Source of the DNA: Faecalibacterium prausnitzii
Lineage (GTDB): Bacteria; Bacillota; Clostridia; Oscillospirales; Ruminococcaceae
Assembly: GCF_003287495.1 (NCBI RefSeq)
Contig: NZ_PRLE01000002.1
Location: 310,001 to 374,000 of the forward strand
Length of the DNA stretch: 64,000 nucleotides
Direction of reading: 5' to 3'
Shown here: positions 1 through 64,000 of the stretch, piece after piece
How positions within the stretch are numbered: position 1 is the first letter of the stretch
How the letters are laid out: each line of letters starts with the position of its first letter
Made by a program: the position numbers and the translations under genes
Notes under the pieces: generated by a model
The model's database searches: none
What the model was told of the DNA's origin: nothing
Seen by the model: only the letters and a program-made list of their open reading frames with translations

Positions 1-218
1 AATGCTTGACGAACGGAACGTATGAACGTGCGCGGGAATCCGGCACAGAGCAGAATTACGACATGATAGATGGTTGCGTGAATAATGTGCCGAAAAAGCC
101 ACGGCGCATTGGTGGCAGATGGTCGGTGCTGGATCGGCTGCATATCAAGCAGGCACAGCGGAAACAGAAAGACCAGACCCAGCAACAACAGCAGCAGGAG
201 AGAAGCCGTAAAAACTAA
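1..218 (+). CDS. C-terminal part of a mobile-element protein (DUF4316-like tail), 5' cut by window
   Basis: The reading frame is open to the left window edge and stops at 216-218, so only the C-terminus is visible. The tail is basic and hydrophilic, with a 'NYDMIDGCVNN' stretch, a 'KKPRRIGGRWSVLDRL' stretch and a run of glutamines near the end. From memory this resembles the C-termini of DUF4316/YodL-type proteins carried by Clostridia conjugative elements; that is recognition by pattern, not proof. An in-frame TTG at 6 exists but has no ribosome binding site. A strong terminator follows. Function unknown. Confidence 0.4.
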   Translation, partial: CLTNGTYERARESGTEQNYDMIDGCVNNVPKKPRRIGGRWSVLDRLHIKQAQRKQKDQTQQQQQQERSRKN

Positions 219-234
219 AAATCCGTTATGACGC

Positions 235-275
235 AGAGTGGTGGTTCCTATAACAAGGAGCCGCCACTCTTTTTT
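235..275 (+). terminator. Intrinsic terminator
   Basis: A 14-nt arm (AGAGTGGTGGTTCC, 235-248) pairs with GGAGCCGCCACTCT (257-270) and is followed by a T run. It closes the upstream mobile-element gene before the AbiE promoter. Confidence 0.85.
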
Positions 276-295
276 GTGTGGAAAACAAAGATGTC

Positions 296-324
296 TTGAT
301 ATTTTTGAAAATCACGAGTATAAT
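296..324 (+). promoter_or_regulatory. Sigma-70 type promoter for the AbiE pair
   Basis: TTGATA (296-301), a 17-nt spacer and TATAAT (319-324), about 50 nt upstream of the antitoxin start. No other gene could use it. Confidence 0.75.
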
Positions 325-373
325 AATAACAGAACAGAAAATAAAAAACACGAAACTGTGAATGGAGGGCAGT

Positions 374-1012
374 ATGGAAACATTATATGAGTATCTTCTG
401 AAAAATTACAAACCGAATGAGCCAATTTTCCTTGCTGATCTTCAAATCGAAGGCATGAGCCGCGCCAACCTTCGACAGCAGATAAAAAAACTTACCGATG
501 CTGGAAAGGTAAAGCGGTTTGATAGTGGGGTTTACTTCTTGCCGAAAAAAACGATTTTCAAATCAGGGTCACAGCTTCCACCAGAAAAAGTGTTGGAATG
601 TAAATATCTGAGAGATAAGGATAAGCGATGCGGCTATGTGAGTGGTTTGATGTTCTTTAACCAGATGGGGCTAACGACACAGGTTCCTATGCTGTATGAA
701 GTTGTATCGAATAAAGCAACGAACGAATACAGGGAAACATCTCTGGCAAAGTCGCGGGTGATTGTTCGTAAGCCGAAAGTGCCAGTGACAGAATCCAATT
801 ATAAGGTGCTGCAATTCCTTGATTTGCTGAAAGATGTAGATGTGTATTCGGAAGTTACGGGAAAGCCTTTGCAGGAGCGATTATATCAATATATGAGCGA
901 TGCAAGTTTGAGCCTTTCAGAAATGGAACCGTATTTTTCTTATTACCCGGATAAGCTGTACAAAAATCTGGTAGAAACAAGGGTGATTTATAATGGCATA
1001 CTTGCACAGTGA
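374..1012 (+). CDS. AbiEi-type antitoxin / DUF6088-like winged-helix protein
   Basis: Predicted antitoxin and autorepressor of a type IV (AbiE) toxin-antitoxin system. The N-terminal ~60 residues read as a winged helix (pattern 'SRANLRQQIKKLTDAGKVKR' then 'GVYFLP'), as in AbiEi/DUF6088 proteins; the rest is the C-terminal antitoxin domain. An ATG at 362 is in frame, but GGAGGG at 364-369 sits just before the ATG at 374, so 374 is the better start (212 aa). The gene overlaps the toxin gene by 20 nt, typical of AbiE operons. By family knowledge the antitoxin represses the operon and counteracts the nucleotidyltransferase without forming a tight complex. Family assignment rests on pattern plus the partner gene. 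Confidence 0.75.
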   Translation: METLYEYLLKNYKPNEPIFLADLQIEGMSRANLRQQIKKLTDAGKVKRFDSGVYFLPKKTIFKSGSQLPPEKVLECKYLRDKDKRCGYVSGLMFFNQMGLTTQVPMLYEVVSNKATNEYRETSLAKSRVIVRKPKVPVTESNYKVLQFLDLLKDVDVYSEVTGKPLQERLYQYMSDASLSLSEMEPYFSYYPDKLYKNLVETRVIYNGILAQ

Positions 1013-1907
1013 TAGAGAACAATTCCGGGATGCGATTGACTTGGCCTATGAGCAGACTGGTGTTATGGTACAGGCAATCGAAAAAGATTATTATGTTACG
1101 ATGTTACTGCGGCTTTTGGCTCAGAAGATGCCGTATATCGTTTTTAAGGGTGGCACATCATTGAGCAAGTGCCATAAAGTGATTCGCCGCTTTTCTGAAG
1201 ATATTGATATTACGATTGATACGCTGCTATCACAAGGACAGAAGAAAAAGATAAAGCAGGCAATCGTGGATTCGGCACAAGAACTTGGAATGACGATTGA
1301 AAATCTGGACGAAACCAGAAGCCGCCGTGACTATAATCGCTATGTGATCGCATACGATTCAGTCATTCCGATGGCAAGCGATGCGCTGAAAGCGGCGGTT
1401 TTGTTGGAGACATCTTATACGGCAGTATCCTTTCCAACTGTTTTACTGCCTGTCCATAGCTACATTGGCGACATGATGGAGCAGGAAGCCCCAGATGCGA
1501 TTGAAGAATATAATCTAAATCCGTTTGAAATGAAAGTGCAGGGAATTGACCGAACACTGGCGGACAAGGTTTTTGCAATTTGCGATTATTACTTGCAAGG
1601 AAAAGTTGCAAAACATTCTCGCCACCTCTATGATATTTATAAGCTGCTGCCGCTTGTGCCGCAGGATGAGAATTTTAGAGAACTTGTAAAAGAGGTACGA
1701 GCAGTTCGCGCACAATCGGTCATTTGCCCCTCTGCATTGCCGGAAGCCGATGTTCCAGAATTACTTGAAAAAATCATAAGAGAAAAAGCATATAAACAGG
1801 ACTATGATAGCCTGACAACGCAGCTATTGGAAGAAAACGTGCCGTATGATACGGTGATAGCCGCATTGAAGAAGGTTGCAGAAAGCAGCCTTTTTGAAAA
1901 CAACTGA
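993..1907 (+). CDS. AbiEii/AbiGii-type nucleotidyltransferase toxin
   Basis: 304-aa protein of the AbiEii nucleotidyltransferase family, the toxin of a type IV TA system that in characterised members modifies tRNA or other substrates using NTPs. Diagnostic motifs are visible: 'FKGGTSLSKCHKVI' (glycine-rich nucleotide-binding motif) followed by 'RRFSEDIDITID' (metal-binding acidic residues), at about residues 51-76. A later 'RTLADKVFAICDYY' and 'RHLYDIYKL' match the family's C-terminal conserved Lys/Asp region. It starts inside the end of the antitoxin gene, so the two are translationally coupled, and a strong terminator follows. On a mobile element it may stabilise the element or act in phage exclusion; which one cannot be told from sequence. 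Confidence 0.85.
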   Translation: MAYLHSDREQFRDAIDLAYEQTGVMVQAIEKDYYVTMLLRLLAQKMPYIVFKGGTSLSKCHKVIRRFSEDIDITIDTLLSQGQKKKIKQAIVDSAQELGMTIENLDETRSRRDYNRYVIAYDSVIPMASDALKAAVLLETSYTAVSFPTVLLPVHSYIGDMMEQEAPDAIEEYNLNPFEMKVQGIDRTLADKVFAICDYYLQGKVAKHSRHLYDIYKLLPLVPQDENFRELVKEVRAVRAQSVICPSALPEADVPELLEKIIREKAYKQDYDSLTTQLLEENVPYDTVIAALKKVAESSLFENN

Positions 1908-1918
1908 AAAATTGAGAT

Positions 1919-1963
1919 GCCAGCCACAGGACTTTCAGAGTGAAGTCTTGTGGCTGGCTTTTT
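1919..1963. terminator. Terminator between convergent abiEii and relaxase genes
   Basis: GCCAGCCACA (1919-1928) pairs with TGTGGCTGGC (1949-1958), extended inside by GACTT/AAGTC, and is followed by a T run on the plus strand. A T-rich stretch a few bases beyond the other arm could serve the leftward relaxase gene. Confidence 0.85.
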
Positions 1964-1974
1964 CATGCCATCGC

Positions 1975-3582
1975 TTAGAGTGATGGTTCGTGACTGCGCT
2001 TGGGCTGGGTACGGCTGTGCTGCTGCGTGTGTTCCGTTTCAAGAATCATATCAACATTCCTGCAAGCGGTTTGCAGTTCGTGGTAGTAATCTTTGAAATA
2101 GGTATAGCTTTCATATTGTGCGGTTCGAGCAGAAAGCAACTTTTCCTTTTCTGCTCGTAAATCTTTCATCGTGGGAATTGTGCCATCCGTGGAATTGCGT
2201 TTCAAGAATTGAACGGCTTCTTCGTATCTGGCAATTTCATCCTGATGTGCAGAACGGTACATCTTCTTGTTGCCCGCCTGCAAAAATTCTTTGTATGTAG
2301 CCTTTGTGGAAAGATACTGCCCCAGATAGTGAATCTTCTCGTTCAGCCGCTTTAAGTCGGCATCGGTAGATTTGGCGGTGTTGCGGGCATCGGACATTTT
2401 GACGGACAGCTCATCGCGCGCTTTTTTCAAATCTTCATAGCTATCATAACCATGCTGCTGTACATAGACGATGGTATTTGCCATCTGCTGCAAATTGGAA
2501 ATTTTGACTTTTTGAGCATAGGCGCGACTTTGCTGGGCTTTTACGCAGTCCTGCAAATTCACTACCAGACGAAGATTGGACTTGATATAGAGAACGGCAA
2601 TGGGGTCAGCAACACCCCATTGTTGTTTTTCTTTTGCAGCGGTGATCGCGTTACTTTCAAAAAGCGTCAGAAGATGTTCACGGTCAAAACTGGTTCCCAG
2701 CGTTCTGGCAGAGATGTATTTTTCTCTGTCCGGGAGAAGGTAACTAAATCGACCACGGTGGTCTTTTACCAAAATGCTGGATTCGGTTTGGAGCAGGCGG
2801 CAGAATTCTTCAAAAGATTTTGCTTTCTTCGCCGCAGCAGTAATGGCATCGCGCAGCTTATCTTTTTCTGTTTGAAATTTGGTCTTCATGGGAGTGAGAC
2901 CCTCTGCAACAAGTTCAGCGTTCAACTTGTCCAGATTGATCTGCCCGCGCTGTTTAGCATAATACTCCTGCTGCGTGATTTTGTTGACGGACGGGGAAAG
3001 CAAATCCACCTGATTGAGATTTTCCCTCATGCAGATATTCATAAGAGATTGCTGTAAATGCTTTAGGTAATCTTTCGTCAGATGGTGTTTGTAGCCCGCC
3101 TTACAGTCGATGGGACGTTCCATAAAGGGCTGCTGCGGAACATCCAGCTTTCGCAGACTGTTGATTACGATATGCACATGGATATTGCCGCTGCCGTTGT
3201 GACCGTCCATGTGGGTGCAGACCAACGCCTGATGCCCCGGAAAGTTGGCTTTTACATATTCCATGCCGATGGCCTGCGCCTGTTCACCTGTCAGTCCACA
3301 CTCGTCTTTGTCGGCAGGATCGAAGCTGATGAGGTAGTGGTGCGTCTTGATTTCGTCGTAATTCTGATTCTTGTGGTACTGCGCATTAAGCATTTCGCAC
3401 TCCACATCAAAAAGTTCTGGCTCACAGTTTATGCCCTCCAGAAGAATATCTCGGCGGAGTACCCAGTTCCCGTTTGCATCCAGCAGGGGTTTCTTCAGAA
3501 CTTCGTCATGCTCATATTTCAAATAGTCGAGTGCCGCGCCATAGTCTGCACTTTTACCCGCGACGTGTTTTAAGATTGCCAC
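1975..3582 (-). CDS. mobA: Relaxase MobA/VirD2 family (MobP type)
   Basis: Mobilization relaxase that would nick oriT and stay bound to the transferred strand. The N-terminal third carries the relaxase fold: an early tyrosine region ('KSADYGAALDYLKYEHDE'), an HYLISFDP strand, and the histidine triad 'GNIHVHIVIN' (HxHxxxN, metal-binding). The C-terminal two-thirds is charged and helical, probably coiled coil. An in-frame TTG lies further upstream, but AGGTGA five bases before the GTG at 3582 gives the family-like start '(M)AILKHVAGKSADYG', so 3582 is chosen (535 aa). It overlaps the end of mobC by about 29 nt, a translationally coupled pair. No coupling protein or type IV secretion gene is visible, so the element is mobilizable, or its transfer genes lie left of the window. 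Confidence 0.9.
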   Translation of the reverse strand: MAILKHVAGKSADYGAALDYLKYEHDEVLKKPLLDANGNWVLRRDILLEGINCEPELFDVECEMLNAQYHKNQNYDEIKTHHYLISFDPADKDECGLTGEQAQAIGMEYVKANFPGHQALVCTHMDGHNGSGNIHVHIVINSLRKLDVPQQPFMERPIDCKAGYKHHLTKDYLKHLQQSLMNICMRENLNQVDLLSPSVNKITQQEYYAKQRGQINLDKLNAELVAEGLTPMKTKFQTEKDKLRDAITAAAKKAKSFEEFCRLLQTESSILVKDHRGRFSYLLPDREKYISARTLGTSFDREHLLTLFESNAITAAKEKQQWGVADPIAVLYIKSNLRLVVNLQDCVKAQQSRAYAQKVKISNLQQMANTIVYVQQHGYDSYEDLKKARDELSVKMSDARNTAKSTDADLKRLNEKIHYLGQYLSTKATYKEFLQAGNKKMYRSAHQDEIARYEEAVQFLKRNSTDGTIPTMKDLRAEKEKLLSARTAQYESYTYFKDYYHELQTACRNVDMILETEHTQQHSRTQPKRSHEPSL

Positions 3583-3946
3583 GATAATCACCTGCCAGTC
3601 CTGCAATTTCTTTCCGCATAGCGCGGAGGTCGGTCATGCAACGATTGATTTCTTCCAACATGGCACGAGATTGGATGCCGCCGCTGTTGAAAAAAGCTGC
3701 AATTTGGTTCAGGTTATTTCCGATATGGGAAAGTTGTCTTGCAAAATCTCGCAGTTCTGCAATGTCGGCAACGATGTTGTAATGAACGTGAAGTTTTTCG
3801 GTTATGGCCTGTTTCCTCACATAAACGGCAACGGGATAGCCAGCCTGTTCAGCAGAACACGAAACCAGTGCGTACTCCACATCGGTAAAACGAACCATTA
3901 CATTATTAGTCCGTCTGATACTTTCGTCCTTTTTGGGTCGAGCCAT
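3554..3946 (-). CDS. mobC: MobC-family relaxosome accessory protein
   Basis: About 130 residues. The N-terminus 'RPKKDESIRRTNNVMVRFTD' resembles a ribbon-helix-helix DNA-binding start. The C-terminal half has the MobC signature 'LRDFARQLSHIGNNLNQIA', which is highly recognisable. MobC proteins help the relaxase melt oriT. The ATG at 3946 follows AGGAGG with ~8-nt spacing; an upstream in-frame ATG at 3982 lacks a site. It is the first gene of the leftward mob operon, with the ~400-nt intergenic region upstream as the likely oriT. Confidence 0.88.
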   Translation of the reverse strand: MARPKKDESIRRTNNVMVRFTDVEYALVSCSAEQAGYPVAVYVRKQAITEKLHVHYNIVADIAELRDFARQLSHIGNNLNQIAAFFNSGGIQSRAMLEEINRCMTDLRAMRKEIAGLAGDYRGNLKTRRG

Positions 3947-4346
3947 AGTGTGATCCTCCTGCATTTTATAGTTGCGAAGCAATTCCCGATAAGCCGCAGG
4001 CGTTCGGCTGCGAACACATTCATGTGGAGCCAGATAGCCAAAATCTGAGATTTTGTGCGTACCGTGGGAATGGGGAACGGAATCCCCATCAAGATTGCCG
4101 GGAATGAAAAATCACGAAAGTGAGTTTTGAGTTACCATAGGCGAATCTTGCTCTACTTACGGTGAAGCCGTTGCCTTACGCATTTTTCGGGTTCTTCTAT
4201 CTTTAGAATCGGGCAGAGCGTGTTTCGCAAGGTGTTTTTGAAAAAAGACAAAAAATTTTTTGAAATACCTTGCGAAATGGCCTTTCTCCAATTCTATAAG
4301 TGAAAGAGGCTGACAGACCACCCCAAAAACAGAAAGGAATGAGTGA
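3947..4346. other. Intergenic region upstream of mobC: probable oriT/regulatory region
   Basis: 400 nt without a gene, between the divergent mobC and DUF6870-like genes. It holds a small hairpin (TGGGGA/TCCCCA, ~4074-4091), a short ACGG/GCCGT inverted pair near 4160-4175, and an 11-bp perfect inverted repeat separated by an A/T-rich loop (4223-4277). MobC/MobA families usually act at an oriT just upstream of mobC; the nick site itself could not be identified by eye. Confidence 0.5.
4223..4277. repeat. Perfect 11-bp inverted repeat in putative oriT
   Basis: TTTCGCAAGGT (4223-4233) and ACCTTGCGAAA (4267-4277) are exact inverted copies separated by 33 nt rich in A and T. Candidate MobC/MobA binding site or conditional hairpin. 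Confidence 0.75.
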
Positions 4347-4625
4347 ATGACCGAAACAACTGCACGAACCTATCACACCATGGAAAGCCTGCGCCAGATG
4401 GCACAGACCGATCTCCGTAATGTGAACCGCAAGGAACTGGTGGACATCAACGATGTGGAAATCAAGAAAGACCTGTCGCAGCGAGAACGGATGGTTGATT
4501 TTGTTTCACAAATCAAGAACCCCTACTGCTATCTTGACCGGGGAATGGTCGTAAAGATCAGTTTTGCCGGAGAGAACCGATTGGAGGACACGCTGAAAAA
4601 ATGCGCAAGGACACATCGGAAATAA
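4347..4625 (+). CDS. DUF6870-like small accessory protein
   Basis: 92-aa soluble protein. The centre reads 'RKELVDINDVEIKKDLSQRE' then 'FVSQIKNPYCYLDRGMVVKI', a pattern I associate with DUF6870 proteins that sit beside relaxase or recombinase genes on Clostridia mobile elements. AAAGGA eight bases before the ATG supports the start. It lies between the mob operon (divergent) and the recombinase cassette, whose own promoter starts just downstream. No catalytic motif is visible; function unknown, probably element maintenance or regulation. Confidence 0.65.
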   Translation: MTETTARTYHTMESLRQMAQTDLRNVNRKELVDINDVEIKKDLSQRERMVDFVSQIKNPYCYLDRGMVVKISFAGENRLEDTLKKCARTHRK

Positions 4626-4672
4626 AAAAAGAAGAAAGTAGAAGAAAATTTGCACTTTAGCGCATTAAAGCG

Positions 4673-4701
4673 TTGACATGAACCACGAAATATGAGATAA
4701 T
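4673..4701 (+). promoter_or_regulatory. Sigma-70 promoter of the recombinase operon
   Basis: TTGACA (4673-4678), 17-nt spacer, GATAAT (4696-4701). It is the only promoter-like match before the four overlapping recombinase genes, giving a leader of roughly 85 nt. Confidence 0.8.
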
Positions 4702-4730
4702 GGCTTTGGGTCAAAACAGAATATGCTGAT

Positions 4731-4792
4731 AAAGCCGATAATTTCTTGGTTTATTGTCTGAACGACAAATAGATTAGGAGGTTATCGGCTTT
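4731..4792 (+). promoter_or_regulatory. Leader hairpin enclosing the recombinase ribosome binding site
   Basis: AAAGCCGATAA (4731-4741) is perfectly complementary to TTATCGGCTTT (4782-4792), and the 3' arm runs into a T stretch and the ATG at 4795. AGGAGG (4776-4781) lies at the loop edge, 13 nt from the start codon, with the 3' arm in between. Formed, the hairpin would look like an intrinsic terminator or would alter access to the start. A conditional control of recombinase expression is inferred. Confidence 0.6.
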
Positions 4793-4794
4793 TT

Positions 4795-6444
4795 ATGTTT
4801 TTTCAGGGAAATGAAAAATACAACTGTGCCACATATCTTCGATTGTCGCGTTCGGATGGCGACCAGCAGGAGAGCAACAGCATAAAAAATCAAAGAGCGT
4901 TGCTGAACGATTACATGGGTAAGCACCCGGAATTGCACAAGTTCGACGAGTATGTGGACGATGGTTACAGCGGCACAAATTTTGAACGCCCGGATTTTAA
5001 GCGGATGATGCAGGACATTGAGAAAAGGAACGTCAACTGCATCATCGTCAAGGATTTATCTCGCTTCGGCAGAAACTACATTGAAACGGGCCGTTATCTG
5101 GAAAGAATCTTTCCGTTCATGGGTGTGCGCTTTATCGCCATCAACGATCATTATGACAGTGCAGAGGAAAACGATGATAAGGGCCGTATTCTGATTCCGT
5201 TCAACAATCTTATCAATGACACCTACTGCCGGGATATTTCGCTGCGCGTCCGCAGTCACCTGGATGTGAAACGAAAAGAAGGCCAGTTCATTGGCAGTTT
5301 CGCAGGGTATGGGTATCGCAAAGACCCCAAAGACAAAAATCATCTGATTATAGATGAATACGCTGCAGGCATCGTGCAGGAAATATTCAAACAGAAATTG
5401 AACGGAATGAGTTCACAGCGCATTGCCAGCCACTTGAACGAACTGGGTGTCCTGCCGCCGAACGAGTATAAGAGGGCCAATGGATTCAACTATACCTGTG
5501 GTTTTCAAGCTGGGCTGAATCAGAAGTGGACAGTGGTTTCCGTTAATCGTATTCTGAAAAATGAATCCTATACGGGAACATTGATTCAGGGTAAACGCAG
5601 GAAAATCAATTACAAAGTAAAAAAGAGCCATGATGTTGGAAGTGAAAACTGGATTCGGGTGGAAGATGCGCATGATGCCATTATCAGTAAAGGCGAGTTC
5701 CAGCAAGTACAACAGTTGTTGGAACTGGACACTCGTACCGCACCATCGCAGACAACAGTTTATCCATTATCAGGTTTTCTGCGCTGTGCAGACTGCGGGC
5801 AGAATATGATTCGCCGCACGGTGACGAAAAACGGAAAGAAGTATCAATACTATCACTGCTCTACCTATAAGAATGGCGGCGGCTGTACACCGCACATGAT
5901 AAACAGTGAGAAGCTGACGGAAAGTGTTCTGGCTGCGATTCGGCATCAGGTGACACTACTTGTAGAAGCGGAAAAGGTACTCTCCCATGCAGAGTTGGCA
6001 AGCGGAGAACAGATTGGAATAAAGATTCTGGACAGTCAGATCACTGCGCTGGAAGCTGAATTGGAACGGTACAGTAATTTGAAAATCCGTTTGTATCAGG
6101 ACTTATGCGATGATGTTGTCAGCCGGGAAGAGTACGGAGAAATGAACACTCGTTTTGCGCAGAAGATAAAAGAGGCGCAGGATAAGATTCAGGAAATCCG
6201 CGAAAAGAAGCAGGAAGCGTTAAAGCACGATACGCTGCTTCCCACTTGGCTGGAAGAATTTAAGCAGTACGAACATATCAAAACGCTCGAACGCAGGGTC
6301 GTGGTGGAACTGATCGACCACATAGATGTTCATAGTAAAACAGAGATTGAAATTCATTTTTGCTTCGAGGATGAACTGCACAGTACCACAGAAAAATTTA
6401 TGGAATATCAAGCACATCATGGAAATGAGGTGGCAGAGAAATGA
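4795..6444 (+). CDS. Large serine recombinase 1 (integrase/transposase)
   Basis: 549-aa site-specific recombinase. Resolvase domain at ~10-155: catalytic Ser18 in 'YLRLSRSDGD', and 'VKDLSRFGRNYIETG' with the active-site arginines. The recombinase (PF07508-like) domain follows at ~170-290, with the family word 'WTVVSVNRILKNESYTG'. The zinc ribbon is intact: 'CADCGQNM' plus 'HCSTYKNGGGC'. A long coiled coil (~395-470) comes next, as in phage-type large serine integrases. The start codon follows AGGAGG at an unusually long 13-nt spacing. Its stop overlaps the next recombinase start (ATGA), so the operon is translationally coupled. It probably catalyses excision and integration of the element, alone or with its partners. 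Confidence 0.92.
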   Translation: MFFQGNEKYNCATYLRLSRSDGDQQESNSIKNQRALLNDYMGKHPELHKFDEYVDDGYSGTNFERPDFKRMMQDIEKRNVNCIIVKDLSRFGRNYIETGRYLERIFPFMGVRFIAINDHYDSAEENDDKGRILIPFNNLINDTYCRDISLRVRSHLDVKRKEGQFIGSFAGYGYRKDPKDKNHLIIDEYAAGIVQEIFKQKLNGMSSQRIASHLNELGVLPPNEYKRANGFNYTCGFQAGLNQKWTVVSVNRILKNESYTGTLIQGKRRKINYKVKKSHDVGSENWIRVEDAHDAIISKGEFQQVQQLLELDTRTAPSQTTVYPLSGFLRCADCGQNMIRRTVTKNGKKYQYYHCSTYKNGGGCTPHMINSEKLTESVLAAIRHQVTLLVEAEKVLSHAELASGEQIGIKILDSQITALEAELERYSNLKIRLYQDLCDDVVSREEYGEMNTRFAQKIKEAQDKIQEIREKKQEALKHDTLLPTWLEEFKQYEHIKTLERRVVVELIDHIDVHSKTEIEIHFCFEDELHSTTEKFMEYQAHHGNEVAEK

Positions 6445-7970
6445 AATGGGTCAGCTATACAAGGTCGATTTCCAGCAGGATCGGAGAAGAAAATCCGTCC
6501 AATACGATTGCGGAACAGAATGAGCGAATTGCACAGTATCTAAAAAAGCGTGGGTGCAGCGTATCCGAAAAGTATAGTGACCGCAAGAGAACAGCAGAAG
6601 CCGCAGAAGGATTTGACAGATTGGTGCAGGATGGGATGGCCCGGAAATTTGATGCGGTTGCTGTGGATTCTATCTTCCGCTGTGGAAGAACCCTTCCGTT
6701 TGCCATTGAAGCATTGCAGAGGACATTCTATCCGCTTGGTATCCAATTTGCAGTTGTGGAAGATGACTTTTGCAGTGCAGACAAAACTGCCGAAGAAGTT
6801 GCAGAGTATTTCAATGGAAAGGCCATTGATAAGATTCGTTCGGAATTTATTACCAATCGCCAGAATCACTTTGAAGAAGGTACACTGACCCATCGGCAGA
6901 TTAAATATGGATATGCACTGTCTGAGGATTCCAGAGGTTTTGTTCTGGATTCGGAAAGTTCGTATGTTGTAAAGCTGATTTTTCAGATGTATCTGGAAGA
7001 TATGAAAATCCAGGAAATCGCAAGAGCATTGGATGCACAGGGCGTTCCATCACCGCAAGTCCAGATGGCACAGAAGAAAAGGCTGGGTGTAAAAACCGAA
7101 TGGCCAGTTTCGACAATTCGCGCTATTTTGCAGAATCCTCTTTATATAGGAAAATGCACTTTGAAGCTGGCAAAGGCCAAGCGGGAAATAGAAGTTCCTC
7201 CGATTGTTTCAGAAAGTGAGTTTCAAGAAGTTCAGGAAAAAATAAAGTGCACCAAAATTCCTTCACGGAAAAAGCCCCGTAAAAAACCAAACCTGCTTTT
7301 CAAAAAAATCTATGATAAGAAAAGCGGGAAAAGGCTGTTGTGCAGAACATCGGAGGATGAAAGCCAGCAAGTCTATTCGTTTGACAAGGGGTATAGATGC
7401 TTCTCTGGAAAAGCCCCTTTCATCGAAAGCGAGAAAATCTTTAGAGAGATTCTTTCAGCTTTGGAAAAAGAAAAAATGCGAGCTGCGCATATTGACAGGG
7501 TACTGGACTTGAATCCTGAGAAAGTCAAGCAGTGCATGGATGCTGGACTGTTGCAGTACAGAAAAAAAGCAAATGAGATCGTTGCGCACTTAATGGCCAA
7601 GGACGATGAACGAGCAGCGGTTTATCGGGAATACGAGCAGGGATCAATTTCGCTAGAACAGGTAGAGGAGTATGAACATCAGTATCAGGTGGCAGTCCAG
7701 AAGCAGGAAGCGGCCTTTAAAAAGGTAATGCTGGCTGTTAATGATATAGAAAAAGCATTTGGCCATGGGAATCCCTGGTTGATGAAATTCCGTGCTATTT
7801 CAATTCCAAATAAGCTGGAACGTGTACATATTAAAAAGTGGGTTGACAGCGTGTGGGTCAAAGAATTTGAACAGGTTGAAGTGATTCTCAAAGAAAGCCA
7901 GTGGAAGCGATTTTTCCCGGAAGAATGGCTGAACAGCAGAGAGGAAGATTGTAATGGCAAGAAAGAGTAG
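6441..7970 (+). CDS. Divergent serine recombinase 2, probably catalytically impaired
   Basis: 509-aa recombinase paralogue. The resolvase fold is recognisable ('YTRSISSRIGEENPSNTI' at the N-terminus, 'RCGRT' near residue 88 in place of SRFGR), and the recombinase domain has 'WPVSTIRAILQNPLYIG'. However, the R-x-S register of the catalytic serine reads R8-S9-I10, so serines flank the expected position instead of occupying it, and the DLSR serine is Phe. The zinc-ribbon zone has only two cysteines ('LLCRTS', 'YRCFSG') and no CxxC. A coiled coil follows. It overlaps recombinase 1 by 4 nt and recombinase 3 by 17 nt, so it is kept in step with active paralogues. Most likely a non-catalytic or altered-specificity partner; a shifted nucleophile cannot be excluded. 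Confidence 0.8.
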   Translation: MKWVSYTRSISSRIGEENPSNTIAEQNERIAQYLKKRGCSVSEKYSDRKRTAEAAEGFDRLVQDGMARKFDAVAVDSIFRCGRTLPFAIEALQRTFYPLGIQFAVVEDDFCSADKTAEEVAEYFNGKAIDKIRSEFITNRQNHFEEGTLTHRQIKYGYALSEDSRGFVLDSESSYVVKLIFQMYLEDMKIQEIARALDAQGVPSPQVQMAQKKRLGVKTEWPVSTIRAILQNPLYIGKCTLKLAKAKREIEVPPIVSESEFQEVQEKIKCTKIPSRKKPRKKPNLLFKKIYDKKSGKRLLCRTSEDESQQVYSFDKGYRCFSGKAPFIESEKIFREILSALEKEKMRAAHIDRVLDLNPEKVKQCMDAGLLQYRKKANEIVAHLMAKDDERAAVYREYEQGSISLEQVEEYEHQYQVAVQKQEAAFKKVMLAVNDIEKAFGHGNPWLMKFRAISIPNKLERVHIKKWVDSVWVKEFEQVEVILKESQWKRFFPEEWLNSREEDCNGKKE

Positions 7971-9645
7971 AAAAAATATGATGCCGCAGGCCGCTGTGCA
8001 GGAGGCCGTACAGCAAAACGAAAAAGAACTTCTGCGCACGGCGGCGTATGCGCGGCTGTCGGTTGAGAACGGCGGGCATGAAACAGAAGATTCCCTGCGC
8101 ACACAGATTTTGCAAATTCATAATTATATCAGGGAAAACCCGGAACTGACGCTGACCGATACCTATGCAGACAACGGTTTTACAGGAACACGTTTTGACC
8201 GACCAGAATTTGAGCGTATGATGCAGGATGTGCGGACAGGCAAAATTCAGTGCATCGTAGTGAAGGACTTATCTCGATTTGGTCGTGACTATATCGAAAC
8301 GGGAAGCTATCTGGAAACTATTTTCCCGATGCTCCATGTTCGCTTTATCGCCATCAACGATGATTTTGACAACATCCGGCAGTCGGATGTGGATAGTCTT
8401 GCGGTTCCCATCAAGAACATGGTAAACAGCTTGTACGCTAAGGACATTTCAAAGAAAATCAGCCTTAGTTACCAGATGCGCCGCGAAAAAGGAATCCCTA
8501 CATCGTGGTGTACACCGTATGGCTATCAGTTGAACCAGCAAGGAAATAAGTTTGAAGCGACTGAGGATGCAAAGTGGGTCAAACTAATCTATCAATGGTA
8601 TCTTGCAGGGGTGAGCACAAACGAAATTGCCCGCAGGTTGGAATTTTTAGAAGTTGCAAGGCCGAATGAACGGCTGAATCGCAAATTACATGAGGGAGAT
8701 GACCCTACCTATAATAAATGGCACCCCAGTACGGTTCTTCGTATTTTAAACAGCAGTGCCTATATTGGAGAATTGGTATCTGGGAAAACGCAAACTGCAT
8801 CATACAAAGGGATTGGCCTCCATCCAGTGGAAAAGAAGGAATGGCATATTGTTGAAAACGCTCATGAAGCAATCATTCTGAAATCGGATTTTGAAAAAGT
8901 GCAGGCACGGCGAGAGCAGAATAAGGAAAAACGGGAAAGGGCGATGGCTCGTTCCAAGGAAACCAGAGAAAAGTGTTATAACCATCTCTCAGGAATGGTT
9001 TACTGTGGCTGCTGCAGACGCAACATGACGTTTGAACGGCGAGTGCATGGCACGGTGAAAGAAACGCACTATGGAGTGTTTATTTGCAAAAGAAAGAAGA
9101 ACACGACTCCCTGTGCCTATCATGCGGTGCCGGAGAAAATGCTGATGATGGTGGCGATGGATCAGATTCATCATCTGGTGTCTACCATGTGTGAAGAAGA
9201 AAAGATGGTAAAAGACATGATGCGCGGCAGCAATCTGGATTCTGCCCGTTCCATCAAGATGAAAGAAAATTCAATCCTGTTTCGGATTCAGGAAGCCGAA
9301 GAACGGCGGTTGCGCTTATATGAGGACTATAAGGCTGAAATTCTGGACGAAGATGAATACAGTCAGCTAAAGGAACATTACATAGCAGAAAAGCAGCGGT
9401 TGGAACATGAACTGCAAAAGCAGCGTCAGCGCGCATTGGAACTGGAAAAGAGAATCAAAATCTGCGATGCGCAGATGGAGCGGATGCGCGGGATTCTGAA
9501 TCAAAATGAATTTGATGAAGAGCTGGTGCATGAACTTATCAAGAAAATCTATGTAGGAATGGACAATTCTGTGGAGGTCGAATTTAAGTGCAGTGACCCC
9601 TATCAGGAAGTGCTTGCAATCATGTCGGAGGTTCAGAATGAATGA
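7954..9645 (+). CDS. Large serine recombinase 3
   Basis: 563-aa recombinase with a ~30-residue N-terminal extension. Catalytic Ser36 lies in 'YARLSVENGG', 'VKDLSRFGRDYIETG' follows, and 'WHPSTVLRILNSSAYIGE' marks the recombinase domain. The zinc ribbon is intact ('YCGCCRRNM' and two later Cys), and the coiled coil spans ~415-520. The ATG at 7954 has a GAGAGGAAG site upstream and overlaps recombinase 2. It is closer in motif wording to recombinases 1 and 4 than to 2, so all core residues for strand exchange are present. It shares the operon promoter at 4.67 kb. Separate roles for the individual paralogues (integration versus excision, or heteromer assembly) are inference. Confidence 0.9.
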   Translation: MARKSRKNMMPQAAVQEAVQQNEKELLRTAAYARLSVENGGHETEDSLRTQILQIHNYIRENPELTLTDTYADNGFTGTRFDRPEFERMMQDVRTGKIQCIVVKDLSRFGRDYIETGSYLETIFPMLHVRFIAINDDFDNIRQSDVDSLAVPIKNMVNSLYAKDISKKISLSYQMRREKGIPTSWCTPYGYQLNQQGNKFEATEDAKWVKLIYQWYLAGVSTNEIARRLEFLEVARPNERLNRKLHEGDDPTYNKWHPSTVLRILNSSAYIGELVSGKTQTASYKGIGLHPVEKKEWHIVENAHEAIILKSDFEKVQARREQNKEKRERAMARSKETREKCYNHLSGMVYCGCCRRNMTFERRVHGTVKETHYGVFICKRKKNTTPCAYHAVPEKMLMMVAMDQIHHLVSTMCEEEKMVKDMMRGSNLDSARSIKMKENSILFRIQEAEERRLRLYEDYKAEILDEDEYSQLKEHYIAEKQRLEHELQKQRQRALELEKRIKICDAQMERMRGILNQNEFDEELVHELIKKIYVGMDNSVEVEFKCSDPYQEVLAIMSEVQNE

Positions 9646-11233
9646 TAAAATTGCAATCTATCTCCGCTTATCATTGGCAGACGGAGATTTGAAAAAGGGC
9701 AGCAAGGATGAAAGTAACAGCATTGAGAACCAACGGATGCTGCTCCACGATTACATTGGGAAGCAGGAAGATTTATTTGGCGAGATTGTAGAATATGTAG
9801 ATGATGGCTACACGGGAACAAATTTTAATCGTCCGGCTTTTCAGAAAATGGTTGTGGATTTGAAGCAGGGCGATATAAAAGTCATCATGGTAAAGGATTT
9901 ATCCCGCCTTGGTCGTGACTATATCGGTGTTGGCGATTACATTGAGCAGATTTTTCCATTGATGGGAGTTCGGTTTATTGCTGTGAATAATTCCTTTGAC
10001 AGCATGAAACTGAACAACGGAACGCCGGGAATCGAAGTGGCAGTCAGCAATCTGGTGAATAATATGTATAGCCGGGATATTGCGAAAAAGATTCGGGCTG
10101 CTCTGGAAACGAACTGGAAGAATGGGAAAGCCACCTGCACGAATGTCCCTTTTGGATATGTGTGGAACAAGAAAGGTGGGCAGCGGTGGGAGATTGACCC
10201 TGAGGCCGCACCCTGCGTGAAAAAAGTATTTGAATTAGCATTGTCCGGTCGCAATACAACGCAGATCGCCTATGGCATGAACGAATTAAATCTTCCTACG
10301 CCGGGATTGTATGCGAAACGAAAGAATCTGCTGATGGGCAGCAATCCTATTATTGCCCCGGATAGTGAAATGTTATGGAACGCAGCAATCGTGTGGAGAA
10401 TCCTTAGACGGTATGAATACACTGGTGCGCTGGTTATGGGGAGAAGAAAGAAAATTGATGTGAATACTACCTCTGTTCGGACGCTCCCAGAGGATAAGTG
10501 GATCATCGCAGAAAACGCTCATGCGGCCATCGTGACAAAAGATGAATACTACCAGGCACAGAAAGCAATCCGTAACGTGACTCCAATTCAGTATAAGGTG
10601 GGTGATGATTTTGCGTTAAAAGGAAAAATCTGCTGCGGAAACTGTAATCGACAGCTTCGCCACGAAAGGCAATATGGGGAAATGGTTTTCTATTGCGGCT
10701 ATAAACGGTCAGCCGGAAAGTTCTCTAAATGCTACGGCGGCTATTACAGAGAATATTCGGTGAACGCAAAAGTGGCTCGTGCGATAAAAACTGTGTTCTA
10801 TGCGTTGGATGTGGTAAATCAGGGGATGCAGGAAAAGCAGTCTATCACAGTGCGCTGTATGGACATTGAGGACTTGGAAAAGCAAGCGGAAGCCATTCGG
10901 GTAGAGCAAATCAAACTATATGAATCGTATGCGGACGGTGTGCTGCGGCGAGATGCTTACATAGAAAAGAAAAAGGCTCTTTCGGAAAAACTGGCTGCAT
11001 TGCAGGATAGCATACGGACAGAAAAGGAAGAACAGGAGTGTGCCGATGAACTGGATAAAGAAATCCGTGCTCTGACAAAACAGGCCAGCGAGAAAACGTA
11101 CATCGGTGGGCTGACAAAAGAATGTGTGGAAGCCTTTGTGAGCATGGTCTATCTGTATGACGACCAAACGATGAAAATAGAGTTCAACTGTGAGGATGTG
11201 ATTCGGAGAGCGTTGGAAAAGTATGGCGCATAA
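9638..11233 (+). CDS. Large serine recombinase 4
   Basis: 531-aa recombinase ending the cassette. An in-frame ATG lies upstream at 9593, but GGAGG (9627-9631) six bases before the ATG at 9638 and the conserved beginning 'MNDKIAIYLRLSLADGD' fix the start, overlapping recombinase 3 by 8 nt. Catalytic Ser12 and 'VKDLSRLGRDYIGVGDYI' are intact. The recombinase domain has 'AAIVWRILRRYEYTGALV', the zinc ribbon is complete ('CCGNCNRQL', 'FYCGYK', 'SKCYGG'), and a coiled coil precedes the C-terminus. A terminator follows directly. In serine-recombinase elements these genes usually lie near one element end, so an attachment site may lie close to or beyond this gene. Confidence 0.92.
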   Translation: MNDKIAIYLRLSLADGDLKKGSKDESNSIENQRMLLHDYIGKQEDLFGEIVEYVDDGYTGTNFNRPAFQKMVVDLKQGDIKVIMVKDLSRLGRDYIGVGDYIEQIFPLMGVRFIAVNNSFDSMKLNNGTPGIEVAVSNLVNNMYSRDIAKKIRAALETNWKNGKATCTNVPFGYVWNKKGGQRWEIDPEAAPCVKKVFELALSGRNTTQIAYGMNELNLPTPGLYAKRKNLLMGSNPIIAPDSEMLWNAAIVWRILRRYEYTGALVMGRRKKIDVNTTSVRTLPEDKWIIAENAHAAIVTKDEYYQAQKAIRNVTPIQYKVGDDFALKGKICCGNCNRQLRHERQYGEMVFYCGYKRSAGKFSKCYGGYYREYSVNAKVARAIKTVFYALDVVNQGMQEKQSITVRCMDIEDLEKQAEAIRVEQIKLYESYADGVLRRDAYIEKKKALSEKLAALQDSIRTEKEEQECADELDKEIRALTKQASEKTYIGGLTKECVEAFVSMVYLYDDQTMKIEFNCEDVIRRALEKYGA

Positions 11234-11262
11234 TTGGATAGAAGAAGTGGCATAAGAAAAAG

Positions 11263-11316
11263 AATACCCGTCTGGGTGAGAGGATTCGGAAAATCTTCTC
11301 GACCAGGCGGGTATTT
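11263..11316. terminator. Terminator between recombinase 4 and the convergent DUF2971-like gene
   Basis: AATACCCGTCTGG (11263-11275) pairs with CCAGGCGGGTATT (11303-11315, one wobble) plus an inner GAG/CTC pair. It lies between convergent genes and can serve both strands. Confidence 0.8.
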
Positions 11317-11338
11317 CATTCCGCAGGAATGGGAAAAA

Positions 11339-12166
11339 TCAGGGAATGATGTAGGAATTAAATGTTGCCGTAACTTCGATACCTTCGGGATGATACCCTT
11401 CTGCGACAGCGGCAATATCGGATAGATTTCCAATTTCAATAGGATTGCTTAAAAGGTCTAAGATTGTGGGGTCATCGGTGTCGATAACGATTCGTAATTC
11501 GTTCTGATATTCAAAATCCTGTTTAGATTTGACAAAAAGTTCTTTGGGAGGAGTACAGTTTAAGTCTACCCAGCTATCATCCGTACTATAAGGCGTAAAG
11601 TCAAAATATTGAACAGGGCTGACAAGGATACATTCATCGGGAACACCTATCGAATTTAATTTTGCCTTTAATCTGCGAACAAACTCGGCCCAATCCTTTA
11701 TTACAGCGATTGCGGGCTGCTTCTTGGGAGGCAATGCTGCTATTTCAGCAGGGGAAGCATTATCCGCAAAATCTCGAAAATATTTAGCATCAATATAGGT
11801 TGAAATTCTGTTTCTTCCTTCATTTTGAGGTGGGGGAAAGGCATCCGTTTTTAGCCCATAAAAACAGATGCAGGGAAGTTGCATATCTCTTCTGTTTTTA
11901 ATTAAAATTCGATTTGGTAATTCATAAGTACAGGTGTTGGAATATTTTGCAATAAGCTTTTCATATTGAGAAGGATAGAACTTGCTAGAGTAAGCAAGAG
12001 TTCCTTCATAAATATCGCCACGTCCCTGCTTTCCATACTGCTCCCATGATTTAGGAGTACTGAACTTGATTTGTCCAAGGTTGACTAGGTCTTTAGCAAA
12101 TTCAAGTGTTGTACATCTTAGAACAAGAATAAGATCATTAGGATTTTTCCAAGAGGAATTACACAT
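11339..12166 (-). CDS. DUF2971-like protein of unknown function
   Basis: 275-aa soluble protein. The N-terminus reads 'LVLRCTTLEFAKDLVNLGQIKFSTPKSW', and a late 'FEYQNELRIVID' has the acid/arginine pair seen in DUF2971-type proteins, which often sit in defence islands. No enzymatic motif is certain. It is the second gene of a leftward operon, 17 nt after the flavodoxin gene, with AAGGA upstream of its ATG. AT-rich composition fits the accessory block. A role as a phage-defence or toxin-like component is speculation; the family itself is uncharacterised. Confidence 0.55.
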   Translation of the reverse strand: MCNSSWKNPNDLILVLRCTTLEFAKDLVNLGQIKFSTPKSWEQYGKQGRGDIYEGTLAYSSKFYPSQYEKLIAKYSNTCTYELPNRILIKNRRDMQLPCICFYGLKTDAFPPPQNEGRNRISTYIDAKYFRDFADNASPAEIAALPPKKQPAIAVIKDWAEFVRRLKAKLNSIGVPDECILVSPVQYFDFTPYSTDDSWVDLNCTPPKELFVKSKQDFEYQNELRIVIDTDDPTILDLLSNPIEIGNLSDIAAVAEGYHPEGIEVTATFNSYIIP

Positions 12167-12183
12167 ATAAACACATCCTTAAT

Positions 12184-12663
12184 TCAGTAATTTAAGCTTT
12201 CTACCCATGCGGACAAATCTGTTTTGCTGGAGTAGGAATTGAAAACCTTACCGTGCAGGAGCTTGGCACCGGGGCAGCTTGGCGCAAGTTTTTCATTGGT
12301 TTTACCCATACTGCTGCCGCCGGAGGTGGCAAAGGGAATGATTGTTTTACCTTTTAGATTATAACTTTCCAGAAATGTATTGATGATCGTCGGAGCAATA
12401 TACCACCAGATAGGGAATCCGACAAAGATGGTGTCGTATTCGTCCATGTTATTGCGCTTGACGGCGATGGCAGGGCGAGAGGTAGGATCGCTCATTTCGA
12501 TGGTGCTGCGGGATTTCTTGTCCATCCAGTTCAGATCGGCTTTTGTGTAAGGGACTTCGGGACGGATTTCAAAAATGTCTGCACCGATGGCATTTGCTAA
12601 ATCTTCGGCAACTTTTGCGGTAATGCCGCTGGCAGAAAAATAGGCAACAAGCTTTTTGCTCAT
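12184..12663 (-). CDS. Flavodoxin
   Basis: 159-aa FMN-binding electron carrier. It begins 'MSKKLVAYFSASGITAKVA', a flavodoxin phosphate loop (SxSG-T), and carries 'FVGFPIWWYIAPTIINTFLE', the aromatic isoalloxazine-binding loop of the flavodoxin_4/YSY6-type group. 'PFATSGGSSMGK' completes the FMN site. The ATG at 12663 follows GGGAG; longer upstream starts run through the promoter and are rejected. It leads an operon with the DUF2971-like gene. Family members serve as short soluble electron donors; the partner here is unknown. Confidence 0.88.
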   Translation of the reverse strand: MSKKLVAYFSASGITAKVAEDLANAIGADIFEIRPEVPYTKADLNWMDKKSRSTIEMSDPTSRPAIAVKRNNMDEYDTIFVGFPIWWYIAPTIINTFLESYNLKGKTIIPFATSGGSSMGKTNEKLAPSCPGAKLLHGKVFNSYSSKTDLSAWVESLNY

Positions 12664-12697
12664 AACAATGCACTCCCTCAATATTTGATTTGATAAT

Positions 12698-12726
12698 AGT
12701 ATAGCACGGTAAGGGAGGGGTATCAA
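12698..12726 (-). promoter_or_regulatory. Promoter of the flavodoxin operon
   Basis: On the minus strand TTGATA (12726-12721), 17-nt spacer, TATACT (12703-12698), about 35 nt before the flavodoxin start. Confidence 0.75.
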
Positions 12727-12803
12727 GAAGTGAAATGAAAGCAAAATTGTTTGGAAAATATTGGTGTTTCAATAGCTGGATTTGGATAATCATAACTTTT
12801 ATA

Positions 12804-12832
12804 TTGTATCTTAACTTAAAATGAGTTATAAT
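12804..12832 (+). promoter_or_regulatory. Promoter of the HTH-nucleotidyltransferase pair
   Basis: TTGTAT (12804-12809), 17-nt spacer, TATAAT (12827-12832), about 32 nt before the GTG start. It is divergent from the flavodoxin promoter. Confidence 0.7.
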
Positions 12833-12864
12833 ACAGAAAAAGAGTTGTGAATGGAGGCGATAGA

Positions 12865-13824
12865 GTGGAATACCTTAAGCGAGTTTTAGGAATTGAAGTG
12901 CTATATGAAAATAAAGCTTTAGAGCATTTGCCAAACTTCATCAGTACAAGGTATGATTCACAGAAAGTATCTCTGAGTGGTCAAAAAGCTGTTTTTTTGT
13001 ATCCTAAAACCGAATTGGAGCAGGTGGAAACATTAAAAAAGCATCTGGAACGTGTGAAAAAGGTTGCGGATTGTCCGGTGATTTTAGTATTGGAACAGAT
13101 CACTGCACGGCAGAAAGAGTATTTGCTTCGAGAGAAAATAGCATTTATTGTGGATGGAAAGCAAATTTATCTGCCCTTTATGGCAGCATATTTGCAGGAA
13201 CGCTGTGATGCAGAAAAGAGTGACAGAGAAGAAATCTTGCCATCGGCGCAGATGCTGTTGCTTTACTATATTTATGAGGGAGCAAAGGAGCTGTCTACAA
13301 GTCAAGCTGCAAAAGATTTGGATTTGACACCAACGTCTATTTCCAGAGCTTCTAAACAACTTGAAGGAATGGGATTTCTGCGATCAAGAAAAAATGGAGT
13401 GCAGAAGATACTGCTTTCGGAAAACTCTGCCAAAGAGTTATTTTACAAAGCAGAGAAAGTTCTGCTCAATCCTGTGAAAAGGACGGTCTATGTTCCATGC
13501 GAGGAAGTAAAGAGTGAATTGTTGGAGAGCGGATATTTCGCATTGGCGGAGTATTCGATGCTCAATGCGCCTAGTGTTCGGTGCTATGCTTCAGAAAAAA
13601 TATCTCAGTGGAATGACTGTATGACCAAGGATTTACAGGACTCAAATTCACAGGTGGCTGTTGAAATGTGGAGATATGACCCACGAAAATTATCGAAGGG
13701 AAAAATGGTCGATGGACTTTCTCTGGCATTATCGCTCAGGGAAGATGCAGATGAACGGGTAGAAGAAGCAGTAGAAGAAATGTTAAATAATCTGTGGAGG
13801 AAGATAGATGGTAACAGGGATTGA
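12865..13824 (+). CDS. Winged-helix (MarR-like) regulator, putative antitoxin of NTase pair
   Basis: 319-aa protein. Residues ~125-200 form a winged helix ('LSTSQAAKDLDLTPTSISRA' then 'LEGMGFLRSRKNGVQKILLS'). The N-terminal ~110 residues contain 'KAVFLYPKTELEQVETLKKH' and 'AFIVDGKQIYLPFMAAYLQE', an arrangement I have seen in regulators paired with nucleotidyltransferases. GGAGGCG (12853-12859) favours the GTG at 12865 over the GTG at 12847. The gene overlaps the next by 17 nt. The order HTH then NTase parallels AbiEi-AbiEii, so an antitoxin/repressor role is inferred, but it is not a close AbiEi look-alike. Confidence 0.65.
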   Translation: MEYLKRVLGIEVLYENKALEHLPNFISTRYDSQKVSLSGQKAVFLYPKTELEQVETLKKHLERVKKVADCPVILVLEQITARQKEYLLREKIAFIVDGKQIYLPFMAAYLQERCDAEKSDREEILPSAQMLLLYYIYEGAKELSTSQAAKDLDLTPTSISRASKQLEGMGFLRSRKNGVQKILLSENSAKELFYKAEKVLLNPVKRTVYVPCEEVKSELLESGYFALAEYSMLNAPSVRCYASEKISQWNDCMTKDLQDSNSQVAVEMWRYDPRKLSKGKMVDGLSLALSLREDADERVEEAVEEMLNNLWRKIDGNRD

Positions 13825-14566
13825 AAGCTTTAAGGAATGGTTCAAGGGTAACGAAAGCCAGTATGCAATTATCGGTGGAACTGCGTGTGATATCTTGATG
13901 ACAGAAGAAGGCTTAGACTTCCGTGCAACAAAAGACATTGACCTTGTTCTAATTATTGAAGCTGTGGATGCGGCTTTTGGAAGAAAATTCTGGGACTATG
14001 TAAAACAGGCTGGATACGAACATCGTAATAAAAGCTCTGGTGTGCCGCAGTTTTATCGGTTCAGTCACCCGACTTCAAACCGTTATCCAGCAATGATCGA
14101 ACTGTTCACTAGAAAACTGGATGCAATTCAACTTCCAGATGATGCAGTATTGACACCGCTACCAATGGATGAGGATATATCGAGCTTGTCTGCAATCCTT
14201 TTGGATGATGATTACTATGAGTTCTTGAAGCAGGGGAAAGTGACTGTTGATGGAGTAACGGTTTTGGACGCTGCATATTTGATTCCGTTCAAGGCGAAAG
14301 CATGGATGGATTTGACGGATCGCAAAGCAGCCGGAGAACACGTTGATAGTAAAAACATTAAGAAACATAAAAATGATGTTTTTCGTTTGACTGAACTGCT
14401 TGATCCTACGGTTGAGATTGTCACTCCTAGTGGCGTGTATGAGGATATGCAGAAGTTTGTTGATCGAATGGAAAATGAAACGGTTGATGTTAAACAGTTG
14501 GGGCTTGTGGGACGAACGAAAGAACAGATTCTTCAGGAATTAGTAGAATTATATGCGCTACAATAA
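13808..14566 (+). CDS. Nucleotidyltransferase-fold protein, putative toxin
   Basis: 252-aa protein with a clear nucleotidyltransferase core at the N-terminus: 'YAIIGGTACDILM' (GG nucleotide loop) and 'RATKDIDLVLII' (D-x-D metal ligands), then 'PAMIELFTRKLD' with a third acidic residue. A later 'LIPFKAKAWMDLTDRK' matches the conserved Lys/Asp segment of AbiEii-like and related NTases. GGAGG lies just before the ATG. It is translationally coupled to the winged-helix gene. By analogy with AbiE and MNT systems it may modify tRNA or a protein; this is inference from fold and gene order. Confidence 0.7.
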   Translation: MVTGIESFKEWFKGNESQYAIIGGTACDILMTEEGLDFRATKDIDLVLIIEAVDAAFGRKFWDYVKQAGYEHRNKSSGVPQFYRFSHPTSNRYPAMIELFTRKLDAIQLPDDAVLTPLPMDEDISSLSAILLDDDYYEFLKQGKVTVDGVTVLDAAYLIPFKAKAWMDLTDRKAAGEHVDSKNIKKHKNDVFRLTELLDPTVEIVTPSGVYEDMQKFVDRMENETVDVKQLGLVGRTKEQILQELVELYALQ

Positions 14567-14614
14567 TTGATGGGTTATGGAATGAACCACTAGCTTGTAA
14601 GGAAGTGATATAAC

Positions 14615-16039
14615 ATGGAAAAGAAATACCAGATTTTTATTTCGTCAACGTATAAAGATTTGATAGAAGCCCGTAGCAAAGTAAGGGATGCCATCCTATC
14701 GATGATGCATTTCCCAGTTGGTATGGAGATGTTTAACGCTGCTGACGAAGAACAGTGGGAAATCATACAAGAGACGATTGATAGTTCGGATTATTATGTT
14801 TTGATTTTGGGACAGCGATATGGCTCTGTAATAGAATCTGGATCGGATGCTGGAATTAGCTATACGGAAAAGGAATTTCGCTATGCGAGAGAGAAGAAAA
14901 TTCCTGTTCTGGTATTCATAATTGATGATGATGTGGCAATTAAGCCGGAATTTATAGAAAAAGATCCAGAAAGTATAAAAAAGCTGGCTGATTTCAAGAC
15001 AGAAGCTAAAAAAGGACGAACGGTACAGTGGTGGACTAATATTGACGAACTTGCTAGAGAGGTTTCAGAATCTTTACATCAGCAAATGGATCGAAAAAAG
15101 CGTCCAGGGTGGATAAGAGGAGATGCCTTTGATATTGAAGCAAGTCATGCAGAAATTCTCAGTTTGAATAAAAAGATAAGAGAACTTGAGCAGGAAAATG
15201 CTGAGTTGAAATCACAGATTGTAAAGCGGGTTCCTGAGTTGATGGCCGCAGTTGTGCTGGATCAACAGGATGATGAAGAAGTGGACGGAAAAGGTCTTAA
15301 AACACATGGAAAATTGCTTATTGATAGCTCAGATAATGCAATCAAGATCCAGTTATATCATAATGATGGAGAATGCTACAAAAACAAGTATGAACCGCTT
15401 GATTTAGGTTGCGTTGAATCACATTTAAAAAAGTATGTAAAAGAAAAGGACTTGCAGGCTTACAATGCAGCACTACCGTCTGAAGAAGAAATAAATGATT
15501 ATGCACACAAGATGAGCGTATATAAGACAATAACAAACGGTGGTGTTGCGCTCAAGCTAAGAGTGCTTAATAAGGGAACAGCGAAAGCAACCGACATTAG
15601 AATCTCAATCGTATTTCCAAAAGATATTTTTGTATATGACATTGATGATATCGAAAAAATGAAGGAGCCGAAAGCACCAAAACTTCCAACGAATCCTATT
15701 GAAAAGGCAGAGGAACGTTTTATGAGCGACTTAAATCCAGTATATGGCTTGTTGAAAAATAGTATGGACGGAATGCAGCCATTCTACTCAGCTCGAAGCT
15801 TGCCGATTATAGACCCGGCAATTTTTAACAACTCCAATTCTTCTGTGTTTGAATCAATATCTATACGAGATAACTCAATATTTGCTGAATGCAATCAGTT
15901 GCCACATAAAGATGATACCGAGTTTGATGGGATATATATTGTTCCGGCTAGAAAAGGAAAATTCAAAGTAAGCGTTTCAATGATGTGTTCGGAATATATT
16001 GAACCGAAAGTTCATGATATTGAATTTGAAATTGTCTAA
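14615..16039 (+). CDS. DUF4062 domain protein with coiled coil and unknown C-terminal domain
   Basis: 474 aa. Residues 1-160 are a DUF4062 domain: 'YQIFISSTYKDLIEARSKV' at the start, 'YYVLILGQRYGSV', and 'SYTEKEFRYAREKKIPVLVF', a TIR/flavodoxin-like sensor fold used in several NTPase-linked immune-like proteins. A short coiled coil follows (~172-200, 'LNKKIRELEQENAELKSQI'). The C-terminal ~270 residues look like beta-rich domains ('GVALKLRVLNKGTAKATDIR'), with no motif I recognise. It starts 48 nt after the NTase gene, so it may be part of the same operon. No STAND NTPase motif is present, unlike many DUF4062 proteins, so activity would have to lie in the N-terminal or novel C-terminal part. 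Confidence 0.75.
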   Translation: MEKKYQIFISSTYKDLIEARSKVRDAILSMMHFPVGMEMFNAADEEQWEIIQETIDSSDYYVLILGQRYGSVIESGSDAGISYTEKEFRYAREKKIPVLVFIIDDDVAIKPEFIEKDPESIKKLADFKTEAKKGRTVQWWTNIDELAREVSESLHQQMDRKKRPGWIRGDAFDIEASHAEILSLNKKIRELEQENAELKSQIVKRVPELMAAVVLDQQDDEEVDGKGLKTHGKLLIDSSDNAIKIQLYHNDGECYKNKYEPLDLGCVESHLKKYVKEKDLQAYNAALPSEEEINDYAHKMSVYKTITNGGVALKLRVLNKGTAKATDIRISIVFPKDIFVYDIDDIEKMKEPKAPKLPTNPIEKAEERFMSDLNPVYGLLKNSMDGMQPFYSARSLPIIDPAIFNNSNSSVFESISIRDNSIFAECNQLPHKDDTEFDGIYIVPARKGKFKVSVSMMCSEYIEPKVHDIEFEIV

Positions 16040-16056
16040 TAATTAAAATAAGTACG

Positions 16057-16124
16057 AATAAGCCGCATAGGGCTTCCCAATGGTTTTAACCCAATGGGAA
16101 ACTTTATACGGCTTATTTTTTTTT
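16057..16124. terminator. Long bidirectional terminator
   Basis: AATAAGCCG...TTCCCAATGG and CCCAATGGGAA...CGGCTTATT form a long stem with a T run at 16116-16124. It lies between the DUF4062 gene and the convergent 245-aa gene. Confidence 0.85.
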
Positions 16125-16160
16125 GCTTTTTTTGAAAAAATTGTTGTCCCTATCTTGACA

Positions 16161-16898
16161 TCAGGGGGCCTCATAGTTTATAGTATACAGCTCACAATCG
16201 CTCATTTCACTCACCATCTTCCAAAAAAGAGTTAAATTACTTTTGTCGGTTTCACTATCTGATATATTCCCTCTAGCAATTTCCATGCTACGAATTAAAG
16301 GGCGAATAGAACGCATTTGTTCATCACTATGTTCAAGAGAGGGATATTTGCAGATTTCGTCAAGAATGTCTTTAGGAGCGTGAGTTCTTCCCTGCATTAA
16401 CTCAAAGTAAAGAACAACAAAACGGATATCTGTTGCGAACTCTGTTTGGTGATAATATGCATCTTTTAATACGGATTCGATTGAAGCAATCTGCTCCTTA
16501 TAAGCTAAGCTGGTTTGAAAGATCTTGTTAAAGATAGGATAATTTCGATATGTGTAAATAAGGGTAAGTGGTGACAATGATTCTTGTCCTGAAACATGCT
16601 CAACAAATTCCCAAAAGAGTTGCTGGTTAACATCTTCTAATGTGAAAATATTCGAAATCGTGGGGAAATTGATATTTGGAAGTGCGTCGTGAAGTTTTTT
16701 TAAAATCCAATAGCATTTTTGGAGTCCCTTTGAGCGACCGTGTTTCTTTAGAATTAAGCCGATCCAAAGGTACTCTGGAAGTCTTTCGCTGCCCCACGAA
16801 CTAAGCTGGAGTTTGTCACCGAAAGCGTCGTTAAACGGTGTTGTGAATTTTCCTCTTTTGAATTTGTGCTGCTCAAGCGTACTATGTGCGAACATCAT
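16161..16898 (-). CDS. Unknown protein coupled to the hsdM-hsdS fusion
   Basis: 245-aa, mostly helical soluble protein; I do not recognise a family. Visible words are 'STLEQHKFKRGKFTTPFND' at the N-terminus, 'LPEYLWIGLILKKHGRSKG' and 'LTLFWKMVSEM' near the end. GGGAGGTG overlaps the stop region of the upstream HsdM-HsdS fusion, and its ATG lies 3 nt after that stop, so the two are translationally coupled. It occupies the place where hsdR or an anti-restriction/effector gene would be expected. No nuclease motif such as PD-(D/E)xK could be picked out by eye. AT-rich like the TRD-bearing part of the fusion. Confidence 0.6.
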   Translation of the reverse strand: MMFAHSTLEQHKFKRGKFTTPFNDAFGDKLQLSSWGSERLPEYLWIGLILKKHGRSKGLQKCYWILKKLHDALPNINFPTISNIFTLEDVNQQLFWEFVEHVSGQESLSPLTLIYTYRNYPIFNKIFQTSLAYKEQIASIESVLKDAYYHQTEFATDIRFVVLYFELMQGRTHAPKDILDEICKYPSLEHSDEQMRSIRPLIRSMEIARGNISDSETDKSNLTLFWKMVSEMSDCELYTINYEAP

Positions 16899-16901
16899 GT
16901 T

Positions 16902-19289
16902 TTACACCTCCCTCTTTCCCGTTACAACCTCATAAATCAAACTTTTCTTATAGCTTTCCAGCTCTTTTATCAGCTGCTCTTTCTTTGCAATCAGCTTGTC
17001 AATCTCGGCACACTTGGAACGGATATAGGTTGCAATCTCTTGTTGCTCTTCAAGATCGGGGAGTGGAACCCAAATGTTTTGTAGTTTTTCTTGACTGAGT
17101 TTAGGCTGTGCGGAGCCGGTAATATAAGGGTTGATATCTAACTCTTCAAGAGCATAGAACAAATAATAGAAATCCACTTGTTCGGTTGGTTTGAGAATGT
17201 GTGCATGATTGTTGATCCATGCTTTACCATTGACTTCGTACATTAACGGCAAATTACGCATTCGTAGATTTGCACCATCTTCACCGATCAACATGACATG
17301 ATCGTCAATCGTGTAATCATCAATTTTATCGATGGCACCGGATGCTCCATAATAATCATAGAGAACGGAACCAGATTGACTGCGCTTATCAGCAGAAATA
17401 GGCTTTCGGTATTGGTCTAGGATAGAACAGATGTATTTTAGTTTAATGAGGGAAAATCTATGATTGATTTCCCCAATCCACTCAACTCCGCTATCCTTCA
17501 TCTCCCGCTCACCACGCACACCTTTGGTAACACAGCCCTCCTTATGGAACAGCTCTGCCAGCCCGGCGGAGATATCCTGTTCCAGTGCGGTGATGCGTGC
17601 CACGATATCTTCCACGGCTTCCGGTGCCTGATACTCGTAGAAATAGCGGGTCATGGGGATCTCGTAGCCCACCTTGGTCTTGCTGTGGTCGATCCATGCG
17701 TCGGGGGCGTAGGGCAGAACTTCCCGGGCAAAGTAGGCGTCAATATCCTGCACCAGCGGTACGTTTTCGGTGTCCCGCAGACTGGTGTCCGGCACAGGCT
17801 TGCCACGCTTCAGGATAACGTTGCCCGCCTCGTCCCGCTGGGGGCGCTCCACCACGATCTTGTTGTAGCCGAACTCCACGCTCTCGAACACCTTACTCTC
17901 GCAGTAGATGCCGTTTTTGTCGCCGTACACCTTGCCGTTGGCAAACTCGCCGTAGGCGGTGACGATCAGCTCCCGGCAGGCATCGGTGATGTCGTTGCGC
18001 TTGGTGCCGATGCTCTTGCGGCGTGGCTCGAAGCAGTGGCTGGCGTCAATAAGCTGCACCTTGCCCGCACGGTGGGCGGGCTTATCCTTGCTGAGCACCC
18101 AGATGTAGGTGGAGATGCCGGTGTTCATGAACATATCGGTGGAAAGCTGGATGATGCAGTCCAGCCAGTCGTTTTCCAGAATATACTGCCGGATGTTGCT
18201 GGGTCCGCTGCCGGCATCGCCGCTGAACAGGGGAGAGCCGTTCTGGATAATGGCCATTTTGCCTTTGTTTGCCAGCTTGGCAAGACCGTTCAGCACAAAA
18301 AGCTGCTGCCCATCGCTGATCTTGGGCAGACCGGGGGCAAAACGCCCCATCTCGCCCCGGGCGGCTTCGGCTTCCACCGCCTTCTGCTCCCGCTTCCAGT
18401 CAATGCCGAAGGGAGGGTTGGAGATGATGTACTGGAAGGTGAATCCGGGGAACTGATCCTCCGACAAAGTATCACCGAACCGCATATTGTTGGGGTCTCC
18501 GCCGCGGATCATCATGTCCGCCTTGGCGATGGCAAAGGTGGAGGGGTTGAACTCCTGCCCAAAGCAGGTCACCTCAATGTCGCTGTTCAGCTCGTGGATG
18601 CGCTCTTCCATGCAGCTGAGCATCTGGCTGGTGCCCATGGCCATATCGTAAACGGTCATGCTGCTGGTATCGAGGTCGGCTTCAGACAGCAGCAGGTCGG
18701 TCATCAGGTAGATGATATCCCGACTGGTGAAGTGAGCTCCGGCTTCCTCGCCAAAGCTCTCGGAGAACCGTCGCACCAAGTCCTCGAAGATGTAGCCGCA
18801 ATCCACGGCGCTGATCTTGTCCGGGCCAAGATAGCCCTTCTCGGAGCCGAACTCCTTGATAACGAGGTAGAGGGTGTTGCTCTCCACCATCCGCTTGATG
18901 ATGTTGTCAAAGTCGAACTTTGCCAGCACATCCTGTGCGTTGGCAGAAAAGCCGGACAGGTAATCCCGGAAGTTGGACTCAATGTTGTCCGGGTCTGCCA
19001 GTAGGGTCTCGAAGGTGAAGCGGCTGATGTTATAGAACTGGTAGCCGGAGGCTTTCTGCAAAAAGCCGTCGATGACCTGCAGCTTTTTCACCTTTTCGTA
19101 GGTATCCAGCACTGCCTGATGGGTGGGCAGCAGGCAGTCGTGGAACCGCTTCACCACGGTCATGGGCAGAATGACCAGACCATACTCGTGGGGCTTGAAC
19201 GGCCCCCGCAGCATATCGGCTACGTTCCAGATCATGGCGGCTTTTTCGGCAATATTGGCACCTACGGCGGTGATCTTATCGTTTGGCAT
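16902..19289 (-). CDS. hsdM: Type I restriction-modification methyltransferase HsdM fused to a half-length HsdS
   Basis: 795-aa fusion. Residues 1-595 are HsdM: the N-terminal helical domain, motif I written 'YDMAMGTSQML' (usually DPxCGTGG), and catalytic motif IV 'ISNPPFGIDW' at 290-298 for N6-adenine methylation. From Met597 the sequence is HsdS-like: 'MKDSGVEWIGEI' is the usual N-terminus of an HsdS, one target-recognition domain follows, then the helical spacer ending 'SLIYEVVTGKREV'. Only one TRD and one spacer (~199 aa) are present, so it is half the normal S subunit. AAGGAG six bases before ATG 19289 gives the start. DNA is GC-rich over HsdM and AT-rich over the TRD part. No HsdR is in the window. 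Confidence 0.9.
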   Translation of the reverse strand: MPNDKITAVGANIAEKAAMIWNVADMLRGPFKPHEYGLVILPMTVVKRFHDCLLPTHQAVLDTYEKVKKLQVIDGFLQKASGYQFYNISRFTFETLLADPDNIESNFRDYLSGFSANAQDVLAKFDFDNIIKRMVESNTLYLVIKEFGSEKGYLGPDKISAVDCGYIFEDLVRRFSESFGEEAGAHFTSRDIIYLMTDLLLSEADLDTSSMTVYDMAMGTSQMLSCMEERIHELNSDIEVTCFGQEFNPSTFAIAKADMMIRGGDPNNMRFGDTLSEDQFPGFTFQYIISNPPFGIDWKREQKAVEAEAARGEMGRFAPGLPKISDGQQLFVLNGLAKLANKGKMAIIQNGSPLFSGDAGSGPSNIRQYILENDWLDCIIQLSTDMFMNTGISTYIWVLSKDKPAHRAGKVQLIDASHCFEPRRKSIGTKRNDITDACRELIVTAYGEFANGKVYGDKNGIYCESKVFESVEFGYNKIVVERPQRDEAGNVILKRGKPVPDTSLRDTENVPLVQDIDAYFAREVLPYAPDAWIDHSKTKVGYEIPMTRYFYEYQAPEAVEDIVARITALEQDISAGLAELFHKEGCVTKGVRGEREMKDSGVEWIGEINHRFSLIKLKYICSILDQYRKPISADKRSQSGSVLYDYYGASGAIDKIDDYTIDDHVMLIGEDGANLRMRNLPLMYEVNGKAWINNHAHILKPTEQVDFYYLFYALEELDINPYITGSAQPKLSQEKLQNIWVPLPDLEEQQEIATYIRSKCAEIDKLIAKKEQLIKELESYKKSLIYEVVTGKREV

Positions 19290-19439
19290 ACGTTGCTCCT
19301 TGTTTTTGTGATAGGTGGACATCCTGATTTTATAACAATGGGTGTCCTATAAATCGGATGGCAGGACGTTTTTCCTGAAAAATGATTCTTGCATCTATTG
19401 TACCACGGATTTTGAGGAATGACTATATTTTGCCAAAAA

Positions 19440-19470
19440 GAAATGCCCGCCTGAAAACCAGACGGGCATA
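19440..19470 (-). terminator. Terminator of rlmD
   Basis: ATGCCCGTCTGG and CCAGGCGGGCAT-type arms on the minus strand, followed by a T-rich stretch, directly after the rlmD stop and before hsdM. Confidence 0.75.
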
Positions 19471-19477
19471 CTGTAAA

Positions 19478-21127
19478 TCAAACCATTTGAAAATGCTTCA
19501 ATGCTTCCACAATTGCATCTTCTTTCTCCTTCGGACACTGAGGCTGCTTTGTATTTTCGGACTTTGCCTTGTGGTGGTTCTCCCGTACCTCCAGACCGCA
19601 TTTCTGCTTGACCTGCGAGATATACAGGGAAGAAACCTTCAGCCCAGTCTGTTCCAACACACGGGCCTTGATTTCAGGATAGGTCGCACCCTTTTGCAAT
19701 CCTGAAGTGTCCATGCCCTCCAAGGAAAACTCTACACGGACTTTTTTGAAGTCGATCTCACCCTTGGAAAGTGCGATGACACATTCGCAATGCTTCGTCC
19801 TCGGGAACAAATCCACAGGCTGCACCTTTTCCGTGCGGTACCCCTGTGTCTCCAGCCACTTGGCGTCCCGGGCGGCGGTGGCCGGGTTGCAGCTGACATA
19901 GACCACCCGCTGGGGATTCATCTTGACAACAGCAGAAAGGGTGGCTTCATCGCAGCCTTTGCGGGGCGGGTCGAGGACGATGACGTCCGGGCGCAGGCCC
20001 TCAGCCGCGAGGCGGGTGGCGGCAGCGCCGGCGTCGGCGCAGAAAAAGCGGCTCTTGGTGGCGATGGCGTCGCCCATCCGAGCGGCATTTGCCTTAGCGC
20101 TTTCAATCGCTTCTGGTACGATCTCCACACCCACCAGCTCCCGGCAGTGGTCTACCATCGAAAGGCCGATGGTGCCCATGCCGCAGTAGAGGTCCAGCAG
20201 CAGGTCGTCCGGGGTGAGCTGGGCATATTGGGCCGCGATGCCGTAGAGTTGCTCAGCGGCCAGTGTGTTGACCTGATAGAACGACAGGGGGCCCAGCCGG
20301 ACGGGGACGCCGCAGAGGGTGTCTTCGAGGTAGCCAGGGCCATACAGGGGGTGGGTCTCGCTGCCCAGAATGACATTGGTATTTTTTGCGTTGACATTCA
20401 GTAAGATGGTGGCAATGGCCGAAAACTGCTCCCGCAGATGGGCCACCAGCTCCTCACTGTGGGGGAGCTTTGCCCGGGTGCAGACGAGGCAGACCATGAT
20501 TTGGCCGCTGTGTGCCCCCCGCCGCAGGAAGATGTGGCGGACAAGGCCCTTGCTGCTTTCCTCGTCGTAGGGCTGGATGCCATGGGCGGCGAAGAATGCG
20601 CAGAGCGCGTTGCCGATCTCATTGAGCACGCCGGGCTGCAGCTTACAGTCCGGGCAGGGGACGATGCGATGGGTGCGGCCAGCATAAAAACCAATGCAGG
20701 GCTGGCCGTTTTTGTCCCGCCCGACCGGGAATTGCACTTTATTGCGGTAGCGGTCCACCTCGGGGGAGGGGACTGTGGGCAGCACAGGGACATCCAGCCC
20801 GCCAATGCGGCGGAACGCGTCTGTTACGTTCTCGTGTTTGGCCTGCAGCTCTGCCTTATAGCTGAGATGACGCAGGCTGCAGCCGCCGCAGGGACCGGCG
20901 GCCGGGCAGTCTACCTCCACGCGGTCGGGCGAGGGGGTGAGCAGTTGGTCCAGAATGCCAAACGCGTAGCGGCCGCAGTCTTTGACGATCTTGATCCGCG
21001 CTTCATCGCCGGGGGCAGTGTTGGGTACAAAAACGGCCTCGCCGTCTGCGGAGTGGGCCACGCCGCTGCCGTCGCTGGAAAGGCGCTCAATGCGGAGGGT
21101 CAGGAGTTGATTTTTCTGTAAAGGCAT
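19478..21127 (-). CDS. rlmD: 23S rRNA (uracil-5-)-methyltransferase RlmD with C-terminal extension
   Basis: Class I SAM-dependent enzyme that makes m5U in 23S rRNA. An N-terminal TRAM domain (~1-60) is followed by an iron-sulfur cluster cysteine set ('CPAAGPCGGCSLRHLSY' plus 'CPDCKLQP'). The SAM motif is 'LLLDLYCGMGTIGLSM', then 'VIVLDPPRKGCDE' and the catalytic Cys in 'VVYVSCNPATAARD'. The usual family end is near 'DLFPRTKHCECVIAL' (~450). Here about 95 more residues follow, containing 'SLYISQVKQKCGLE' and ending 'EALKHFQMV', encoded by less GC-rich DNA. Such tails are common in Clostridia RlmD, and the 3' end of this gene (rumA) is a known insertion site for serine-recombinase ICEs in streptococci. 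Confidence 0.9.
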   Translation of the reverse strand: MPLQKNQLLTLRIERLSSDGSGVAHSADGEAVFVPNTAPGDEARIKIVKDCGRYAFGILDQLLTPSPDRVEVDCPAAGPCGGCSLRHLSYKAELQAKHENVTDAFRRIGGLDVPVLPTVPSPEVDRYRNKVQFPVGRDKNGQPCIGFYAGRTHRIVPCPDCKLQPGVLNEIGNALCAFFAAHGIQPYDEESSKGLVRHIFLRRGAHSGQIMVCLVCTRAKLPHSEELVAHLREQFSAIATILLNVNAKNTNVILGSETHPLYGPGYLEDTLCGVPVRLGPLSFYQVNTLAAEQLYGIAAQYAQLTPDDLLLDLYCGMGTIGLSMVDHCRELVGVEIVPEAIESAKANAARMGDAIATKSRFFCADAGAAATRLAAEGLRPDVIVLDPPRKGCDEATLSAVVKMNPQRVVYVSCNPATAARDAKWLETQGYRTEKVQPVDLFPRTKHCECVIALSKGEIDFKKVRVEFSLEGMDTSGLQKGATYPEIKARVLEQTGLKVSSLYISQVKQKCGLEVRENHHKAKSENTKQPQCPKEKEDAIVEALKHFQMV

Positions 21128-21142
21128 GTTGGAACGGTCTCC

Positions 21143-22003
21143 TTATGGTTTTTCCTGCGGCGCGGCGGCAGGATCGGTCTGGGTGGCCATGTATTTGCTG
21201 GGCGGCACGCCCTTGGCGCGCTTGAACACCCGCGAAAAATAGAACTGATCAAAGAAGCCTACCGAGATGGCCACCTCTGCAATGGACAGGTTGCCTGCCC
21301 GCAGCAGCTTGCAGGCCTCGTTGATGCGGTATTCGGTCAGGTAATCAATGGGGCTCTGGCCCACGTTGAGCATGAACACCCGGTACAGATGGCTGCGGGA
21401 AACTCCCACGCTCTTGGCCACATCGTCGATGGAAATGTCGTGGGAGTAGTTGAACTGGATGTACTTGATGGCGTTGAGCACATACTGGCTGGAGGAAGAA
21501 GTGCTGTGGGGCTTGGACTCGCTGGTCTCCCGCATGAGGGCGGAGATGAACAGGTAGAGATAGCCCACCATGGCAGCCTCGTCCTGAGGCTGCAGCCCGC
21601 GGGAGGAGTAGATGTTGGTCAGGGCTGCCCGCATCCCCTCCGGGTCCTGCGTGTGGTGGACAGGTGCTTCATCGGTAAAGGGGAGCTGAGCGGCCAGCTT
21701 ATGGGCGCAGGCACCGTTGAAGCCGACCCAGCTGTACTCCCAGGGCTGTTGCTCATCCGCCGTATACCGGATGAGCTGGCTGGGCTTGGCAAAGAACAGA
21801 TCGCCCGGCGCGACCGCAAAGGTCTTGCCGCCCACCTCAAATACGCCCCGGCCGGAGACGACCAGGTGGATGAGGTAATGGTCGCGGATGCCGGGCCCCC
21901 AGGTCTGGCCGGGGGCGCAGCGCTCCAAACCACAGTTGAAGATGGAAAGTTCAATATTATTGGTGTCGCTCTGCTTGAACGACTGTTTATAAACGTCTGC
22001 CAT
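21143..22003 (-). CDS. AraC-family transcriptional regulator
   Basis: 286-aa regulator: N-terminal cupin sugar-sensing domain ('GVFEVGGKTFAVAPGDLFFA') and C-terminal double helix-turn-helix (~185-275: 'ISIDDVAKSVGVSRSHLYRV', 'SIAEVAISVGFFDQFYFSRV'). The ATG at 22003 follows GGGAGG; earlier in-frame starts lie in promoter DNA. It is divergent from galK with 200 nt between starts, so control of galactose or a related sugar's use is inferred. Its stop lies 15 nt upstream of the rlmD start on the same strand, so rlmD may be transcribed from it. Confidence 0.88.
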   Translation of the reverse strand: MADVYKQSFKQSDTNNIELSIFNCGLERCAPGQTWGPGIRDHYLIHLVVSGRGVFEVGGKTFAVAPGDLFFAKPSQLIRYTADEQQPWEYSWVGFNGACAHKLAAQLPFTDEAPVHHTQDPEGMRAALTNIYSSRGLQPQDEAAMVGYLYLFISALMRETSESKPHSTSSSSQYVLNAIKYIQFNYSHDISIDDVAKSVGVSRSHLYRVFMLNVGQSPIDYLTEYRINEACKLLRAGNLSIAEVAISVGFFDQFYFSRVFKRAKGVPPSKYMATQTDPAAAPQEKP

Positions 22004-22128
22004 TGTGGCTCCCTCCCGCCTGTCAGATTTCTGGTGCCAGTATACCACAATTGCCCTTGCAAATTCAACAAAAGTACATCTTATTCTTTGGGCTGGACAC
22101 CAAAAAAATGCTTTTTTCGGCAATCGAA

Positions 22129-22157
22129 TTGAAAATCGGGCGTCGATGCATTAAAAT
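22129..22157 (+). promoter_or_regulatory. galK promoter
   Basis: TTGAAA (22129-22134), 17-nt spacer, TAAAAT (22152-22157), 47 nt before the galK start, in the divergent AraC-galK intergenic region. Confidence 0.7.
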
Positions 22158-22203
22158 AGTTGTATCAAACCAGCATGGAGGAATTTTGCGGGGAGGTTCT
22201 GCG

Positions 22204-23505
22204 ATGGCAACGAGTGCACAGGTCCGGGACGAAATTCTGGCGGGTAAATGGGACGAGACACTGGGGGCGCTGTACGGCGGCGGCGCGGCAGAGCTGAGGC
22301 GGCAGCGGGCACGCTATGCGGCGGCACTGGAACAGTTTGAGCTCTACTTTGGGCCGGGGCGGCAGGTGCGGCTGTACTCGGCCCCGGGCCGGACCGAGCT
22401 GGGCGGCAACCACACCGACCACCAGCACGGTTATGGGCTGGCGGCGGCGGTGACACTGGATCTGATCGCGGTGGCGTCCCCCAGCGATGACGGGTTCATC
22501 CGGGTCAAATCCCGGGGGTTCAACAAGCTGGACGTCATTGACCTGAGCGAGCCGGAGCCCCAACAGGGGGAGAGCACCCATTCCGCCAGCCTGATCCGGG
22601 GCATTGCGGAGGGATTCCGGGCGCTGGGGAAAGAGACCGGCGGCTTTGATGCCTACACCGCCAGCGATGTTCTGCGGGGGTCCGGCCTTTCCAGCTCGGC
22701 GGCGTTTGAGATGGGAATGGCTGTCGTCCTCAACGGGGAGTATGGCTGCGGCCTCTCGGGGCCGGAGATGGCAAAGATCTGTCAGTATGCGGAGAATACT
22801 TATTTCGGCAAGCCCTGCGGCCTGCTGGACCAGCTGACCAGTGCCGTGGGCGGCGTCATCTTTGCAAATTTTGCTGACCCCTGTGCCCCTGAAATTGAAA
22901 AAATCCACGCAGCGGGCTTGCTGCCGGAGGGGGTTACTCTTTGCGTGACCGATACTCAGGCCAGTCACAGCGAGCTGACCGGGGAATTCGCGGCCATTCG
23001 CCGGGAAATGGAGGCTGTGGCGGCCTGTCTGGGCCAGAATGTGCTGGGGCAGGTGCTGGAAACGGCATTCTGGCAGGCGCTGCCCCGGCTGCGCACTCAA
23101 TGCGGGGATCGAGCTGTCCTGCGGGCCATTCATTATTATCAGGAAAACGCCCGGGCACTGGCCCAGAAGAATGCCCTGCAACGAGGAGACTTTGCGGAGT
23201 TTCTGCATCTCATCCGGGCAAATGGCCATTCCTCGTTTGAGTACTGTCAGAACGTCTACTGCGCCTCCGACCCGCGGCATCAGGGGCTGAGCATCGCGCT
23301 GGCGCTGAGCCAGAGCATCCTTGAAGCGGGCGGCGGAGCCTGGCGGATGCAGGGCGGCGGTTTTGCGGGGACGATCCAGGCCTTTGTGCCCGCCCCGCTG
23401 CTGGAAGCTTACTGCGCGGCCATCGAGGGCGTGTTTGGCCCGGGCAGCTGTTACCGCCTGAAACTGCGGGAGCAGGGAGCCGTTCAAATAGGGAGCGAGA
23501 TGTAA
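22204..23505 (+). CDS. galK: Galactokinase
   Basis: 433-aa GHMP-family kinase phosphorylating galactose to galactose-1-phosphate, first step of the Leloir pathway. Motifs in order: galactokinase signature 'GRTELGGNHTDHQHG' near residue 62, the ATP-binding loop 'GSGLSSSAAFEMG', 'CGLLDQLTSAVGG' with the catalytic Asp region, and C-terminal GHMP motif 'MQGGGFAGTIQAFV'. GGGAGG seven bases before ATG 22204 sets the start. It is divergent from an AraC regulator and runs directly into ogt (TAA then ATG). No other Leloir gene is in the window. Confidence 0.93.
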   Translation: MATSAQVRDEILAGKWDETLGALYGGGAAELRRQRARYAAALEQFELYFGPGRQVRLYSAPGRTELGGNHTDHQHGYGLAAAVTLDLIAVASPSDDGFIRVKSRGFNKLDVIDLSEPEPQQGESTHSASLIRGIAEGFRALGKETGGFDAYTASDVLRGSGLSSSAAFEMGMAVVLNGEYGCGLSGPEMAKICQYAENTYFGKPCGLLDQLTSAVGGVIFANFADPCAPEIEKIHAAGLLPEGVTLCVTDTQASHSELTGEFAAIRREMEAVAACLGQNVLGQVLETAFWQALPRLRTQCGDRAVLRAIHYYQENARALAQKNALQRGDFAEFLHLIRANGHSSFEYCQNVYCASDPRHQGLSIALALSQSILEAGGGAWRMQGGGFAGTIQAFVPAPLLEAYCAAIEGVFGPGSCYRLKLREQGAVQIGSEM

Positions 23506-24099
23506 ATGCGATTTCAGGATGGAGTGGGAGAGACTACCTGCCTGAGCCAGAAAGAAGAATGCAACGGGATGTACACCCTGCATTGCGATTCTCCGCTGGG
23601 CGGCATCCTGCTGGCGGCGGATGAAGCGGGCCTGACCGGCCTCTGGTTTGAGGGAGAAAAATATTTCGCCAATATCCTTGGCCCGGAACAGCAGGAGCGG
23701 GAGACGCCTGCCTTACAAAGGACAAAGCGCTGGCTGGATGTTTATTTCAGCGGCCGGGAGCCGGATTTTACCCCGCCGCTCCACCCCGTTGGGTCGCCGT
23801 TCCGGCGGGCCGTGTGGGAGCTGCTGCTCCAGATCCCTTACGGGCAGACCACGACCTACGGCGCGCTGGCACAGCAGCTGGCTGCAAAACAGGGCAAGAC
23901 CCGGATGTCGGCACAGGCAGTCGGCGGGGCGGTAGGCCACAATGAAATTTCCATCATCATCCCCTGCCACCGGGTGGTGGGCACCAGCGGCAGCCTGACA
24001 GGATATGCCGGGGGCATTGAGAAAAAAGTGCGCCTGCTGCAGCTGGAGCATGTGGACATGAGCCGCTTTTTTGTGCCGACAAAAGGCACGGCAATCTAA
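23506..24099 (+). CDS. ogt: Methylated-DNA-[protein]-cysteine S-methyltransferase
   Basis: 197-aa DNA-repair protein that takes O6-alkyl groups from guanine onto its own cysteine. The active-site motif 'IIIPCHRVVGTSGSLTGYAG' and the recognition helix region 'PYGQTTTYGALAQQLA' are clear. The ATG immediately after the galK stop has a GGGAG-type site. An internal Met at 23569 ('MYTLHCDSPLGG') matches the usual family N-terminus, so the true start may be there, but its ribosome site is poor. Probably co-transcribed with galK. Confidence 0.9.
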   Translation: MRFQDGVGETTCLSQKEECNGMYTLHCDSPLGGILLAADEAGLTGLWFEGEKYFANILGPEQQERETPALQRTKRWLDVYFSGREPDFTPPLHPVGSPFRRAVWELLLQIPYGQTTTYGALAQQLAAKQGKTRMSAQAVGGAVGHNEISIIIPCHRVVGTSGSLTGYAGGIEKKVRLLQLEHVDMSRFFVPTKGTAI

Positions 24100-24142
24100 A
24101 AGTTGTATGAGGAAATCCATCGATCATGAGAAGGTTTTTGCA

Positions 24143-24325
24143 ATGCAATACACCAAACTGGGAAACTCCGACCTCAATGTCTCTAAGGTCTGCATCGGCT
24201 GCAAGATGAGCCAGATCGCGCTGGATGTGACTCTGACGCCGGAAGAGGTGGAGTATCTGGAAGAGCTCTATGTGCCGCACCCGCTCACCAGTGTGGTTCG
24301 CCCGTCGGTAGAGGCAAAGAAATAA
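24143..24325 (+). pseudogene. Internally deleted aldo/keto reductase remnant
   Basis: The frame starts like an aldo/keto reductase ('MQYTKLGNSDLNVSKVCIGC') and ends like one ('LTPEEVEYLEELYVPHPLT'), but the ~250 residues between, including the Asp-Tyr-Lys-His active site and NADPH site, are missing. About 60 residues remain and the reading frame is preserved. An internal deletion of a once full-length gene is the simplest reading. It follows ogt by 43 nt and a terminator follows it. Confidence 0.75.
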
Positions 24326-24355
24326 AATAAGCGATAAAACAGCATAAAATGAAGG

Positions 24356-24396
24356 AAACGCCGGGGCCTCTGCGTGAACAGAAGCTCCGGCGTTTA
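24356..24396. terminator. Bidirectional terminator
   Basis: AAACGCCGGGGC and GCTCCGGCGTTT arms flank an 18-nt loop, between the aldo/keto reductase remnant and the convergent hydrolase gene. Confidence 0.8.
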
Positions 24397-24420
24397 TAGT
24401 TATTTGGGTTGATTCAGAAA

Positions 24421-25242
24421 TCAGAGATAAGCTTCAAAGAAATGCTGAGCCGCCTGCACCCGCTCCTTCTCGCCGCCCTCATGGGCAAAGCCGGGAAGGA
24501 TGGTCAACTCGGTGTGCACCCCGTGGTCTTGCAGGTTCTTTTGCAGGCTCTTCATGCGGGCCACGCGGTTGTCGCCGTAAGGCGAATCGCCGATGAACTT
24601 GGTGTCGTTTTCGCCGACGATGACCAGAACGGGGACTTTCTGGACCGCTGCAAGGTCAACGTCATGCCCGAAGTAGTTCTTGAAATCCCGGGTGCCCCAG
24701 AAATAATCCTCGTCCGGGTTCAGGAAGGTGGGACGGCCCGGTGCACCGATGGCGCAGGCACGCAGTTTTTCGGGATGTGCGAAGAGAAAGCGGTTGACGA
24801 ACTGGCCGCCGCCCGAGTGGCCGAACAGGAAGAACTTGTCTGTCTCCACACCGGGATAACGCTTGGCCATGTCGTCGATCATGTCCAGCAGGATCTGGTC
24901 ATAGCGGACGCCGTCGCAGGAAAGAAGCTTATAGCTGTTGAAATCATCCCGCTGGATGAGGCCGCCGGGAAAGAGGGGAGCCAGAACCGCCACATGGTCT
25001 CGATCGGCCAGCTCTTTGGCGTGGCGGACGTAATCTTCCACCGCGCAGCCGGTGCCGTGGATGATGACCAGCAGCTTATAGTGCGGGTCTTTTTCATCAT
25101 AATAACAGTCCGGCAGATGGACCCAGTAGGGAAAGCGCTGGTCGGTGGGACAGTGCCAGAGCATATTCAGGTAGGCGTTGCCAAACAGATTTTTCTGCTG
25201 TTCCAACGTCAGGTTGGAAGCAAGGGGATTTTCTTTTGCCAT
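24421..25242 (-). CDS. Alpha/beta hydrolase (esterase/peptidase-like)
   Basis: 273-aa cytoplasmic hydrolase. Oxyanion strand 'LLVIIHGTGCAVEDY', nucleophile elbow 'LFGHSGGGQFVNRF' (Ser in GHSGG), candidate acid in 'VIVGENDTKF' and catalytic His in 'LPGFAHEGGE': a complete triad. No signal peptide. It follows the 2-hydroxycarboxylate transporter gene by 24 nt on the same strand, so the pair forms an operon and the substrate may be an ester or lactone of a transported acid. Substrate unknown. Confidence 0.85.
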   Translation of the reverse strand: MAKENPLASNLTLEQQKNLFGNAYLNMLWHCPTDQRFPYWVHLPDCYYDEKDPHYKLLVIIHGTGCAVEDYVRHAKELADRDHVAVLAPLFPGGLIQRDDFNSYKLLSCDGVRYDQILLDMIDDMAKRYPGVETDKFFLFGHSGGGQFVNRFLFAHPEKLRACAIGAPGRPTFLNPDEDYFWGTRDFKNYFGHDVDLAAVQKVPVLVIVGENDTKFIGDSPYGDNRVARMKSLQKNLQDHGVHTELTILPGFAHEGGEKERVQAAQHFFEAYL

Positions 25243-25266
25243 AATAGTTGTACCTCACAATTCGAT

Positions 25267-26577
25267 TTACAGGAATTTGCCGAAGAAGAAGCTTGCCACC
25301 ACCAGCATGATGGCGCCGCCGATACGGGAAGAGATCTGTGCATAGGACATCAGCTCCATGCGGTGTGCGGCGCCAAGGCACTGGACGTCGCCGGAACCGC
25401 CGCCATTGGCCATGCACAGGCCGGCGGTCAGCATACCCTCGACGGGATAGAAGCCAAACAGCTTGCCCATCAGGAAAGTGCCGATCATGGCGCCGATGAC
25501 AGTGGCTGCAATGATGAGAATGTAGGCAGGGTTGGTGAAGACCTTGGCGTAGTCCGACAGGTTGGTGCCGATGCCGACGGTGATCATCAGGGGGAAGGAC
25601 ATATACTTAACGAAGAACTGCTGCATCCCCTTGGCACCAGCCTTGACATTCTCCGGCAGGATGTTGGAGATGTTGAGGATAGCAATCAGGATGACCATGA
25701 AGGCGAAGGTGTGGATGGAGAAGCCAAGGTCCAGATGGTTGTTGATGATGGAAATATGCTTGGAATAGAGGTTGGCAACGTTATAGCAGACAACGCCGAG
25801 GGCCAGACCCGTGGCGTAATCGGCCACAGTGGGCTTGTATTCTTCGGCAGTGGAAGCCTTTGCATTTTCCATGCCCTTCATGAGCTGCCCGTTGCCGGTG
25901 AGAGAGGGATGAGCATTGCCCAGCTTATTGAGCAGTGCACTCATGATGACGGCCACGAGGTTTCCGATGCTGATGATGGCGAAGGCAGACGCATACCAGG
26001 TGGAAGCATCGCCGCCGGTGGCAGCCGCCCACATCTTGCTCATGGGCTGGATGCCTGCGCCGTTGCCGCCGCCCATGACGGGGATGGCATAGCCGGTGAT
26101 GGCCTCGATGGCGCCCACGCCGGTCACAGCGCCCACAACACCGGCCAACGCCAGCGCGCCGACGATACCGGCAAGGATGGTGGGAATATAACCCACAAAG
26201 GATTTGAGAAGCATTTTACGGTCCACCGAGAGCACAGAGCCGGTAATCAGGATCAGAATGTACAGGTCCAGAAAACCAGTAGTGCCGTTGAAGGTGTTCA
26301 GGGCTTCCTTGGAGCCCTCACCGATGAGATTGAAGGTATTGAAGGCACCGGCCACAAGGCAGGCGAAGAGCATGCCGCCGCCGAACCAGGTCTTCCAGAC
26401 GGGGATGTGATCGCCCACCCAGCCCAGCAGGGTGCCGACGACCATAGCGAAGGCCAGTGCACCGACCATGTTGGTCAGCATCCAGTCGTTGGCCGCCATC
26501 ACCATCATCAGAGCCGCCAGAATCAGGAACATCCAAAGGGGAAAACCAAGGATCTTGGTTTCTTTTAACGTTTTCAC
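25267..26577 (-). CDS. 2-hydroxycarboxylate transporter (malate/citrate:cation symporter family)
   Basis: 436-aa membrane protein with about eleven hydrophobic segments. Both signature re-entrant loops of the 2HCT family are visible: 'PVMGGGNGAGIQPMS' in the first half and 'GLCMANGGGSGDVQCL' in the second, reflecting the inverted two-domain fold. Members (CitS, CimH, MleP) import citrate, malate or lactate with Na+ or H+, or exchange them. Transcribed with the hydrolase gene; a LysR regulator lies upstream on the same strand. Citrate versus malate cannot be decided here. Confidence 0.88.
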   Translation of the reverse strand: MKTLKETKILGFPLWMFLILAALMMVMAANDWMLTNMVGALAFAMVVGTLLGWVGDHIPVWKTWFGGGMLFACLVAGAFNTFNLIGEGSKEALNTFNGTTGFLDLYILILITGSVLSVDRKMLLKSFVGYIPTILAGIVGALALAGVVGAVTGVGAIEAITGYAIPVMGGGNGAGIQPMSKMWAAATGGDASTWYASAFAIISIGNLVAVIMSALLNKLGNAHPSLTGNGQLMKGMENAKASTAEEYKPTVADYATGLALGVVCYNVANLYSKHISIINNHLDLGFSIHTFAFMVILIAILNISNILPENVKAGAKGMQQFFVKYMSFPLMITVGIGTNLSDYAKVFTNPAYILIIAATVIGAMIGTFLMGKLFGFYPVEGMLTAGLCMANGGGSGDVQCLGAAHRMELMSYAQISSRIGGAIMLVVASFFFGKFL

Positions 26578-26707
26578 TTTGCGTCCTCCATTTCATTTCT
26601 TTCAGGTTGTCCGATTTATTTGCTAGCAAATCTAACAATTGCATTATACGACGTGGAGAATGAATTATGCAATACTTCCTCGATTCCGCGTTTTCGCCGG
26701 GCCGATA

Positions 26708-26823
26708 ACCATTTGGAATCGCGCGAAAAAGCGAGAACGCTTTCAAACGAAACGAACCGGGCCGGAAAGACGTCGGCTCGGTTCGGGCAATGCGGGATGG
26801 TTATGGAGTGGATTCCAAATGGT
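26708..26823. repeat. Nested inverted repeats between LysR gene and transporter
   Basis: A 13-bp perfect inverted repeat (ACCATTTGGAATC 26708-26720; GATTCCAAATGGT 26811-26823) brackets an inner hairpin with 12-bp arms (CGAACCGGGCCG / CGGCTCGGTTCG, about 26752-26784). The right outer arm overlaps the last codons of the LysR gene. It may end LysR transcription and/or be an operator or mobile repeat. Confidence 0.65.
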
Positions 26824-27757
26824 GATTGGCTTCCAGCCGCTGGTTCACCATAAAACGCCAGACGGCTTCTGCATCGGGGGAGAGGGTGCGGCCCTTTTTC
26901 CGGGCAATGATGATGTAGCGGTATAAAGCGTCACCTTTCGGGATGCCATAAAGCGGCGGTTGGCTGTTGCCATGAGAGTGCTGGATGACCGTGGTGTGCG
27001 GGAACAATGCGATGCCGCAACCGCTCTGCACGACCGAGTAGCGGGTATCGACGTATTCCACCCGGAGAGGGTCCAGTGGAGTGACACGATATTTTTTGAA
27101 GAAAGCATTCTCCGCGTAATACAGCCCCTGCCCGGGGGTGGCAAGAATGTACCGCAGCGAGGGGTCGCGGAAGCGCCGGGACTCGATCTCCACGGGGTGC
27201 TCCAAAGAATTGCCGGAGAGGTCCAGCCCAGCCAGAAGGGGAGAGCTTTGCGGGATAACGAAGACCAGAGGGTCCTCTTCCAAAGGCATATATTCAAGTT
27301 TGCTGGAGAGGATGGGGTCGGTGTAAATGGCAAGGTCTACCTGCTCTTCTTCCAGCAGTTCCTCGCATTTACGGGCGCTCGTGTCCAGATATTCCAGGCA
27401 GATGTTGGGGTAAGCGGCCATAAAGGCGGCGGTGTGGATGCCGGCGTATCCGCCGCCCCGGTGGGTGGTGGCAATGCGGACCGGGACCGCCGGGGTATGG
27501 CGGCTGAGAGCGATGTCGTTTTGAAAGTCCTGCTCCAGCTCCTGATACCGCCGGGCAAAATCCAGAAAAAGCTCCCCCTGCGGCGTGGTGGTGATGGGCG
27601 TGTGGGCGCGGTCAAACAGCTGGAAGCCCAGCTCTTTTTCCAGCTTGCTCAACTGCTTGGTGAGGGCAGGCTGGGAGATGAACAGGTGCTTTGCCGCCAA
27701 CGTGATGTTTTTGCATTTGTCTACTTCCAGCACATATCGGAAAACGTTGGTGTCCAC
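26801..27757 (-). CDS. LysR-family transcriptional regulator
   Basis: 318-aa regulator: N-terminal winged helix ('NITLAAKHLFISQPALTKQL' then 'ELGFQLFDRAHTPITTTPQG') and C-terminal periplasmic-binding-like effector domain (~90-300, 'VRIATTHRGGGYAGIHTAAF'). It reads toward the 2HCT transporter-hydrolase pair on the same strand, separated by ~220 nt of hairpin-rich DNA, so regulation of carboxylate uptake is the natural guess. The last residues, including 'HHLEST', are encoded within an inverted-repeat arm. Confidence 0.88.
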   Translation of the reverse strand: MDTNVFRYVLEVDKCKNITLAAKHLFISQPALTKQLSKLEKELGFQLFDRAHTPITTTPQGELFLDFARRYQELEQDFQNDIALSRHTPAVPVRIATTHRGGGYAGIHTAAFMAAYPNICLEYLDTSARKCEELLEEEQVDLAIYTDPILSSKLEYMPLEEDPLVFVIPQSSPLLAGLDLSGNSLEHPVEIESRRFRDPSLRYILATPGQGLYYAENAFFKKYRVTPLDPLRVEYVDTRYSVVQSGCGIALFPHTTVIQHSHGNSQPPLYGIPKGDALYRYIIIARKKGRTLSPDAEAVWRFMVNQRLEANHHLESTP

Positions 27758-27785
27758 AACAAAGCCTCCTCCGAAAGAAATTGCG

Positions 27786-29375
27786 TTACTTTTTCAGCGT
27801 GGTCTCAGTCAGGTCCAGCACCGGGCCAAAGGGGTCAAACACCAGTCCCTGGATGCCGTCCGCGATGAGCAGCCGCTTCTGCTGGCTGAACAGCGGTACC
27901 ACGGCACAGTCACTCAGCAGCTGGCGCTCACAGTCGGCCAGCAGGGAACACCGGGCGCTGCCCGTGGCGGTGCTGCTGGCGGCAAGCTGGGTGGCGTAAA
28001 GGGAGTTGGCGTAGCCCGTCAGCCCGCCGCCCTGGGCGGTGAACTGGGCCAGCACGTTGTATACGCTGCCGCTCTCGGCGCTGATGGGGGCCAGCGCAAT
28101 GGTGTAATTGCCCTCGGCAAGCCGCTTTTCAAATTCCTCCGGCTCCACTTCTTCCAGCGAGAAGAAGAGGGAAAACTGTTTCTGCCACTCGCCGTTGATC
28201 TCCTCGGCTGCCTGAGTCAGGCCGCTGCCGGCGGGCAGCAGGAGGGTGACATTGTTGAAATCAGAGTTGGACATTCCCTGCCGGGCCTCGCGGTAGAGGC
28301 GGACGGCATCGACCGGGGCAGGGGTGGGGTCGCCTGCGGCGTCGCGGTAATCGATGCCGTCCACGGTCAGCCCGTCCGGGATGAGCCCCGTGGCCGGTGC
28401 GAACAGCCCGGAGTCCGGGGTACTGGCGGCGGTGCGGGCCACCTCGGCCAGCGCCTGCCGCAACGGGGTAGAGCCAAACACGGAATTGCAGTTGAAGAGC
28501 AGGCTCCAGGTAGTATCCGAGTAGGAGAGGCTCTGCAGGCTGGTGGCCTCGCCGGTTTCGTCCAGAGCCGCGGAGCATTTTTCATTGGCAATGAGCTGGG
28601 CTGCCGACTGGCCGGAGGCACCGGTATTCTGTACCAGCCGCAGGCTGTCGATGCGGTTCCCGCTGGGTTCCCGGCGGAGGAACAGGCCGCTGGCGGTCCA
28701 GTTATAAAGGTAAAAGCTGCCGCTGGAAAGGGTGGAGGCGGCGCTCAGGCCATAAGTACCCCGGGTGCTGTTGAAAAAGTCCTCGTCGCAGGGCATGGCG
28801 CCGGGCAGGGTGAGCTTGGAGAGAAAATTCTCGTCCGGCTCGCTCAGGCAGAACACAAGGGTGGCATCACCACGCGCCTGAACGCCGAGGGCTGTCTCGG
28901 GCAGCTGGCCTGCCAGCACGGCGGCGCTGTTCTCAATGGCGGAAAATTCCACCGCATAGGGAGAAGCAGTATCGGCCCGGAACATCCGCCGGAACGCGAA
29001 CACGAAATCCTCGGCTGTGATGGCGTAATCGGTGGCTGCGCCCTTGGTGGCGGTATAGGTCAGGCCGCTCTTTAACGTAAAGGTGTAGGTGCGGCGGTCC
29101 GAGGAGACTTCCCAGTGTTCCGCAAGGGCGGGGACGAGCTTGCCGCTGGCGTCCTTACGGACAAGGCCGCTGTAAAGGTTCTCGCAGGCGATGACGTCCG
29201 AAGCCGTGGAGGCTACCTGCGGGTCGAGGTTTGACGGGATGGTATCCACGAACCAGGTAAAACTGGCCGAGCCCGAGCCGCACCCGGCCAGACTGAGCAC
29301 AAGCACGGCAGCGAGGAGGGCACAGAGCACCCGGCGCGGGCCGTGGGAAAGATTTTGTTTGGTAGATCGTTTCAA
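27786..29375 (-). CDS. ABC transporter peptide/solute-binding lipoprotein (SBP family 5)
   Basis: 529-aa exported lipoprotein. The signal peptide has a positive n-region, the hydrophobic stretch 'LCALLAAVLVLSL' and lipobox LAGC, so it is anchored outside the membrane. The family 5 pattern is clear: 'VDTIPSNLDPQVASTASD', 'LYSGLVRKDASGKLVPALAE' and 'YTFTLKSGLTYT'. A TTG at 29375 after AAAGGAA (7 nt) is the best start; the frame stays open further but there is no signal there. No permease or ATPase genes adjoin, so it is either an orphan or works with a transporter elsewhere. Substrate, likely oligopeptides, is inferred. Confidence 0.88.
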   Translation of the reverse strand: MKRSTKQNLSHGPRRVLCALLAAVLVLSLAGCGSGSASFTWFVDTIPSNLDPQVASTASDVIACENLYSGLVRKDASGKLVPALAEHWEVSSDRRTYTFTLKSGLTYTATKGAATDYAITAEDFVFAFRRMFRADTASPYAVEFSAIENSAAVLAGQLPETALGVQARGDATLVFCLSEPDENFLSKLTLPGAMPCDEDFFNSTRGTYGLSAASTLSSGSFYLYNWTASGLFLRREPSGNRIDSLRLVQNTGASGQSAAQLIANEKCSAALDETGEATSLQSLSYSDTTWSLLFNCNSVFGSTPLRQALAEVARTAASTPDSGLFAPATGLIPDGLTVDGIDYRDAAGDPTPAPVDAVRLYREARQGMSNSDFNNVTLLLPAGSGLTQAAEEINGEWQKQFSLFFSLEEVEPEEFEKRLAEGNYTIALAPISAESGSVYNVLAQFTAQGGGLTGYANSLYATQLAASSTATGSARCSLLADCERQLLSDCAVVPLFSQQKRLLIADGIQGLVFDPFGPVLDLTETTLKK

Positions 29376-29484
29376 AGGGAAAGTTCCTTTCAGGGCTCTA
29401 GGCCCCCGTTTTGCGTGTGCCGGGCGCTGCAGGGCACGGGCCGGAATAACCCGTTGATGCAGCGTCGAAAAAAGGCGCACTGTA

Positions 29485-29513
29485 AGTGTAGCAGAAAGCA
29501 GGGGAAAAGACAA
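29485..29513 (-). promoter_or_regulatory. Promoter of the solute-binding lipoprotein
   Basis: Minus strand TTGTCT (29513-29508), 17-nt spacer, TACACT (29490-29485), 110 nt upstream of the TTG start. Confidence 0.6.
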
Positions 29514-29607
29514 TTGCCTTTTTGTGAATTTCTCAGGGGATTTTGTTGCTCCGTTTGGCGGTTTTCCGTTGCCAAGCAGACCGAAAAGGTGTAAAATGAT
29601 TAACGGC

Positions 29608-29755
29608 CTAGCCCTCTCAGGCCGCCTTTTCGGCGTCCAGCTCCCCCAAAGGGGGAGCCCTTGGCAAAGAGGTGCTCTTTGCATGGACTGCCAAGGCCTC
29701 TCACTTTGGGAGAGGTGGCATCGCGTAAGCGATGACGGAGAGGGCGAGCCGCGTA
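29608..29755. repeat. Structured intergenic repeat unit (copy A)
   Basis: About 150 nt of nested palindromes in the 433-nt gap between the divergent lipoprotein and murD genes: CTCCCCCAAAGGGGGAG, CTTGGC/GCCAAG, CCTCTC/GAGAGG, CATCGC-GTAA-GCGATG, and outer CCCTCTC/GAGAGGG. Shorter pieces with the same words occur at 33280-33316 and 44391-44455. Likely a dispersed REP/MITE-like repeat; the rest of the gap holds only promoter elements. Confidence 0.7.
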
Positions 29756-29808
29756 AAAAATCACGCAGTAGTTTACGATATCTATATAATTTGGGAGGAA
29801 CCTGATTT

Positions 29809-31209
29809 ATGCAGAAAGAACAGCAGCAGCTTGCCGCACTGATCAAGGGCAAAAAGGTTGCATTCATTGGTGCCGGCGTCAGCCATAAGGCACTCATCAA
29901 GGAGTTTGTGGAGCTGGGCGCTCATGTGACCCTCTGCGACCAGAAGAAGTCCGTGGACGATTTTGGCGATTACGCTGCCACCATCCGGGAGCTGGGCATT
30001 GACCTGAGCCTGGGCGAAAACTACCTCGAAGGCTTCAAAGGCCAGGACATCATCATGCGTACCCCCGGCTTTGTGGGCTATTTTGAAAAGCCTCTGCAGG
30101 ACGCTATGGCGGCGGGTACCATGGTCACCAGCGAGGTGGAGCTTTTCTTTGATTTCTGCCCCTGTGAGATCGTGGGCGTGACCGGCTCCGACGGCAAGAC
30201 CACCACCACCACCCTTATCTCCAAGTTCTATGAAGCCGCTGGCCGCAAGGTGCACCTGGGTGGCAACATCGGTGCCGCTCTGCTGCCCATGCTGCCCGAG
30301 GTGGCTCCGGAGGATGTGGCGGTTGTGGAGCTGTCCAGCTTCCAGCTGATCAGTATGCACAAGAGCCCGAAGATCGCGGTGGTCACCAACGTTACCCCCA
30401 ACCATCTGGACCACCACAAGGATATGCAGGAGTACATCGACGCCAAGCGGAACATCCTCATCCATCAGGTGCCGCCCTGCCGCGAGGTGCTGGGCTATGA
30501 GAACGAGATCACCCGTGGGATGCAGGCCGACTGCAAGGGCAAGCAGGTCTGGTTCACCCGCCTGCACGAGACCGACAATGGCGCTTTCCTGCGGGATGAC
30601 GGAATGCTCTGCATGGCCGAGGACGGCGTTGTGACACCGTTCCTGGCCCAGAAAGACGTCAAGCTGCGGGGCCTGCACAACATCGAGAATCTGCTGGCAG
30701 CTGCCGCTGCCGTCTGGGGCGAGGTGCCGGTAGAAGCCATCCAGAAAGTGGGCAGCACCTTTACGGGTGTGGAGCACCGCATTGAGCCGGTCCGTGTGCT
30801 GGACGGCGTTACTTATTATAATGACTCCATCGGCACCAGCCCCACCCGTACCATCGCGGGCCTGCGCAGCTTCAACCAGAAGCTCATCCTCATCGCGGGC
30901 GGCTATGACAAGCACATCCCCTATGAGCCTCTGGCACCGGAGGTCATCCGGCACGTCAAGACTCTGATCCTCATGGGCGCTACCGGCCCCCGCATTGAAA
31001 AAGTGGTGCGGGAGCATCCGGATTTTGCCGCCAGCGGCCTCGTCATCGAGCACGCGGATAACATGCAGCATGCTGTGGAGCTGGCCCGAGCCGCCGCTCA
31101 CCCTGGCGATGAGATCATTCTCTCGCCCGCCAGCGCCTCCTTTGACCTCTACCCCAACTTTGAGGTGCGCGGCCGCGAGTTCAAGAAGATCGTCAACGAG
31201 CTCAAGTGA
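29809..31209 (+). CDS. murD: UDP-N-acetylmuramoyl-L-alanine--D-glutamate ligase
   Basis: 466-aa cytoplasmic ligase adding D-glutamate to UDP-MurNAc-L-Ala in peptidoglycan synthesis. The N-terminal UMA-binding Rossmann part begins 'KKVAFIGAGVSHKALI'. The Mur ligase ATP loop is 'GVTGSDGKTTTTTLI', and the central motif 'TNVTPNHLDHHKDMQEYI' holds the metal and carbamylated-Lys region. The C-terminal domain has 'NDSIGTSPTRTIAGL'. GGGAGG upstream of ATG 29809 fits. It overlaps the GNAT gene by 4 nt. It stands outside a dcw cluster here. Confidence 0.93.
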   Translation: MQKEQQQLAALIKGKKVAFIGAGVSHKALIKEFVELGAHVTLCDQKKSVDDFGDYAATIRELGIDLSLGENYLEGFKGQDIIMRTPGFVGYFEKPLQDAMAAGTMVTSEVELFFDFCPCEIVGVTGSDGKTTTTTLISKFYEAAGRKVHLGGNIGAALLPMLPEVAPEDVAVVELSSFQLISMHKSPKIAVVTNVTPNHLDHHKDMQEYIDAKRNILIHQVPPCREVLGYENEITRGMQADCKGKQVWFTRLHETDNGAFLRDDGMLCMAEDGVVTPFLAQKDVKLRGLHNIENLLAAAAAVWGEVPVEAIQKVGSTFTGVEHRIEPVRVLDGVTYYNDSIGTSPTRTIAGLRSFNQKLILIAGGYDKHIPYEPLAPEVIRHVKTLILMGATGPRIEKVVREHPDFAASGLVIEHADNMQHAVELARAAAHPGDEIILSPASASFDLYPNFEVRGREFKKIVNELK

Positions 31210-31985
31210 TCGCACAGGTAAACACGCCCCGCCAGCGTCAGCGCTTTTTGAACGCCTGCCGGGGGAAGCTCTGCTGCGGGGCCACCCTGCCGCTGGCGCT
31301 GCAGCTGCTGGGCAAAGCCCAGCCGGGCCGTTTTTTTGCCGGGCCGACGCTGGCGCTGGACATCGGTGGCCGCACGGCTTGGGCGGCAGGCCACGCCAAC
31401 CCCGAGGAGCTGGCCAGTTTTCTGAATTTCTGCGGCTGCAGGGCCGTCATTCTGGATGAGGCCGAGTGCCCGCCCCCTGTGGGCTGGCAAAAGACGTGTG
31501 ACCACACCATCTTCGGCCTTGCGGCGGGGGAACAGCTGCCCCTGCCAGCCCAGACCGAGGCGCAGAAAGCCCTCTGGGACAGCCTGACCTTTGTGGAAGA
31601 TCCGGCTTCCGGCCCGGTGGCGGAAAATCTGTTCCCGGACCGGCCTGCCCGGCGGGATGATTTTTACTCGGAGCTCTGCACCAAGCGCAGCCGGGGCAAG
31701 GCACTGGTCTGGACCTTGGAGCAGGGCGGGAACATCGTCTGCACGGTGGGAGCCTACGCCCTTTGCAACGGGCAGGCCTACATGGCCTGCGGCCAGACCG
31801 CCGAAGCTCTCCGGGGCCAGCGGGTCGGCGGGCGGCTCATCGTCCAGATGGCCAACGCCCTCTCCGCGCAGGGGGATCAGCCCGTTTTCCTCTGCAGCCC
31901 CGAGCGGGTGCATTTTTACACACAACTCGGCTTCCACCCGCTTGGCACCCTTGCGCGTTACGAAAGCCCGATTGGAAAGGATTAA
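31206..31985 (+). CDS. GNAT-family N-acetyltransferase
   Basis: 259-aa protein with the GNAT acetyl-CoA site near the C-terminus ('ALRGQRVGGRLIVQMANAL', R/Q-x-x-G-x-G/A type) and 'RVHFYTQLGFHPLGTLARY', the typical last strand. The N-terminal ~110 residues are unfamiliar ('GPTLALDIGGRTAWAAGHA') and may be a second, degenerate GNAT lobe. The GTG start overlaps the murD stop (GTGA), so translation is coupled. The acyl acceptor is unknown; position beside murD hints at a wall precursor or an amino acid but does not show it. Confidence 0.75.
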   Translation: MIAQVNTPRQRQRFLNACRGKLCCGATLPLALQLLGKAQPGRFFAGPTLALDIGGRTAWAAGHANPEELASFLNFCGCRAVILDEAECPPPVGWQKTCDHTIFGLAAGEQLPLPAQTEAQKALWDSLTFVEDPASGPVAENLFPDRPARRDDFYSELCTKRSRGKALVWTLEQGGNIVCTVGAYALCNGQAYMACGQTAEALRGQRVGGRLIVQMANALSAQGDQPVFLCSPERVHFYTQLGFHPLGTLARYESPIGKD

Positions 31986-31996
31986 AATTTTTAAAC

Positions 31997-33265
31997 ATGT
32001 CAATGCTGAACCATTTCTTTGATTATAAACCCGAGGTGCTCGCCCTGGACGAAAAGGCCATGGAGCTCTGCCAGCCCTATTTCCACCACATGGAGGAGAT
32101 CCGGGATTTCAACCAGCTCAAGATGCTCAAGGCTTTTGGGGATACCCAGATGTCTTCTACCGATATGCTTGGCACCACGGGCTATGGCCTGTGGGATTCC
32201 GGCCGCGCCAAACTCGAGCAGATTTTTGCCCAGGTGATGGGCGCGGAAGACGCCCTTGTGCGCAGCCAGTTCCAGAGCGGCACCCATACTCTGGCCGTGG
32301 CCCTGTTTGGTCTGCTGCGGGCAGGGGATACCCTGCTGGCCGCCACCGGCCGTCCCTACGATACGCTGGAGGGCGTCATTGGTCTGGATGGCAAGGGCAA
32401 GGGCACCGGCACCCTGATGGACTACGGCGTAAAGTACGACGAAGCTCCCCTCAAGCCCGATTTTACCCCGGATTATGAGCTGATTGCCCAGAAAGCCCCG
32501 GGGGCTAAGGTCTGCCACATCCAGCGCAGCCGTGGCTACCTGCAACGCAACGCTTTTGACCTCGAGACCATCCGCAAGATCGCCGAGACGGCCCGCAGGG
32601 CAAACCCGGACATCATCATCTTTGTGGACAACTGCTACGGCGAGTTCACCCAGACGCAGGAGCCCTGCCAGGTGGGCGCGGACCTCGTGGTGGGCAGTCT
32701 CATCAAGAACCCCGGCGGCGGCATTGCCCCCACGGGCGGCTACATCGCAGGCCGGAAAGATCTGGTGGAGCTGTGCGCCTACCGTCTGAACGCCCCCGGC
32801 CTGGGCAAGGATCTGGGCTGCACGCTGGAAACGCCCCGTGATATGTACCTGGGCTTCTACTATGCCCCCGGCGTGGTCTGCGAGGCCATCAAGACCGCCA
32901 TCTATGCGCAGTGCCTGCTGGAGCTGCTGGGCAAGAACCCCATCCCGCGCTACTGCGACGACCACAACGACATCGTGACCTGCTTTGATGCCGGCACGGC
33001 GGATGCCCTTGTGGGCTTCTGCCGCGGTGTGCAGGCCGCCAGCCCGGTGGACAGCTACGCGGCCCCGGAACCCTGCCCGGAACCGGGTTACACCGATGAG
33101 GTGATCATGGCCAGCGGCAGCTTTACTCAGGGCAGCACCATTGAGCTCTCCTGCGACGGTCCCCTCCGCGCTCCCTACACCTGCTACCTGCAGGGCGGCC
33201 TGAACTTTGCCGCCAGCCGTGCCGGTGTGCTGCTGGCCGTGCAGAACGCTTACTTTAAAAACTAA
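31997..33265 (+). CDS. Methionine gamma-lyase family PLP enzyme ('aluminium resistance' family)
   Basis: 422-aa fold-type I PLP enzyme of PF06838 type. The start 'MSMLNHFFDYKPEVLALDEK', the phosphate-binding loop region 'RSQFQSGTHTLAVALFGLLR', the Asp strand 'IIFVDNCYGEFT' and the Schiff-base lysine in 'VVGSLIKNPGGGIAPTGGY' are all present. Family members are annotated as methionine gamma-lyase-like or aluminium-resistance proteins; activity on cysteine or methionine is plausible but not established. It follows the GNAT gene by 11 nt as the third gene of the murD operon. A frame extending upstream overlaps the GNAT gene and is rejected. Confidence 0.88.
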   Translation: MSMLNHFFDYKPEVLALDEKAMELCQPYFHHMEEIRDFNQLKMLKAFGDTQMSSTDMLGTTGYGLWDSGRAKLEQIFAQVMGAEDALVRSQFQSGTHTLAVALFGLLRAGDTLLAATGRPYDTLEGVIGLDGKGKGTGTLMDYGVKYDEAPLKPDFTPDYELIAQKAPGAKVCHIQRSRGYLQRNAFDLETIRKIAETARRANPDIIIFVDNCYGEFTQTQEPCQVGADLVVGSLIKNPGGGIAPTGGYIAGRKDLVELCAYRLNAPGLGKDLGCTLETPRDMYLGFYYAPGVVCEAIKTAIYAQCLLELLGKNPIPRYCDDHNDIVTCFDAGTADALVGFCRGVQAASPVDSYAAPEPCPEPGYTDEVIMASGSFTQGSTIELSCDGPLRAPYTCYLQGGLNFAASRAGVLLAVQNAYFKN

Positions 33266-33279
33266 AAAAACTAAGACAA

Positions 33280-33316
33280 CCTCTCCGCCACAGCTGACGC
33301 GGACGCGCCGGAGAGG
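33280..33316. terminator. Terminator hairpin (short repeat copy B)
   Basis: CCTCTCCG (33280-33287) and CGGAGAGG (33309-33316) with a 21-nt loop, between convergent genes. The arms share wording with the dispersed repeat at 29.6 kb. Confidence 0.65.
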
Positions 33317-33325
33317 GCAAGGACG

Positions 33326-34801
33326 TTATTCCAAAATTGGCAGCTTCAGCGTAAAGCGGCTGCCCTTGCCCACCTCGCTTTGCAGGGTGATCTCCCCGTG
33401 GTGGAGATGAGCCAGCTCCTGCGCGATGGTCAGCCCAAGGCCGGTGGAATCGTGCTTGGTGTTGGCCGTGGTGTGAAAATAGCGGTCGAACACGGCTGTC
33501 TGATCTTCCGGCGCAATGCCGCACCCGGTGTCCTGCACCGTCACCCGGGCGGTTCCGCCCTCCCGCGCGCAGGTCACTGTGACCACACCGCCCGCAGGAG
33601 TATAGTGGATGGCGTTGGTAACGAGGTTCTGCACCACCTGCTGTAAGCGCACGTTATCGCCCCAGACGGGCAGGAAGCAGTCCGTCTCCGCCCGGAGGGT
33701 GACCCCTTTCTGGGCGGCTTCGCTCTGGCAGGCGGCGCAGACGGCGGCGGTGGCTTCGTTCAGGGCCACCCGGTCCTCATTGAGCAGCACCTGCTTCTGC
33801 TCGAGCTTGGCCGCCAGAAAGAGGTCTTCCGTCAGACTGCGGACAAAAGCCACCCGCTGCAGCAGGGCCGGCAGCAGGGCCGGCAGGGCGTCGGGAGCCT
33901 CGGCCAGGGTATCCAGCCCGTTGCTCACGGCAAACAGCGGGCTGCGCAGGTCGTGAAAGATGTTCAGCATCATGCTCTTGCGGGCTTCGGTCTCCTCGGT
34001 CAGGGCCCGGGTCCGCTCGATGACCCTGGTATCCAGCTCCTGGGCCAGCTGCTCGGTACGGTCAAACTGCAAAGCAAAGCGGCGGCAGACGTAAGTCATG
34101 CAGCCCAGCGCAAACGGGATATCGAACACCCGGGCGCACCGCAGCAGATAGAACGGGTAGCACTCTACATAAAAGGGGAGAATGGGCAGCAGGACCCACA
34201 CCCGGAACCCTGTTGTGATGGCGCAGGGAAAGAGCAGCAGCCCGGCGGCTTCGTACCCGCGCAGGTAGGCTGAAAGCAGCAGGTAGAGGCAGAGGCACAT
34301 GCCGGCCGTCAGCGTGCCGAACCGCAGGATGGGCAAGCGGACTTGCCCCAGCAGCAGAAAGACTGCCGAGGCGGGCACCACCCATTTGGCGGGCAGAGGC
34401 AGGGCCAGCAGCGCTGCGGAGAGCAGGGCCGACGCCAGGATCGTGATGGCAAAAAACAGCCGCATGAACCGCTGGAGCAGCCCCTGAAACCCGGCAGGAA
34501 AAAAGGCTACCAGGGTGCCCCAGAAAAAGAGAACTGCCAGATAGAGGAGAAAATAGCGCAGCTCCGGCTGCTTTTTGTAGTGGTAAAGGGCCAGGATGGC
34601 AGCGGCCAGCGTGGCAAAGACGATGAGCGCCACCAGCTGCAGATGGCTGCGGACCAGGTCGCCCAGGGGGCTTTGCATCTCTGTCCGTGAGATGCCCCCG
34701 GAAAGAACGAGAAAATGCTGATTGAGCAGGACGCCCGCCAGTGCGATGCCCAGTGCCAGCAGCACCGCCGCCGCGGCACAGAGCTGTTTTTTCCATTTCA
34801 T
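33326..34801 (-). CDS. Membrane sensor histidine kinase
   Basis: 491 aa. The N-terminal ~230 residues hold about seven membrane segments (for example 'LQLVALIVFATLAAAILALY'), a 7TM-type sensor without a large extracellular domain. A short coiled coil leads to the dimerisation helix with phospho-His in 'NIFHDLRSPLFAVSNGLD', then the ATPase boxes: N 'QNLVTNAIHYTP', G1 'DTGCGIAPED', F/G2 'STGLGLTIAQEL'. GAGGAA before ATG 34801 sets the start; the longer frame reaches into the divergent response regulator. It forms a head-to-head two-component pair with the OmpR-type regulator at 34903. The signal is unknown. Confidence 0.9.
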   Translation of the reverse strand: MKWKKQLCAAAAVLLALGIALAGVLLNQHFLVLSGGISRTEMQSPLGDLVRSHLQLVALIVFATLAAAILALYHYKKQPELRYFLLYLAVLFFWGTLVAFFPAGFQGLLQRFMRLFFAITILASALLSAALLALPLPAKWVVPASAVFLLLGQVRLPILRFGTLTAGMCLCLYLLLSAYLRGYEAAGLLLFPCAITTGFRVWVLLPILPFYVECYPFYLLRCARVFDIPFALGCMTYVCRRFALQFDRTEQLAQELDTRVIERTRALTEETEARKSMMLNIFHDLRSPLFAVSNGLDTLAEAPDALPALLPALLQRVAFVRSLTEDLFLAAKLEQKQVLLNEDRVALNEATAAVCAACQSEAAQKGVTLRAETDCFLPVWGDNVRLQQVVQNLVTNAIHYTPAGGVVTVTCAREGGTARVTVQDTGCGIAPEDQTAVFDRYFHTTANTKHDSTGLGLTIAQELAHLHHGEITLQSEVGKGSRFTLKLPILE

Positions 34802-34826
34802 GTTGGATTCCTCCCCCAGAAACCAG

Positions 34827-34855
34827 TTGAGAATTTGAACCGGATACGGTATACT
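34827..34855 (+). promoter_or_regulatory. Promoter of the response regulator
   Basis: TTGAGA (34827-34832), 17-nt spacer, TATACT (34850-34855). The -10 is half of an inverted pair TATACT/AGTATA (34850-34867), so the divergent kinase promoter may overlap. Confidence 0.7.
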
Positions 34856-34902
34856 GTTAATAGTATAACAAAGAATAGCCAAAAAGGGGAGAGCAAATAG
34901 GG

Positions 34903-35604
34903 ATGATCCGCGTTTTAATGGTGGAAGATGACCCGGTGATCCGTGACACCACCCGGTATTTTCTGCAGAGCCAGCAGAATTTTGAGGTGGTGTGCGCTGA
35001 GACGGGCGGCGATGCACTGAGCCACGCCCGGGAAAAATTTGATGTCATCCTCATGGACATCCTGCTGCCGGATACCAACGGCGTGGACCTGTGCCAGCGG
35101 CTGCGCAGCTGGCACCACTGCCCCATCATCTTTACCTCCTGCCTGGACGATACCGACACGGTGGTGCGGGCGCTGGAGATGGGCGGTGACGATTTCCTCA
35201 CAAAGCCCTATCATAATAAAGTGCTGCTGGCCCGCATCATGGCCAACATCCGCCGGGTGCAGATGGACGCGGCCGAGCCCAATGTCAATGGCTATCACTG
35301 CGCGGCTTTTACGCTGGACGCCAACCGCCACAGTGTGGAGCACGACGGCCAGAGCATCCACCTGGCCGATATGGAGTACCGCATCCTCTCGCTGTTTGTC
35401 CGGTACCCCAACACGTTCTTTACCGCCAACGAGCTCTACCAGAAGATCTGGGGCAAGGATAGCCTGGGGGATGTGCGCACCGTGCAGGTGCACATCCACA
35501 ACCTGCGCGGCAAGATCGAGCCGGACCCCGCCAAGCCCGTTTACCTGAAAAATGTCTGGGGCAAAGGCTATATCTTCCAGCCGGAGGGCCGTGGTGCGGA
35601 CTGA
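34903..35604 (+). CDS. OmpR/PhoB-family response regulator
   Basis: 233 aa. Receiver domain 1-120: acidic pocket 'VLMVEDDPVI', phospho-Asp in 'ILMDILLPDTNG', Thr/Ser in 'IFTSCLDD' and Lys in 'DDFLTKPYHNK'. Winged-helix output domain ~130-228 with recognition helix 'DVRTVQVHIHNLRGKIEPD' and wing 'NVWGKGYIF'. Divergent from the membrane kinase at 33326, sharing a ~100-nt intergenic region. A strong terminator follows. CTTAAA direct repeats upstream of the next gene downstream may be its targets. Confidence 0.92.
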   Translation: MIRVLMVEDDPVIRDTTRYFLQSQQNFEVVCAETGGDALSHAREKFDVILMDILLPDTNGVDLCQRLRSWHHCPIIFTSCLDDTDTVVRALEMGGDDFLTKPYHNKVLLARIMANIRRVQMDAAEPNVNGYHCAAFTLDANRHSVEHDGQSIHLADMEYRILSLFVRYPNTFFTANELYQKIWGKDSLGDVRTVQVHIHNLRGKIEPDPAKPVYLKNVWGKGYIFQPEGRGAD

Positions 35605-35627
35605 AAATTTAAGATTGCTTAGGGAAT

Positions 35628-35674
35628 GAGCGCCCGCTTCTTAAGGAAACTTAAGCAGCGGGCGCTTTGTTTTG
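35628..35674 (+). terminator. Terminator of the response regulator gene
   Basis: AGCGCCCGCT and AGCGGGCGCT arms with an inner CTTAAG pair and GAAA loop, followed by TTTGTTTT. Confidence 0.88.
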
Positions 35675-35755
35675 AAAAAGATAAGCAAAAAAATAACAAA
35701 ACAGCCCTGCCCGTGTAAAATCGACGGGAAATCGGGCTGGGAAGCGGCAAAGAAG

Positions 35756-35798
35756 CTTAAAAATTCTTAAAGGACAGGGCTGGGGATTTGTGTTAAAT
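35756..35798 (+). promoter_or_regulatory. CTTAAA direct repeats and putative -10 upstream of flavoprotein gene
   Basis: CTTAAA at 35756-35761 and 35766-35771 (10-bp period), then a TTAAAT at 35793-35798 that could be a -10. This spacing is what OmpR-family activators use in place of a -35. It is 80 nt upstream of the flavoprotein start; the 276-nt gap otherwise holds the terminator and small hairpins. Confidence 0.45.
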
Positions 35799-35880
35799 TA
35801 TTGTCGAACGAAGTCGCCCTTTCCCGTCAAAGGGCAGATAAGATGGTAAAATCACGAAGCAAGGAAAGGATCAAACCTCC

Positions 35881-37923
35881 ATGAACAAGATTTCCCGCAA
35901 AGGCTTTCTGAAAATCGCAGCCGCTGCTGCCATGTCTGGCGTGACCGCCGGTGCCCTGGCTGCCTGCAACGCTGCCAAGGATTCCGCTGCCGCTTCCAGC
36001 GCGGTTTCTGCCCCTGCCGGCAGCTACATCCCCGGTACCTATGAGGGCACCGCGGAGGGCATCTCTTCCACCGTCAAGGTCACCATGACGTTCTCGGACA
36101 GTGCGGTCACCGATGTGGTGGTGGATACCTCCGGTGAGACCGCTTCCTACGGCGCTGCCGCTGCCGACCAGCTCAAGGAGCAGCTGCTCTCTTCCGCCAA
36201 CGGCGAGATCGACGGTGTTTCCGGCTCCACCATCACCTCCGACGCCGTGATGAAAGCGGCCAAGAGCTGCTTTGCACAGGCCAAGGGCGAAGCGACCATC
36301 AGCTCTGTCCAGCTGCCCACCGGCGATGAGACCGACTGGCTGGGCAAGGAGCCTGACATCGACGAGGCTGCCATCACCGAGACCATCGACACCGACATCG
36401 TCATTGTCGGTGCTGGCAACGGCGGCATGTTTGCCGCTGCTTATGCGGCTGCCAACGGCCTGAACTTCCGCGTCATTGAGCAGAACAGCGCCGTGCAGGA
36501 CACCCGCCACTGGTATGGTGCCATTGATTCTGCCGCTGCCAAAGAGGCGGGTGTCCCCGCTACCGATAAGGCAAAGCTGCTGAGCGAGATCTCCCGCTAC
36601 GCATCCGGCAAGTGCGACCAGCGCGTCGTCAAGACCTGGATCAACGAGTCTGCCGCCATGCACGACTTCATGCGCGGCATTCTGGAGGATCAGTTCGGCT
36701 GGACCTGCGAGTTCACTTCCGGTGCGGAGGCAGCCTGGCCCGCGGAGAACGCGGAGCACAACACCGATTACCTGTATCCCGTGCAGGAGCACAACTACCG
36801 CCAGAGCGAGAGTGAGTCCGGCCTGCAGCGCAACGAAGCGCTCCAGCAGTACATTGAAGAGCTGGGCTACAGCATCGACTTCAAGACCAGCCTGGCCAAG
36901 CTGGAGAAAGACGCCGATGGCCGCGTCACCGGCATCATCGCCCAGAGCACCGAGGATGACCACTTCATCCGCTACAACGCCAACGACGGCGTTCTGCTGG
37001 CCTGCGGCGGCTTCCCCGGCAACCCCTACATGATGGAGCAGCTGGACCCGCTGGGCACCTCTGTCACCACGGCCTGCTCTTACTCTCCCTCTGATAAGGG
37101 CTATGGCATCCGTGCCGCTGTCTGGGCTGGTGCAAACCTGGATAAGGAAGCTGCTCCCATGCTGTTTGACCGCGGCATTGTGGCTCCTGGTGTGGACGCT
37201 GGCTATGTGGAGAGCGAGAACTCTTTTGGCGGCAAGGCTTTCCCCGGCGAGATCAAGCAGTATAACCCCGGCACCCAGCCGTTCCTGAAAGTGAACCGCA
37301 ACGGGGAACGCTTTGCCAACGAGAGCAGCCCCTACAATGATATCGTCTATGCTGCCGCTCACCAGCCGGGCCGTGTTTACGCTCAGATCTGCGACGCCAA
37401 TATTCTGGAAGACGTAAAGCGCTTCCACACCATCGGCTGCTCCGCGCAGACCCGTAATGCAGGCGCGGAGTATCTTCAGAAACAGATGGACAATGCAGAG
37501 GAGAAAGGCTGCTTCTTCAAGGCCGATACCATTGAGGAACTGGCGGATAAGCTTGGCTTCACCGGTGAGGCCAAGGACACGTTCCTGGCAACCGTGGACC
37601 GCTACAACGAGCTGTATGACCAGCAGAACGATGAGGACTTCGGCAAGCCCGCTTACCGCCTGAGCGCGATCCGCAAGGCCCCGTTCTATGGCTGCTGGCT
37701 GGGTGCCTCTCTGCTGTGCACCGAGCAGGGCATTGCCATCAACGAAAAAGGCCAGGCTCTGGATAACGACAACAAGCCCATGCCCGGCCTGTATGTCACC
37801 GGCGATATGTCCGGCAGTTTCTTTGCCAACAACTATCCCTGCCTGATGGCCGGTGTGGCCATGGGCCGCACCCTGACCTTTGCCATGAAAGCCATCAAAC
37901 AGATGGCTGGCCTGGAAAAGTAA
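35881..37923 (+). CDS. Exported FMN-binding/FAD-dependent flavoprotein reductase (fumarate/urocanate reductase-like)
   Basis: 680 aa. The N-terminus 'MNKISRKGFLKIAAAAAMSG' is Tat-like (RK variant) and leads to a possible lipobox 'LAAC', so it is probably a surface lipoprotein. Residues ~48-137 are an FMN_bind domain with the flavinylation-type motif 'DGVSGSTITSDA' for covalent FMN-Thr. From ~170 an FAD_binding_2 domain starts 'DTDIVIVGAGNGGMFAAAYA' and ends with 'LYVTGDMSGSFFANNYPC'. This architecture is that of flavin-linked extracellular reductases acting on fumarate, urocanate, cinnamate or similar acceptors. The acceptor here is unknown. Single gene, possibly under the adjacent response regulator. 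Confidence 0.88.
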   Translation: MNKISRKGFLKIAAAAAMSGVTAGALAACNAAKDSAAASSAVSAPAGSYIPGTYEGTAEGISSTVKVTMTFSDSAVTDVVVDTSGETASYGAAAADQLKEQLLSSANGEIDGVSGSTITSDAVMKAAKSCFAQAKGEATISSVQLPTGDETDWLGKEPDIDEAAITETIDTDIVIVGAGNGGMFAAAYAAANGLNFRVIEQNSAVQDTRHWYGAIDSAAAKEAGVPATDKAKLLSEISRYASGKCDQRVVKTWINESAAMHDFMRGILEDQFGWTCEFTSGAEAAWPAENAEHNTDYLYPVQEHNYRQSESESGLQRNEALQQYIEELGYSIDFKTSLAKLEKDADGRVTGIIAQSTEDDHFIRYNANDGVLLACGGFPGNPYMMEQLDPLGTSVTTACSYSPSDKGYGIRAAVWAGANLDKEAAPMLFDRGIVAPGVDAGYVESENSFGGKAFPGEIKQYNPGTQPFLKVNRNGERFANESSPYNDIVYAAAHQPGRVYAQICDANILEDVKRFHTIGCSAQTRNAGAEYLQKQMDNAEEKGCFFKADTIEELADKLGFTGEAKDTFLATVDRYNELYDQQNDEDFGKPAYRLSAIRKAPFYGCWLGASLLCTEQGIAINEKGQALDNDNKPMPGLYVTGDMSGSFFANNYPCLMAGVAMGRTLTFAMKAIKQMAGLEK

Positions 37924-37986
37924 GGGCTGAACCAGACAAAATCCAAAGCGCGGGGCAGGCCGTTCCCACCGTGAGCTCCGTAATAG

Positions 37987-38033
37987 AAAAAACAGCGCCG
38001 CAGAGTTTTGGTACGCTCTGCGGCGCTGTTTTT
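37987..38033. terminator. Bidirectional terminator
   Basis: AAAAACAGCGCCGCAGAG and CTCTGCGGCGCTGTTTTT form a near-perfect stem between convergent flavoprotein and mgsA genes, with T runs on both strands. Confidence 0.92.
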
Positions 38034-38079
38034 ATACCCTCTATACACAAACAGATCAAACGGCCAAAGCCGGAGCTTT

Positions 38080-38517
38080 TCAGCACACGGCACAGTGGAC
38101 GGAAATGGGCTCCAGAATTTCCGGGTGCATCCCGTCGCGGTAGTCCAGGTCGCCCTGGTCCAGGCCGCGCAGCAGCACCTCGGCAGTAGCAATGTTGGTG
38201 GCAATGGGCACACTGTGCATATCGCACAGGCGGAGCAGGTTCTGCTCGCTGGAATTGCCGGTGTCCGCCTTGAGCGGGTCGCGGAAGAAGAGCACCAGAT
38301 CCACTTCATCGCAGGCGACCCGGGAAGAAATCTGCTGGATGCCGCCCAGCTTGCCGGAGAGATAACAGTGCACGGGCAGGCCGGTGGCCTGGGCCAGCAT
38401 CCGCCCGGTGGTACCGGTGGCGATGACTGTGTTGCGGGAAAGGATCCCGCTGTATGCGGTACAGAATTGAAGTGCAAGTTCCTTGCGGGAATCGTGTGCA
38501 AGAATGGCAATCGTCAT
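38080..38517 (-). CDS. mgsA: Methylglyoxal synthase
   Basis: 145-aa cytoplasmic lyase turning dihydroxyacetone phosphate into methylglyoxal and phosphate, a bypass used when phosphate limits glycolysis. Start 'MTIAILAHDSRKELALQFC' (His-Asp-x-Lys), phosphate loop 'VIATGTTGRMLAQATG', 'SGKLGGIQQISSRV', catalytic Asp in 'LVLFFRDPLKADTG', and late 'SVPIATNIATAEVLL' are all family landmarks. GGAGAG before the ATG. Monocistronic, with its own promoter candidate ~130 nt upstream. Confidence 0.93.
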   Translation of the reverse strand: MTIAILAHDSRKELALQFCTAYSGILSRNTVIATGTTGRMLAQATGLPVHCYLSGKLGGIQQISSRVACDEVDLVLFFRDPLKADTGNSSEQNLLRLCDMHSVPIATNIATAEVLLRGLDQGDLDYRDGMHPEILEPISVHCAVC

Positions 38518-38645
38518 AGCGCTCTCTCCTTCATTCTCAGTATAGTGTTGTGGGTGGCGAATGATGCAGGGTGGCTTTTTTACAAATACACTTTTTTTCC
38601 ATTCGGCATAAACCTACTAGAATCATTCTCAAACTTTCCACTATT

Positions 38646-38675
38646 GTTTTACCGCAGAAAACAGGGCTTTGTCAA
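38646..38675 (-). promoter_or_regulatory. Candidate mgsA promoter
   Basis: Minus strand TTGACA (38675-38670), 18-nt spacer, TAAAAC (38651-38646). The 462-nt gap 38518-38979 otherwise holds an A/T-rich palindrome CTTAATAATTGTTAAG (38719-38734) and the proA terminator. Confidence 0.5.
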
Positions 38676-38830
38676 GCGCTTTGTTGTGATTTTAGCAAGA
38701 AAACAAGCAAAAGTATGACTTAATAATTGTTAAGAATGGGGAACATTTGGATACAAGTGAAAAATCCTTTCAAAACTCTTGACAAGCACTTTGCAAAATG
38801 TGTTTGCGCTGAAAAAACAGTCCATATGGA

Positions 38831-38874
38831 TAAAACAAAAATACAGGCCTGTGCGGCTTGGACACGGGCCTGTA
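38831..38874 (-). terminator. Terminator of the proCBA operon
   Basis: Minus-strand arms TACAGGCCCGTG and CACAGGCCTGTA (one mismatch), 9-nt loop, then ATTTTTGTTTT, about 105 nt after the proA stop. Confidence 0.85.
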
Positions 38875-38979
38875 CGAAATAGCGTGAAATGGAACAAATG
38901 AAACAGGATGAATTTCACCGGGAATTACCGGGAACGTGAAAATTTTTTACTTCCGCCTGAATGTAAAACTTGTGCAAAA

Positions 38980-40248
38980 TCAGCGGATCTGGCCGTTGCC
39001 GTGGATGATGTACTTGTAGCTGCACAGCTCGGCCAGCCCCATGGGGCCCCGGGCGTGGAGCTTCTGGGTGGAAATGCCCATCTCACAGCCAAGGCCAAAC
39101 TCGCCGCCATCCGTAAAGCGGGTAGAGCAGTTGACATAGACCGCGGCGCTGTCCACCGCGGCGGTAAACTGAGCGGCATGGGCATTGTCCTGGGTCAGAA
39201 TGGCCTCGCTGTGGCCGGTGGAGTGGGCGGCGATATGTGCAATGGCTTCCTCTACGCTGTCCACGATTTTAACGGCCAGAATGTAATCAAGGAACTCGGT
39301 GTCAAAATCCTGCGGCCCGGCGGGCACACCGATGCCGGGCAGGAGGGCGGCGGCACGCTCGTCCAGCCGGAGCTCCACGGGGTGGAGCCCTCTGGCCGCG
39401 CGGTCCGGGCCCAGCCGCTGGGCAAGTTTGGGCAGGAACTCTGCCGCAATGCCGCTGTGCACCAGGCAGACTTCCTCCGCGTTGCAGACGCTGGGGCGGC
39501 TGGCTTTGGCGTTCTCAATGATCTCCAGTGCCTTGGGCTGGTCGGCACTGTCATCCACAAAGATGTGGCAGATGCCGGTGCCGGTCTGGATGCAGGGGAC
39601 CTTGGCGTTTTCCACGCAGGCCCGGATGAGCCCGGCCCCGCCCCGGGGAATGAGCAGGTCTACATAGCCCACGGCTGTCATCAGGGCGTTGGCGGAGGCG
39701 TGGGTGGTGTCCTCAATGAGAGAGACGGCGGCTTCGGGCAGGCCGTTCTCCCGCAGGCCCCGGCGCAGTGCAGTGACGATGGCGCTGGCGCTCCGCCAGG
39801 CCTCCTTGCCGCAGCGCAGGATGCAGGCGTTGCCGCTCTTGATGGCAAGGGCGGCGGCGTCACTGGTCACGTTGGGGCGGCTCTCGTAGATGATGGCAAT
39901 GACGCCCATGGGCACGGCGGTCTTTTCGATCACCAGCCCGTTGGGGCGCTCCACCCGGTTCAGGACCGCGCCCACCGGGTCGGGCAGGGCGGCCACCTCT
40001 AAAATGCCCTTTGCCATGGCACCGATCCGCTCCGGCGTCAAAGCCAGGCGGTCCAGCATCACATCGCTGATGTGCCCTTTGGCGGCAGCCATGTCCTCCG
40101 CGTTGGCGGCCAGAATGGCTTCCACGCTGTCCGGGGCGCAGAGGGCGTCTGCCATCCGCTCCAGGACGCTTTGCCGGGTGCGGCAGCTGGCCAGCGCCAC
40201 GGCCTGCTTGGCCGCGCGGGCAGCTTCGAGAATTTCCTGTGTCGTCAT
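38980..40248 (-). CDS. proA: Glutamate-5-semialdehyde dehydrogenase (gamma-glutamyl phosphate reductase)
   Basis: 422-aa NADPH-dependent enzyme of the proline pathway, reducing gamma-glutamyl phosphate to glutamate semialdehyde. The aldehyde dehydrogenase fold shows '[19 protein letters not shown]', '[12 protein letters not shown]', catalytic Cys in '[15 protein letters not shown]' and C-terminal '[20 protein letters not shown]'. It is last in a tight operon, 3 nt after proB, ahead of the terminator at 38.85 kb. Length is typical. Confidence 0.95.
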
Positions 40249-40251
40249 GGG

Positions 40252-41031
40252 TCAGCCCTCCTGTCTGTGTGCGGCAAAGCGGGTGCCTGCCGGTTTGCCC
40301 TCGGCAATGTCATAGAGCAGCTCCGGGTGCGCACCGTTGGCAATGACCATGTCGGCCCCGCTGGCGGTCACCATCCGGGCGGCGCGGAGCTTGGTGGACA
40401 TGCCGCCGGTGCCCAGTGCCGAGCCGGCCCCGTCGGCCAGCGCCATCACGTCCGGGGTAATCTCTTCCACCAGCGGGATGAGCGCTGCTTCCGGGTGGGT
40501 GTGGGGGTTGGCGGTGTACAGGCCGTCGATGTCGCTCAGCAGCACCAGCAAATCGGCCTTGGCGCAGCAGCAGACGATGGCGGCCAGCGTATCGTTATCC
40601 CCAATGGAGGTGATCTCATCGGTGGCCACGGTGTCGTTCTCATTGATGATGGGCAGGGCATCCAGTTCCAGCAGGCGGGAGAGGGTGTTCTGGAAATTCT
40701 GCCGCCGCTCGGTGTGCTCAATGTCCACGCCCGTGAGCAGGATCTGGGCCACGGTGTGGCTGTAGGCCGTAAACAGGCGGTCGTAGGTGTACATCAGCTC
40801 ACACTGGCCCACGGCCGCACAGGCCTGCTTGGTGGACATATCGGTGGGGCGTGCCGGGAGCGAGAGCTTGCCCACGCCCATCCCGATGGCACCGGAGGAG
40901 ACGAGGATGACCTCGTGCCCGGCGTTTTTCAAGTCGCTCAGCACCTTGACCAGCTCTTCCACATGGCGGATGTTCAGCCGCCCGGTGGAGTGAGCCAGGG
41001 TGGAGGTGCCTACTTTGATCACGATGCGCAT
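40252..41031 (-). CDS. proB: Glutamate 5-kinase, short form without PUA domain
   Basis: 259-aa amino-acid kinase phosphorylating glutamate, the feedback-controlled first step of proline synthesis. Motifs: 'RIVIKVGTSTLAHSTGRLN', 'VILVSSGAIGMGVGKL', 'LPIINENDTVATDEI', 'GDNDTLAAIVCCCAKADLLV' and 'GTGGMSTKLRAARM'. The C-terminal PUA domain of E. coli-type ProB (~367 aa) is absent, as in many short clostridial enzymes. The gene starts 6 nt after proC and ends 3 nt before proA. Confidence 0.94.
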   Translation of the reverse strand: MRIVIKVGTSTLAHSTGRLNIRHVEELVKVLSDLKNAGHEVILVSSGAIGMGVGKLSLPARPTDMSTKQACAAVGQCELMYTYDRLFTAYSHTVAQILLTGVDIEHTERRQNFQNTLSRLLELDALPIINENDTVATDEITSIGDNDTLAAIVCCCAKADLLVLLSDIDGLYTANPHTHPEAALIPLVEEITPDVMALADGAGSALGTGGMSTKLRAARMVTASGADMVIANGAHPELLYDIAEGKPAGTRFAAHRQEG

Positions 41032-41037
41032 AACGCG

Positions 41038-41844
41038 TTAACCCTTTCCCATCTCTTTGGTCTTATCGTAAGCGGCCAGCACGGCGTCGATGACAGCGCC
41101 CCGCAGGCCCTTTTCTTCCAGTACCCGGACGCCCTGGATGGTGCTGCCGCCGGGGCTGCACACGGCGTCCTTGAGGGCACCGGGGTGCTGGCCGCTTTCC
41201 AGCACCATCTTGGCACTGCCCAACACCATCTGGGCGGCGTACTCCTGCGCCTTGGCCCGAGGCAGGCCGCAGGCCACGCCGCCGTCGGCCAGTGCCTCAA
41301 GAAACTGGTACACCCAGGCCGGGCCGCAGCCGGACACGCAGCTGGCCGCGTCGATGAGGGATTCCGGCACGGCATCCAGCCGGCCGGCCGGGGCCATCAG
41401 CTTCAAAAACTCGGCCTCTTCCTCAGCGGTCACGTTGGAGGAGCAGTACTGGATCATGCCGGCACCCACCATGGCGGGGGTGTTGGGCATGATGCGGATG
41501 ACGGGGTAATCTTCGCCTGCCATCTCCTGGATGCGGGTAATGGAAAGGCCTGCCGCCATGCTGCAGAGGATGAAGCGGCCGGGCCGCTCGTTCAGGCTGA
41601 ACTTGAGCGGGGCCAGCAGGGATTCCATCATCTGAGGCTTGACACCCAGGAAGATCAGGTCGCACCGGGCCGCCACCTCCGCGTTGGTGGTGGTATTGCA
41701 GCCCAGCTCCCCGGCCAGTTTTTCGGCTTTGGAGGCCGTCCGGTTGGCCAGATAGACGTTCTGCGGGTCGGCGGCCTTGCACACCGCCCGGGCGATGGCA
41801 CCGCCCATGTTGCCGCAGCCTAAAAATCCAATGGTTTTGATCAT
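41038..41844 (-). CDS. proC: Pyrroline-5-carboxylate reductase
   Basis: 268-aa NAD(P)H enzyme making proline from pyrroline-5-carboxylate. N-terminal Rossmann 'KTIGFLGCGNMGGAIARAV', 'LIFLGVKPQMMESLLAPL', and C-terminal signature 'ALKDAVCSPGGSTIQGVRVL'. AAAGAGG before ATG 41844 fixes the start; the longer frame upstream has no site. First gene of a proC-proB-proA operon, so all three proline steps are encoded together. Confidence 0.95.
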   Translation of the reverse strand: MIKTIGFLGCGNMGGAIARAVCKAADPQNVYLANRTASKAEKLAGELGCNTTTNAEVAARCDLIFLGVKPQMMESLLAPLKFSLNERPGRFILCSMAAGLSITRIQEMAGEDYPVIRIMPNTPAMVGAGMIQYCSSNVTAEEEAEFLKLMAPAGRLDAVPESLIDAASCVSGCGPAWVYQFLEALADGGVACGLPRAKAQEYAAQMVLGSAKMVLESGQHPGALKDAVCSPGGSTIQGVRVLEEKGLRGAVIDAVLAAYDKTKEMGKG

Positions 41845-42203
41845 CGCAAAAACCTCTTTCCCAATACAAAGCGCGCTTCGCTTTCTCCGTGGCGAACCTG
41901 TTTCGCCATGTGATTCCATTGTAAGCGGGGAGGGGGGAGAAATCAAGAGGAGGGCGGAATTTTTTGCCGGGTGTTATGGAAGAAAGAAAAAATGTGCCAT
42001 TTACGCTTGTCAAGAGGAAAACCGACGAAAGTCTGGAAAAGATTCTTTGCAGCTTGCTGAAAACACAGAATATTCATGGAAAAGACGGAAAATCTACTTG
42101 CAAACCGTTCCTGCTTTGCGGTATGCTTATCCTATGGAAGCGGTTGCTTCCCAGTGAAACAGGCCGTGCCCGCGCGGAGCACAGCCGGGAAAGGATGGGT
42201 CTT

Positions 42204-42788
42204 GTGGCACAGACGACAAAACGGGCGCTGGAAGCTTCGCTCAAAAAGCTGCTGGTTCAAAAGCCGCTCAATAAAATCACGATCAACGATATCACCGAGG
42301 ACTGCGGTGTCAACCGGATGACGTTTTACTACCATTTTAAGGATATCTATGATCTGGTGGACTGGATCATGGTGGAGGATGCCCGGCAGGCGATGGAGGG
42401 CCGGAAAGACATCGACGACTGGGATAAAGCGTTCCTGGACGTTCTGCTCAAAATTCAGGAGAATAAGCTGCTGGTTCTCAATGTTTACCGTTCCATCAGC
42501 CAGGAGCAGGTGGAACAGTACCTCTATAAAATAGTGGACCCGCTGCTCCACGAATTTGTGGATAAGGAAACGCAGGACATCTCCATTCAGGATGAGGACA
42601 AACAGTTCGTCATTGATTTCTTCAAGTATGCGCTGGTGGGCATGGTGCTGGAATGGATCCGCAAGGATATGAAGACCGACCCCGTACTGTTGACCCAGCG
42701 GCTCAACAAGCTGCTGCACGGCGGCATCCGCCGCACGCTGCTCAAGTTTCAGGCCGGCGGCGGTACGGGTGCCCTGCCAAAAGATTAA
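42204..42788 (+). CDS. TetR-family regulator (DhaS-like)
   Basis: 194-aa regulator. It begins '(M)AQTTKRALEASLKKLLVQ' with helix-turn-helix 'KITINDITEDCGVNRMTFYY'. The C-terminal domain resembles TetR_C_8 of the DhaS group ('KQFVIDFFKYALVGMVLEWI'). An ATG at 42195 abuts the AAAGG site too closely, so the GTG at 42204 (spacing ~9) is preferred. It ends at a terminator before the radical SAM gene. Target and ligand unknown. Confidence 0.82.
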   Translation: MAQTTKRALEASLKKLLVQKPLNKITINDITEDCGVNRMTFYYHFKDIYDLVDWIMVEDARQAMEGRKDIDDWDKAFLDVLLKIQENKLLVLNVYRSISQEQVEQYLYKIVDPLLHEFVDKETQDISIQDEDKQFVIDFFKYALVGMVLEWIRKDMKTDPVLLTQRLNKLLHGGIRRTLLKFQAGGGTGALPKD

Positions 42789-42807
42789 CAAAGTTCCATC
42801 AAAACAG

Positions 42808-42839
42808 GCGCCGTGATGGGTTTTCCATCACGGCGCTTT
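42808..42839 (+). terminator. Terminator of the TetR gene
   Basis: GCGCCGTGATGG (42808-42819) and CCATCACGGCGC (42825-42836) form a perfect 12-bp stem with a 5-nt loop, followed by TTTG. Confidence 0.85.
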
Positions 42840-42944
42840 GTCTGTTTATGGCCTGCCAACGCGGAGAATGCTACACTTTGGGCAAAGAGAAATTCCCAGG
42901 CGCCCCACACCGCCCGGGAGAGAACACGTAGGAGGAAACAGGTT

Positions 42945-44369
42945 ATGAGCAACACGACATTTGATTCCCTGACCCATAAGATGGAGCGCGCCGCAGCGGG
43001 AAAGCTGATCGATGTAGCGCTTTCCCATGTCAATCAAGACCGCCAGAAAGCCATGGTTCAGATGGTCGATTTTGCAAAGCAGTTCTATGGCGACAGCTTC
43101 AGCGAGGAGACCTATGACCATGCCCGCCTGGTGCTGGGCAACCCGGACAGCAAGTGGTCCAAGCTCATCAACTGCGTGCTGGACCAGACCAACCCCAACG
43201 TGGCCCGCACCACGACTCTCAACCTGGGGTACGAGGCGTTTTTCCGGGGCACCAAGACCATCCGGGAGAACCGCGTCAAGTACCAGTGCAACATCCCCTG
43301 GCTGATCCTGTTTGACCCCACCTCGGCCTGCAACATGCACTGCGTGGGCTGCTGGGCCGGGGAGTACGGCCACAAGAACAACCTCAGCTTTGCAGATATG
43401 GATAAGATCATCACCCAGGGCAAGGAGCTGGGCGTCTACCTCTATATGCTGACGGGCGGCGAGCCGCTGGTCCGCAAGGCGGATATCCTCAAGCTGGCCG
43501 AGAAGCACAACGATGTGCAGTTTGCCATCTACACCAACTCCACCCTCATTGATGAGCCGTTCTGCAAAGAGGTGGTCCGTCTGGGCAACATTGCGTTCAT
43601 GCTGTCCATTGAGGGCACTCCCTCCACCAACGACGCCCGCCGCGGCGAAGGCCACTATGACGCTGTCATGCACGCCATGGACCTGCTCAAGGAGTACGGC
43701 ATTCTGTTTGGCACTTCCATCTGCTACACCAGTGCCAACCTCGAGGCCGTGACCAGTGACCACTTTATGCGGATGCTCTGCGAGAAAGGCGCCCACTTCG
43801 GGTTCTATTTCCACTATATGCCGGTGGGCAACGATGCCGCCCCGGAGCTGATGCCCAGCCCTGCCCAGCGCAAATATATGATCGACCGCATCCGCTACCT
43901 GCGCTCTGAGAAGAGCGATATCCCGTTCTACCCCATGGACTTCCAGAACGACGGCGAGTTTGTGGGCGGCTGCATCGCCGGCGGACGCAACTACTTCCAT
44001 ATCAACTCGGCGGGCGACGCGGAGCCCTGTGTCTTTATCCACTACTCCAACGCCAACATCCACGACAGCAGCATTCTGGAGATCTTGCACAGCCCGCTGT
44101 TTATGGCGTACCACAACGGCCAGCCGTTCAACAAGAACCACCTGCGCCCCTGCCCGATGCTGGAAAACCCCGAGCTGCTGCGCCAGATGGTGCACGAGAC
44201 GGGGGCCCACAACACGGATATGCAGTCGCCGGAGACGGTGGACCACCTGTGTGATAAGTGCAAGGCTTACGCGGAGAGCTGGCAGCCCATGGCGGATGAG
44301 ATCTGGTCCCACACCGAAATCAAAGAGAGCCGCTACGAGAACTATAAGGATTGGAAACCCGTTGTCTGA
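42945..44369 (+). CDS. Radical SAM protein with SPASM-like C-terminus
   Basis: 474 aa. The radical SAM cluster is C129-x3-C133-x2-C136 ('TSACNMHCVGCWAG'), followed by 'YLYMLTGGEPLVRKADI' (SAM-binding GGE). The C-terminal third has further cysteines ('VGGCIAGGRNYFHIN', 'EPCVFIHYSN', 'LRPCPMLENPELL', 'LCDKCKAY') arranged like a SPASM/twitch auxiliary cluster. The N-terminal ~110 residues are a family-specific helical domain. AGGAGG nine bases before ATG 42945. No peptide precursor or partner gene is adjacent, so the substrate is unknown; this subgroup is frequent in gut Clostridia. Confidence 0.85.
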   Translation: MSNTTFDSLTHKMERAAAGKLIDVALSHVNQDRQKAMVQMVDFAKQFYGDSFSEETYDHARLVLGNPDSKWSKLINCVLDQTNPNVARTTTLNLGYEAFFRGTKTIRENRVKYQCNIPWLILFDPTSACNMHCVGCWAGEYGHKNNLSFADMDKIITQGKELGVYLYMLTGGEPLVRKADILKLAEKHNDVQFAIYTNSTLIDEPFCKEVVRLGNIAFMLSIEGTPSTNDARRGEGHYDAVMHAMDLLKEYGILFGTSICYTSANLEAVTSDHFMRMLCEKGAHFGFYFHYMPVGNDAAPELMPSPAQRKYMIDRIRYLRSEKSDIPFYPMDFQNDGEFVGGCIAGGRNYFHINSAGDAEPCVFIHYSNANIHDSSILEILHSPLFMAYHNGQPFNKNHLRPCPMLENPELLRQMVHETGAHNTDMQSPETVDHLCDKCKAYAESWQPMADEIWSHTEIKESRYENYKDWKPVV

Positions 44370-44390
44370 CCCGCTCAGTCAGACCCTGTC

Positions 44391-44455
44391 AGGTTTGCCA
44401 GCTCCCCCAAAGGGGAAAGACTTGCCTCTCCCTTTGGGAGACGGAGAGGGTTTTA
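44391..44455. repeat. Dispersed repeat fragment (copy C)
   Basis: Contains GCTCCCCCAAAGGGG, CCTCTCCCTTTGGGAGA and GGAGAGGG, the same words as the repeat at 29.6 kb but shortened. It lies in the 272-nt gap after the radical SAM gene. Confidence 0.65.
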
Positions 44456-44474
44456 CTCCTTGAATGAATGATGC

Positions 44475-44511
44475 CAAAGGCCCTGCCTCTTTGATGGAGG
44501 CGGGGCCTTTG
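44475..44511 (+). terminator. Terminator after the radical SAM gene
   Basis: CAAAGGCCCTGCCTC and GAGGCGGGGCCTTTG form a long stem with a short loop. Confidence 0.75.
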
Positions 44512-44641
44512 TGCATACCGGGGGAAATTCGATTTTGGAATGGCTCTGCCGGTGGAAACACGGCCTGCACTATGCTATACTAAAAGCCAAGGCCCGGCGG
44601 TTCTGGCCGGGAACAAGAGAATTTTTGAGGAGAAACAGACG

Positions 44642-45442
44642 ATGAAACTGACCATGTTGGGCACAGGCAATGCACTGGTAACGGAGTGCTACAATACCTG
44701 TTTTGTTCTGAGCGATGGCAATGACCACTTTATGGTGGATGGCGGCGGCGGAATGACCGTGCTGCATCAGCTCAAGTACGCCGGGCTGGACTGGCGGCAG
44801 ATGCGCACCATCTTTGTCACCCACAAGCACATCGACCACTTGCTGGGCATCATCTGGATGATGCGGATGATCTGCCAGCACATGCGGGAAGGTACCTACG
44901 AGGGCGAGGCGACCATCTACGCCCACGATGAGGTCATTGCCCTGCTGCGGGACCTGGCGGGCAAGCTGCTGCAGAAAAAGGAGCTGCCGTTCCTGGACAG
45001 CCGCCTGCACCTCATTGCGGTGGCCGACGGGGAAGAGAAGACCATCCTGGGCCGGAAGACCACGTTTTTTGATATCGGCTCCACCAAGGCCAAGCAGTAT
45101 GGTTTCTGCATGGAGCTGGGCGGCGGCGAAAAGCTGACCTGCTGCGGTGACGAGCCCTACAACGAGTGCGAGAAGCAGTACGCCGAGCACAGCACCTGGC
45201 TGCTGCATGAGGCGTTCTGCCTCCACGGGCAGGCGGATCTCTTCCACCCCTATGAGAAACACCACTCCACCGTGAAAGACGCGGCAGAGCTGGCCGAGAG
45301 CCTGGGCGTGAAGAACCTGCTGCTCTACCACACGGAGGATAAGAACATCGCCCGCCGCAAGGAGCTGTACACCGCCGAGGGCAGGCAGTATTTCCACGGC
45401 AATCTGTTTGTGCCGGAAGACCTGGAGGTCATCGAGCTGTAA
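44642..45442 (+). CDS. Metallo-beta-lactamase fold hydrolase (RNase Z-like)
   Basis: 266-aa MBL-fold enzyme. 'MKLTMLGTGNALVTECYNT' start, then the metal motif 'FVTHKHIDHLLGI' (HxHxDH), 'FFDIGSTKAKQYGF', and a late His in 'LLYHTEDKNIARRKELY'. Closest in style to RNase Z/ElaC-like or arylsulfatase-type MBL proteins, but it lacks a clear long flexible arm, so tRNA processing is not assured. GAGGAG precedes ATG 44642. Monocistronic, with a terminator after it. Confidence 0.82.
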   Translation: MKLTMLGTGNALVTECYNTCFVLSDGNDHFMVDGGGGMTVLHQLKYAGLDWRQMRTIFVTHKHIDHLLGIIWMMRMICQHMREGTYEGEATIYAHDEVIALLRDLAGKLLQKKELPFLDSRLHLIAVADGEEKTILGRKTTFFDIGSTKAKQYGFCMELGGGEKLTCCGDEPYNECEKQYAEHSTWLLHEAFCLHGQADLFHPYEKHHSTVKDAAELAESLGVKNLLLYHTEDKNIARRKELYTAEGRQYFHGNLFVPEDLEVIEL

Positions 45443-45456
45443 TAAAACGCAAAAAG

Positions 45457-45500
45457 GAGCTGCCGCGTGAGGGATAAAACCCTTGCGCGGCAGCTCTTTT
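45457..45500. terminator. Terminator between convergent MBL and permease genes
   Basis: GAGCTGCCGCG and CGCGGCAGCTC arms with an inner GGG/CCC pair and TTTTG on the plus strand. Confidence 0.88.
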
Positions 45501-45515
45501 GTACGGTCCGGGAAA

Positions 45516-46766
45516 TTATTCTTCGTTCTGGGCGGGGGCCTCCGGCGCGGCGGGGATGTCCTCCTCCGGGTCGCCAAAGGCCTCGTGGTAGGTGCCCAGC
45601 ATCTCCAGCTCATCGTTGCGGCACAGGCCGTGGATGACCAGCTTTTTGACCACGTCGTAGATGACGGCAAAGAGCGGCACACCAATGATCATGCCCACAA
45701 AGCCCCACAGGCCGCCGAACAGCAGAATGGCGAACAGCACCCAGAAGCTGGACAGACCCGTGGAGTTGCCCAGGATCTTGGGTCCGATGATGTTGCCGTC
45801 GAGCTGCTGCAAGATCAGGATGAAGAGCACGAACCAGAGGGCCTTGATGGGGTTCTGGATCAGGATGAGCAGGGTGGCGGGCACAGCACCGATGAACGGC
45901 CCGAAGAACGGGATGACGTTGGTGACACCGATGATGACCGACACCAGCAGCGCGCTGGGGAACTTGACGATGGCACAGACGATGTAGCACAGCACGCCGA
46001 TGATGGCGGAGTCCATGATCTTGCCATTGATAAAGCCGCCGAACATCTTATCGGCATAGAGCACCTCGCTGAGCACCGCGTCGGCCCAGCGGGGCTTCAG
46101 GATGCTGTAGAGGATGAGCTTGGCCTGCTGGGCAAACTTTTTGCGGCTGGCCAGCAGGTAGATGGCCACGATGATGCCGATGATGAGGTTCTTGAAGACG
46201 GTGACCACATTCAGCACGCCGATGCCCACGCCGCTGACGATGTTCTGCATGGAGGGCATCAGGGTGTTTTTGATCCAGCTGTCCAGATCCACCGAGATGG
46301 CGTTGTAGGCCTTATTGACGTAGTCCATAATGACCTCGTTGTCGGCCACGAACTCCAGATTGTTGACCCAGCGGATGAAGTTGCTCAGGTTGGCGCGGGC
46401 CGTGTAGTACAAGGTGGTAACGCTGGTGACCAGCTGGGGAATGATCATCATAAACAGGGCATAGATCACCAGCAGACCGAACAGAAGGGTGGCCGCGACG
46501 GACAGCGCACTGACCAGCCCTTTCATCTTTTCCGGGAAGAGGCGGTGGAGGAAGTTTTCCACCGTGTTGCACACCGGCTTGAGCAGGTAGGCGATGACCG
46601 CACCGTAGATGAACGGCATCAGGATGCTGGTCAGTTTGGAGACAGCGTCGCCAAAACCCTCAAAGCGGTAGATGAAAAAGAAGAAAATGATGCTCAGGCT
46701 GATGGCCCCGAACCCTGCGAGCATCCCGTAGAGGTAGGGCTTGATGTGTGGTTTTTTGTCCATCAT
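45516..46766 (-). CDS. AI-2E family transporter (permease)
   Basis: 416-aa membrane protein of the PF01594 family with about eight hydrophobic segments, e.g. 'ISLSIIFFFFIYRFEGFGDA' and 'IIGIIVAIYLLASRKKFAQQ', and the conserved 'GVTNVIPFFGPFIGAVPATL' plus 'QQLDGNIIGPKILGNSTGLS'. The C-terminal tail is acidic and Ala/Pro-rich. GGAG six bases upstream favours the ATG at 46766 over 46778. Members include Na+(Li+)/H+ antiporters and putative autoinducer-2 exporters; the substrate cannot be told. It follows but on the same strand by ~48 nt, so read-through from but is possible. Confidence 0.88.
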   Translation of the reverse strand: MMDKKPHIKPYLYGMLAGFGAISLSIIFFFFIYRFEGFGDAVSKLTSILMPFIYGAVIAYLLKPVCNTVENFLHRLFPEKMKGLVSALSVAATLLFGLLVIYALFMMIIPQLVTSVTTLYYTARANLSNFIRWVNNLEFVADNEVIMDYVNKAYNAISVDLDSWIKNTLMPSMQNIVSGVGIGVLNVVTVFKNLIIGIIVAIYLLASRKKFAQQAKLILYSILKPRWADAVLSEVLYADKMFGGFINGKIMDSAIIGVLCYIVCAIVKFPSALLVSVIIGVTNVIPFFGPFIGAVPATLLILIQNPIKALWFVLFILILQQLDGNIIGPKILGNSTGLSSFWVLFAILLFGGLWGFVGMIIGVPLFAVIYDVVKKLVIHGLCRNDELEMLGTYHEAFGDPEEDIPAAPEAPAQNEE

Positions 46767-46814
46767 GGCAGACTCCATTCCCGCCGCAGACAGCAGGAAT
46801 CCCTGCGGCGATGC

Positions 46815-48161
46815 TTAGCGCTTGTTGCTCCTGCGCCAGATATGCATTTTATCGGCCTCGGCGATCAGCTGCTCACGGAAATCCGGGTGCGCCACGCTGA
46901 TGAGGGCTTCGGCTTTCTCCCAGCTGGTCAGGCCCTTGAGGTTGACACAGCCGTACTCGGTGCACAGATAGTGGAGGTTGGCACGGGTATCCGTGATGAT
47001 GCTGCCGTTCTCCAGCGTGGGGCGGATGCGGCTCTCCAGCTTGCCGGTCTTCTTATTCATAAAGGTAGAGGACAGGCAGATGAAGCTCTTGCCGCCCTTG
47101 GAAAGGTAAGCACCCAGCACGAAGTCCAGCTGGCCGCCGGCACCCGAGATGTGTTTGATACCGGCGCTCTCCGCATTCACCTGGCCAAACAGGTCGATAT
47201 CCACCGCGTTGTTGATGGAGATGAAGTTGTCCAGAGCCGAGATGCTGCGGATATCGTTGGTGTAATCCACGGGAGCGGACATGCACTCGGGGTTGTTATC
47301 GAGGTAGTCGTACATCTTTTTGGTGCCGGCACCGAACGCGTAGACCTGACGGCCCTTGTCCAGCTGCTTGTGGGCACCCGTGATCTTGCCGGCCTTGGCG
47401 ATATCGACGAACGCGTCAACATACATCTCGGTGTGGACGCCCAGGTCTTTCAGGTCGCTCTGTGCGATCAGGCTGCCAATGGCGTTGGGCATACCGCCGA
47501 TGCCCAGCTGCAGGCAGGCACCGTTGGGGATGAGGGGTACCACCAGGTTTGCCACCTTGAGGTCCACCTCGGAGGCGGGGCCGGCGGCAGCCATCTGGCC
47601 GATGGGCGGGTTGCTGCCCTCCACGATGCCGCTTACCTTGGAAATATGCACGCAGTTCTCCATGCCGCCCAGGCACCGGGGCATGTTGGTGTTGACTTCC
47701 ACGATGATCTTCTTGGCTTTCTCACACACGGCACCCAGATGGCTTGCACTGGGGCCAAAGTTGAAATAGCCGTGCTCGTCCATAGGAGTCACCTGGAAAA
47801 TGGCAACATCCAGCGGGTCCGGGCTCTCGCGGTAGTAGCGGGGCAGCTCCGAGTAGCGGATGGGGGAGTAGAACGAGAAGCCCTGTGCAATGGCCTTGCG
47901 CTCAATGCCGCCCATGTGCCAGCTGTTCCAGGTCATGTGGGCAGCCGGGTCATCGATCTGGAAGATCTCGGGCACCCACATCAGGATACCGCCGCGGAAG
48001 TTGACGTTCTCCAACTCGGGCAGGCGCTTGGCCAGCGCCGCGTCCACAGCCACAGGCGTGTTGACCGCCCAGCCGTAATCGACCCAGTCACCGCTCTTGA
48101 CCTGAGCGGCAGCCTGCTCGGCAGTCATCTTTTTCTGCGCGTACAGTTCCATAAAATCCAT
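46815..48161 (-). CDS. but: Butyryl-CoA:acetate CoA-transferase
   Basis: 448-aa family I CoA-transferase that ends butyrate formation by moving CoA from butyryl-CoA to acetate, releasing butyrate and acetyl-CoA. CoA-binding loop '[18 protein letters not shown]' (~218-235), active-site Glu245 in '[14 protein letters not shown]', and '[19 protein letters not shown]' in the C-terminal part. Length and wording match But of gut butyrate producers such as Faecalibacterium. Divergent from coaD and 1 kb from the thl operon. Its ~490-nt upstream region holds a tandem duplication, inverted repeats and a Rex-like site. Confidence 0.93.
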
Positions 48162-48194
48162 TATAAACCATCCTCTCCGATAATAACATAAAGA

Positions 48195-48214
48195 AATTGT
48201 AAATTCTTACAATT
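48195..48214 (-). promoter_or_regulatory. 20-bp palindrome upstream of but
   Basis: AATTGTAAATTCTTACAATT: perfect 8-bp arms around ATTC, 34-53 nt before the but start codon and overlapping the first copy of the tandem repeat. Operator-like. Confidence 0.7.
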
Positions 48215-48261
48215 CCCTGCGGAACGATATAACCTTACAGTTCCCTGCGGAACGATATAAA
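48206..48261. repeat. Two-copy 28-bp tandem repeat in the but control region
   Basis: Units 48206-48233 and 48234-48261 differ at one internal base and the last base. Each contains TTCCCTGCGGAA (TTCC/GGAA inverted) followed by CGATATAA. Adjacent binding sites for one regulator are likely. Confidence 0.85.
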
Positions 48262-48262
48262 A

Positions 48263-48299
48263 TGTACAGAGTATTTACCAAATGGATGCAATCTGTACA
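48263..48299. promoter_or_regulatory. Inverted repeat TGTACAGA-N21-TCTGTACA
   Basis: Exact 8-bp inverted arms at 48263-48270 and 48292-48299, 29 bp apart in phase (about three helical turns). Between the tandem repeat and the Rex-like site; candidate operator. Confidence 0.65.
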
Positions 48300-48341
48300 C
48301 ATGACTTTCACAGGTGAGTGATATCCTGATGCCATGCAACT

Positions 48342-48359
48342 TAGTTATAACATTAACAA
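48342..48359. promoter_or_regulatory. Rex-like box
   Basis: TAGTTATAACATTAACAA matches the Firmicute Rex consensus TTGTTAA-N4-TTAACAA at 12 of 14 defined positions, with the right half perfect. NADH/NAD-responsive control of but (or coaD) is inferred. The rest of the 48162-48655 gap includes a hairpin CGTTAATT/AATTAACG (48539-48561). Confidence 0.5.
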
Positions 48360-48655
48360 ATTGCAGAATCAATACCCTGTTGCGAAAAAATCGGAGCTGA
48401 TGGCAAATTAACTAAAAATCTTAGCATTTTGTGACGATAGTTTGGTACGGCAAAAACAAATTTTTCGGAAAATGGTCTTGATAAAATTTTGACAATATGG
48501 TTTACTAGTATCGTAGCAAGTGTGCGCGCGGATGTGCACCGTTAATTGTTTAAAAATTAACGATATGACGAGGCGCTGCTTGCCCCGGAGACTGGAAAGT
48601 GCTATCATGGCAGAACCAAAACGCGCTTTTCACCCAAGCGCACAAGGAGGACACC

Positions 48656-49156
48656 ATGGTAACGGCAATTTATCCCGGCTCATTCGACCCTGTCACCCGG
48701 GGTCATCTCGATATCATCAAGCGCGCGGCAAAGATCAACGACAAACTGATCGTGGCTGTGCTCATCAACAGCGCGAAAGACCCTCTGTTCACCATTGAGG
48801 AGCGGGTAGAGCTGCTGAAAGAGTGCTGCAAGGACATCCCGAATGTCACCGTGGAGAGCTTCGACGGCCTGACTGTGGATTTTGCCAAAAAGAAGCACGC
48901 TTCGGTGATGGTGCGGGGCCTGCGGGCCGTGACGGATTTTGAAAACGAGATCCAGCTGGCCCAGACGAACCACGCGCTGATGCCTGGCATTGAAACAATG
49001 TTCCTTGCCACCAGCATCAAATGGAGCTACCTCTCCTCGACCATCGTCAAGGAGGCCGCCCACTACGGCAGCAACATCTCCAAGTTCGTTACTCCCAACG
49101 TGGAGGCGGCGGTCGAACGGAAGATGAACGCCCTGCGGGAAGCCGGAAAGCTCTGA
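48656..49156 (+). CDS. coaD: Phosphopantetheine adenylyltransferase
   Basis: 166-aa nucleotidyltransferase making dephospho-CoA from 4'-phosphopantetheine and ATP. 'TAIYPGSFDPVTRGHLDIIK' carries the (T/H)xGH motif, 'VMVRGLRAVTDFENEIQLAQ' the substrate site, and 'EAAHYGSNISKFVTPNVEAA' the ISS/T-type end. AAGGAGG six bases before ATG 48656; a longer upstream frame lacks a site. Divergent from but; supplying CoA beside a CoA-transferase gene may be chance. A small terminator follows before thl. Confidence 0.95.
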   Translation: MVTAIYPGSFDPVTRGHLDIIKRAAKINDKLIVAVLINSAKDPLFTIEERVELLKECCKDIPNVTVESFDGLTVDFAKKKHASVMVRGLRAVTDFENEIQLAQTNHALMPGIETMFLATSIKWSYLSSTIVKEAAHYGSNISKFVTPNVEAAVERKMNALREAGKL

Positions 49157-49165
49157 ATCCCATGC

Positions 49166-49186
49166 AAAAGCGCCCACGGGCGTTTT
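49166..49186 (+). terminator. Compact terminator after coaD
   Basis: AAAAGCGCCC-AC-GGGCGTTTT, 10 nt after the coaD stop. Confidence 0.7.
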
Positions 49187-49237
49187 GAATAACAAAGGCT
49201 CTAAAATCACCCAACATAAATTCAGGAGGCTTTTAAC

Positions 49238-50455
49238 ATGAAGAAAATTGTTATTGCATCTGCATGCCGTACCGCCATTGGCAAGTTCGGCGGCACCCTG
49301 GCAAACGTCCCCGCTGCGGAGCTGGGCTCCATCGTTATCAAGGAGGCTCTGAACCGCGCTAACGTGGCTCCCGAGCAGGTCGATCATGTTTACATGGGCT
49401 GCGTCATCCAGGCTGGCCTGGGCCAGAATGTTGCCCGTCAGGCTGCCCTGAAAGCCGGTCTGCCCATCGAGACCCCCGCCGTCACCGTCAACGTGGTCTG
49501 CGGCTCTGGCCTGAACTGCGTCAACATGGCTGCTCAGATGATCGAGGCTGGCGATGCTGACATCGTGGTCGCCGGTGGTATGGAGAACATGGACATGGCT
49601 CCGTTCGCAATGATGAAGGGCCGCTACGGCTACCGCATGGGCGCTCCCATGGGCAAGAGCGAGCTGGTGGACACCATGGTCAATGATGCTCTGTGGGATG
49701 CATGTGGCTTCAACAAGCACATGGGCATGACCGCTGAGAATGTCTGCACCAACGAGACCTACCAGAAGAAGTACGGCTACAGCCCCATCACCCGTCAGCA
49801 GCTGGATGAGTTCTCCTACAACAGCCAGGTCAAGGCTGACAAGGCCATTAAGGACGGCGCGTTCAAGGATGAGATCGTTCCTGTTGTCATCAAGGGCAAG
49901 AAGGGCGACACCGTGTTCGATACCGATGAAGGCCCCCGTCTGACCCCTGTTGAGAAGCTGGGCACCCTGAAGCCTGCTTTCACTAAGGACGGCATCGTGA
50001 CCGCCGGCAACTCTTCCGCTATCAACGACGGTGCTGCTGCTCTGGTCGTGATGAGCGAGGAGAAGGCCAAGGAGCTGGGCGTGAAGCCTCTGGCTACCTG
50101 GGTCGCAGGCGCTCTGGCTGGCGTTGAGCCCGAAGTCATGGGTCTGGGCCCCATCGCTGCTACCAAGAAAGTCATGGCAAAGACCGGCCTGACCGTTGCT
50201 GATATGGATCTGATCGAGGCTAACGAGGCATTCGCAGCACAGTCCATCGCTGTCGGTGAGGCTCTGGGCTTTGATCAGGAGAAGCTGAACGTCAACGGCG
50301 GCGCAATTGCTCTGGGCCACCCGGTCGGCGCTTCCGGCGCTCGTATCCTGGTCACCCTGCTGTACGCGATGAAGCATCGCGGCGCTAAGAAGGGCCTGGC
50401 TACCCTGTGCATCGGCGGCGGCATGGGCTGCGCTACCATCGTTGAGATGGACTAA
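49238..50455 (+). CDS. thl: Acetyl-CoA C-acetyltransferase (thiolase)
   Basis: 405-aa biosynthetic thiolase condensing two acetyl-CoA to acetoacetyl-CoA, the entry to butyrate synthesis. Acyl-accepting Cys88 in '[15 protein letters not shown]', His in '[17 protein letters not shown]' and the second Cys in '[16 protein letters not shown]' are all in place. AGGAGG before ATG 49238. First gene of thl-crt-hbd-bcd-etfB-etfA. About ten residues longer than the commonest bacterial thiolases. Confidence 0.95.
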
Positions 50456-50488
50456 GTTCTCCACGGGAAACAAAGAAGTTAGAATAAC

Positions 50489-50524
50489 AGTCCCGGGCAG
50501 GGGAGTGGCCCCTGCCCGGGGACT
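50489..50524 (+). promoter_or_regulatory. GC-rich intercistronic hairpin thl-crt
   Basis: AGTCCCGGGCAGGGG and CCCCTGCCCGGGGACT form a very stable stem with a 5-nt loop, 30 nt before crt. The T tract is weak (GCTTTG), so it is a partial terminator or an mRNA-stabilising element. Confidence 0.7.
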
Positions 50525-50553
50525 GCTTTGAAAAATGAATGGAGGTTTTCACA

Positions 50554-51339
50554 ATGGCATTTGTAAAAACCGAGGTGCAGGGCGCGGTTGAGATCATCAC
50601 CATCGATCGTCCCAAGGCACTGAACGCACTGAACCCCGAAGTTCTGGCTGACCTGAAAGCAGCTTTTGAGGCTGTGGATCAGAACACCATCCGCTGCATC
50701 GTCCTGACGGGCGAGGGCGACAAGAGCTTTGTGGCCGGCGCGGATATCGGCTCCATGAGCACCATGACCAAGGCAGAGGGCGAGGCTTTTGGTAAGCTGG
50801 GCAACGATGTCTTCCTCATGATCGAGAGCTTCCCCGTCCCCGTCATTGCAGCGGTCAACGGCTTTGCACTGGGCGGCGGCAACGAGCTGGCAATGAGCTG
50901 TGACATCCGCATCTGCTCCGACAACGCTGTCTTCGGCCAGCCGGAAGTCGGTCTGGGCATCACCCCGGGCTTCGGCGGCACCCAGCGGCTGGCTCGTCTG
51001 GTCGGCATGGGCATGGCAAAGCAGCTGGTCTACTCGGCCCTGAACATCAAGGCTGACGAGGCTCTGCGCATTGGCCTGGTCAACGCCGTGTATCCGCAGG
51101 CTGAGCTGATGGAGAATGTCCTGAAGCTGGCTGGCAAGATCGCCAAGAACGCTCCCATTGCAGTGCGCAACTGCAAGAAAGCCATCAATGACGGCATCAG
51201 CCTCCCCATTGAAAAGGCTGTGGAAGTGGAAGAAAAGCTGTTTGGCGACTGCTTCGAGACCCACGATCAGGTCGAGGGTATGGCATGCTTCCTCTCTCGT
51301 GAGAAGCCGAAGCCCAAGGCAGTGTTCACCAACAACTAA
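50554..51339 (+). CDS. crt: 3-hydroxybutyryl-CoA dehydratase (crotonase)
   Basis: 261-aa enoyl-CoA hydratase-fold enzyme converting 3-hydroxybutyryl-CoA to crotonyl-CoA. Oxyanion-hole strands 'SFVAGADIGSMSTM' and 'NGFALGGGNELAMSCDIR', catalytic Glu residues in 'GGGNELAM' and 'FGQPEVGLGITPGFGGTQ'. GGAGG (50541-50545) precedes ATG 50554; an in-frame ATG at 50539 lies upstream of that site and is rejected. Second gene of the butyrate operon. Confidence 0.95.
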   Translation: MAFVKTEVQGAVEIITIDRPKALNALNPEVLADLKAAFEAVDQNTIRCIVLTGEGDKSFVAGADIGSMSTMTKAEGEAFGKLGNDVFLMIESFPVPVIAAVNGFALGGGNELAMSCDIRICSDNAVFGQPEVGLGITPGFGGTQRLARLVGMGMAKQLVYSALNIKADEALRIGLVNAVYPQAELMENVLKLAGKIAKNAPIAVRNCKKAINDGISLPIEKAVEVEEKLFGDCFETHDQVEGMACFLSREKPKPKAVFTNN

Positions 51340-51426
51340 AACATTCCGGTTTCAAGCTTTCCCCGGGAGAGGGGAGAGCATAAGAAAAGATTACTTAACA
51401 TCAAATATTTAAAGGAGAGATATCCT

Positions 51427-52299
51427 ATGAAGATCGGTGTTATTGGCGCTGGCACTATGGGCCAGGGCATCGCAAAGGCATTTGCACAGGTTGAGGGCAA
51501 CACCGTTGCTCTGTGTGACATCAAGCAGGAGTGGGCCGAGAATGGTCTGGCAAAGATCAAAAAGGGCTACGAGAAGCTGATCGCTAAGGGCAAGATGACC
51601 CAGGAGAAAGTGGACGCCATCGTTGGCGCTATCACCCCGGGCCTGAAAGAGGACCTGTGCGCGGACTGCGACCTGATCGTTGAGGCTGCCTTTGAGGACA
51701 TGAAAGTCAAGCAGACCACCTTTGGCGAGCTGGATAAGATCTGCAAGCCCGAGTGCATCTTTGCTTCCAACACTTCCTCCCTGTCCATCACTGAGATCGG
51801 CAAGGGCCTGAGCCGCCCCATGATCGGTATGCACTTCTTCAACCCCGCAGACCGCATGAAGCTGATCGAGGTCATCGCAGGCTGCAACACTCCCGCTGAG
51901 ACCGTTGAGAAGATCAAGGAGATCTCCGTTGCCATTGGCAAGAACCCCGTGCAGGTCAACGAGGCTGCCGGCTTCGTCGTCAACCGCATCCTGATCCCCA
52001 TGATCAATGAGGCTGCATTCATCAAGATGGAGGGCGTCTCCAACATTGCTGGCATCGACACCGCTATGAAGCTGGGTGCAAACCACCCCATGGGACCCCT
52101 GGAGCTGGGCGACTTCATCGGCCTGGACATCTGCCTGGCCATCATGGACGTTCTGTACAAGGAGACCGGCGACAGCAAGTATCGTGCTTGCCCGCTGATC
52201 CGTAAGATGGTCCGCGGCGGCAACCTGGGCTGCAAGACCGGCAAGGGCTTCTACGTTTACAACGCAGACCGCACCAAGACCCCTGTTGATGAGCTGTAA
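51427..52299 (+). CDS. hbd: 3-hydroxybutyryl-CoA dehydrogenase
   Basis: 290-aa NAD(P)-linked enzyme reducing acetoacetyl-CoA to 3-hydroxybutyryl-CoA. Rossmann loop 'KIGVIGAGTMGQGIAKAF', catalytic His in 'MIGMHFFNPADRMKLIEV', and 'GFVVNRILIPMINEAAF' leading into the C-terminal dimer domain ending 'CKTGKGFYVYNADR'. AAAGGAGAG before the ATG. Third gene of the operon; a short hairpin (CTTTCCCC/GGGGAGAG) lies in the crt-hbd gap. Confidence 0.95.
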   Translation: MKIGVIGAGTMGQGIAKAFAQVEGNTVALCDIKQEWAENGLAKIKKGYEKLIAKGKMTQEKVDAIVGAITPGLKEDLCADCDLIVEAAFEDMKVKQTTFGELDKICKPECIFASNTSSLSITEIGKGLSRPMIGMHFFNPADRMKLIEVIAGCNTPAETVEKIKEISVAIGKNPVQVNEAAGFVVNRILIPMINEAAFIKMEGVSNIAGIDTAMKLGANHPMGPLELGDFIGLDICLAIMDVLYKETGDSKYRACPLIRKMVRGGNLGCKTGKGFYVYNADRTKTPVDEL

Positions 52300-52315
52300 T
52301 TTCTGAAAAACGTTT

Positions 52316-52343
52316 CTCCCGGCCGCGGGAAAGCGGTCGGGAG
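52316..52343 (+). promoter_or_regulatory. Intercistronic hairpin hbd-bcd
   Basis: CTCCCGGCCGC and GCGGTCGGGAG (one wobble) with a 6-nt loop, 70 nt before bcd. Same kind of GC-rich hairpin as in the thl-crt gap. Confidence 0.65.
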
Positions 52344-52413
52344 GAATTTGTTTGCACTGAGCGGACAAGCACTGCTCAGGAACTGAAAAAATACCCGTTA
52401 GGAGGATATAGCG

Positions 52414-53583
52414 ATGGATTTTACTCTGTCCAAGCAGCAGCAGATGGTACAGAAGATGTACCGCGAGTTTGCTGAAAACGAAGTCAAGCCCCTGGCTAAG
52501 AAAGTTGACGCCGAAGAGTACTTCCCCAAAGAGACCGTCGAGAAGATGGGCAAGCTGGGTATGATGGGCATTTATTTCCCCACTTCCGTGGGTGGCGCAG
52601 GCGGCGATGTCCTGTCCTACGTCATGGCAGTTGAGGAGCTGAGCAAGGTCTGCGGCACCACCGGTGTCATCGTCTCTGCTCATACCAGCCTGTGCGCTGC
52701 TCCTATTTATGAGAATGGCACCCCTGAGCAGAAAGCAAAGTACCTGCCCAAGCTGTGCAGTGGCGAGTGGCTGGGCGCTTTCGGCCTGACCGAGCCGGGC
52801 GCTGGCACCGATGCACAGGGCCAGCAGACCATTGCTAAGGAAGATGGCGATTACTGGGTGCTGAACGGCTCCAAGATCTTCATCACCAACGCTGGCTTTG
52901 CTGATGTGTTCATCGTCATCGCCGTTACCGATAACGTGCTGGATAAGCGCGGTCGTCCCACGAAGCTCTGCTCTGCCTTCATCGTGGAGCGTACCGACCC
53001 GGGCTTCTCCGTCGGCAAGGCTGAGGACAAGATGGGCATTCGCGGTTCTTCTACCTGCGAGCTGATCTTTGAGGACTGCCGCATCCCGAAAGACCGTATG
53101 CTGGGCGTGCGCGGCAAGGGCTTCCAGCTGGCTATGGCTACCCTGGACGGCGGCCGTATCGGCATCGCTTCCCAGGCTCTGGGCATTGCCGAGGGCGCTC
53201 TGGAAGAGACCGTTGCATACGTCAAAGAGCGTAAGCAGTTCGGCCGCAGCATTTCCGCTTTCCAGAACACCCAGTTCGAGCTGGCTGAGATGAAAGCCCG
53301 CGTGGAAGCTGCCAAGTACCTGGTCTATGCAGCTGCTCTGAAGAAGCAGCAGGCTATGGACGGTGCAAAGGTCCGCTATAGTGTTGAGGCCGCTCAGGCC
53401 AAGCTGATCGCAGCCCGCACCGCCAGCGACGTGACCCGCCGCTGCCTGCAGCTGTTCGGCGGCTACGGCTACACTCGTGACTATCCCATCGAGCGCATGA
53501 TGCGCGATGCCAAGATCACTGAGATCTATGAGGGCACCAGCGAAGTGCAGATGATGGTCATTTCCGGCGCTCTGCTGAAGTAA
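52414..53583 (+). CDS. bcd: Butyryl-CoA dehydrogenase
   Basis: 389-aa acyl-CoA dehydrogenase reducing crotonyl-CoA to butyryl-CoA with electrons from EtfAB; in anaerobes this complex bifurcates electrons to ferredoxin. FAD/substrate motif 'LGAFGLTEPGAGTDAQGQQT', 'QLFGGYGYTRDYPIERMMRD' and catalytic Glu in 'ITEIYEGTSEVQMMVISG'. AGGAGG upstream of ATG 52414. Directly followed by etfB. Confidence 0.95.
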   Translation: MDFTLSKQQQMVQKMYREFAENEVKPLAKKVDAEEYFPKETVEKMGKLGMMGIYFPTSVGGAGGDVLSYVMAVEELSKVCGTTGVIVSAHTSLCAAPIYENGTPEQKAKYLPKLCSGEWLGAFGLTEPGAGTDAQGQQTIAKEDGDYWVLNGSKIFITNAGFADVFIVIAVTDNVLDKRGRPTKLCSAFIVERTDPGFSVGKAEDKMGIRGSSTCELIFEDCRIPKDRMLGVRGKGFQLAMATLDGGRIGIASQALGIAEGALEETVAYVKERKQFGRSISAFQNTQFELAEMKARVEAAKYLVYAAALKKQQAMDGAKVRYSVEAAQAKLIAARTASDVTRRCLQLFGGYGYTRDYPIERMMRDAKITEIYEGTSEVQMMVISGALLK

Positions 53584-53600
53584 GGGAGGCAAGATTTACA

Positions 53601-54395
53601 ATGAAAGCAATTGTTTGTGTAAAGCAGGTTCCTGATACCTCCGGTAAGGTGGCCGTCAAGGCGGACGGTACGCTGGACCGTGCCTCCATGGCAACCATCA
53701 CCAACCCCGATGACCTGAACGCTCTGGAGGCTGCCCTGAAGCTCAAGGACGCCACCGGCTGCGAGGTCGTTGTTGTCACCATGGGTCCCCCGCCGGCAGA
53801 GGGTATGCTGCGTGAGCTGCTGGCCCGCGGCGCTGACAAGGCGGTTCTGGTTTCCGGCCGTGAGTTCGGCGGTTCTGATACCTTTGCAACCAGCCAGATC
53901 CTGGCTGCTGCTGTCAATAAGATCGGCGTTGGCCCCGAGGACGTTGTCTTCTGCGGCCGTCAGGCAATCGATGGCGATACCGCTCAGGTTGGCCCGCAGA
54001 TCGCAGAGAAGCTGCACCTGCCTCAGGTGACCTACGTTGCCGACATCCAGAAAGACGGCAACACCCTGACCGTGAAGCGTATGCTGGAAGACGGCTACAT
54101 GATGGTCAAGGTTCAGACTCCCTGCCTGCTGACCTGCATCAAGGAGCTGAACGAGCCCCGCTACATGAGCGTCAATGGCATCTTCACCTGCTACGACAAG
54201 CCGATGGAAGTGTTCGATTACAACGCTCTGAAGGACGATCCGCTGATCGAGGTCGATACCATCGGTCTGAAGGGTTCTCCGACGAACGTCTTTAAGTCCT
54301 TCACTCCTCCGCAGAAGGGCGCAGGTACCATGCTGAAGGGCGACGATGTCGCTGCTCAGCTGGCTGGTATCCTGGCCAAGAAGCACCTGATCTGA
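53601..54395 (+). CDS. etfB: Electron transfer flavoprotein beta subunit
   Basis: 264-aa subunit, start 'MKAIVCVKQVPDTSGKVAVK', AMP/FAD-binding region 'CGRQAIDGDTAQVGPQIAEK' and signature '(T)PCLLTCIKELNEPRYMS'. In butyrate producers EtfB binds the bifurcating FAD and takes electrons from NADH. Starts 17 nt after bcd (GGGAGGC site), ends 21 nt before etfA. The order bcd-etfB-etfA is the standard bifurcating module. Confidence 0.95.
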   Translation: MKAIVCVKQVPDTSGKVAVKADGTLDRASMATITNPDDLNALEAALKLKDATGCEVVVVTMGPPPAEGMLRELLARGADKAVLVSGREFGGSDTFATSQILAAAVNKIGVGPEDVVFCGRQAIDGDTAQVGPQIAEKLHLPQVTYVADIQKDGNTLTVKRMLEDGYMMVKVQTPCLLTCIKELNEPRYMSVNGIFTCYDKPMEVFDYNALKDDPLIEVDTIGLKGSPTNVFKSFTPPQKGAGTMLKGDDVAAQLAGILAKKHLI

Positions 54396-54416
54396 TGAAA
54401 GGAGCATAGGATTACA

Positions 54417-55511
54417 ATGGCTGATTTTAACGAGTACAAGGGCGTATGGGTCTTCTGTGAGCAGCGCCAGGGCAAACTGATGCCCACCGATTTCGAGCTG
54501 GTCAGCGAGGCCCGTAAGCTGGCTGACGAGCTGAACTGCGAGGTCACCGGCCTGCTGCTGGGCGACAACGTGGAAGGCATTGCCAAGGAGCTGGGCGGCT
54601 ATGGTGCCGATAAGGTCATGGTCTGCGAGAGCCCGCTGCTGAAAGACTACACCACCGACGCTTACACCAAGGTCCTCTGCGACATGGTCAACGAGTACAA
54701 GCCCGAGGCCCTGCTGATCGGCGCGACCAATATTGGCCGCGATCTGGGCCCCCGCTGCGCAGCCCGTCTGCACACCGGCCTGACCGCTGATGCCACCCAC
54801 CTGGATGTGGATACCGCAAAGTATGTCGAGTTTCTGAAAGAGAGCTCTACCATCGACCTCTCCAAGCAGAAGTTCGATTATGAGGATCGCAACCTGAAGA
54901 TGACCCGTCCCGCATTCGGCGGCCATCTGATGGCTACCATCATCTGCCCCCGCTTCCGTCCCCAGATGTCCACTGTCCGTCCCGGCGTTATGAAGAAGGC
55001 TCCGTTCGATCAGGCTAAGGCTGATGCCTGCCAGATTGTGAAGCCCGCATTCAGCCTGACCGCTGACGACATCAAGACCGAAGTGCTGAGCGTTGAGAAG
55101 GCCGCTGAGAAGCTGGTCGATCTGATCGGCGCGGACGTGATCGTCTCTGTGGGCCGCGGCATCAGCAAGGATGTCAACAAGGGCATCGAGCTGGCTGAGC
55201 AGCTGGCGGCAGCCCTGGGCGGCGGCGTGGTCGGCGCTTCCCGTGCCGTGACCGATGCAGGCTGGATGACTGCTGACCATCAGGTCGGTCAGACCGGCAA
55301 GACCGTGCACCCCAAGATCTATGTGGCTCTGGGTATTTCCGGTGCCATCCAGCACACCGCAGGTATGCAGGATTCTGAGTGCATCATCGCTGTCAACAAG
55401 AATGAGGGCGCACCCATCTTTGGTGTGGCCGATTACGGCATCGTGGGCGATCTGTTCAAGGTCGTGCCCGAGCTGGTCAAGCAGATCGAGGCAGCCAAGG
55501 CTGCTCAGTGA
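54417..55511 (+). CDS. etfA: Electron transfer flavoprotein alpha subunit
   Basis: 364-aa subunit carrying the electron-shuttling FAD. The N-terminal domain begins 'YKGVWVFCEQRQGKLMPTDF'. The C-terminal FAD signature runs from 'GGGVVGASRAVTDAGWM' through 'YVALGISGAIQHTAGMQDSE' to 'VADYGIVGDLFKVVPELV'. AAAGGAG before the ATG. Last gene of the operon, closed by a strong terminator. Confidence 0.95.
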   Translation: MADFNEYKGVWVFCEQRQGKLMPTDFELVSEARKLADELNCEVTGLLLGDNVEGIAKELGGYGADKVMVCESPLLKDYTTDAYTKVLCDMVNEYKPEALLIGATNIGRDLGPRCAARLHTGLTADATHLDVDTAKYVEFLKESSTIDLSKQKFDYEDRNLKMTRPAFGGHLMATIICPRFRPQMSTVRPGVMKKAPFDQAKADACQIVKPAFSLTADDIKTEVLSVEKAAEKLVDLIGADVIVSVGRGISKDVNKGIELAEQLAAALGGGVVGASRAVTDAGWMTADHQVGQTGKTVHPKIYVALGISGAIQHTAGMQDSECIIAVNKNEGAPIFGVADYGIVGDLFKVVPELVKQIEAAKAAQ

Positions 55512-55533
55512 TCTGAGAAGTTTTGAACATTGA

Positions 55534-55569
55534 GAGAGGGCGGTACCGGAGAGCCGCCCTCTCTTTTTT
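55534..55569 (+). terminator. Terminator of the butyrate operon
   Basis: GAGAGGGCGG and CCGCCCTCTC perfect arms, then TTTTTT. Confidence 0.93.
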
Positions 55570-55641
55570 GTTTGCAAAAGGCAGGGGGAGACGGATCACG
55601 ACAGGATGTGAAAAAAATTTGCAATTTCTGACGGTTTACGG

Positions 55642-55670
55642 TTGACAGGGGTGACAGGCCGTGCTATACT
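55642..55670 (+). promoter_or_regulatory. Consensus sigma-70 promoter of the CAP-protein gene
   Basis: TTGACA (55642-55647), exactly 17 nt, TATACT (55665-55670). Transcription would start about 100 nt before the first riboswitch, giving a ~415-nt leader. Confidence 0.88.
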
Positions 55671-55765
55671 ACAGCTGTGGAAAGCAGAGTGCTGAAAAGC
55701 AGAATACTTTCCCCTGAGGATAAGTTTCCGGAAGGCTCCTGAAAAGGAGACTGCGAATTGAATAT

Positions 55766-55885
55766 TTAGCAAAATGACCGAAAGGTTATGACGCAAAGCT
55801 ATAGGGCCTGTAAAATGGCAGCCAGTTGCACATTACTTGTATGAGTGTTGTTTTGCTATCTGTTGCAATTCAATGCTCTTTTTCT
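55766..55885 (+). ncRNA. Cyclic di-GMP-I (GEMM) riboswitch 1 with terminator
   Basis: Aptamer ~55766-55833: a GAAA tetraloop in the P1b hairpin (TGACC-GAAA-GGTTA), the conserved core GACGCAAAGC, a second stem around AGGGCCT, and ATGGCAGCC closing with GTTGC against GCAAA. The expression platform follows: GAGTGTTG and CAATGCTC arms then TTTTTC (55843-55885). A TAGCAAAA / TTTTGCTA pairing between aptamer 5' side and the terminator loop suggests alternative folds. Confidence 0.88.
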
Positions 55886-55945
55886 TTTGCCTGAAAAGAA
55901 ACGCAGTCTTCGGAGTTCGTTGAAGAGATTGTAAATTTTCATAAA

Positions 55946-56062
55946 CCGGCAAAGCAGTCGAAAGGCTGTGACGCAAAGCTATAGGGCCTGTAAAATGGCA
56001 GCCAGTTGCACCTTGAAAGAGTATTGTATCCGCTCTTGGTGCGTTTACAATGCTCTTTTTTT
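55946..56062 (+). ncRNA. Cyclic di-GMP-I (GEMM) riboswitch 2 with terminator
   Basis: Second aptamer ~55946-56012, with 43 nt (55969-56011) identical to the first copy; P1b is GCAGTC-GAAA-GGCTGT. Its terminator is AAAGAGTATTGTA paired with TACAATGCTCTTT plus T run (56016-56062). An alternative GCACC/GGTGC pairing could compete. Located 29 nt upstream of the CAP-protein start. Confidence 0.9.
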
Positions 56063-56090
56063 GCAACATCGTCAACGAGGAGTCTTGAAT

Positions 56091-56951
56091 ATGCGTAAGA
56101 ACAATGTTCTGAAAATGATGCTCTGCATTGTTATGCTGTGCGTCGTATCCGCTTTTGCAGCATCTGCTTCCGCTGCTTCCAGCAGCGAGAGCGAGCAGTT
56201 CCTGCAGCTGATCAACATGGAGCGTGCAAAGGCTGGCGTTTCTGCCGTGACCATCGGCAGCCAGAACCTGAACGACGCCGCTCAGGCTCGTGCACAGGAG
56301 CTCACCTCCCGTTATTCTTATGTCCGTCCCAATGGCCAGCGCGAGTTCACCATCCTCAGCGAGTATGGCGTGACCGATGCTTCCGTGGGCGAAGCTTACT
56401 GGGCAGGCACCGAGACTCCGGAAGAGACCGTTGCAGCCTGGATGAGCAATGATTACTTCCGCGCCTGCCTGCTGGATGGCAATGTCAAGAACATTGGCGT
56501 CGGCCACTATCATGGCGGTGAGTACGGCGATTACTGGGTGGTCATCTGCACCTACCCCGTGAACGCTGACGAGTTCTCTCAGCAGGTTATGACACTGGTC
56601 AACAAAGAGCGCACCAGCCGCGGCCTGAACGCCCTGGTTCTGGGCGGTGCAAACCTGAACGCCGCTACCGAGCTCCGCGCTCGTGAGCTGGCAGAGGTCA
56701 ACTCCCACACCCGTCCCGATGGTACCAGCTGCTTCACCGTGCTGAACACCTTTAACGTGAAAGATCAGGCCGTTGGCGAAGTTGCTGCCTGGGGCAGCCG
56801 CAGCCCGGAAGAGGTCGTCAATTCCTGGATGAATTCCGATGGCCACCGTGCCATCCTCCTCGATCCAGAAGCCCGCAAGATGTGCGTTTCTTGCTACTAT
56901 GACACCAACAGCGATTACGGTACCAACTGGGCAATGCTGGTCACCGAGTGA
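56091..56951 (+). CDS. Secreted protein with two CAP/SCP domains
   Basis: 286-aa exported protein. Signal peptide 'MRKNNVLKMMLCIVMLCVVS' with likely cleavage after ASA (~29). Two CAP domains follow in tandem: ~35-155 ('FLQLINMERAKAGVSAVTIG', 'VGEAYWAGTETPEETVAAWM') and ~160-286 ('VMTLVNKERTSRGLNALVLG', 'NSWMNSDGHRAILLDPEARK'). The second keeps the usual His motifs (VNSHTRPDG, GHR); the first has lost them in part (RYSYVRPNG). Function of bacterial CAP proteins is mostly unknown; adhesion or sterol/lipid binding are proposed for relatives. Controlled by two tandem c-di-GMP riboswitches, so likely a surface or biofilm-state factor. Confidence 0.88.
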   Translation: MRKNNVLKMMLCIVMLCVVSAFAASASAASSSESEQFLQLINMERAKAGVSAVTIGSQNLNDAAQARAQELTSRYSYVRPNGQREFTILSEYGVTDASVGEAYWAGTETPEETVAAWMSNDYFRACLLDGNVKNIGVGHYHGGEYGDYWVVICTYPVNADEFSQQVMTLVNKERTSRGLNALVLGGANLNAATELRARELAEVNSHTRPDGTSCFTVLNTFNVKDQAVGEVAAWGSRSPEEVVNSWMNSDGHRAILLDPEARKMCVSCYYDTNSDYGTNWAMLVTE

Positions 56952-56982
56952 TCCACAATCAAATACATAAGCCATTACCGTG

Positions 56983-57021
56983 GCCCGACAGATGCGCAGG
57001 AACATTTGTCGGGCTTTTTTT
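56983..57021 (+). terminator. Terminator of the CAP-protein gene
   Basis: GCCCGACA and TGTCGGGC arms with a 16-nt loop, then TTTTTTT. Confidence 0.9.
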
Positions 57022-57180
57022 GTATTCTTTTTTATGTTATACTTATTTTGATAAGAAACCTCTCAAACCGCGCTTTGGCGCGGTCAGCCGTCCTCCCTCT
57101 GTCGCTGACGCGGCATCTCCCTCCGGCCGGAGGGAGTCTGTCCTGCCAGGGGAGCCGGAGAGAGGATAGGGAGGAAGACT

Positions 57181-57801
57181 GTGGAGGATTATCGCACCAT
57201 ACGGGGCACGGCCATTGGCGAGTACGAAGAAAAAAAGAGCCGCTTTATTGCGCAGCTCTCCTTTGCGGACAGCGAGGAGGCCGCTGTGGCATTTCTGGAA
57301 AAAGTGCGGGCGGAAAACCGCACCGCCCGCCACAACGTCTATGCCTACCGCCTGAGGGAGGGTAACCGGGAGCGCTACTCCGACGACGGCGAACCGGCGA
57401 AGACGGCGGGCACCCCGGCACTGGAAGTGCTGCAGCACAGCGGCCTGACCGACCTCATCGTGGTGGTGACCCGGTACTTTGGCGGGGTGCTGCTGGGCAC
57501 GGGCGGCCTGGTACGGGCTTACACCACGGCTACGGCCCGGGCACTGGAAAATGCGGAGGTCGTCACGGTGCGCAGCGTCATTGAATTGAGCGTGACTGTG
57601 GATTACTCCCTCTATGAGCGGGCAAGCCTCCTGATCCAGGGGGCAGGGGCCAAGCTGGCCGAACCGGAATTCACGGATCGGGTGGCTCTGCGCTGGCAGA
57701 TGCCGGAGGGCACCGAGGGCCCGCTGCTGGAGCAGCTGCGGGAACTGACCCGGGGCGGGGCAAATGTGAGCGTTTCCAAGCCGTTTTACGCCCCGTTCTG
57801 A
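57181..57801 (+). CDS. YigZ/IMPACT family protein
   Basis: 206 aa. The UPF0029/IMPACT N-domain has 'GEYEEKKSRFIAQLSFADSE', 'ARHNVYAYRLREGNRERYSD' and the signature 'DDGEPAKTAGTPALEVLQ'. 'VVTRYFGGVLLGTGGLVRAY' follows, then a ~60-aa ferredoxin-like C-domain. The start is a GTG after AGGGAGGAAG. Bacterial YigZ is of unknown function; eukaryotic IMPACT/Yih1 modulates Gcn2. Stands alone, with a terminator after it. Confidence 0.9.
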   Translation: MEDYRTIRGTAIGEYEEKKSRFIAQLSFADSEEAAVAFLEKVRAENRTARHNVYAYRLREGNRERYSDDGEPAKTAGTPALEVLQHSGLTDLIVVVTRYFGGVLLGTGGLVRAYTTATARALENAEVVTVRSVIELSVTVDYSLYERASLLIQGAGAKLAEPEFTDRVALRWQMPEGTEGPLLEQLRELTRGGANVSVSKPFYAPF

Positions 57802-57827
57802 ACGGCTTGGATGGCAGAAAGAGAAAA

Positions 57828-57860
57828 TTTGGATGACAGGCAGAGGGCCTGCCATCCAAA
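57828..57860 (+). terminator. Terminator after the YigZ gene
   Basis: TTTGGATGACAGGC and GCCTGCCATCCAAA arms (one mismatch) with a short loop, followed by an A/T-rich stretch including TTTTATTTTT. Confidence 0.75.
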
Positions 57861-58008
57861 ATAAACTTTTATTTTTAGAATAGACAGGCATCTTCCCCCT
57901 TCGACAGCACAAATGCGGTACAATACTGTCAAGGCGCGGCGTTTGGGATCCGCTGCGTGCTGAGAAAGGGGAGAGCAGGACAACAGAACAGAAAGCGAGG
58001 GACTGTGG

Positions 58009-59007
58009 ATGAATGTGCGGGAACGTACCGAAGAGATCGAGCGGCTGACCCTTGCCCCCTGGGCGACGTTCAGCGATGCGAGCCGGGGAAAGCAGCGGCA
58101 GGAAGAGCCGGACGACATCCGGCCCGTGTTCCAGCGGGACAGGGACCGCGTCATCCACTGCAAGGCGTTCCGCCGCCTCAAACAGAAGACACAGGTCTTC
58201 CTCTCGCCGGAGGGCGACCTTTACCGCACTCGCCTGACCCATACGCTGGAAGTGACCCAGGTGGCCCGGACCATTGCCCGGGCGCTGCGGCTCAACGAGG
58301 ACCTGACCGAGGCCATCGGCCTGGCACACGACCTGGGCCACACGCCGTTTGGCCACGCGGGCGAAGCTGCCCTGAACAAGCTCTGCCCCGATGGCTTCAA
58401 GCACTATATGCAGAGCCTGCGGGTGGTGGACAAGCTGGAAAAAGAGGGCCTGGGCTTGAACCTGACCTGGGAGGTGCGGAACGGCATTGTGACCCACACC
58501 AAGGGTACCTGGGCGGCCACGCCGGAGGGGCGCATCGTCCGGATGGCGGATCAGATCGCGTTCGTCAACCACGATATCGAGGACGCCGTCCGGGCCGGTG
58601 TGCTGGACCCGGACATCCTGCCCAAGGAGTGCACGGCGGTGCTGGGCAATACCAAATCCGAACGCATCACCACCATGATCCGCAGCATCCTTGCCCACAG
58701 CGACGGAGACGTTGGCGTGGGAGCCGAGGAGCACGAAGCGTTTCTGGCCCTGAAAGATTTCATGTACGCCAACGTGTATGTGGACCGCACCGCCAAGCGG
58801 GAAGAGCAGAAAGTGGAAAAAGTGCTCACGGAGCTTTACGAATATTACCTGACCCACATTGATCAGATGTCCAACTTCTATTTGCAGCTGGCCTATCAGG
58901 AGGGGCGGGAGCGTGCGGTGACGGACTACATCAGCGGCATGAGCGATGAGTTTGCCATCCGGACGTTCGAAGATGTTTTTGTGCCCCGCAAATGGCACGT
59001 TCTTTAA
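58009..59007 (+). CDS. dgt: Deoxyguanosinetriphosphate triphosphohydrolase-like HD protein
   Basis: 332-aa HD-domain dNTPase of the short type, releasing triphosphate from dNTPs. 'VIHCKAFRRLKQKTQVFL', 'YRTRLTHTLEVTQVARTIA' (first His), 'LAHDLGHTPFGHAGEAAL' (His-Asp pair) and 'IAFVNHDIEDAV' (distal Asp) make up the metal site. First gene of dgt-dnaG-rpoD, 21 nt before dnaG. Confidence 0.92.
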   Translation: MNVRERTEEIERLTLAPWATFSDASRGKQRQEEPDDIRPVFQRDRDRVIHCKAFRRLKQKTQVFLSPEGDLYRTRLTHTLEVTQVARTIARALRLNEDLTEAIGLAHDLGHTPFGHAGEAALNKLCPDGFKHYMQSLRVVDKLEKEGLGLNLTWEVRNGIVTHTKGTWAATPEGRIVRMADQIAFVNHDIEDAVRAGVLDPDILPKECTAVLGNTKSERITTMIRSILAHSDGDVGVGAEEHEAFLALKDFMYANVYVDRTAKREEQKVEKVLTELYEYYLTHIDQMSNFYLQLAYQEGRERAVTDYISGMSDEFAIRTFEDVFVPRKWHVL

Positions 59008-59028
59008 AAAGGAGCAGCAAAAGAGACC

Positions 59029-60804
59029 ATGATCCCACACGAATACATTGAAGAGCTGACCCGCCGGACGGACATCACCGAGCTCATTGGCAGCTATGTC
59101 CAGCTCAAGCGCAAGGGGCGGCTGTACGGCGGGCTCTGCCCGTTCCACAGCGAAAAATCTCCCTCGTTCTATGTTTACCCGGACACCCAGAGTTTTTATT
59201 GCTTTGGCTGCGGCGCGGGCGGCGATGCCATTACTTTTACCAAGAAGATCAACAGCATTGATTACCCGGAGGCGGTCAAGCTGCTGGCGGCCCGGGCCGG
59301 AATGCCGGAGCCCGAAGAGGACGATAAGACCGGGCGGATGCGCAGCCGGATCCTCTCCATGAACAAGGAGGCCGCGCGGTTCTTCCATGCCTGCCTCAAT
59401 TCTACCGTGGAGGAGGCCCGGCAGGCCCGGGCTTACTGGCGGCGGCGCGGGCTGGACGATAAGACCATTGTCCGGTTCGGGCTGGGGTATGCCCCCAACG
59501 ACGGGCAGGCTCTCTACCAGTTTTTGCGGGATAAGGGCTACAACCAGCAGGAGCTGGACGCCAGCGGTCTGTTCAAGCGCAGCCAGTCCGGCCGCATTTA
59601 CTGCCTGTTCTGGAAGCGGGTGATGACCCCTATTTTTGACCTGCGGGGCAACATCATCGCCTTCGGCGGGCGCGTGCTGGACGACTCCAAGCCCAAGTAT
59701 GTCAACAGCCCGGAAACGCTGGTGTATCACAAGTCGGATACGGTGTTCGCACTGCAGATCGCCAAGAAGAGTGCCTCCCGCCGCTTTGTCCTCTGCGAGG
59801 GCTATATGGATGTCATCAGTATGCAGCAGGCGGGCATTGACACGGCGGTCTGCGCCTGCGGCACGGCCCTGACGCCGGATCAGGTCAAGCTCATCAGCCA
59901 GTATGCAGAGGAAGTCATCCTCAGCTACGACTCGGACGAGGCGGGCCAGAAAGCCACCCTCCGCTCGCTGGAGCTGTTCCGGAACAGTCCGGTCAAGGTG
60001 GGCGTTTTGCAGATCCCCGGGGCAAAGGACCCGGACGAGTACATCAAGAAATATGGGGCAGAGCGGTTCAAGGCTCTGCTGGACGGCGTGGGCAACGCGC
60101 TGGATTTCCGCCTCAAGCGGCTGCGGGACAAATACGACCTGAGCCAGGACGGCCAGCGGCTGGAATACATCAAAGAAGCCGTGGACATGCTGGCCGAGCG
60201 CTCCAACCCCACGGAACAGGAAGTTTACGTCGGGCGGCTGGCCGAGGAGACCAATGTTTCCAAGACGGCCATTCTGACCCAGCTGGAAACGGCGGTCAAA
60301 CGGGCAGGCTACAAGCGCCGGCAGGAGCGGAGCCGTGCCCGGCTCAAAGAGGGCGAGATGAACCAGATCAACGTGCCCTACAGCATGGGCGGGGCCGAGG
60401 CGCTGGGTGTGGCCAGTGCGCAGCAGCGGCTGCTGGCCGCCATCCTGCGGGAGCCCGGCTATCTGGACATGGTGCGCAGACAGCTCCCGGCGGAAAAGTT
60501 CCTGCTGCCCCAGCAGCGGGAGCTGTATCAGGCCATGATCCAGTGCCGGGAACAGGGGATCGAGCTGAGTCTGGCCACCCTGCGTGCCTACGTCAGCGAA
60601 GAAGCGCTGAATGAATTGAGCGCCCTTGCGGCAAAATACAGCGATGTGAATTGTACGCCGGACGATATCCGGCTCTACCTGGACCGCATTGCCCGGGGCA
60701 CCCCGGTAGCAAAAAAGGCGGCCGAAATGTCCAACGATCAATTAGAGCAGTATCTCCAGTCGATGCGGGAGAAAAAACAGGGGAATCTTCCCCCGGAAGA
60801 ATAA
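59029..60804 (+). CDS. dnaG: DNA primase
   Basis: 591-aa primase. The CHC2 zinc finger is '[18 protein letters not shown]' with '[15 protein letters not shown]' (~38-65). The catalytic core has '[19 protein letters not shown]' and the TOPRIM acidic residues in '[18 protein letters not shown]', '[15 protein letters not shown]' and '[19 protein letters not shown]'. The C-terminal ~140 residues are the helicase-binding region. GGAGCA-type site before the ATG. Between dgt and rpoD, the usual macromolecular-synthesis operon of Firmicutes. Confidence 0.95.
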
Positions 60805-60853
60805 CAGGGCATGGCCCTCCTCCACCCGGCTGGAGCCGGAAGGAGAAGGAATC

Positions 60854-61933
60854 ATGCAGAAAATGTCACAAACAGAGGAACTGGCCCGGCTGCTGGCGGC
60901 CCGTGCCCGGCGGCATACTCTGACGCCGGAGGAGATCGGCCGGGCGATGGACGAACAGGAGTACGATGCGGCTGGGCTGGATGCGCTCCATGCGGCGCTG
61001 GAAGCCCGGGGCGTGACCGTGAAAGAGGAAGACCCCGACCTGCCCCCGCTGGATGAGGCACAGATCGGGCGGCTGGAACACGAGCTCTCGGCGGAGGGCG
61101 TGGCGCTGGATGATCCGGTAAAGACCTATTTAAAGGAGATCGGGCGGGTGCCGCTCCTTTCCGCCGACGAAGAAGCAGAGCTGGCCCGGGCGGCGCAGGC
61201 CGGGGACGAGGAAGCCCGCCGACGCCTGAGTGAGGCAAATCTGCGGCTGGTGGTCTCGGTGGCCAAGCGGTACGCCGGGCGGGGCCTGCCGTTCCTGGAT
61301 CTGATCCAGGAGGGAAACCTGGGCCTGATGAAAGCGGCGGAAAAGTTTGAACCGGATCGGGGCTTCAAGTTTTCCACTTACGCGACGTGGTGGATCCGAC
61401 AGTCCATCACCCGGGCCATTGCCGATCAGGGACGGACCATCCGGATCCCGGTGCATCTGGTGGAGAGCATCAACCGGGTGAAGAAGACCGCAGGGGAGCT
61501 GCTCCGCAAAAACGGGCGGGAGCCTACGGCGGAGGAGATCGCGGCCCAGCTGGAGATGGAGCCCGCCCGGGTGCGGGAATTATTACAGCTGGCCCAGGAA
61601 CCCGTGAGCCTGGAAACGCCGGTGGGCGAGGAAGAGGACGCCCATCTGGAGGATTTTATCCAGGACGAGGAGGCGGGCGTCCCGGTGGACGAGGCCGGGC
61701 GGCAGCTGCTGCGGCGGGAGCTGATGAATGTGCTCAAGAGCCTGACGCCCCGGGAAGAGCGGGTCATTGCCCTGCGGTTCGGGTTGGAAGATGGCCGGGC
61801 CCGGACACTGGAAGAGCTGGGCAAGGAGTTCCATGTCACCCGGGAACGAGTGCGCCAGATCGAGGCCAAGGCCCTGCGCAAGCTCCGCCACCCCAGCCGG
61901 GCCAAACGGCTGCGGGATTATCTGGAGGAGTGA
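60854..61933 (+). CDS. rpoD: RNA polymerase primary sigma factor
   Basis: 359-aa sigma-70. Short region 1.1 (~1-75), region 1.2 '[20 protein letters not shown]', region 2 with '[20 protein letters not shown]' and '[20 protein letters not shown]', region 3 '[20 protein letters not shown]', and region 4 '[20 protein letters not shown]' with recognition helix '[20 protein letters not shown]'. AAGGAGAAGG before the ATG, 49 nt after dnaG. Closed by a terminator at 62.04 kb. Confidence 0.95.
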
Positions 61934-62036
61934 GCCCTGTGCAAGAGCCAACCTGTACAAAATGCACAACCCTGTTTTTGGCAGGAACATGAAAAACGAA
62001 AAAATCAAGGCCTAAATCAACCAAAAGCTACACGCC

Positions 62037-62076
62037 CCCGGGTGTCCTGCAAAACAGGGCTCCCGGGAAATTTTTT
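62037..62076 (+). terminator. Terminator of the dgt-dnaG-rpoD operon
   Basis: CCCGGG outer arms (62037-62042, 62062-62067) with an inner TCCTG/CAGGG-type pairing, followed by TTTTTT at 62071-62076. Confidence 0.82.
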
Positions 62077-62098
62077 GCACCAAAATGCGAAAAATGGC

Positions 62099-62127
62099 TT
62101 GACAGCAAGGCTTTTAGGGAGTATACT
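62099..62127 (+). promoter_or_regulatory. Consensus sigma-70 promoter of rpoB
   Basis: TTGACA (62099-62104), 17-nt spacer, TATACT (62122-62127): a near-perfect strong promoter. Confidence 0.88.
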
Positions 62128-62323
62128 AAACCAGTATCACATAATGGCCTAGTGCGCCAAAAAGGGAGTTTGCGTGGAGCGAGCTTGGAGGACCGAACCG
62201 AAAAGTTTGTGAAAAACGCCGAACTTCTCCGCGGGGCGTGGGTCGGATTATGTGTGTCTGCTCAAAATTCGACCTGCGTTATTGCAAATCCGTAGAGTAT
62301 AAAAGTAAGGAGTGGTTGATTTT
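62128..62323 (+). other. ~195-nt leader of rpoB
   Basis: No ORF with a ribosome site. Several pairings are visible, e.g. AAGTT/AACTT, ACGCC/GGCGT and CCGA/TCGG around 62195-62250, so the leader is probably folded. It does not match a riboswitch I know; no U-rich terminator precedes the start. Confidence 0.5.
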
Positions 62324-64000
62324 ATGATGAAAGTCAAGCCCGTAAAGCTCGGCAAAACCGAGCGCATGAGCTTCTCCCACATCGACGAAGTCATCAGTAT
62401 GCCGAACCTGATCGAGGTCCAGAAGAACTCTTATCAGTGGTTCCTGGACGAGGGCCTGAAAGAGGTCTTCCACGATATCGGCACCATTGAGGACTACACT
62501 GGTAACCTGGCGCTGAGCTTCGTGGACTTCCGTCTGGATAAGGAGCCCAAGTACAGCATCAAGGAGTGCAAGGAGCGCGATGTGACCTACGCTGCCCCCC
62601 TGCGCGTTACCGCCCGTCTGCTGAACAAGGAGACCGGCGAAGTCAAGGACCAGGAAATTTTCATGGGTGATTTCCCGCTGATGACCGATGCGGGCACCTT
62701 TGTGATCAACGGCGCTGAGCGTGCCATCGTCAGCCAGCTGGTTCGTTCTCCCGGCGTATTCTACGGAGATGCCAAGGATAAAGTTGGTAACGACCTGTAC
62801 AGCGCTACCATGAACCCCAACCGCGGTGCCTGGCTGGAGTACGAGACCGACGCTTCCAACGTGTTCTATGTCCGTATTGATAAGAACCGCAAGCTGCCTG
62901 TCACCGTGCTGTGCCGTGCACTGGGCCTGTCCACCAATGAGGACATCCTGAACTTCTTCGGTGACGACGAGCGCATTCTGGCTACCCTGGAAAAGGACAC
63001 CACCAAGAACCAGGAAGAGGGCCTGCTGGAAGTTTACCGCAAGCTGCGCCCCGGCGAGCCTCCCACGGTGGAGTCTGCTACCAGCCAGATCAACATGCTG
63101 TTCTTCGACCCGCGCCGTTACGATCTGTCCCGTTTCGGCCGTTATAAGATGAACAAGAAGCTCTCTCTGGCACGCCGCATCATGGGTTATGTTGCCGCTG
63201 AGAACATCGTGGCTCCCCTGACCGGTGAGCTGATCGTGGAGGCTGGCACCAAGATCAGCCGCGAGCTGGCTGAGAAAGCCGATGCCGCCGGTGTGAATGT
63301 TGTCATCCTGTCCATGGACGATTCCCTCAAGGAGGGCAAGAAGAACGTCAAGGTCATCACCAACGGCTGTGTGGACGCACAGGGCTTCTTCTCCTTTGAC
63401 GTCAAGGAGTGCGGCATCAACGAGCGCTGCTCCTTTGACGAGATCAAGAAGATCCTGGACACCACTTCCGATGTGGAAGAGCAGAAAGAGATGCTGCGCC
63501 GCAACCACGACCAGCTGATCGGCCGTACGGTCACCGTGACCGACATTCTGGCTTCCATCAACTACCTGAACGGCCTGGGCCACGGCATCGGCACCACCGA
63601 TGATATCGACCACCTGGGCAACCGCCGCATCCGCAGCGTCGGTGAGCTGCTGCAGAACCAGTTCCGCATCGGCTTCTCCCGCATGGAGCGCGTCATCCGT
63701 GAGCGCATGACCCTGCAGAGCCAGGATCAGAGCGTCATCACCCCGCAGGCCCTCATCAACATCCGCCCTGTGGTGGCAGCCATCAAGGAGTTCTTCGGTT
63801 CTTCTCCGCTGTCTCAGTTCATGGACCAGAACAACCCTCTGGCTGAGCTGACCCACAAGCGCCGTCTGTCCGCTCTGGGCCCCGGCGGTCTGAGCCGTGA
63901 CCGCGCTGGTTTCGAGGTCCGCGACGTCCACTACAGCCACTATGGCCGTATGTGCCCCATTGAGACCCCTGAAGGCCCCAACATCGGTCTGATCTCCTAT
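62324..64000 (+). CDS. rpoB: DNA-directed RNA polymerase subunit beta (3' end beyond window)
   Basis: 559 codons visible, open to the window edge. Start '[20 protein letters not shown]' after AAGGAG; either of two adjacent ATGs could be used. Beta-subunit landmarks: '[20 protein letters not shown]' (protrusion/fork region), '[19 protein letters not shown]' and the rifampicin-binding cluster from residue ~497 ('[20 protein letters not shown]' then '[18 protein letters not shown]'), which reads as wild-type (sensitive) at the classical resistance positions. Own promoter; no rplK, rplA, rplJ or rplL upstream, rpoD instead. Confidence 0.96.

Follow-up and report, generated by a model that had tools for sequence, protein, structure and literature searches.

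Two c-di-GMP-I riboswitches in series, predicted to act as transcriptional OFF switches, upstream of a gene for a secreted two-domain CAP protein in Faecalibacterium prausnitzii

Introduction

In one published survey, doublets and triplets of c-di-GMP-I riboswitches were more numerous than those of any other riboswitch class, at 347 doublets and 12 triplets (PMC9481103). Published c-di-GMP-I tandems consist, like the locus described here, of two complete aptamer and terminator units of the same class placed in series (PMC9481103). The triple tandem Bc3-5 of Bacillus thuringiensis is likewise built from GEMM-I units that each have a terminator, and gives a more digital response (PMC4759541); its units are ON switches (PMC4759541), whereas those of our locus are predicted to be OFF. 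Closer in direction are the class I switches of C. difficile, including Cd1, which are GEMM-I transcriptional OFF switches (PMC6200980, PMC9262584). The antiterminator of Cd1 captures the ligand-pairing C (PMC9262584), a layout that recurs in our second switch; Cd1 was, however, a single switch in those studies, and our first switch uses the 5′ aptamer strand instead.

A further comparison is offered by Geobacter, where a G at the selectivity base goes with c-di-GMP and an A with cGAMP (PMC6456294, PMC9481103), and where an A20G change in cGAMP-selective switches exchanges the ligand selectivity (PMC6456294). Our first aptamer has the A of these GEMM-Ib/cGAMP switches in common with them, but those characterized in Geobacter act as ON switches (PMC6456294), and we found neither a Hypr GGDEF nor DncV in the genome from which our locus comes.

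Here we describe a tandem within a 64,000-nt stretch (hereafter, the window) of a 2.68-Mb F. prausnitzii genome. The tandem itself is an ordinary, already known device, c-di-GMP-I doublets being common. New here are the host and the features that separate the locus from the published c-di-GMP-I tandems, namely the CAP target, the mix of two antiterminator designs that use different strands, and a natural A/G difference at the selectivity bases of adjacent aptamers, which provides a ready-made test of the selectivity position outside Geobacter.

Results and Discussion

Layout of the leader

The two c-di-GMP-I (GEMM-I, RF01051) aptamers of the window start 180 nt apart and share a 43-nt identical run (Table 1). 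Both score above the Rfam gathering cut-off for RF01051 (35 bits; search space 64 kb), and both have the GNRA tetraloop on P2, the GACGCAAAGC junction and the ligand-pairing C (C92). In the alignment, both copies retain every pocket and helix position, and the aptamer helices covary, with six pairs changed on both sides. We rejected a recent duplication as the source of the 43-nt identity: essentially the same 40-mer is present in 84 stretches of other genomes, mostly from Lachnospiraceae but also from Colwellia, Oscillibacter and others, and on this sequence comparison the shared 43 nt are family consensus. A minus-strand match to the sn1502 snoRNA (55874-55951; 27 bits against a cut-off of 60) was set aside as chance.

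The locus is a tandem riboswitch in that one promoter, one gene and an intrinsic terminator behind each aptamer are present. In five related leaders the aptamer is likewise preceded by a promoter matching at 10–11 of 12 positions, and a scan between the two riboswitch units gave nothing that exceeded 7/12. On the 5′ side of the leader lies a gene run of the thl-crt-hbd-bcd-etfBA type (identified from its ORFs, with etfA matched by Pfam), and a UPF0029 gene and the CAP gene are located 3′ of the aptamers. Owing to their long loops, both terminators escaped a simple scanner and were found by reading and folding. The first-pass annotation had described the spacing and identity of the two GEMM aptamers, which RF01051 scores and the sequence confirmed; its separate terminators both form in folding, its consensus promoter held up and has an extended −10, and the two-domain secreted CAP protein that it named as the target was matched twice by the Pfam CAP profile.

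Table 1. Features of the tandem riboswitch leader and its target gene (positions in the window).
Feature	Position	Strand	Evidence or detail
Promoter TTGACA-17-TATACT, extended −10 (TG)	55642..55670	+	11/12 match
Antiterminator strand 1: ATTGAAT (55757-55763) and TAGCAAAATGAC (55767-55778)	55757..55778	+	Pairs with 55868-55874 and 55847-55858, free fold
c-di-GMP-I aptamer 1	55758..55833	+	RF01051 55.6 bits, E 3.7e-8; selectivity base A55768, C92 = C55829
Terminator 1, GAGTGTTG / CAATGCTC, 20-nt loop, TTTTT	55843..55883 (arms 55843-55850 / 55871-55878)	+	Sequence, folding
ATTGTAAA, potential partner of 56044-56051 in terminator 2 (outer helix of the antiterminator)	55928..55935	+	Sequence, folding
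c-di-GMP-I aptamer 2	55938..56013	+	RF01051 57.9 bits, E 1e-8; selectivity base G55948, C92 = C56009
Antiterminator hairpin 2: GCACC (56008-56012) and AAGAG (56017-56021) with CTCTT and GGTGC (56033-56042)	56008..56042	+	Folding
Terminator 2, AAAGAGTATTGTA / TACAATGCTCTTT, 17-nt loop, 7 T	56016..56062 (arms 56016-56028 / 56046-56058)	+	13-bp stem
Shine-Dalgarno GAGGAG	56077..56082	+	Sequence
Secreted protein, two CAP domains, 286 aa	56091..56951	+	PF00188 E 1e-25, two stretches

The first switch and the proposed mechanism

The free minimum-energy fold of switch 1 is the antiterminator, in which TAGCAAAATGAC, including the pocket strand, is paired with the terminator region; the antiterminator strand as a whole overlaps the 5′ edge and the pocket of aptamer 1. 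When the aptamer fold was forced, a constraint that mimics the bound state without ligand energy, the antiterminator was abolished and terminator 1 restored, its probability in folding rising from 0.00 to 0.54. The same flip was seen in the relatives G003 (0.02 to 0.96) and G008 (0.04 to 0.97). Compared with shuffled sequences, the duplex between the 5′ strand and the platform gave p = 0.031 for switch 1 of the window and p = 0.004–0.061 for five related platforms, values that are non-independent among the orthologues because the genomes are related. The antiterminator pairing is also kept through sequence changes, with A-U at position 20 in the window and G-C or G-U in relatives, and U-A at position 19 in the window and C-G in relatives.

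We regard it as probable, from these folding models and those of switch 2 below, that one promoter feeds two complete c-di-GMP-I riboswitches in series, both of them transcriptional OFF switches. When c-di-GMP is low, RNA polymerase would read through both sites: the 5′ strand of empty aptamer 1 would pair with the 5′ half of terminator 1, and the 3′ strand of empty aptamer 2, with C92, would pair around the 5′ arm of terminator 2. At high c-di-GMP, the bound aptamers would withhold those strands, the terminators would form, and the secreted CAP protein would not be made. The predicted OFF/OFF direction accords with the uniformly “off” class I switches of C. difficile (PMC6200980). Because readthrough must survive both sites, repression would multiply, and a tighter and steeper response than that of a single switch is predicted; the proposal in the first-pass annotation that two switches in series sharpen the response agrees with the steepening expected of doublets (PMC9481103, PMC4759541). 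For the window tandem, ligand binding, direction, dose response and the function of the CAP protein are all what we infer.

The selectivity position

The two aptamers differ at the selectivity position, Vc2 position 20, which we take to be the base immediately 5′ of the GC-AAA junction, in agreement with what the papers say of its homologue. Here aptamer 1 departs from the consensus, with A55768 instead of the G that aptamer 2 has as G55948. This difference raises the possibility, which we entertain only tentatively, that A20 weakens or broadens aptamer 1, so that the aptamers differ in affinity and two thresholds produce a widened, two-step repression. Consistent with such thresholds, Oribacterium sinus and O. 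parvum repeat the A-then-G order in front of their CAP genes, an A also stands at position 20 in the orphan leaders of G002 and G013 (see below), and a published A-bearing aptamer showed improved cGAMP binding and perhaps slightly weaker c-di-GMP binding (PMC9481103). However, a G-to-A change at the homologous base made little difference in Cd1 (PMC9262584), the selectivity base is G in both aptamers of G003 and of G008, and A55768 could be retained for the sake of the antiterminator pairing. Among related aptamers G is usual without being required, A being found in 23 of the 97. On our preferred reading, the ligand of both window aptamers would be c-di-GMP, possibly bound with different affinity.

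The second switch

In the folding models, OFF behavior is found for switch 1 at equilibrium, and for switch 2 only before the 3′ arm of its terminator is made. At that stage antiterminator hairpin 2, which contains the ligand-pairing C56009 (C92), forms with a probability of ~1.0 in the free RNA and of 0.16–0.37 with the pocket masked. In a partner test against shuffles, the 3′ strand gave p = 0.013, while the 5′ strand was not significant (p = 0.23). The second switches of G003 and G008, and the switch of G015, are dominated before the 3′ arm is made by a 5′-strand antiterminator (0.85–0.94 free, 0.00–0.23 bound).

Switch 2 is nevertheless the weaker OFF case, since terminator 2 wins at equilibrium in both states, with a probability of 0.99–1.00 and with greater stability in the full-length fold whether the aptamer is free or bound. 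A terminator that is stable with or without ligand means that switch 2 must act kinetically, or could terminate constantly. The same dominance is thus one argument for an alternative in which switch 2 acts in the ON direction or terminates constantly and the pair is no simple double repressor; another is that a helix of ATTGTAAA with TTTACAAT can close around folded aptamer 2 and block terminator 2. This helix together with the bound aptamer is, however, ~10 kcal/mol worse than the terminator together with the bound aptamer, and antiterminator hairpin 2 requires a free 3′ strand with C92. We consider the alternative unlikely, and keep OFF as the predicted direction of switch 2.

Leaders and CAP genes in relatives and other genera

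RF01051 was found in 13 of the 31 genomes of the genus and a relative of the CAP protein in 17. Orthologous leaders, gathered by DNA pattern and genome search, include the tandems that G003 and G008 (F. hattorii) carry ahead of orthologous two-domain CAP genes (CAP proteins 52–53% identical). G015 has one aptamer left and no CAP match, and G002 and G013 (F. longum) have kept promoter, aptamer and terminator after etfA, again with no CAP match. A 16S rRNA gene lies ~680 nt beyond the orphan leader of G002, which bears the A20 aptamer (L060, G002:C1:886000-894500, motif at 4996), and the contig ends shortly after that of G013 (L020 1501-1576). Conversely, seven further species have a two-domain CAP gene (52–54% identical) whose leader matched no RNA family. 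Finding leaders and CAP genes apart in this way indicates that the riboswitch leader has been gained or lost while the gene stayed, and vice versa. The CAP orthologues that lack a riboswitch (L044-L050) have in common, ~150 nt before the CAP start, a promoter of the form TTGAC..-GATACT with repeats of an AGTTGCA-type motif behind it; these repeats are perhaps a protein-binding array standing in for the riboswitch.

Outside the genus, Oribacterium sinus and O. parvum (L101, L126) share with the window a GEMM-I tandem before a secreted CAP protein, which has a single CAP domain as opposed to the window's two. At these loci the stretch from the second aptamer to the CAP gene showed no evident terminator; a CTCC there is able to pair with the Shine-Dalgarno AGGAG, and the Oribacterium tandem may, judging by these motifs, act on translation. 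In Candidatus Stoquefichus, a CAP gene is preceded by one GEMM on its own. In all, five of six clear tandems precede CAP genes, in a small sample that was drawn with a single core pattern of the aptamer and that counts in the window and its relatives. The GEMMs before CAP genes in Oribacterium and Stoquefichus suggest that these CAP proteins are part of a life style under c-di-GMP control. A further tandem, in Bacillota bacterium SUG1745 (L114), has A at position 20 in both aptamers; the secreted protein encoded behind it, where the contig ends, is of unknown family.

c-di-GMP enzymes, cGAMP sources and a third GEMM

The first-pass annotation called c-di-GMP control unexpected in this host, and suggested a search for GGDEF/EAL genes and other GEMM copies. 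This search returned seven GGDEF and two EAL domains and a third GEMM-I in the genome, so that c-di-GMP control is to be expected rather than odd, as the RF01051 matches across the genus also indicate. A lack of GGDEF proteins, which the annotation had named as refuting its claim, is thereby contradicted. For c-di-GMP-II riboswitches there was no match in the genus, but that search matched nowhere at all and is hence no proof of absence.

The terminator of the third GEMM-I (C15:176306; L040, G000:C15:175500-186000, motif at 839) consumes the 3′ strand of the aptamer, which implies an ON layout. Behind it are encoded a secreted protein of 1004 aa that Pfam did not match, a signal peptidase, and FctA-like and sortase-like proteins, two of each; one of the sortases scored slightly below the cut-off. 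The simplest picture that these layouts suggest is reciprocal control, in which high c-di-GMP would induce the pilus-like operon and shut off the CAP protein. A commensal butyrate producer would thereby gain concrete c-di-GMP outputs: one signal is predicted to repress the secreted CAP protein and to activate the sortase-pilus-like operon. The operon also makes more plausible the putative surface or colonization program that had been proposed for the tandem.

A broader version of this picture takes the mixed A20/G20 GEMM-I tandem upstream of CAP genes as a device that recurs in Faecalibacterium and Oribacterium. Its two aptamers, unlike in selectivity or affinity, would gate a single secreted protein, through c-di-GMP and cGAMP inputs or through two c-di-GMP thresholds, and the third GEMM would switch the pilus-like operon in the opposite sense. 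We think this doubtful, and distinctly improbable as a whole.

Far less probable still is a two-input gate in which aptamer 1 senses 3′,3′-cGAMP and aptamer 2 c-di-GMP, as the A of the Geobacter switches and their A20G swap would have it (PMC6456294). We found no source of cGAMP: six alignable GGDEFs of the seven in this genome have the canonical Asp and none the Hypr Ser, the seventh (L010) being too diverged to carry the Asp/Ser motif; all 21 GGDEFs read in relatives have Asp and none the Hypr Ser; and no SMODS/DncV was found in this genome by a search that detected it in E. coli as a control. Since A is also too frequent among related aptamers to signify cGAMP everywhere and had little effect in Cd1, A55768 is not proof of a cGAMP switch, and with an A in aptamer 1 only and no cGAMP synthase found, the tandem does not have the makeup of GEMM-Ib. 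That the second copy is a decayed, functionless duplicate, an idea prompted by the orphan single aptamers of G015, G002 and G013, is just as improbable, given the intact pocket and helix positions of both copies and the retention of tandems in G003 and G008 despite diverged platforms.

The CAP protein

The CAP protein reached 91.3 bits against the PF00188 profile (cut-off 21.1), and no solved structures with sequence similarity to it were found. Tyr replaces both motif His in its N-terminal CAP domain, and the C-terminal domain retains HTRPDG, GE and SDGHR. A similar Tyr/His split between CAP domains was observed in G003 and other relatives.
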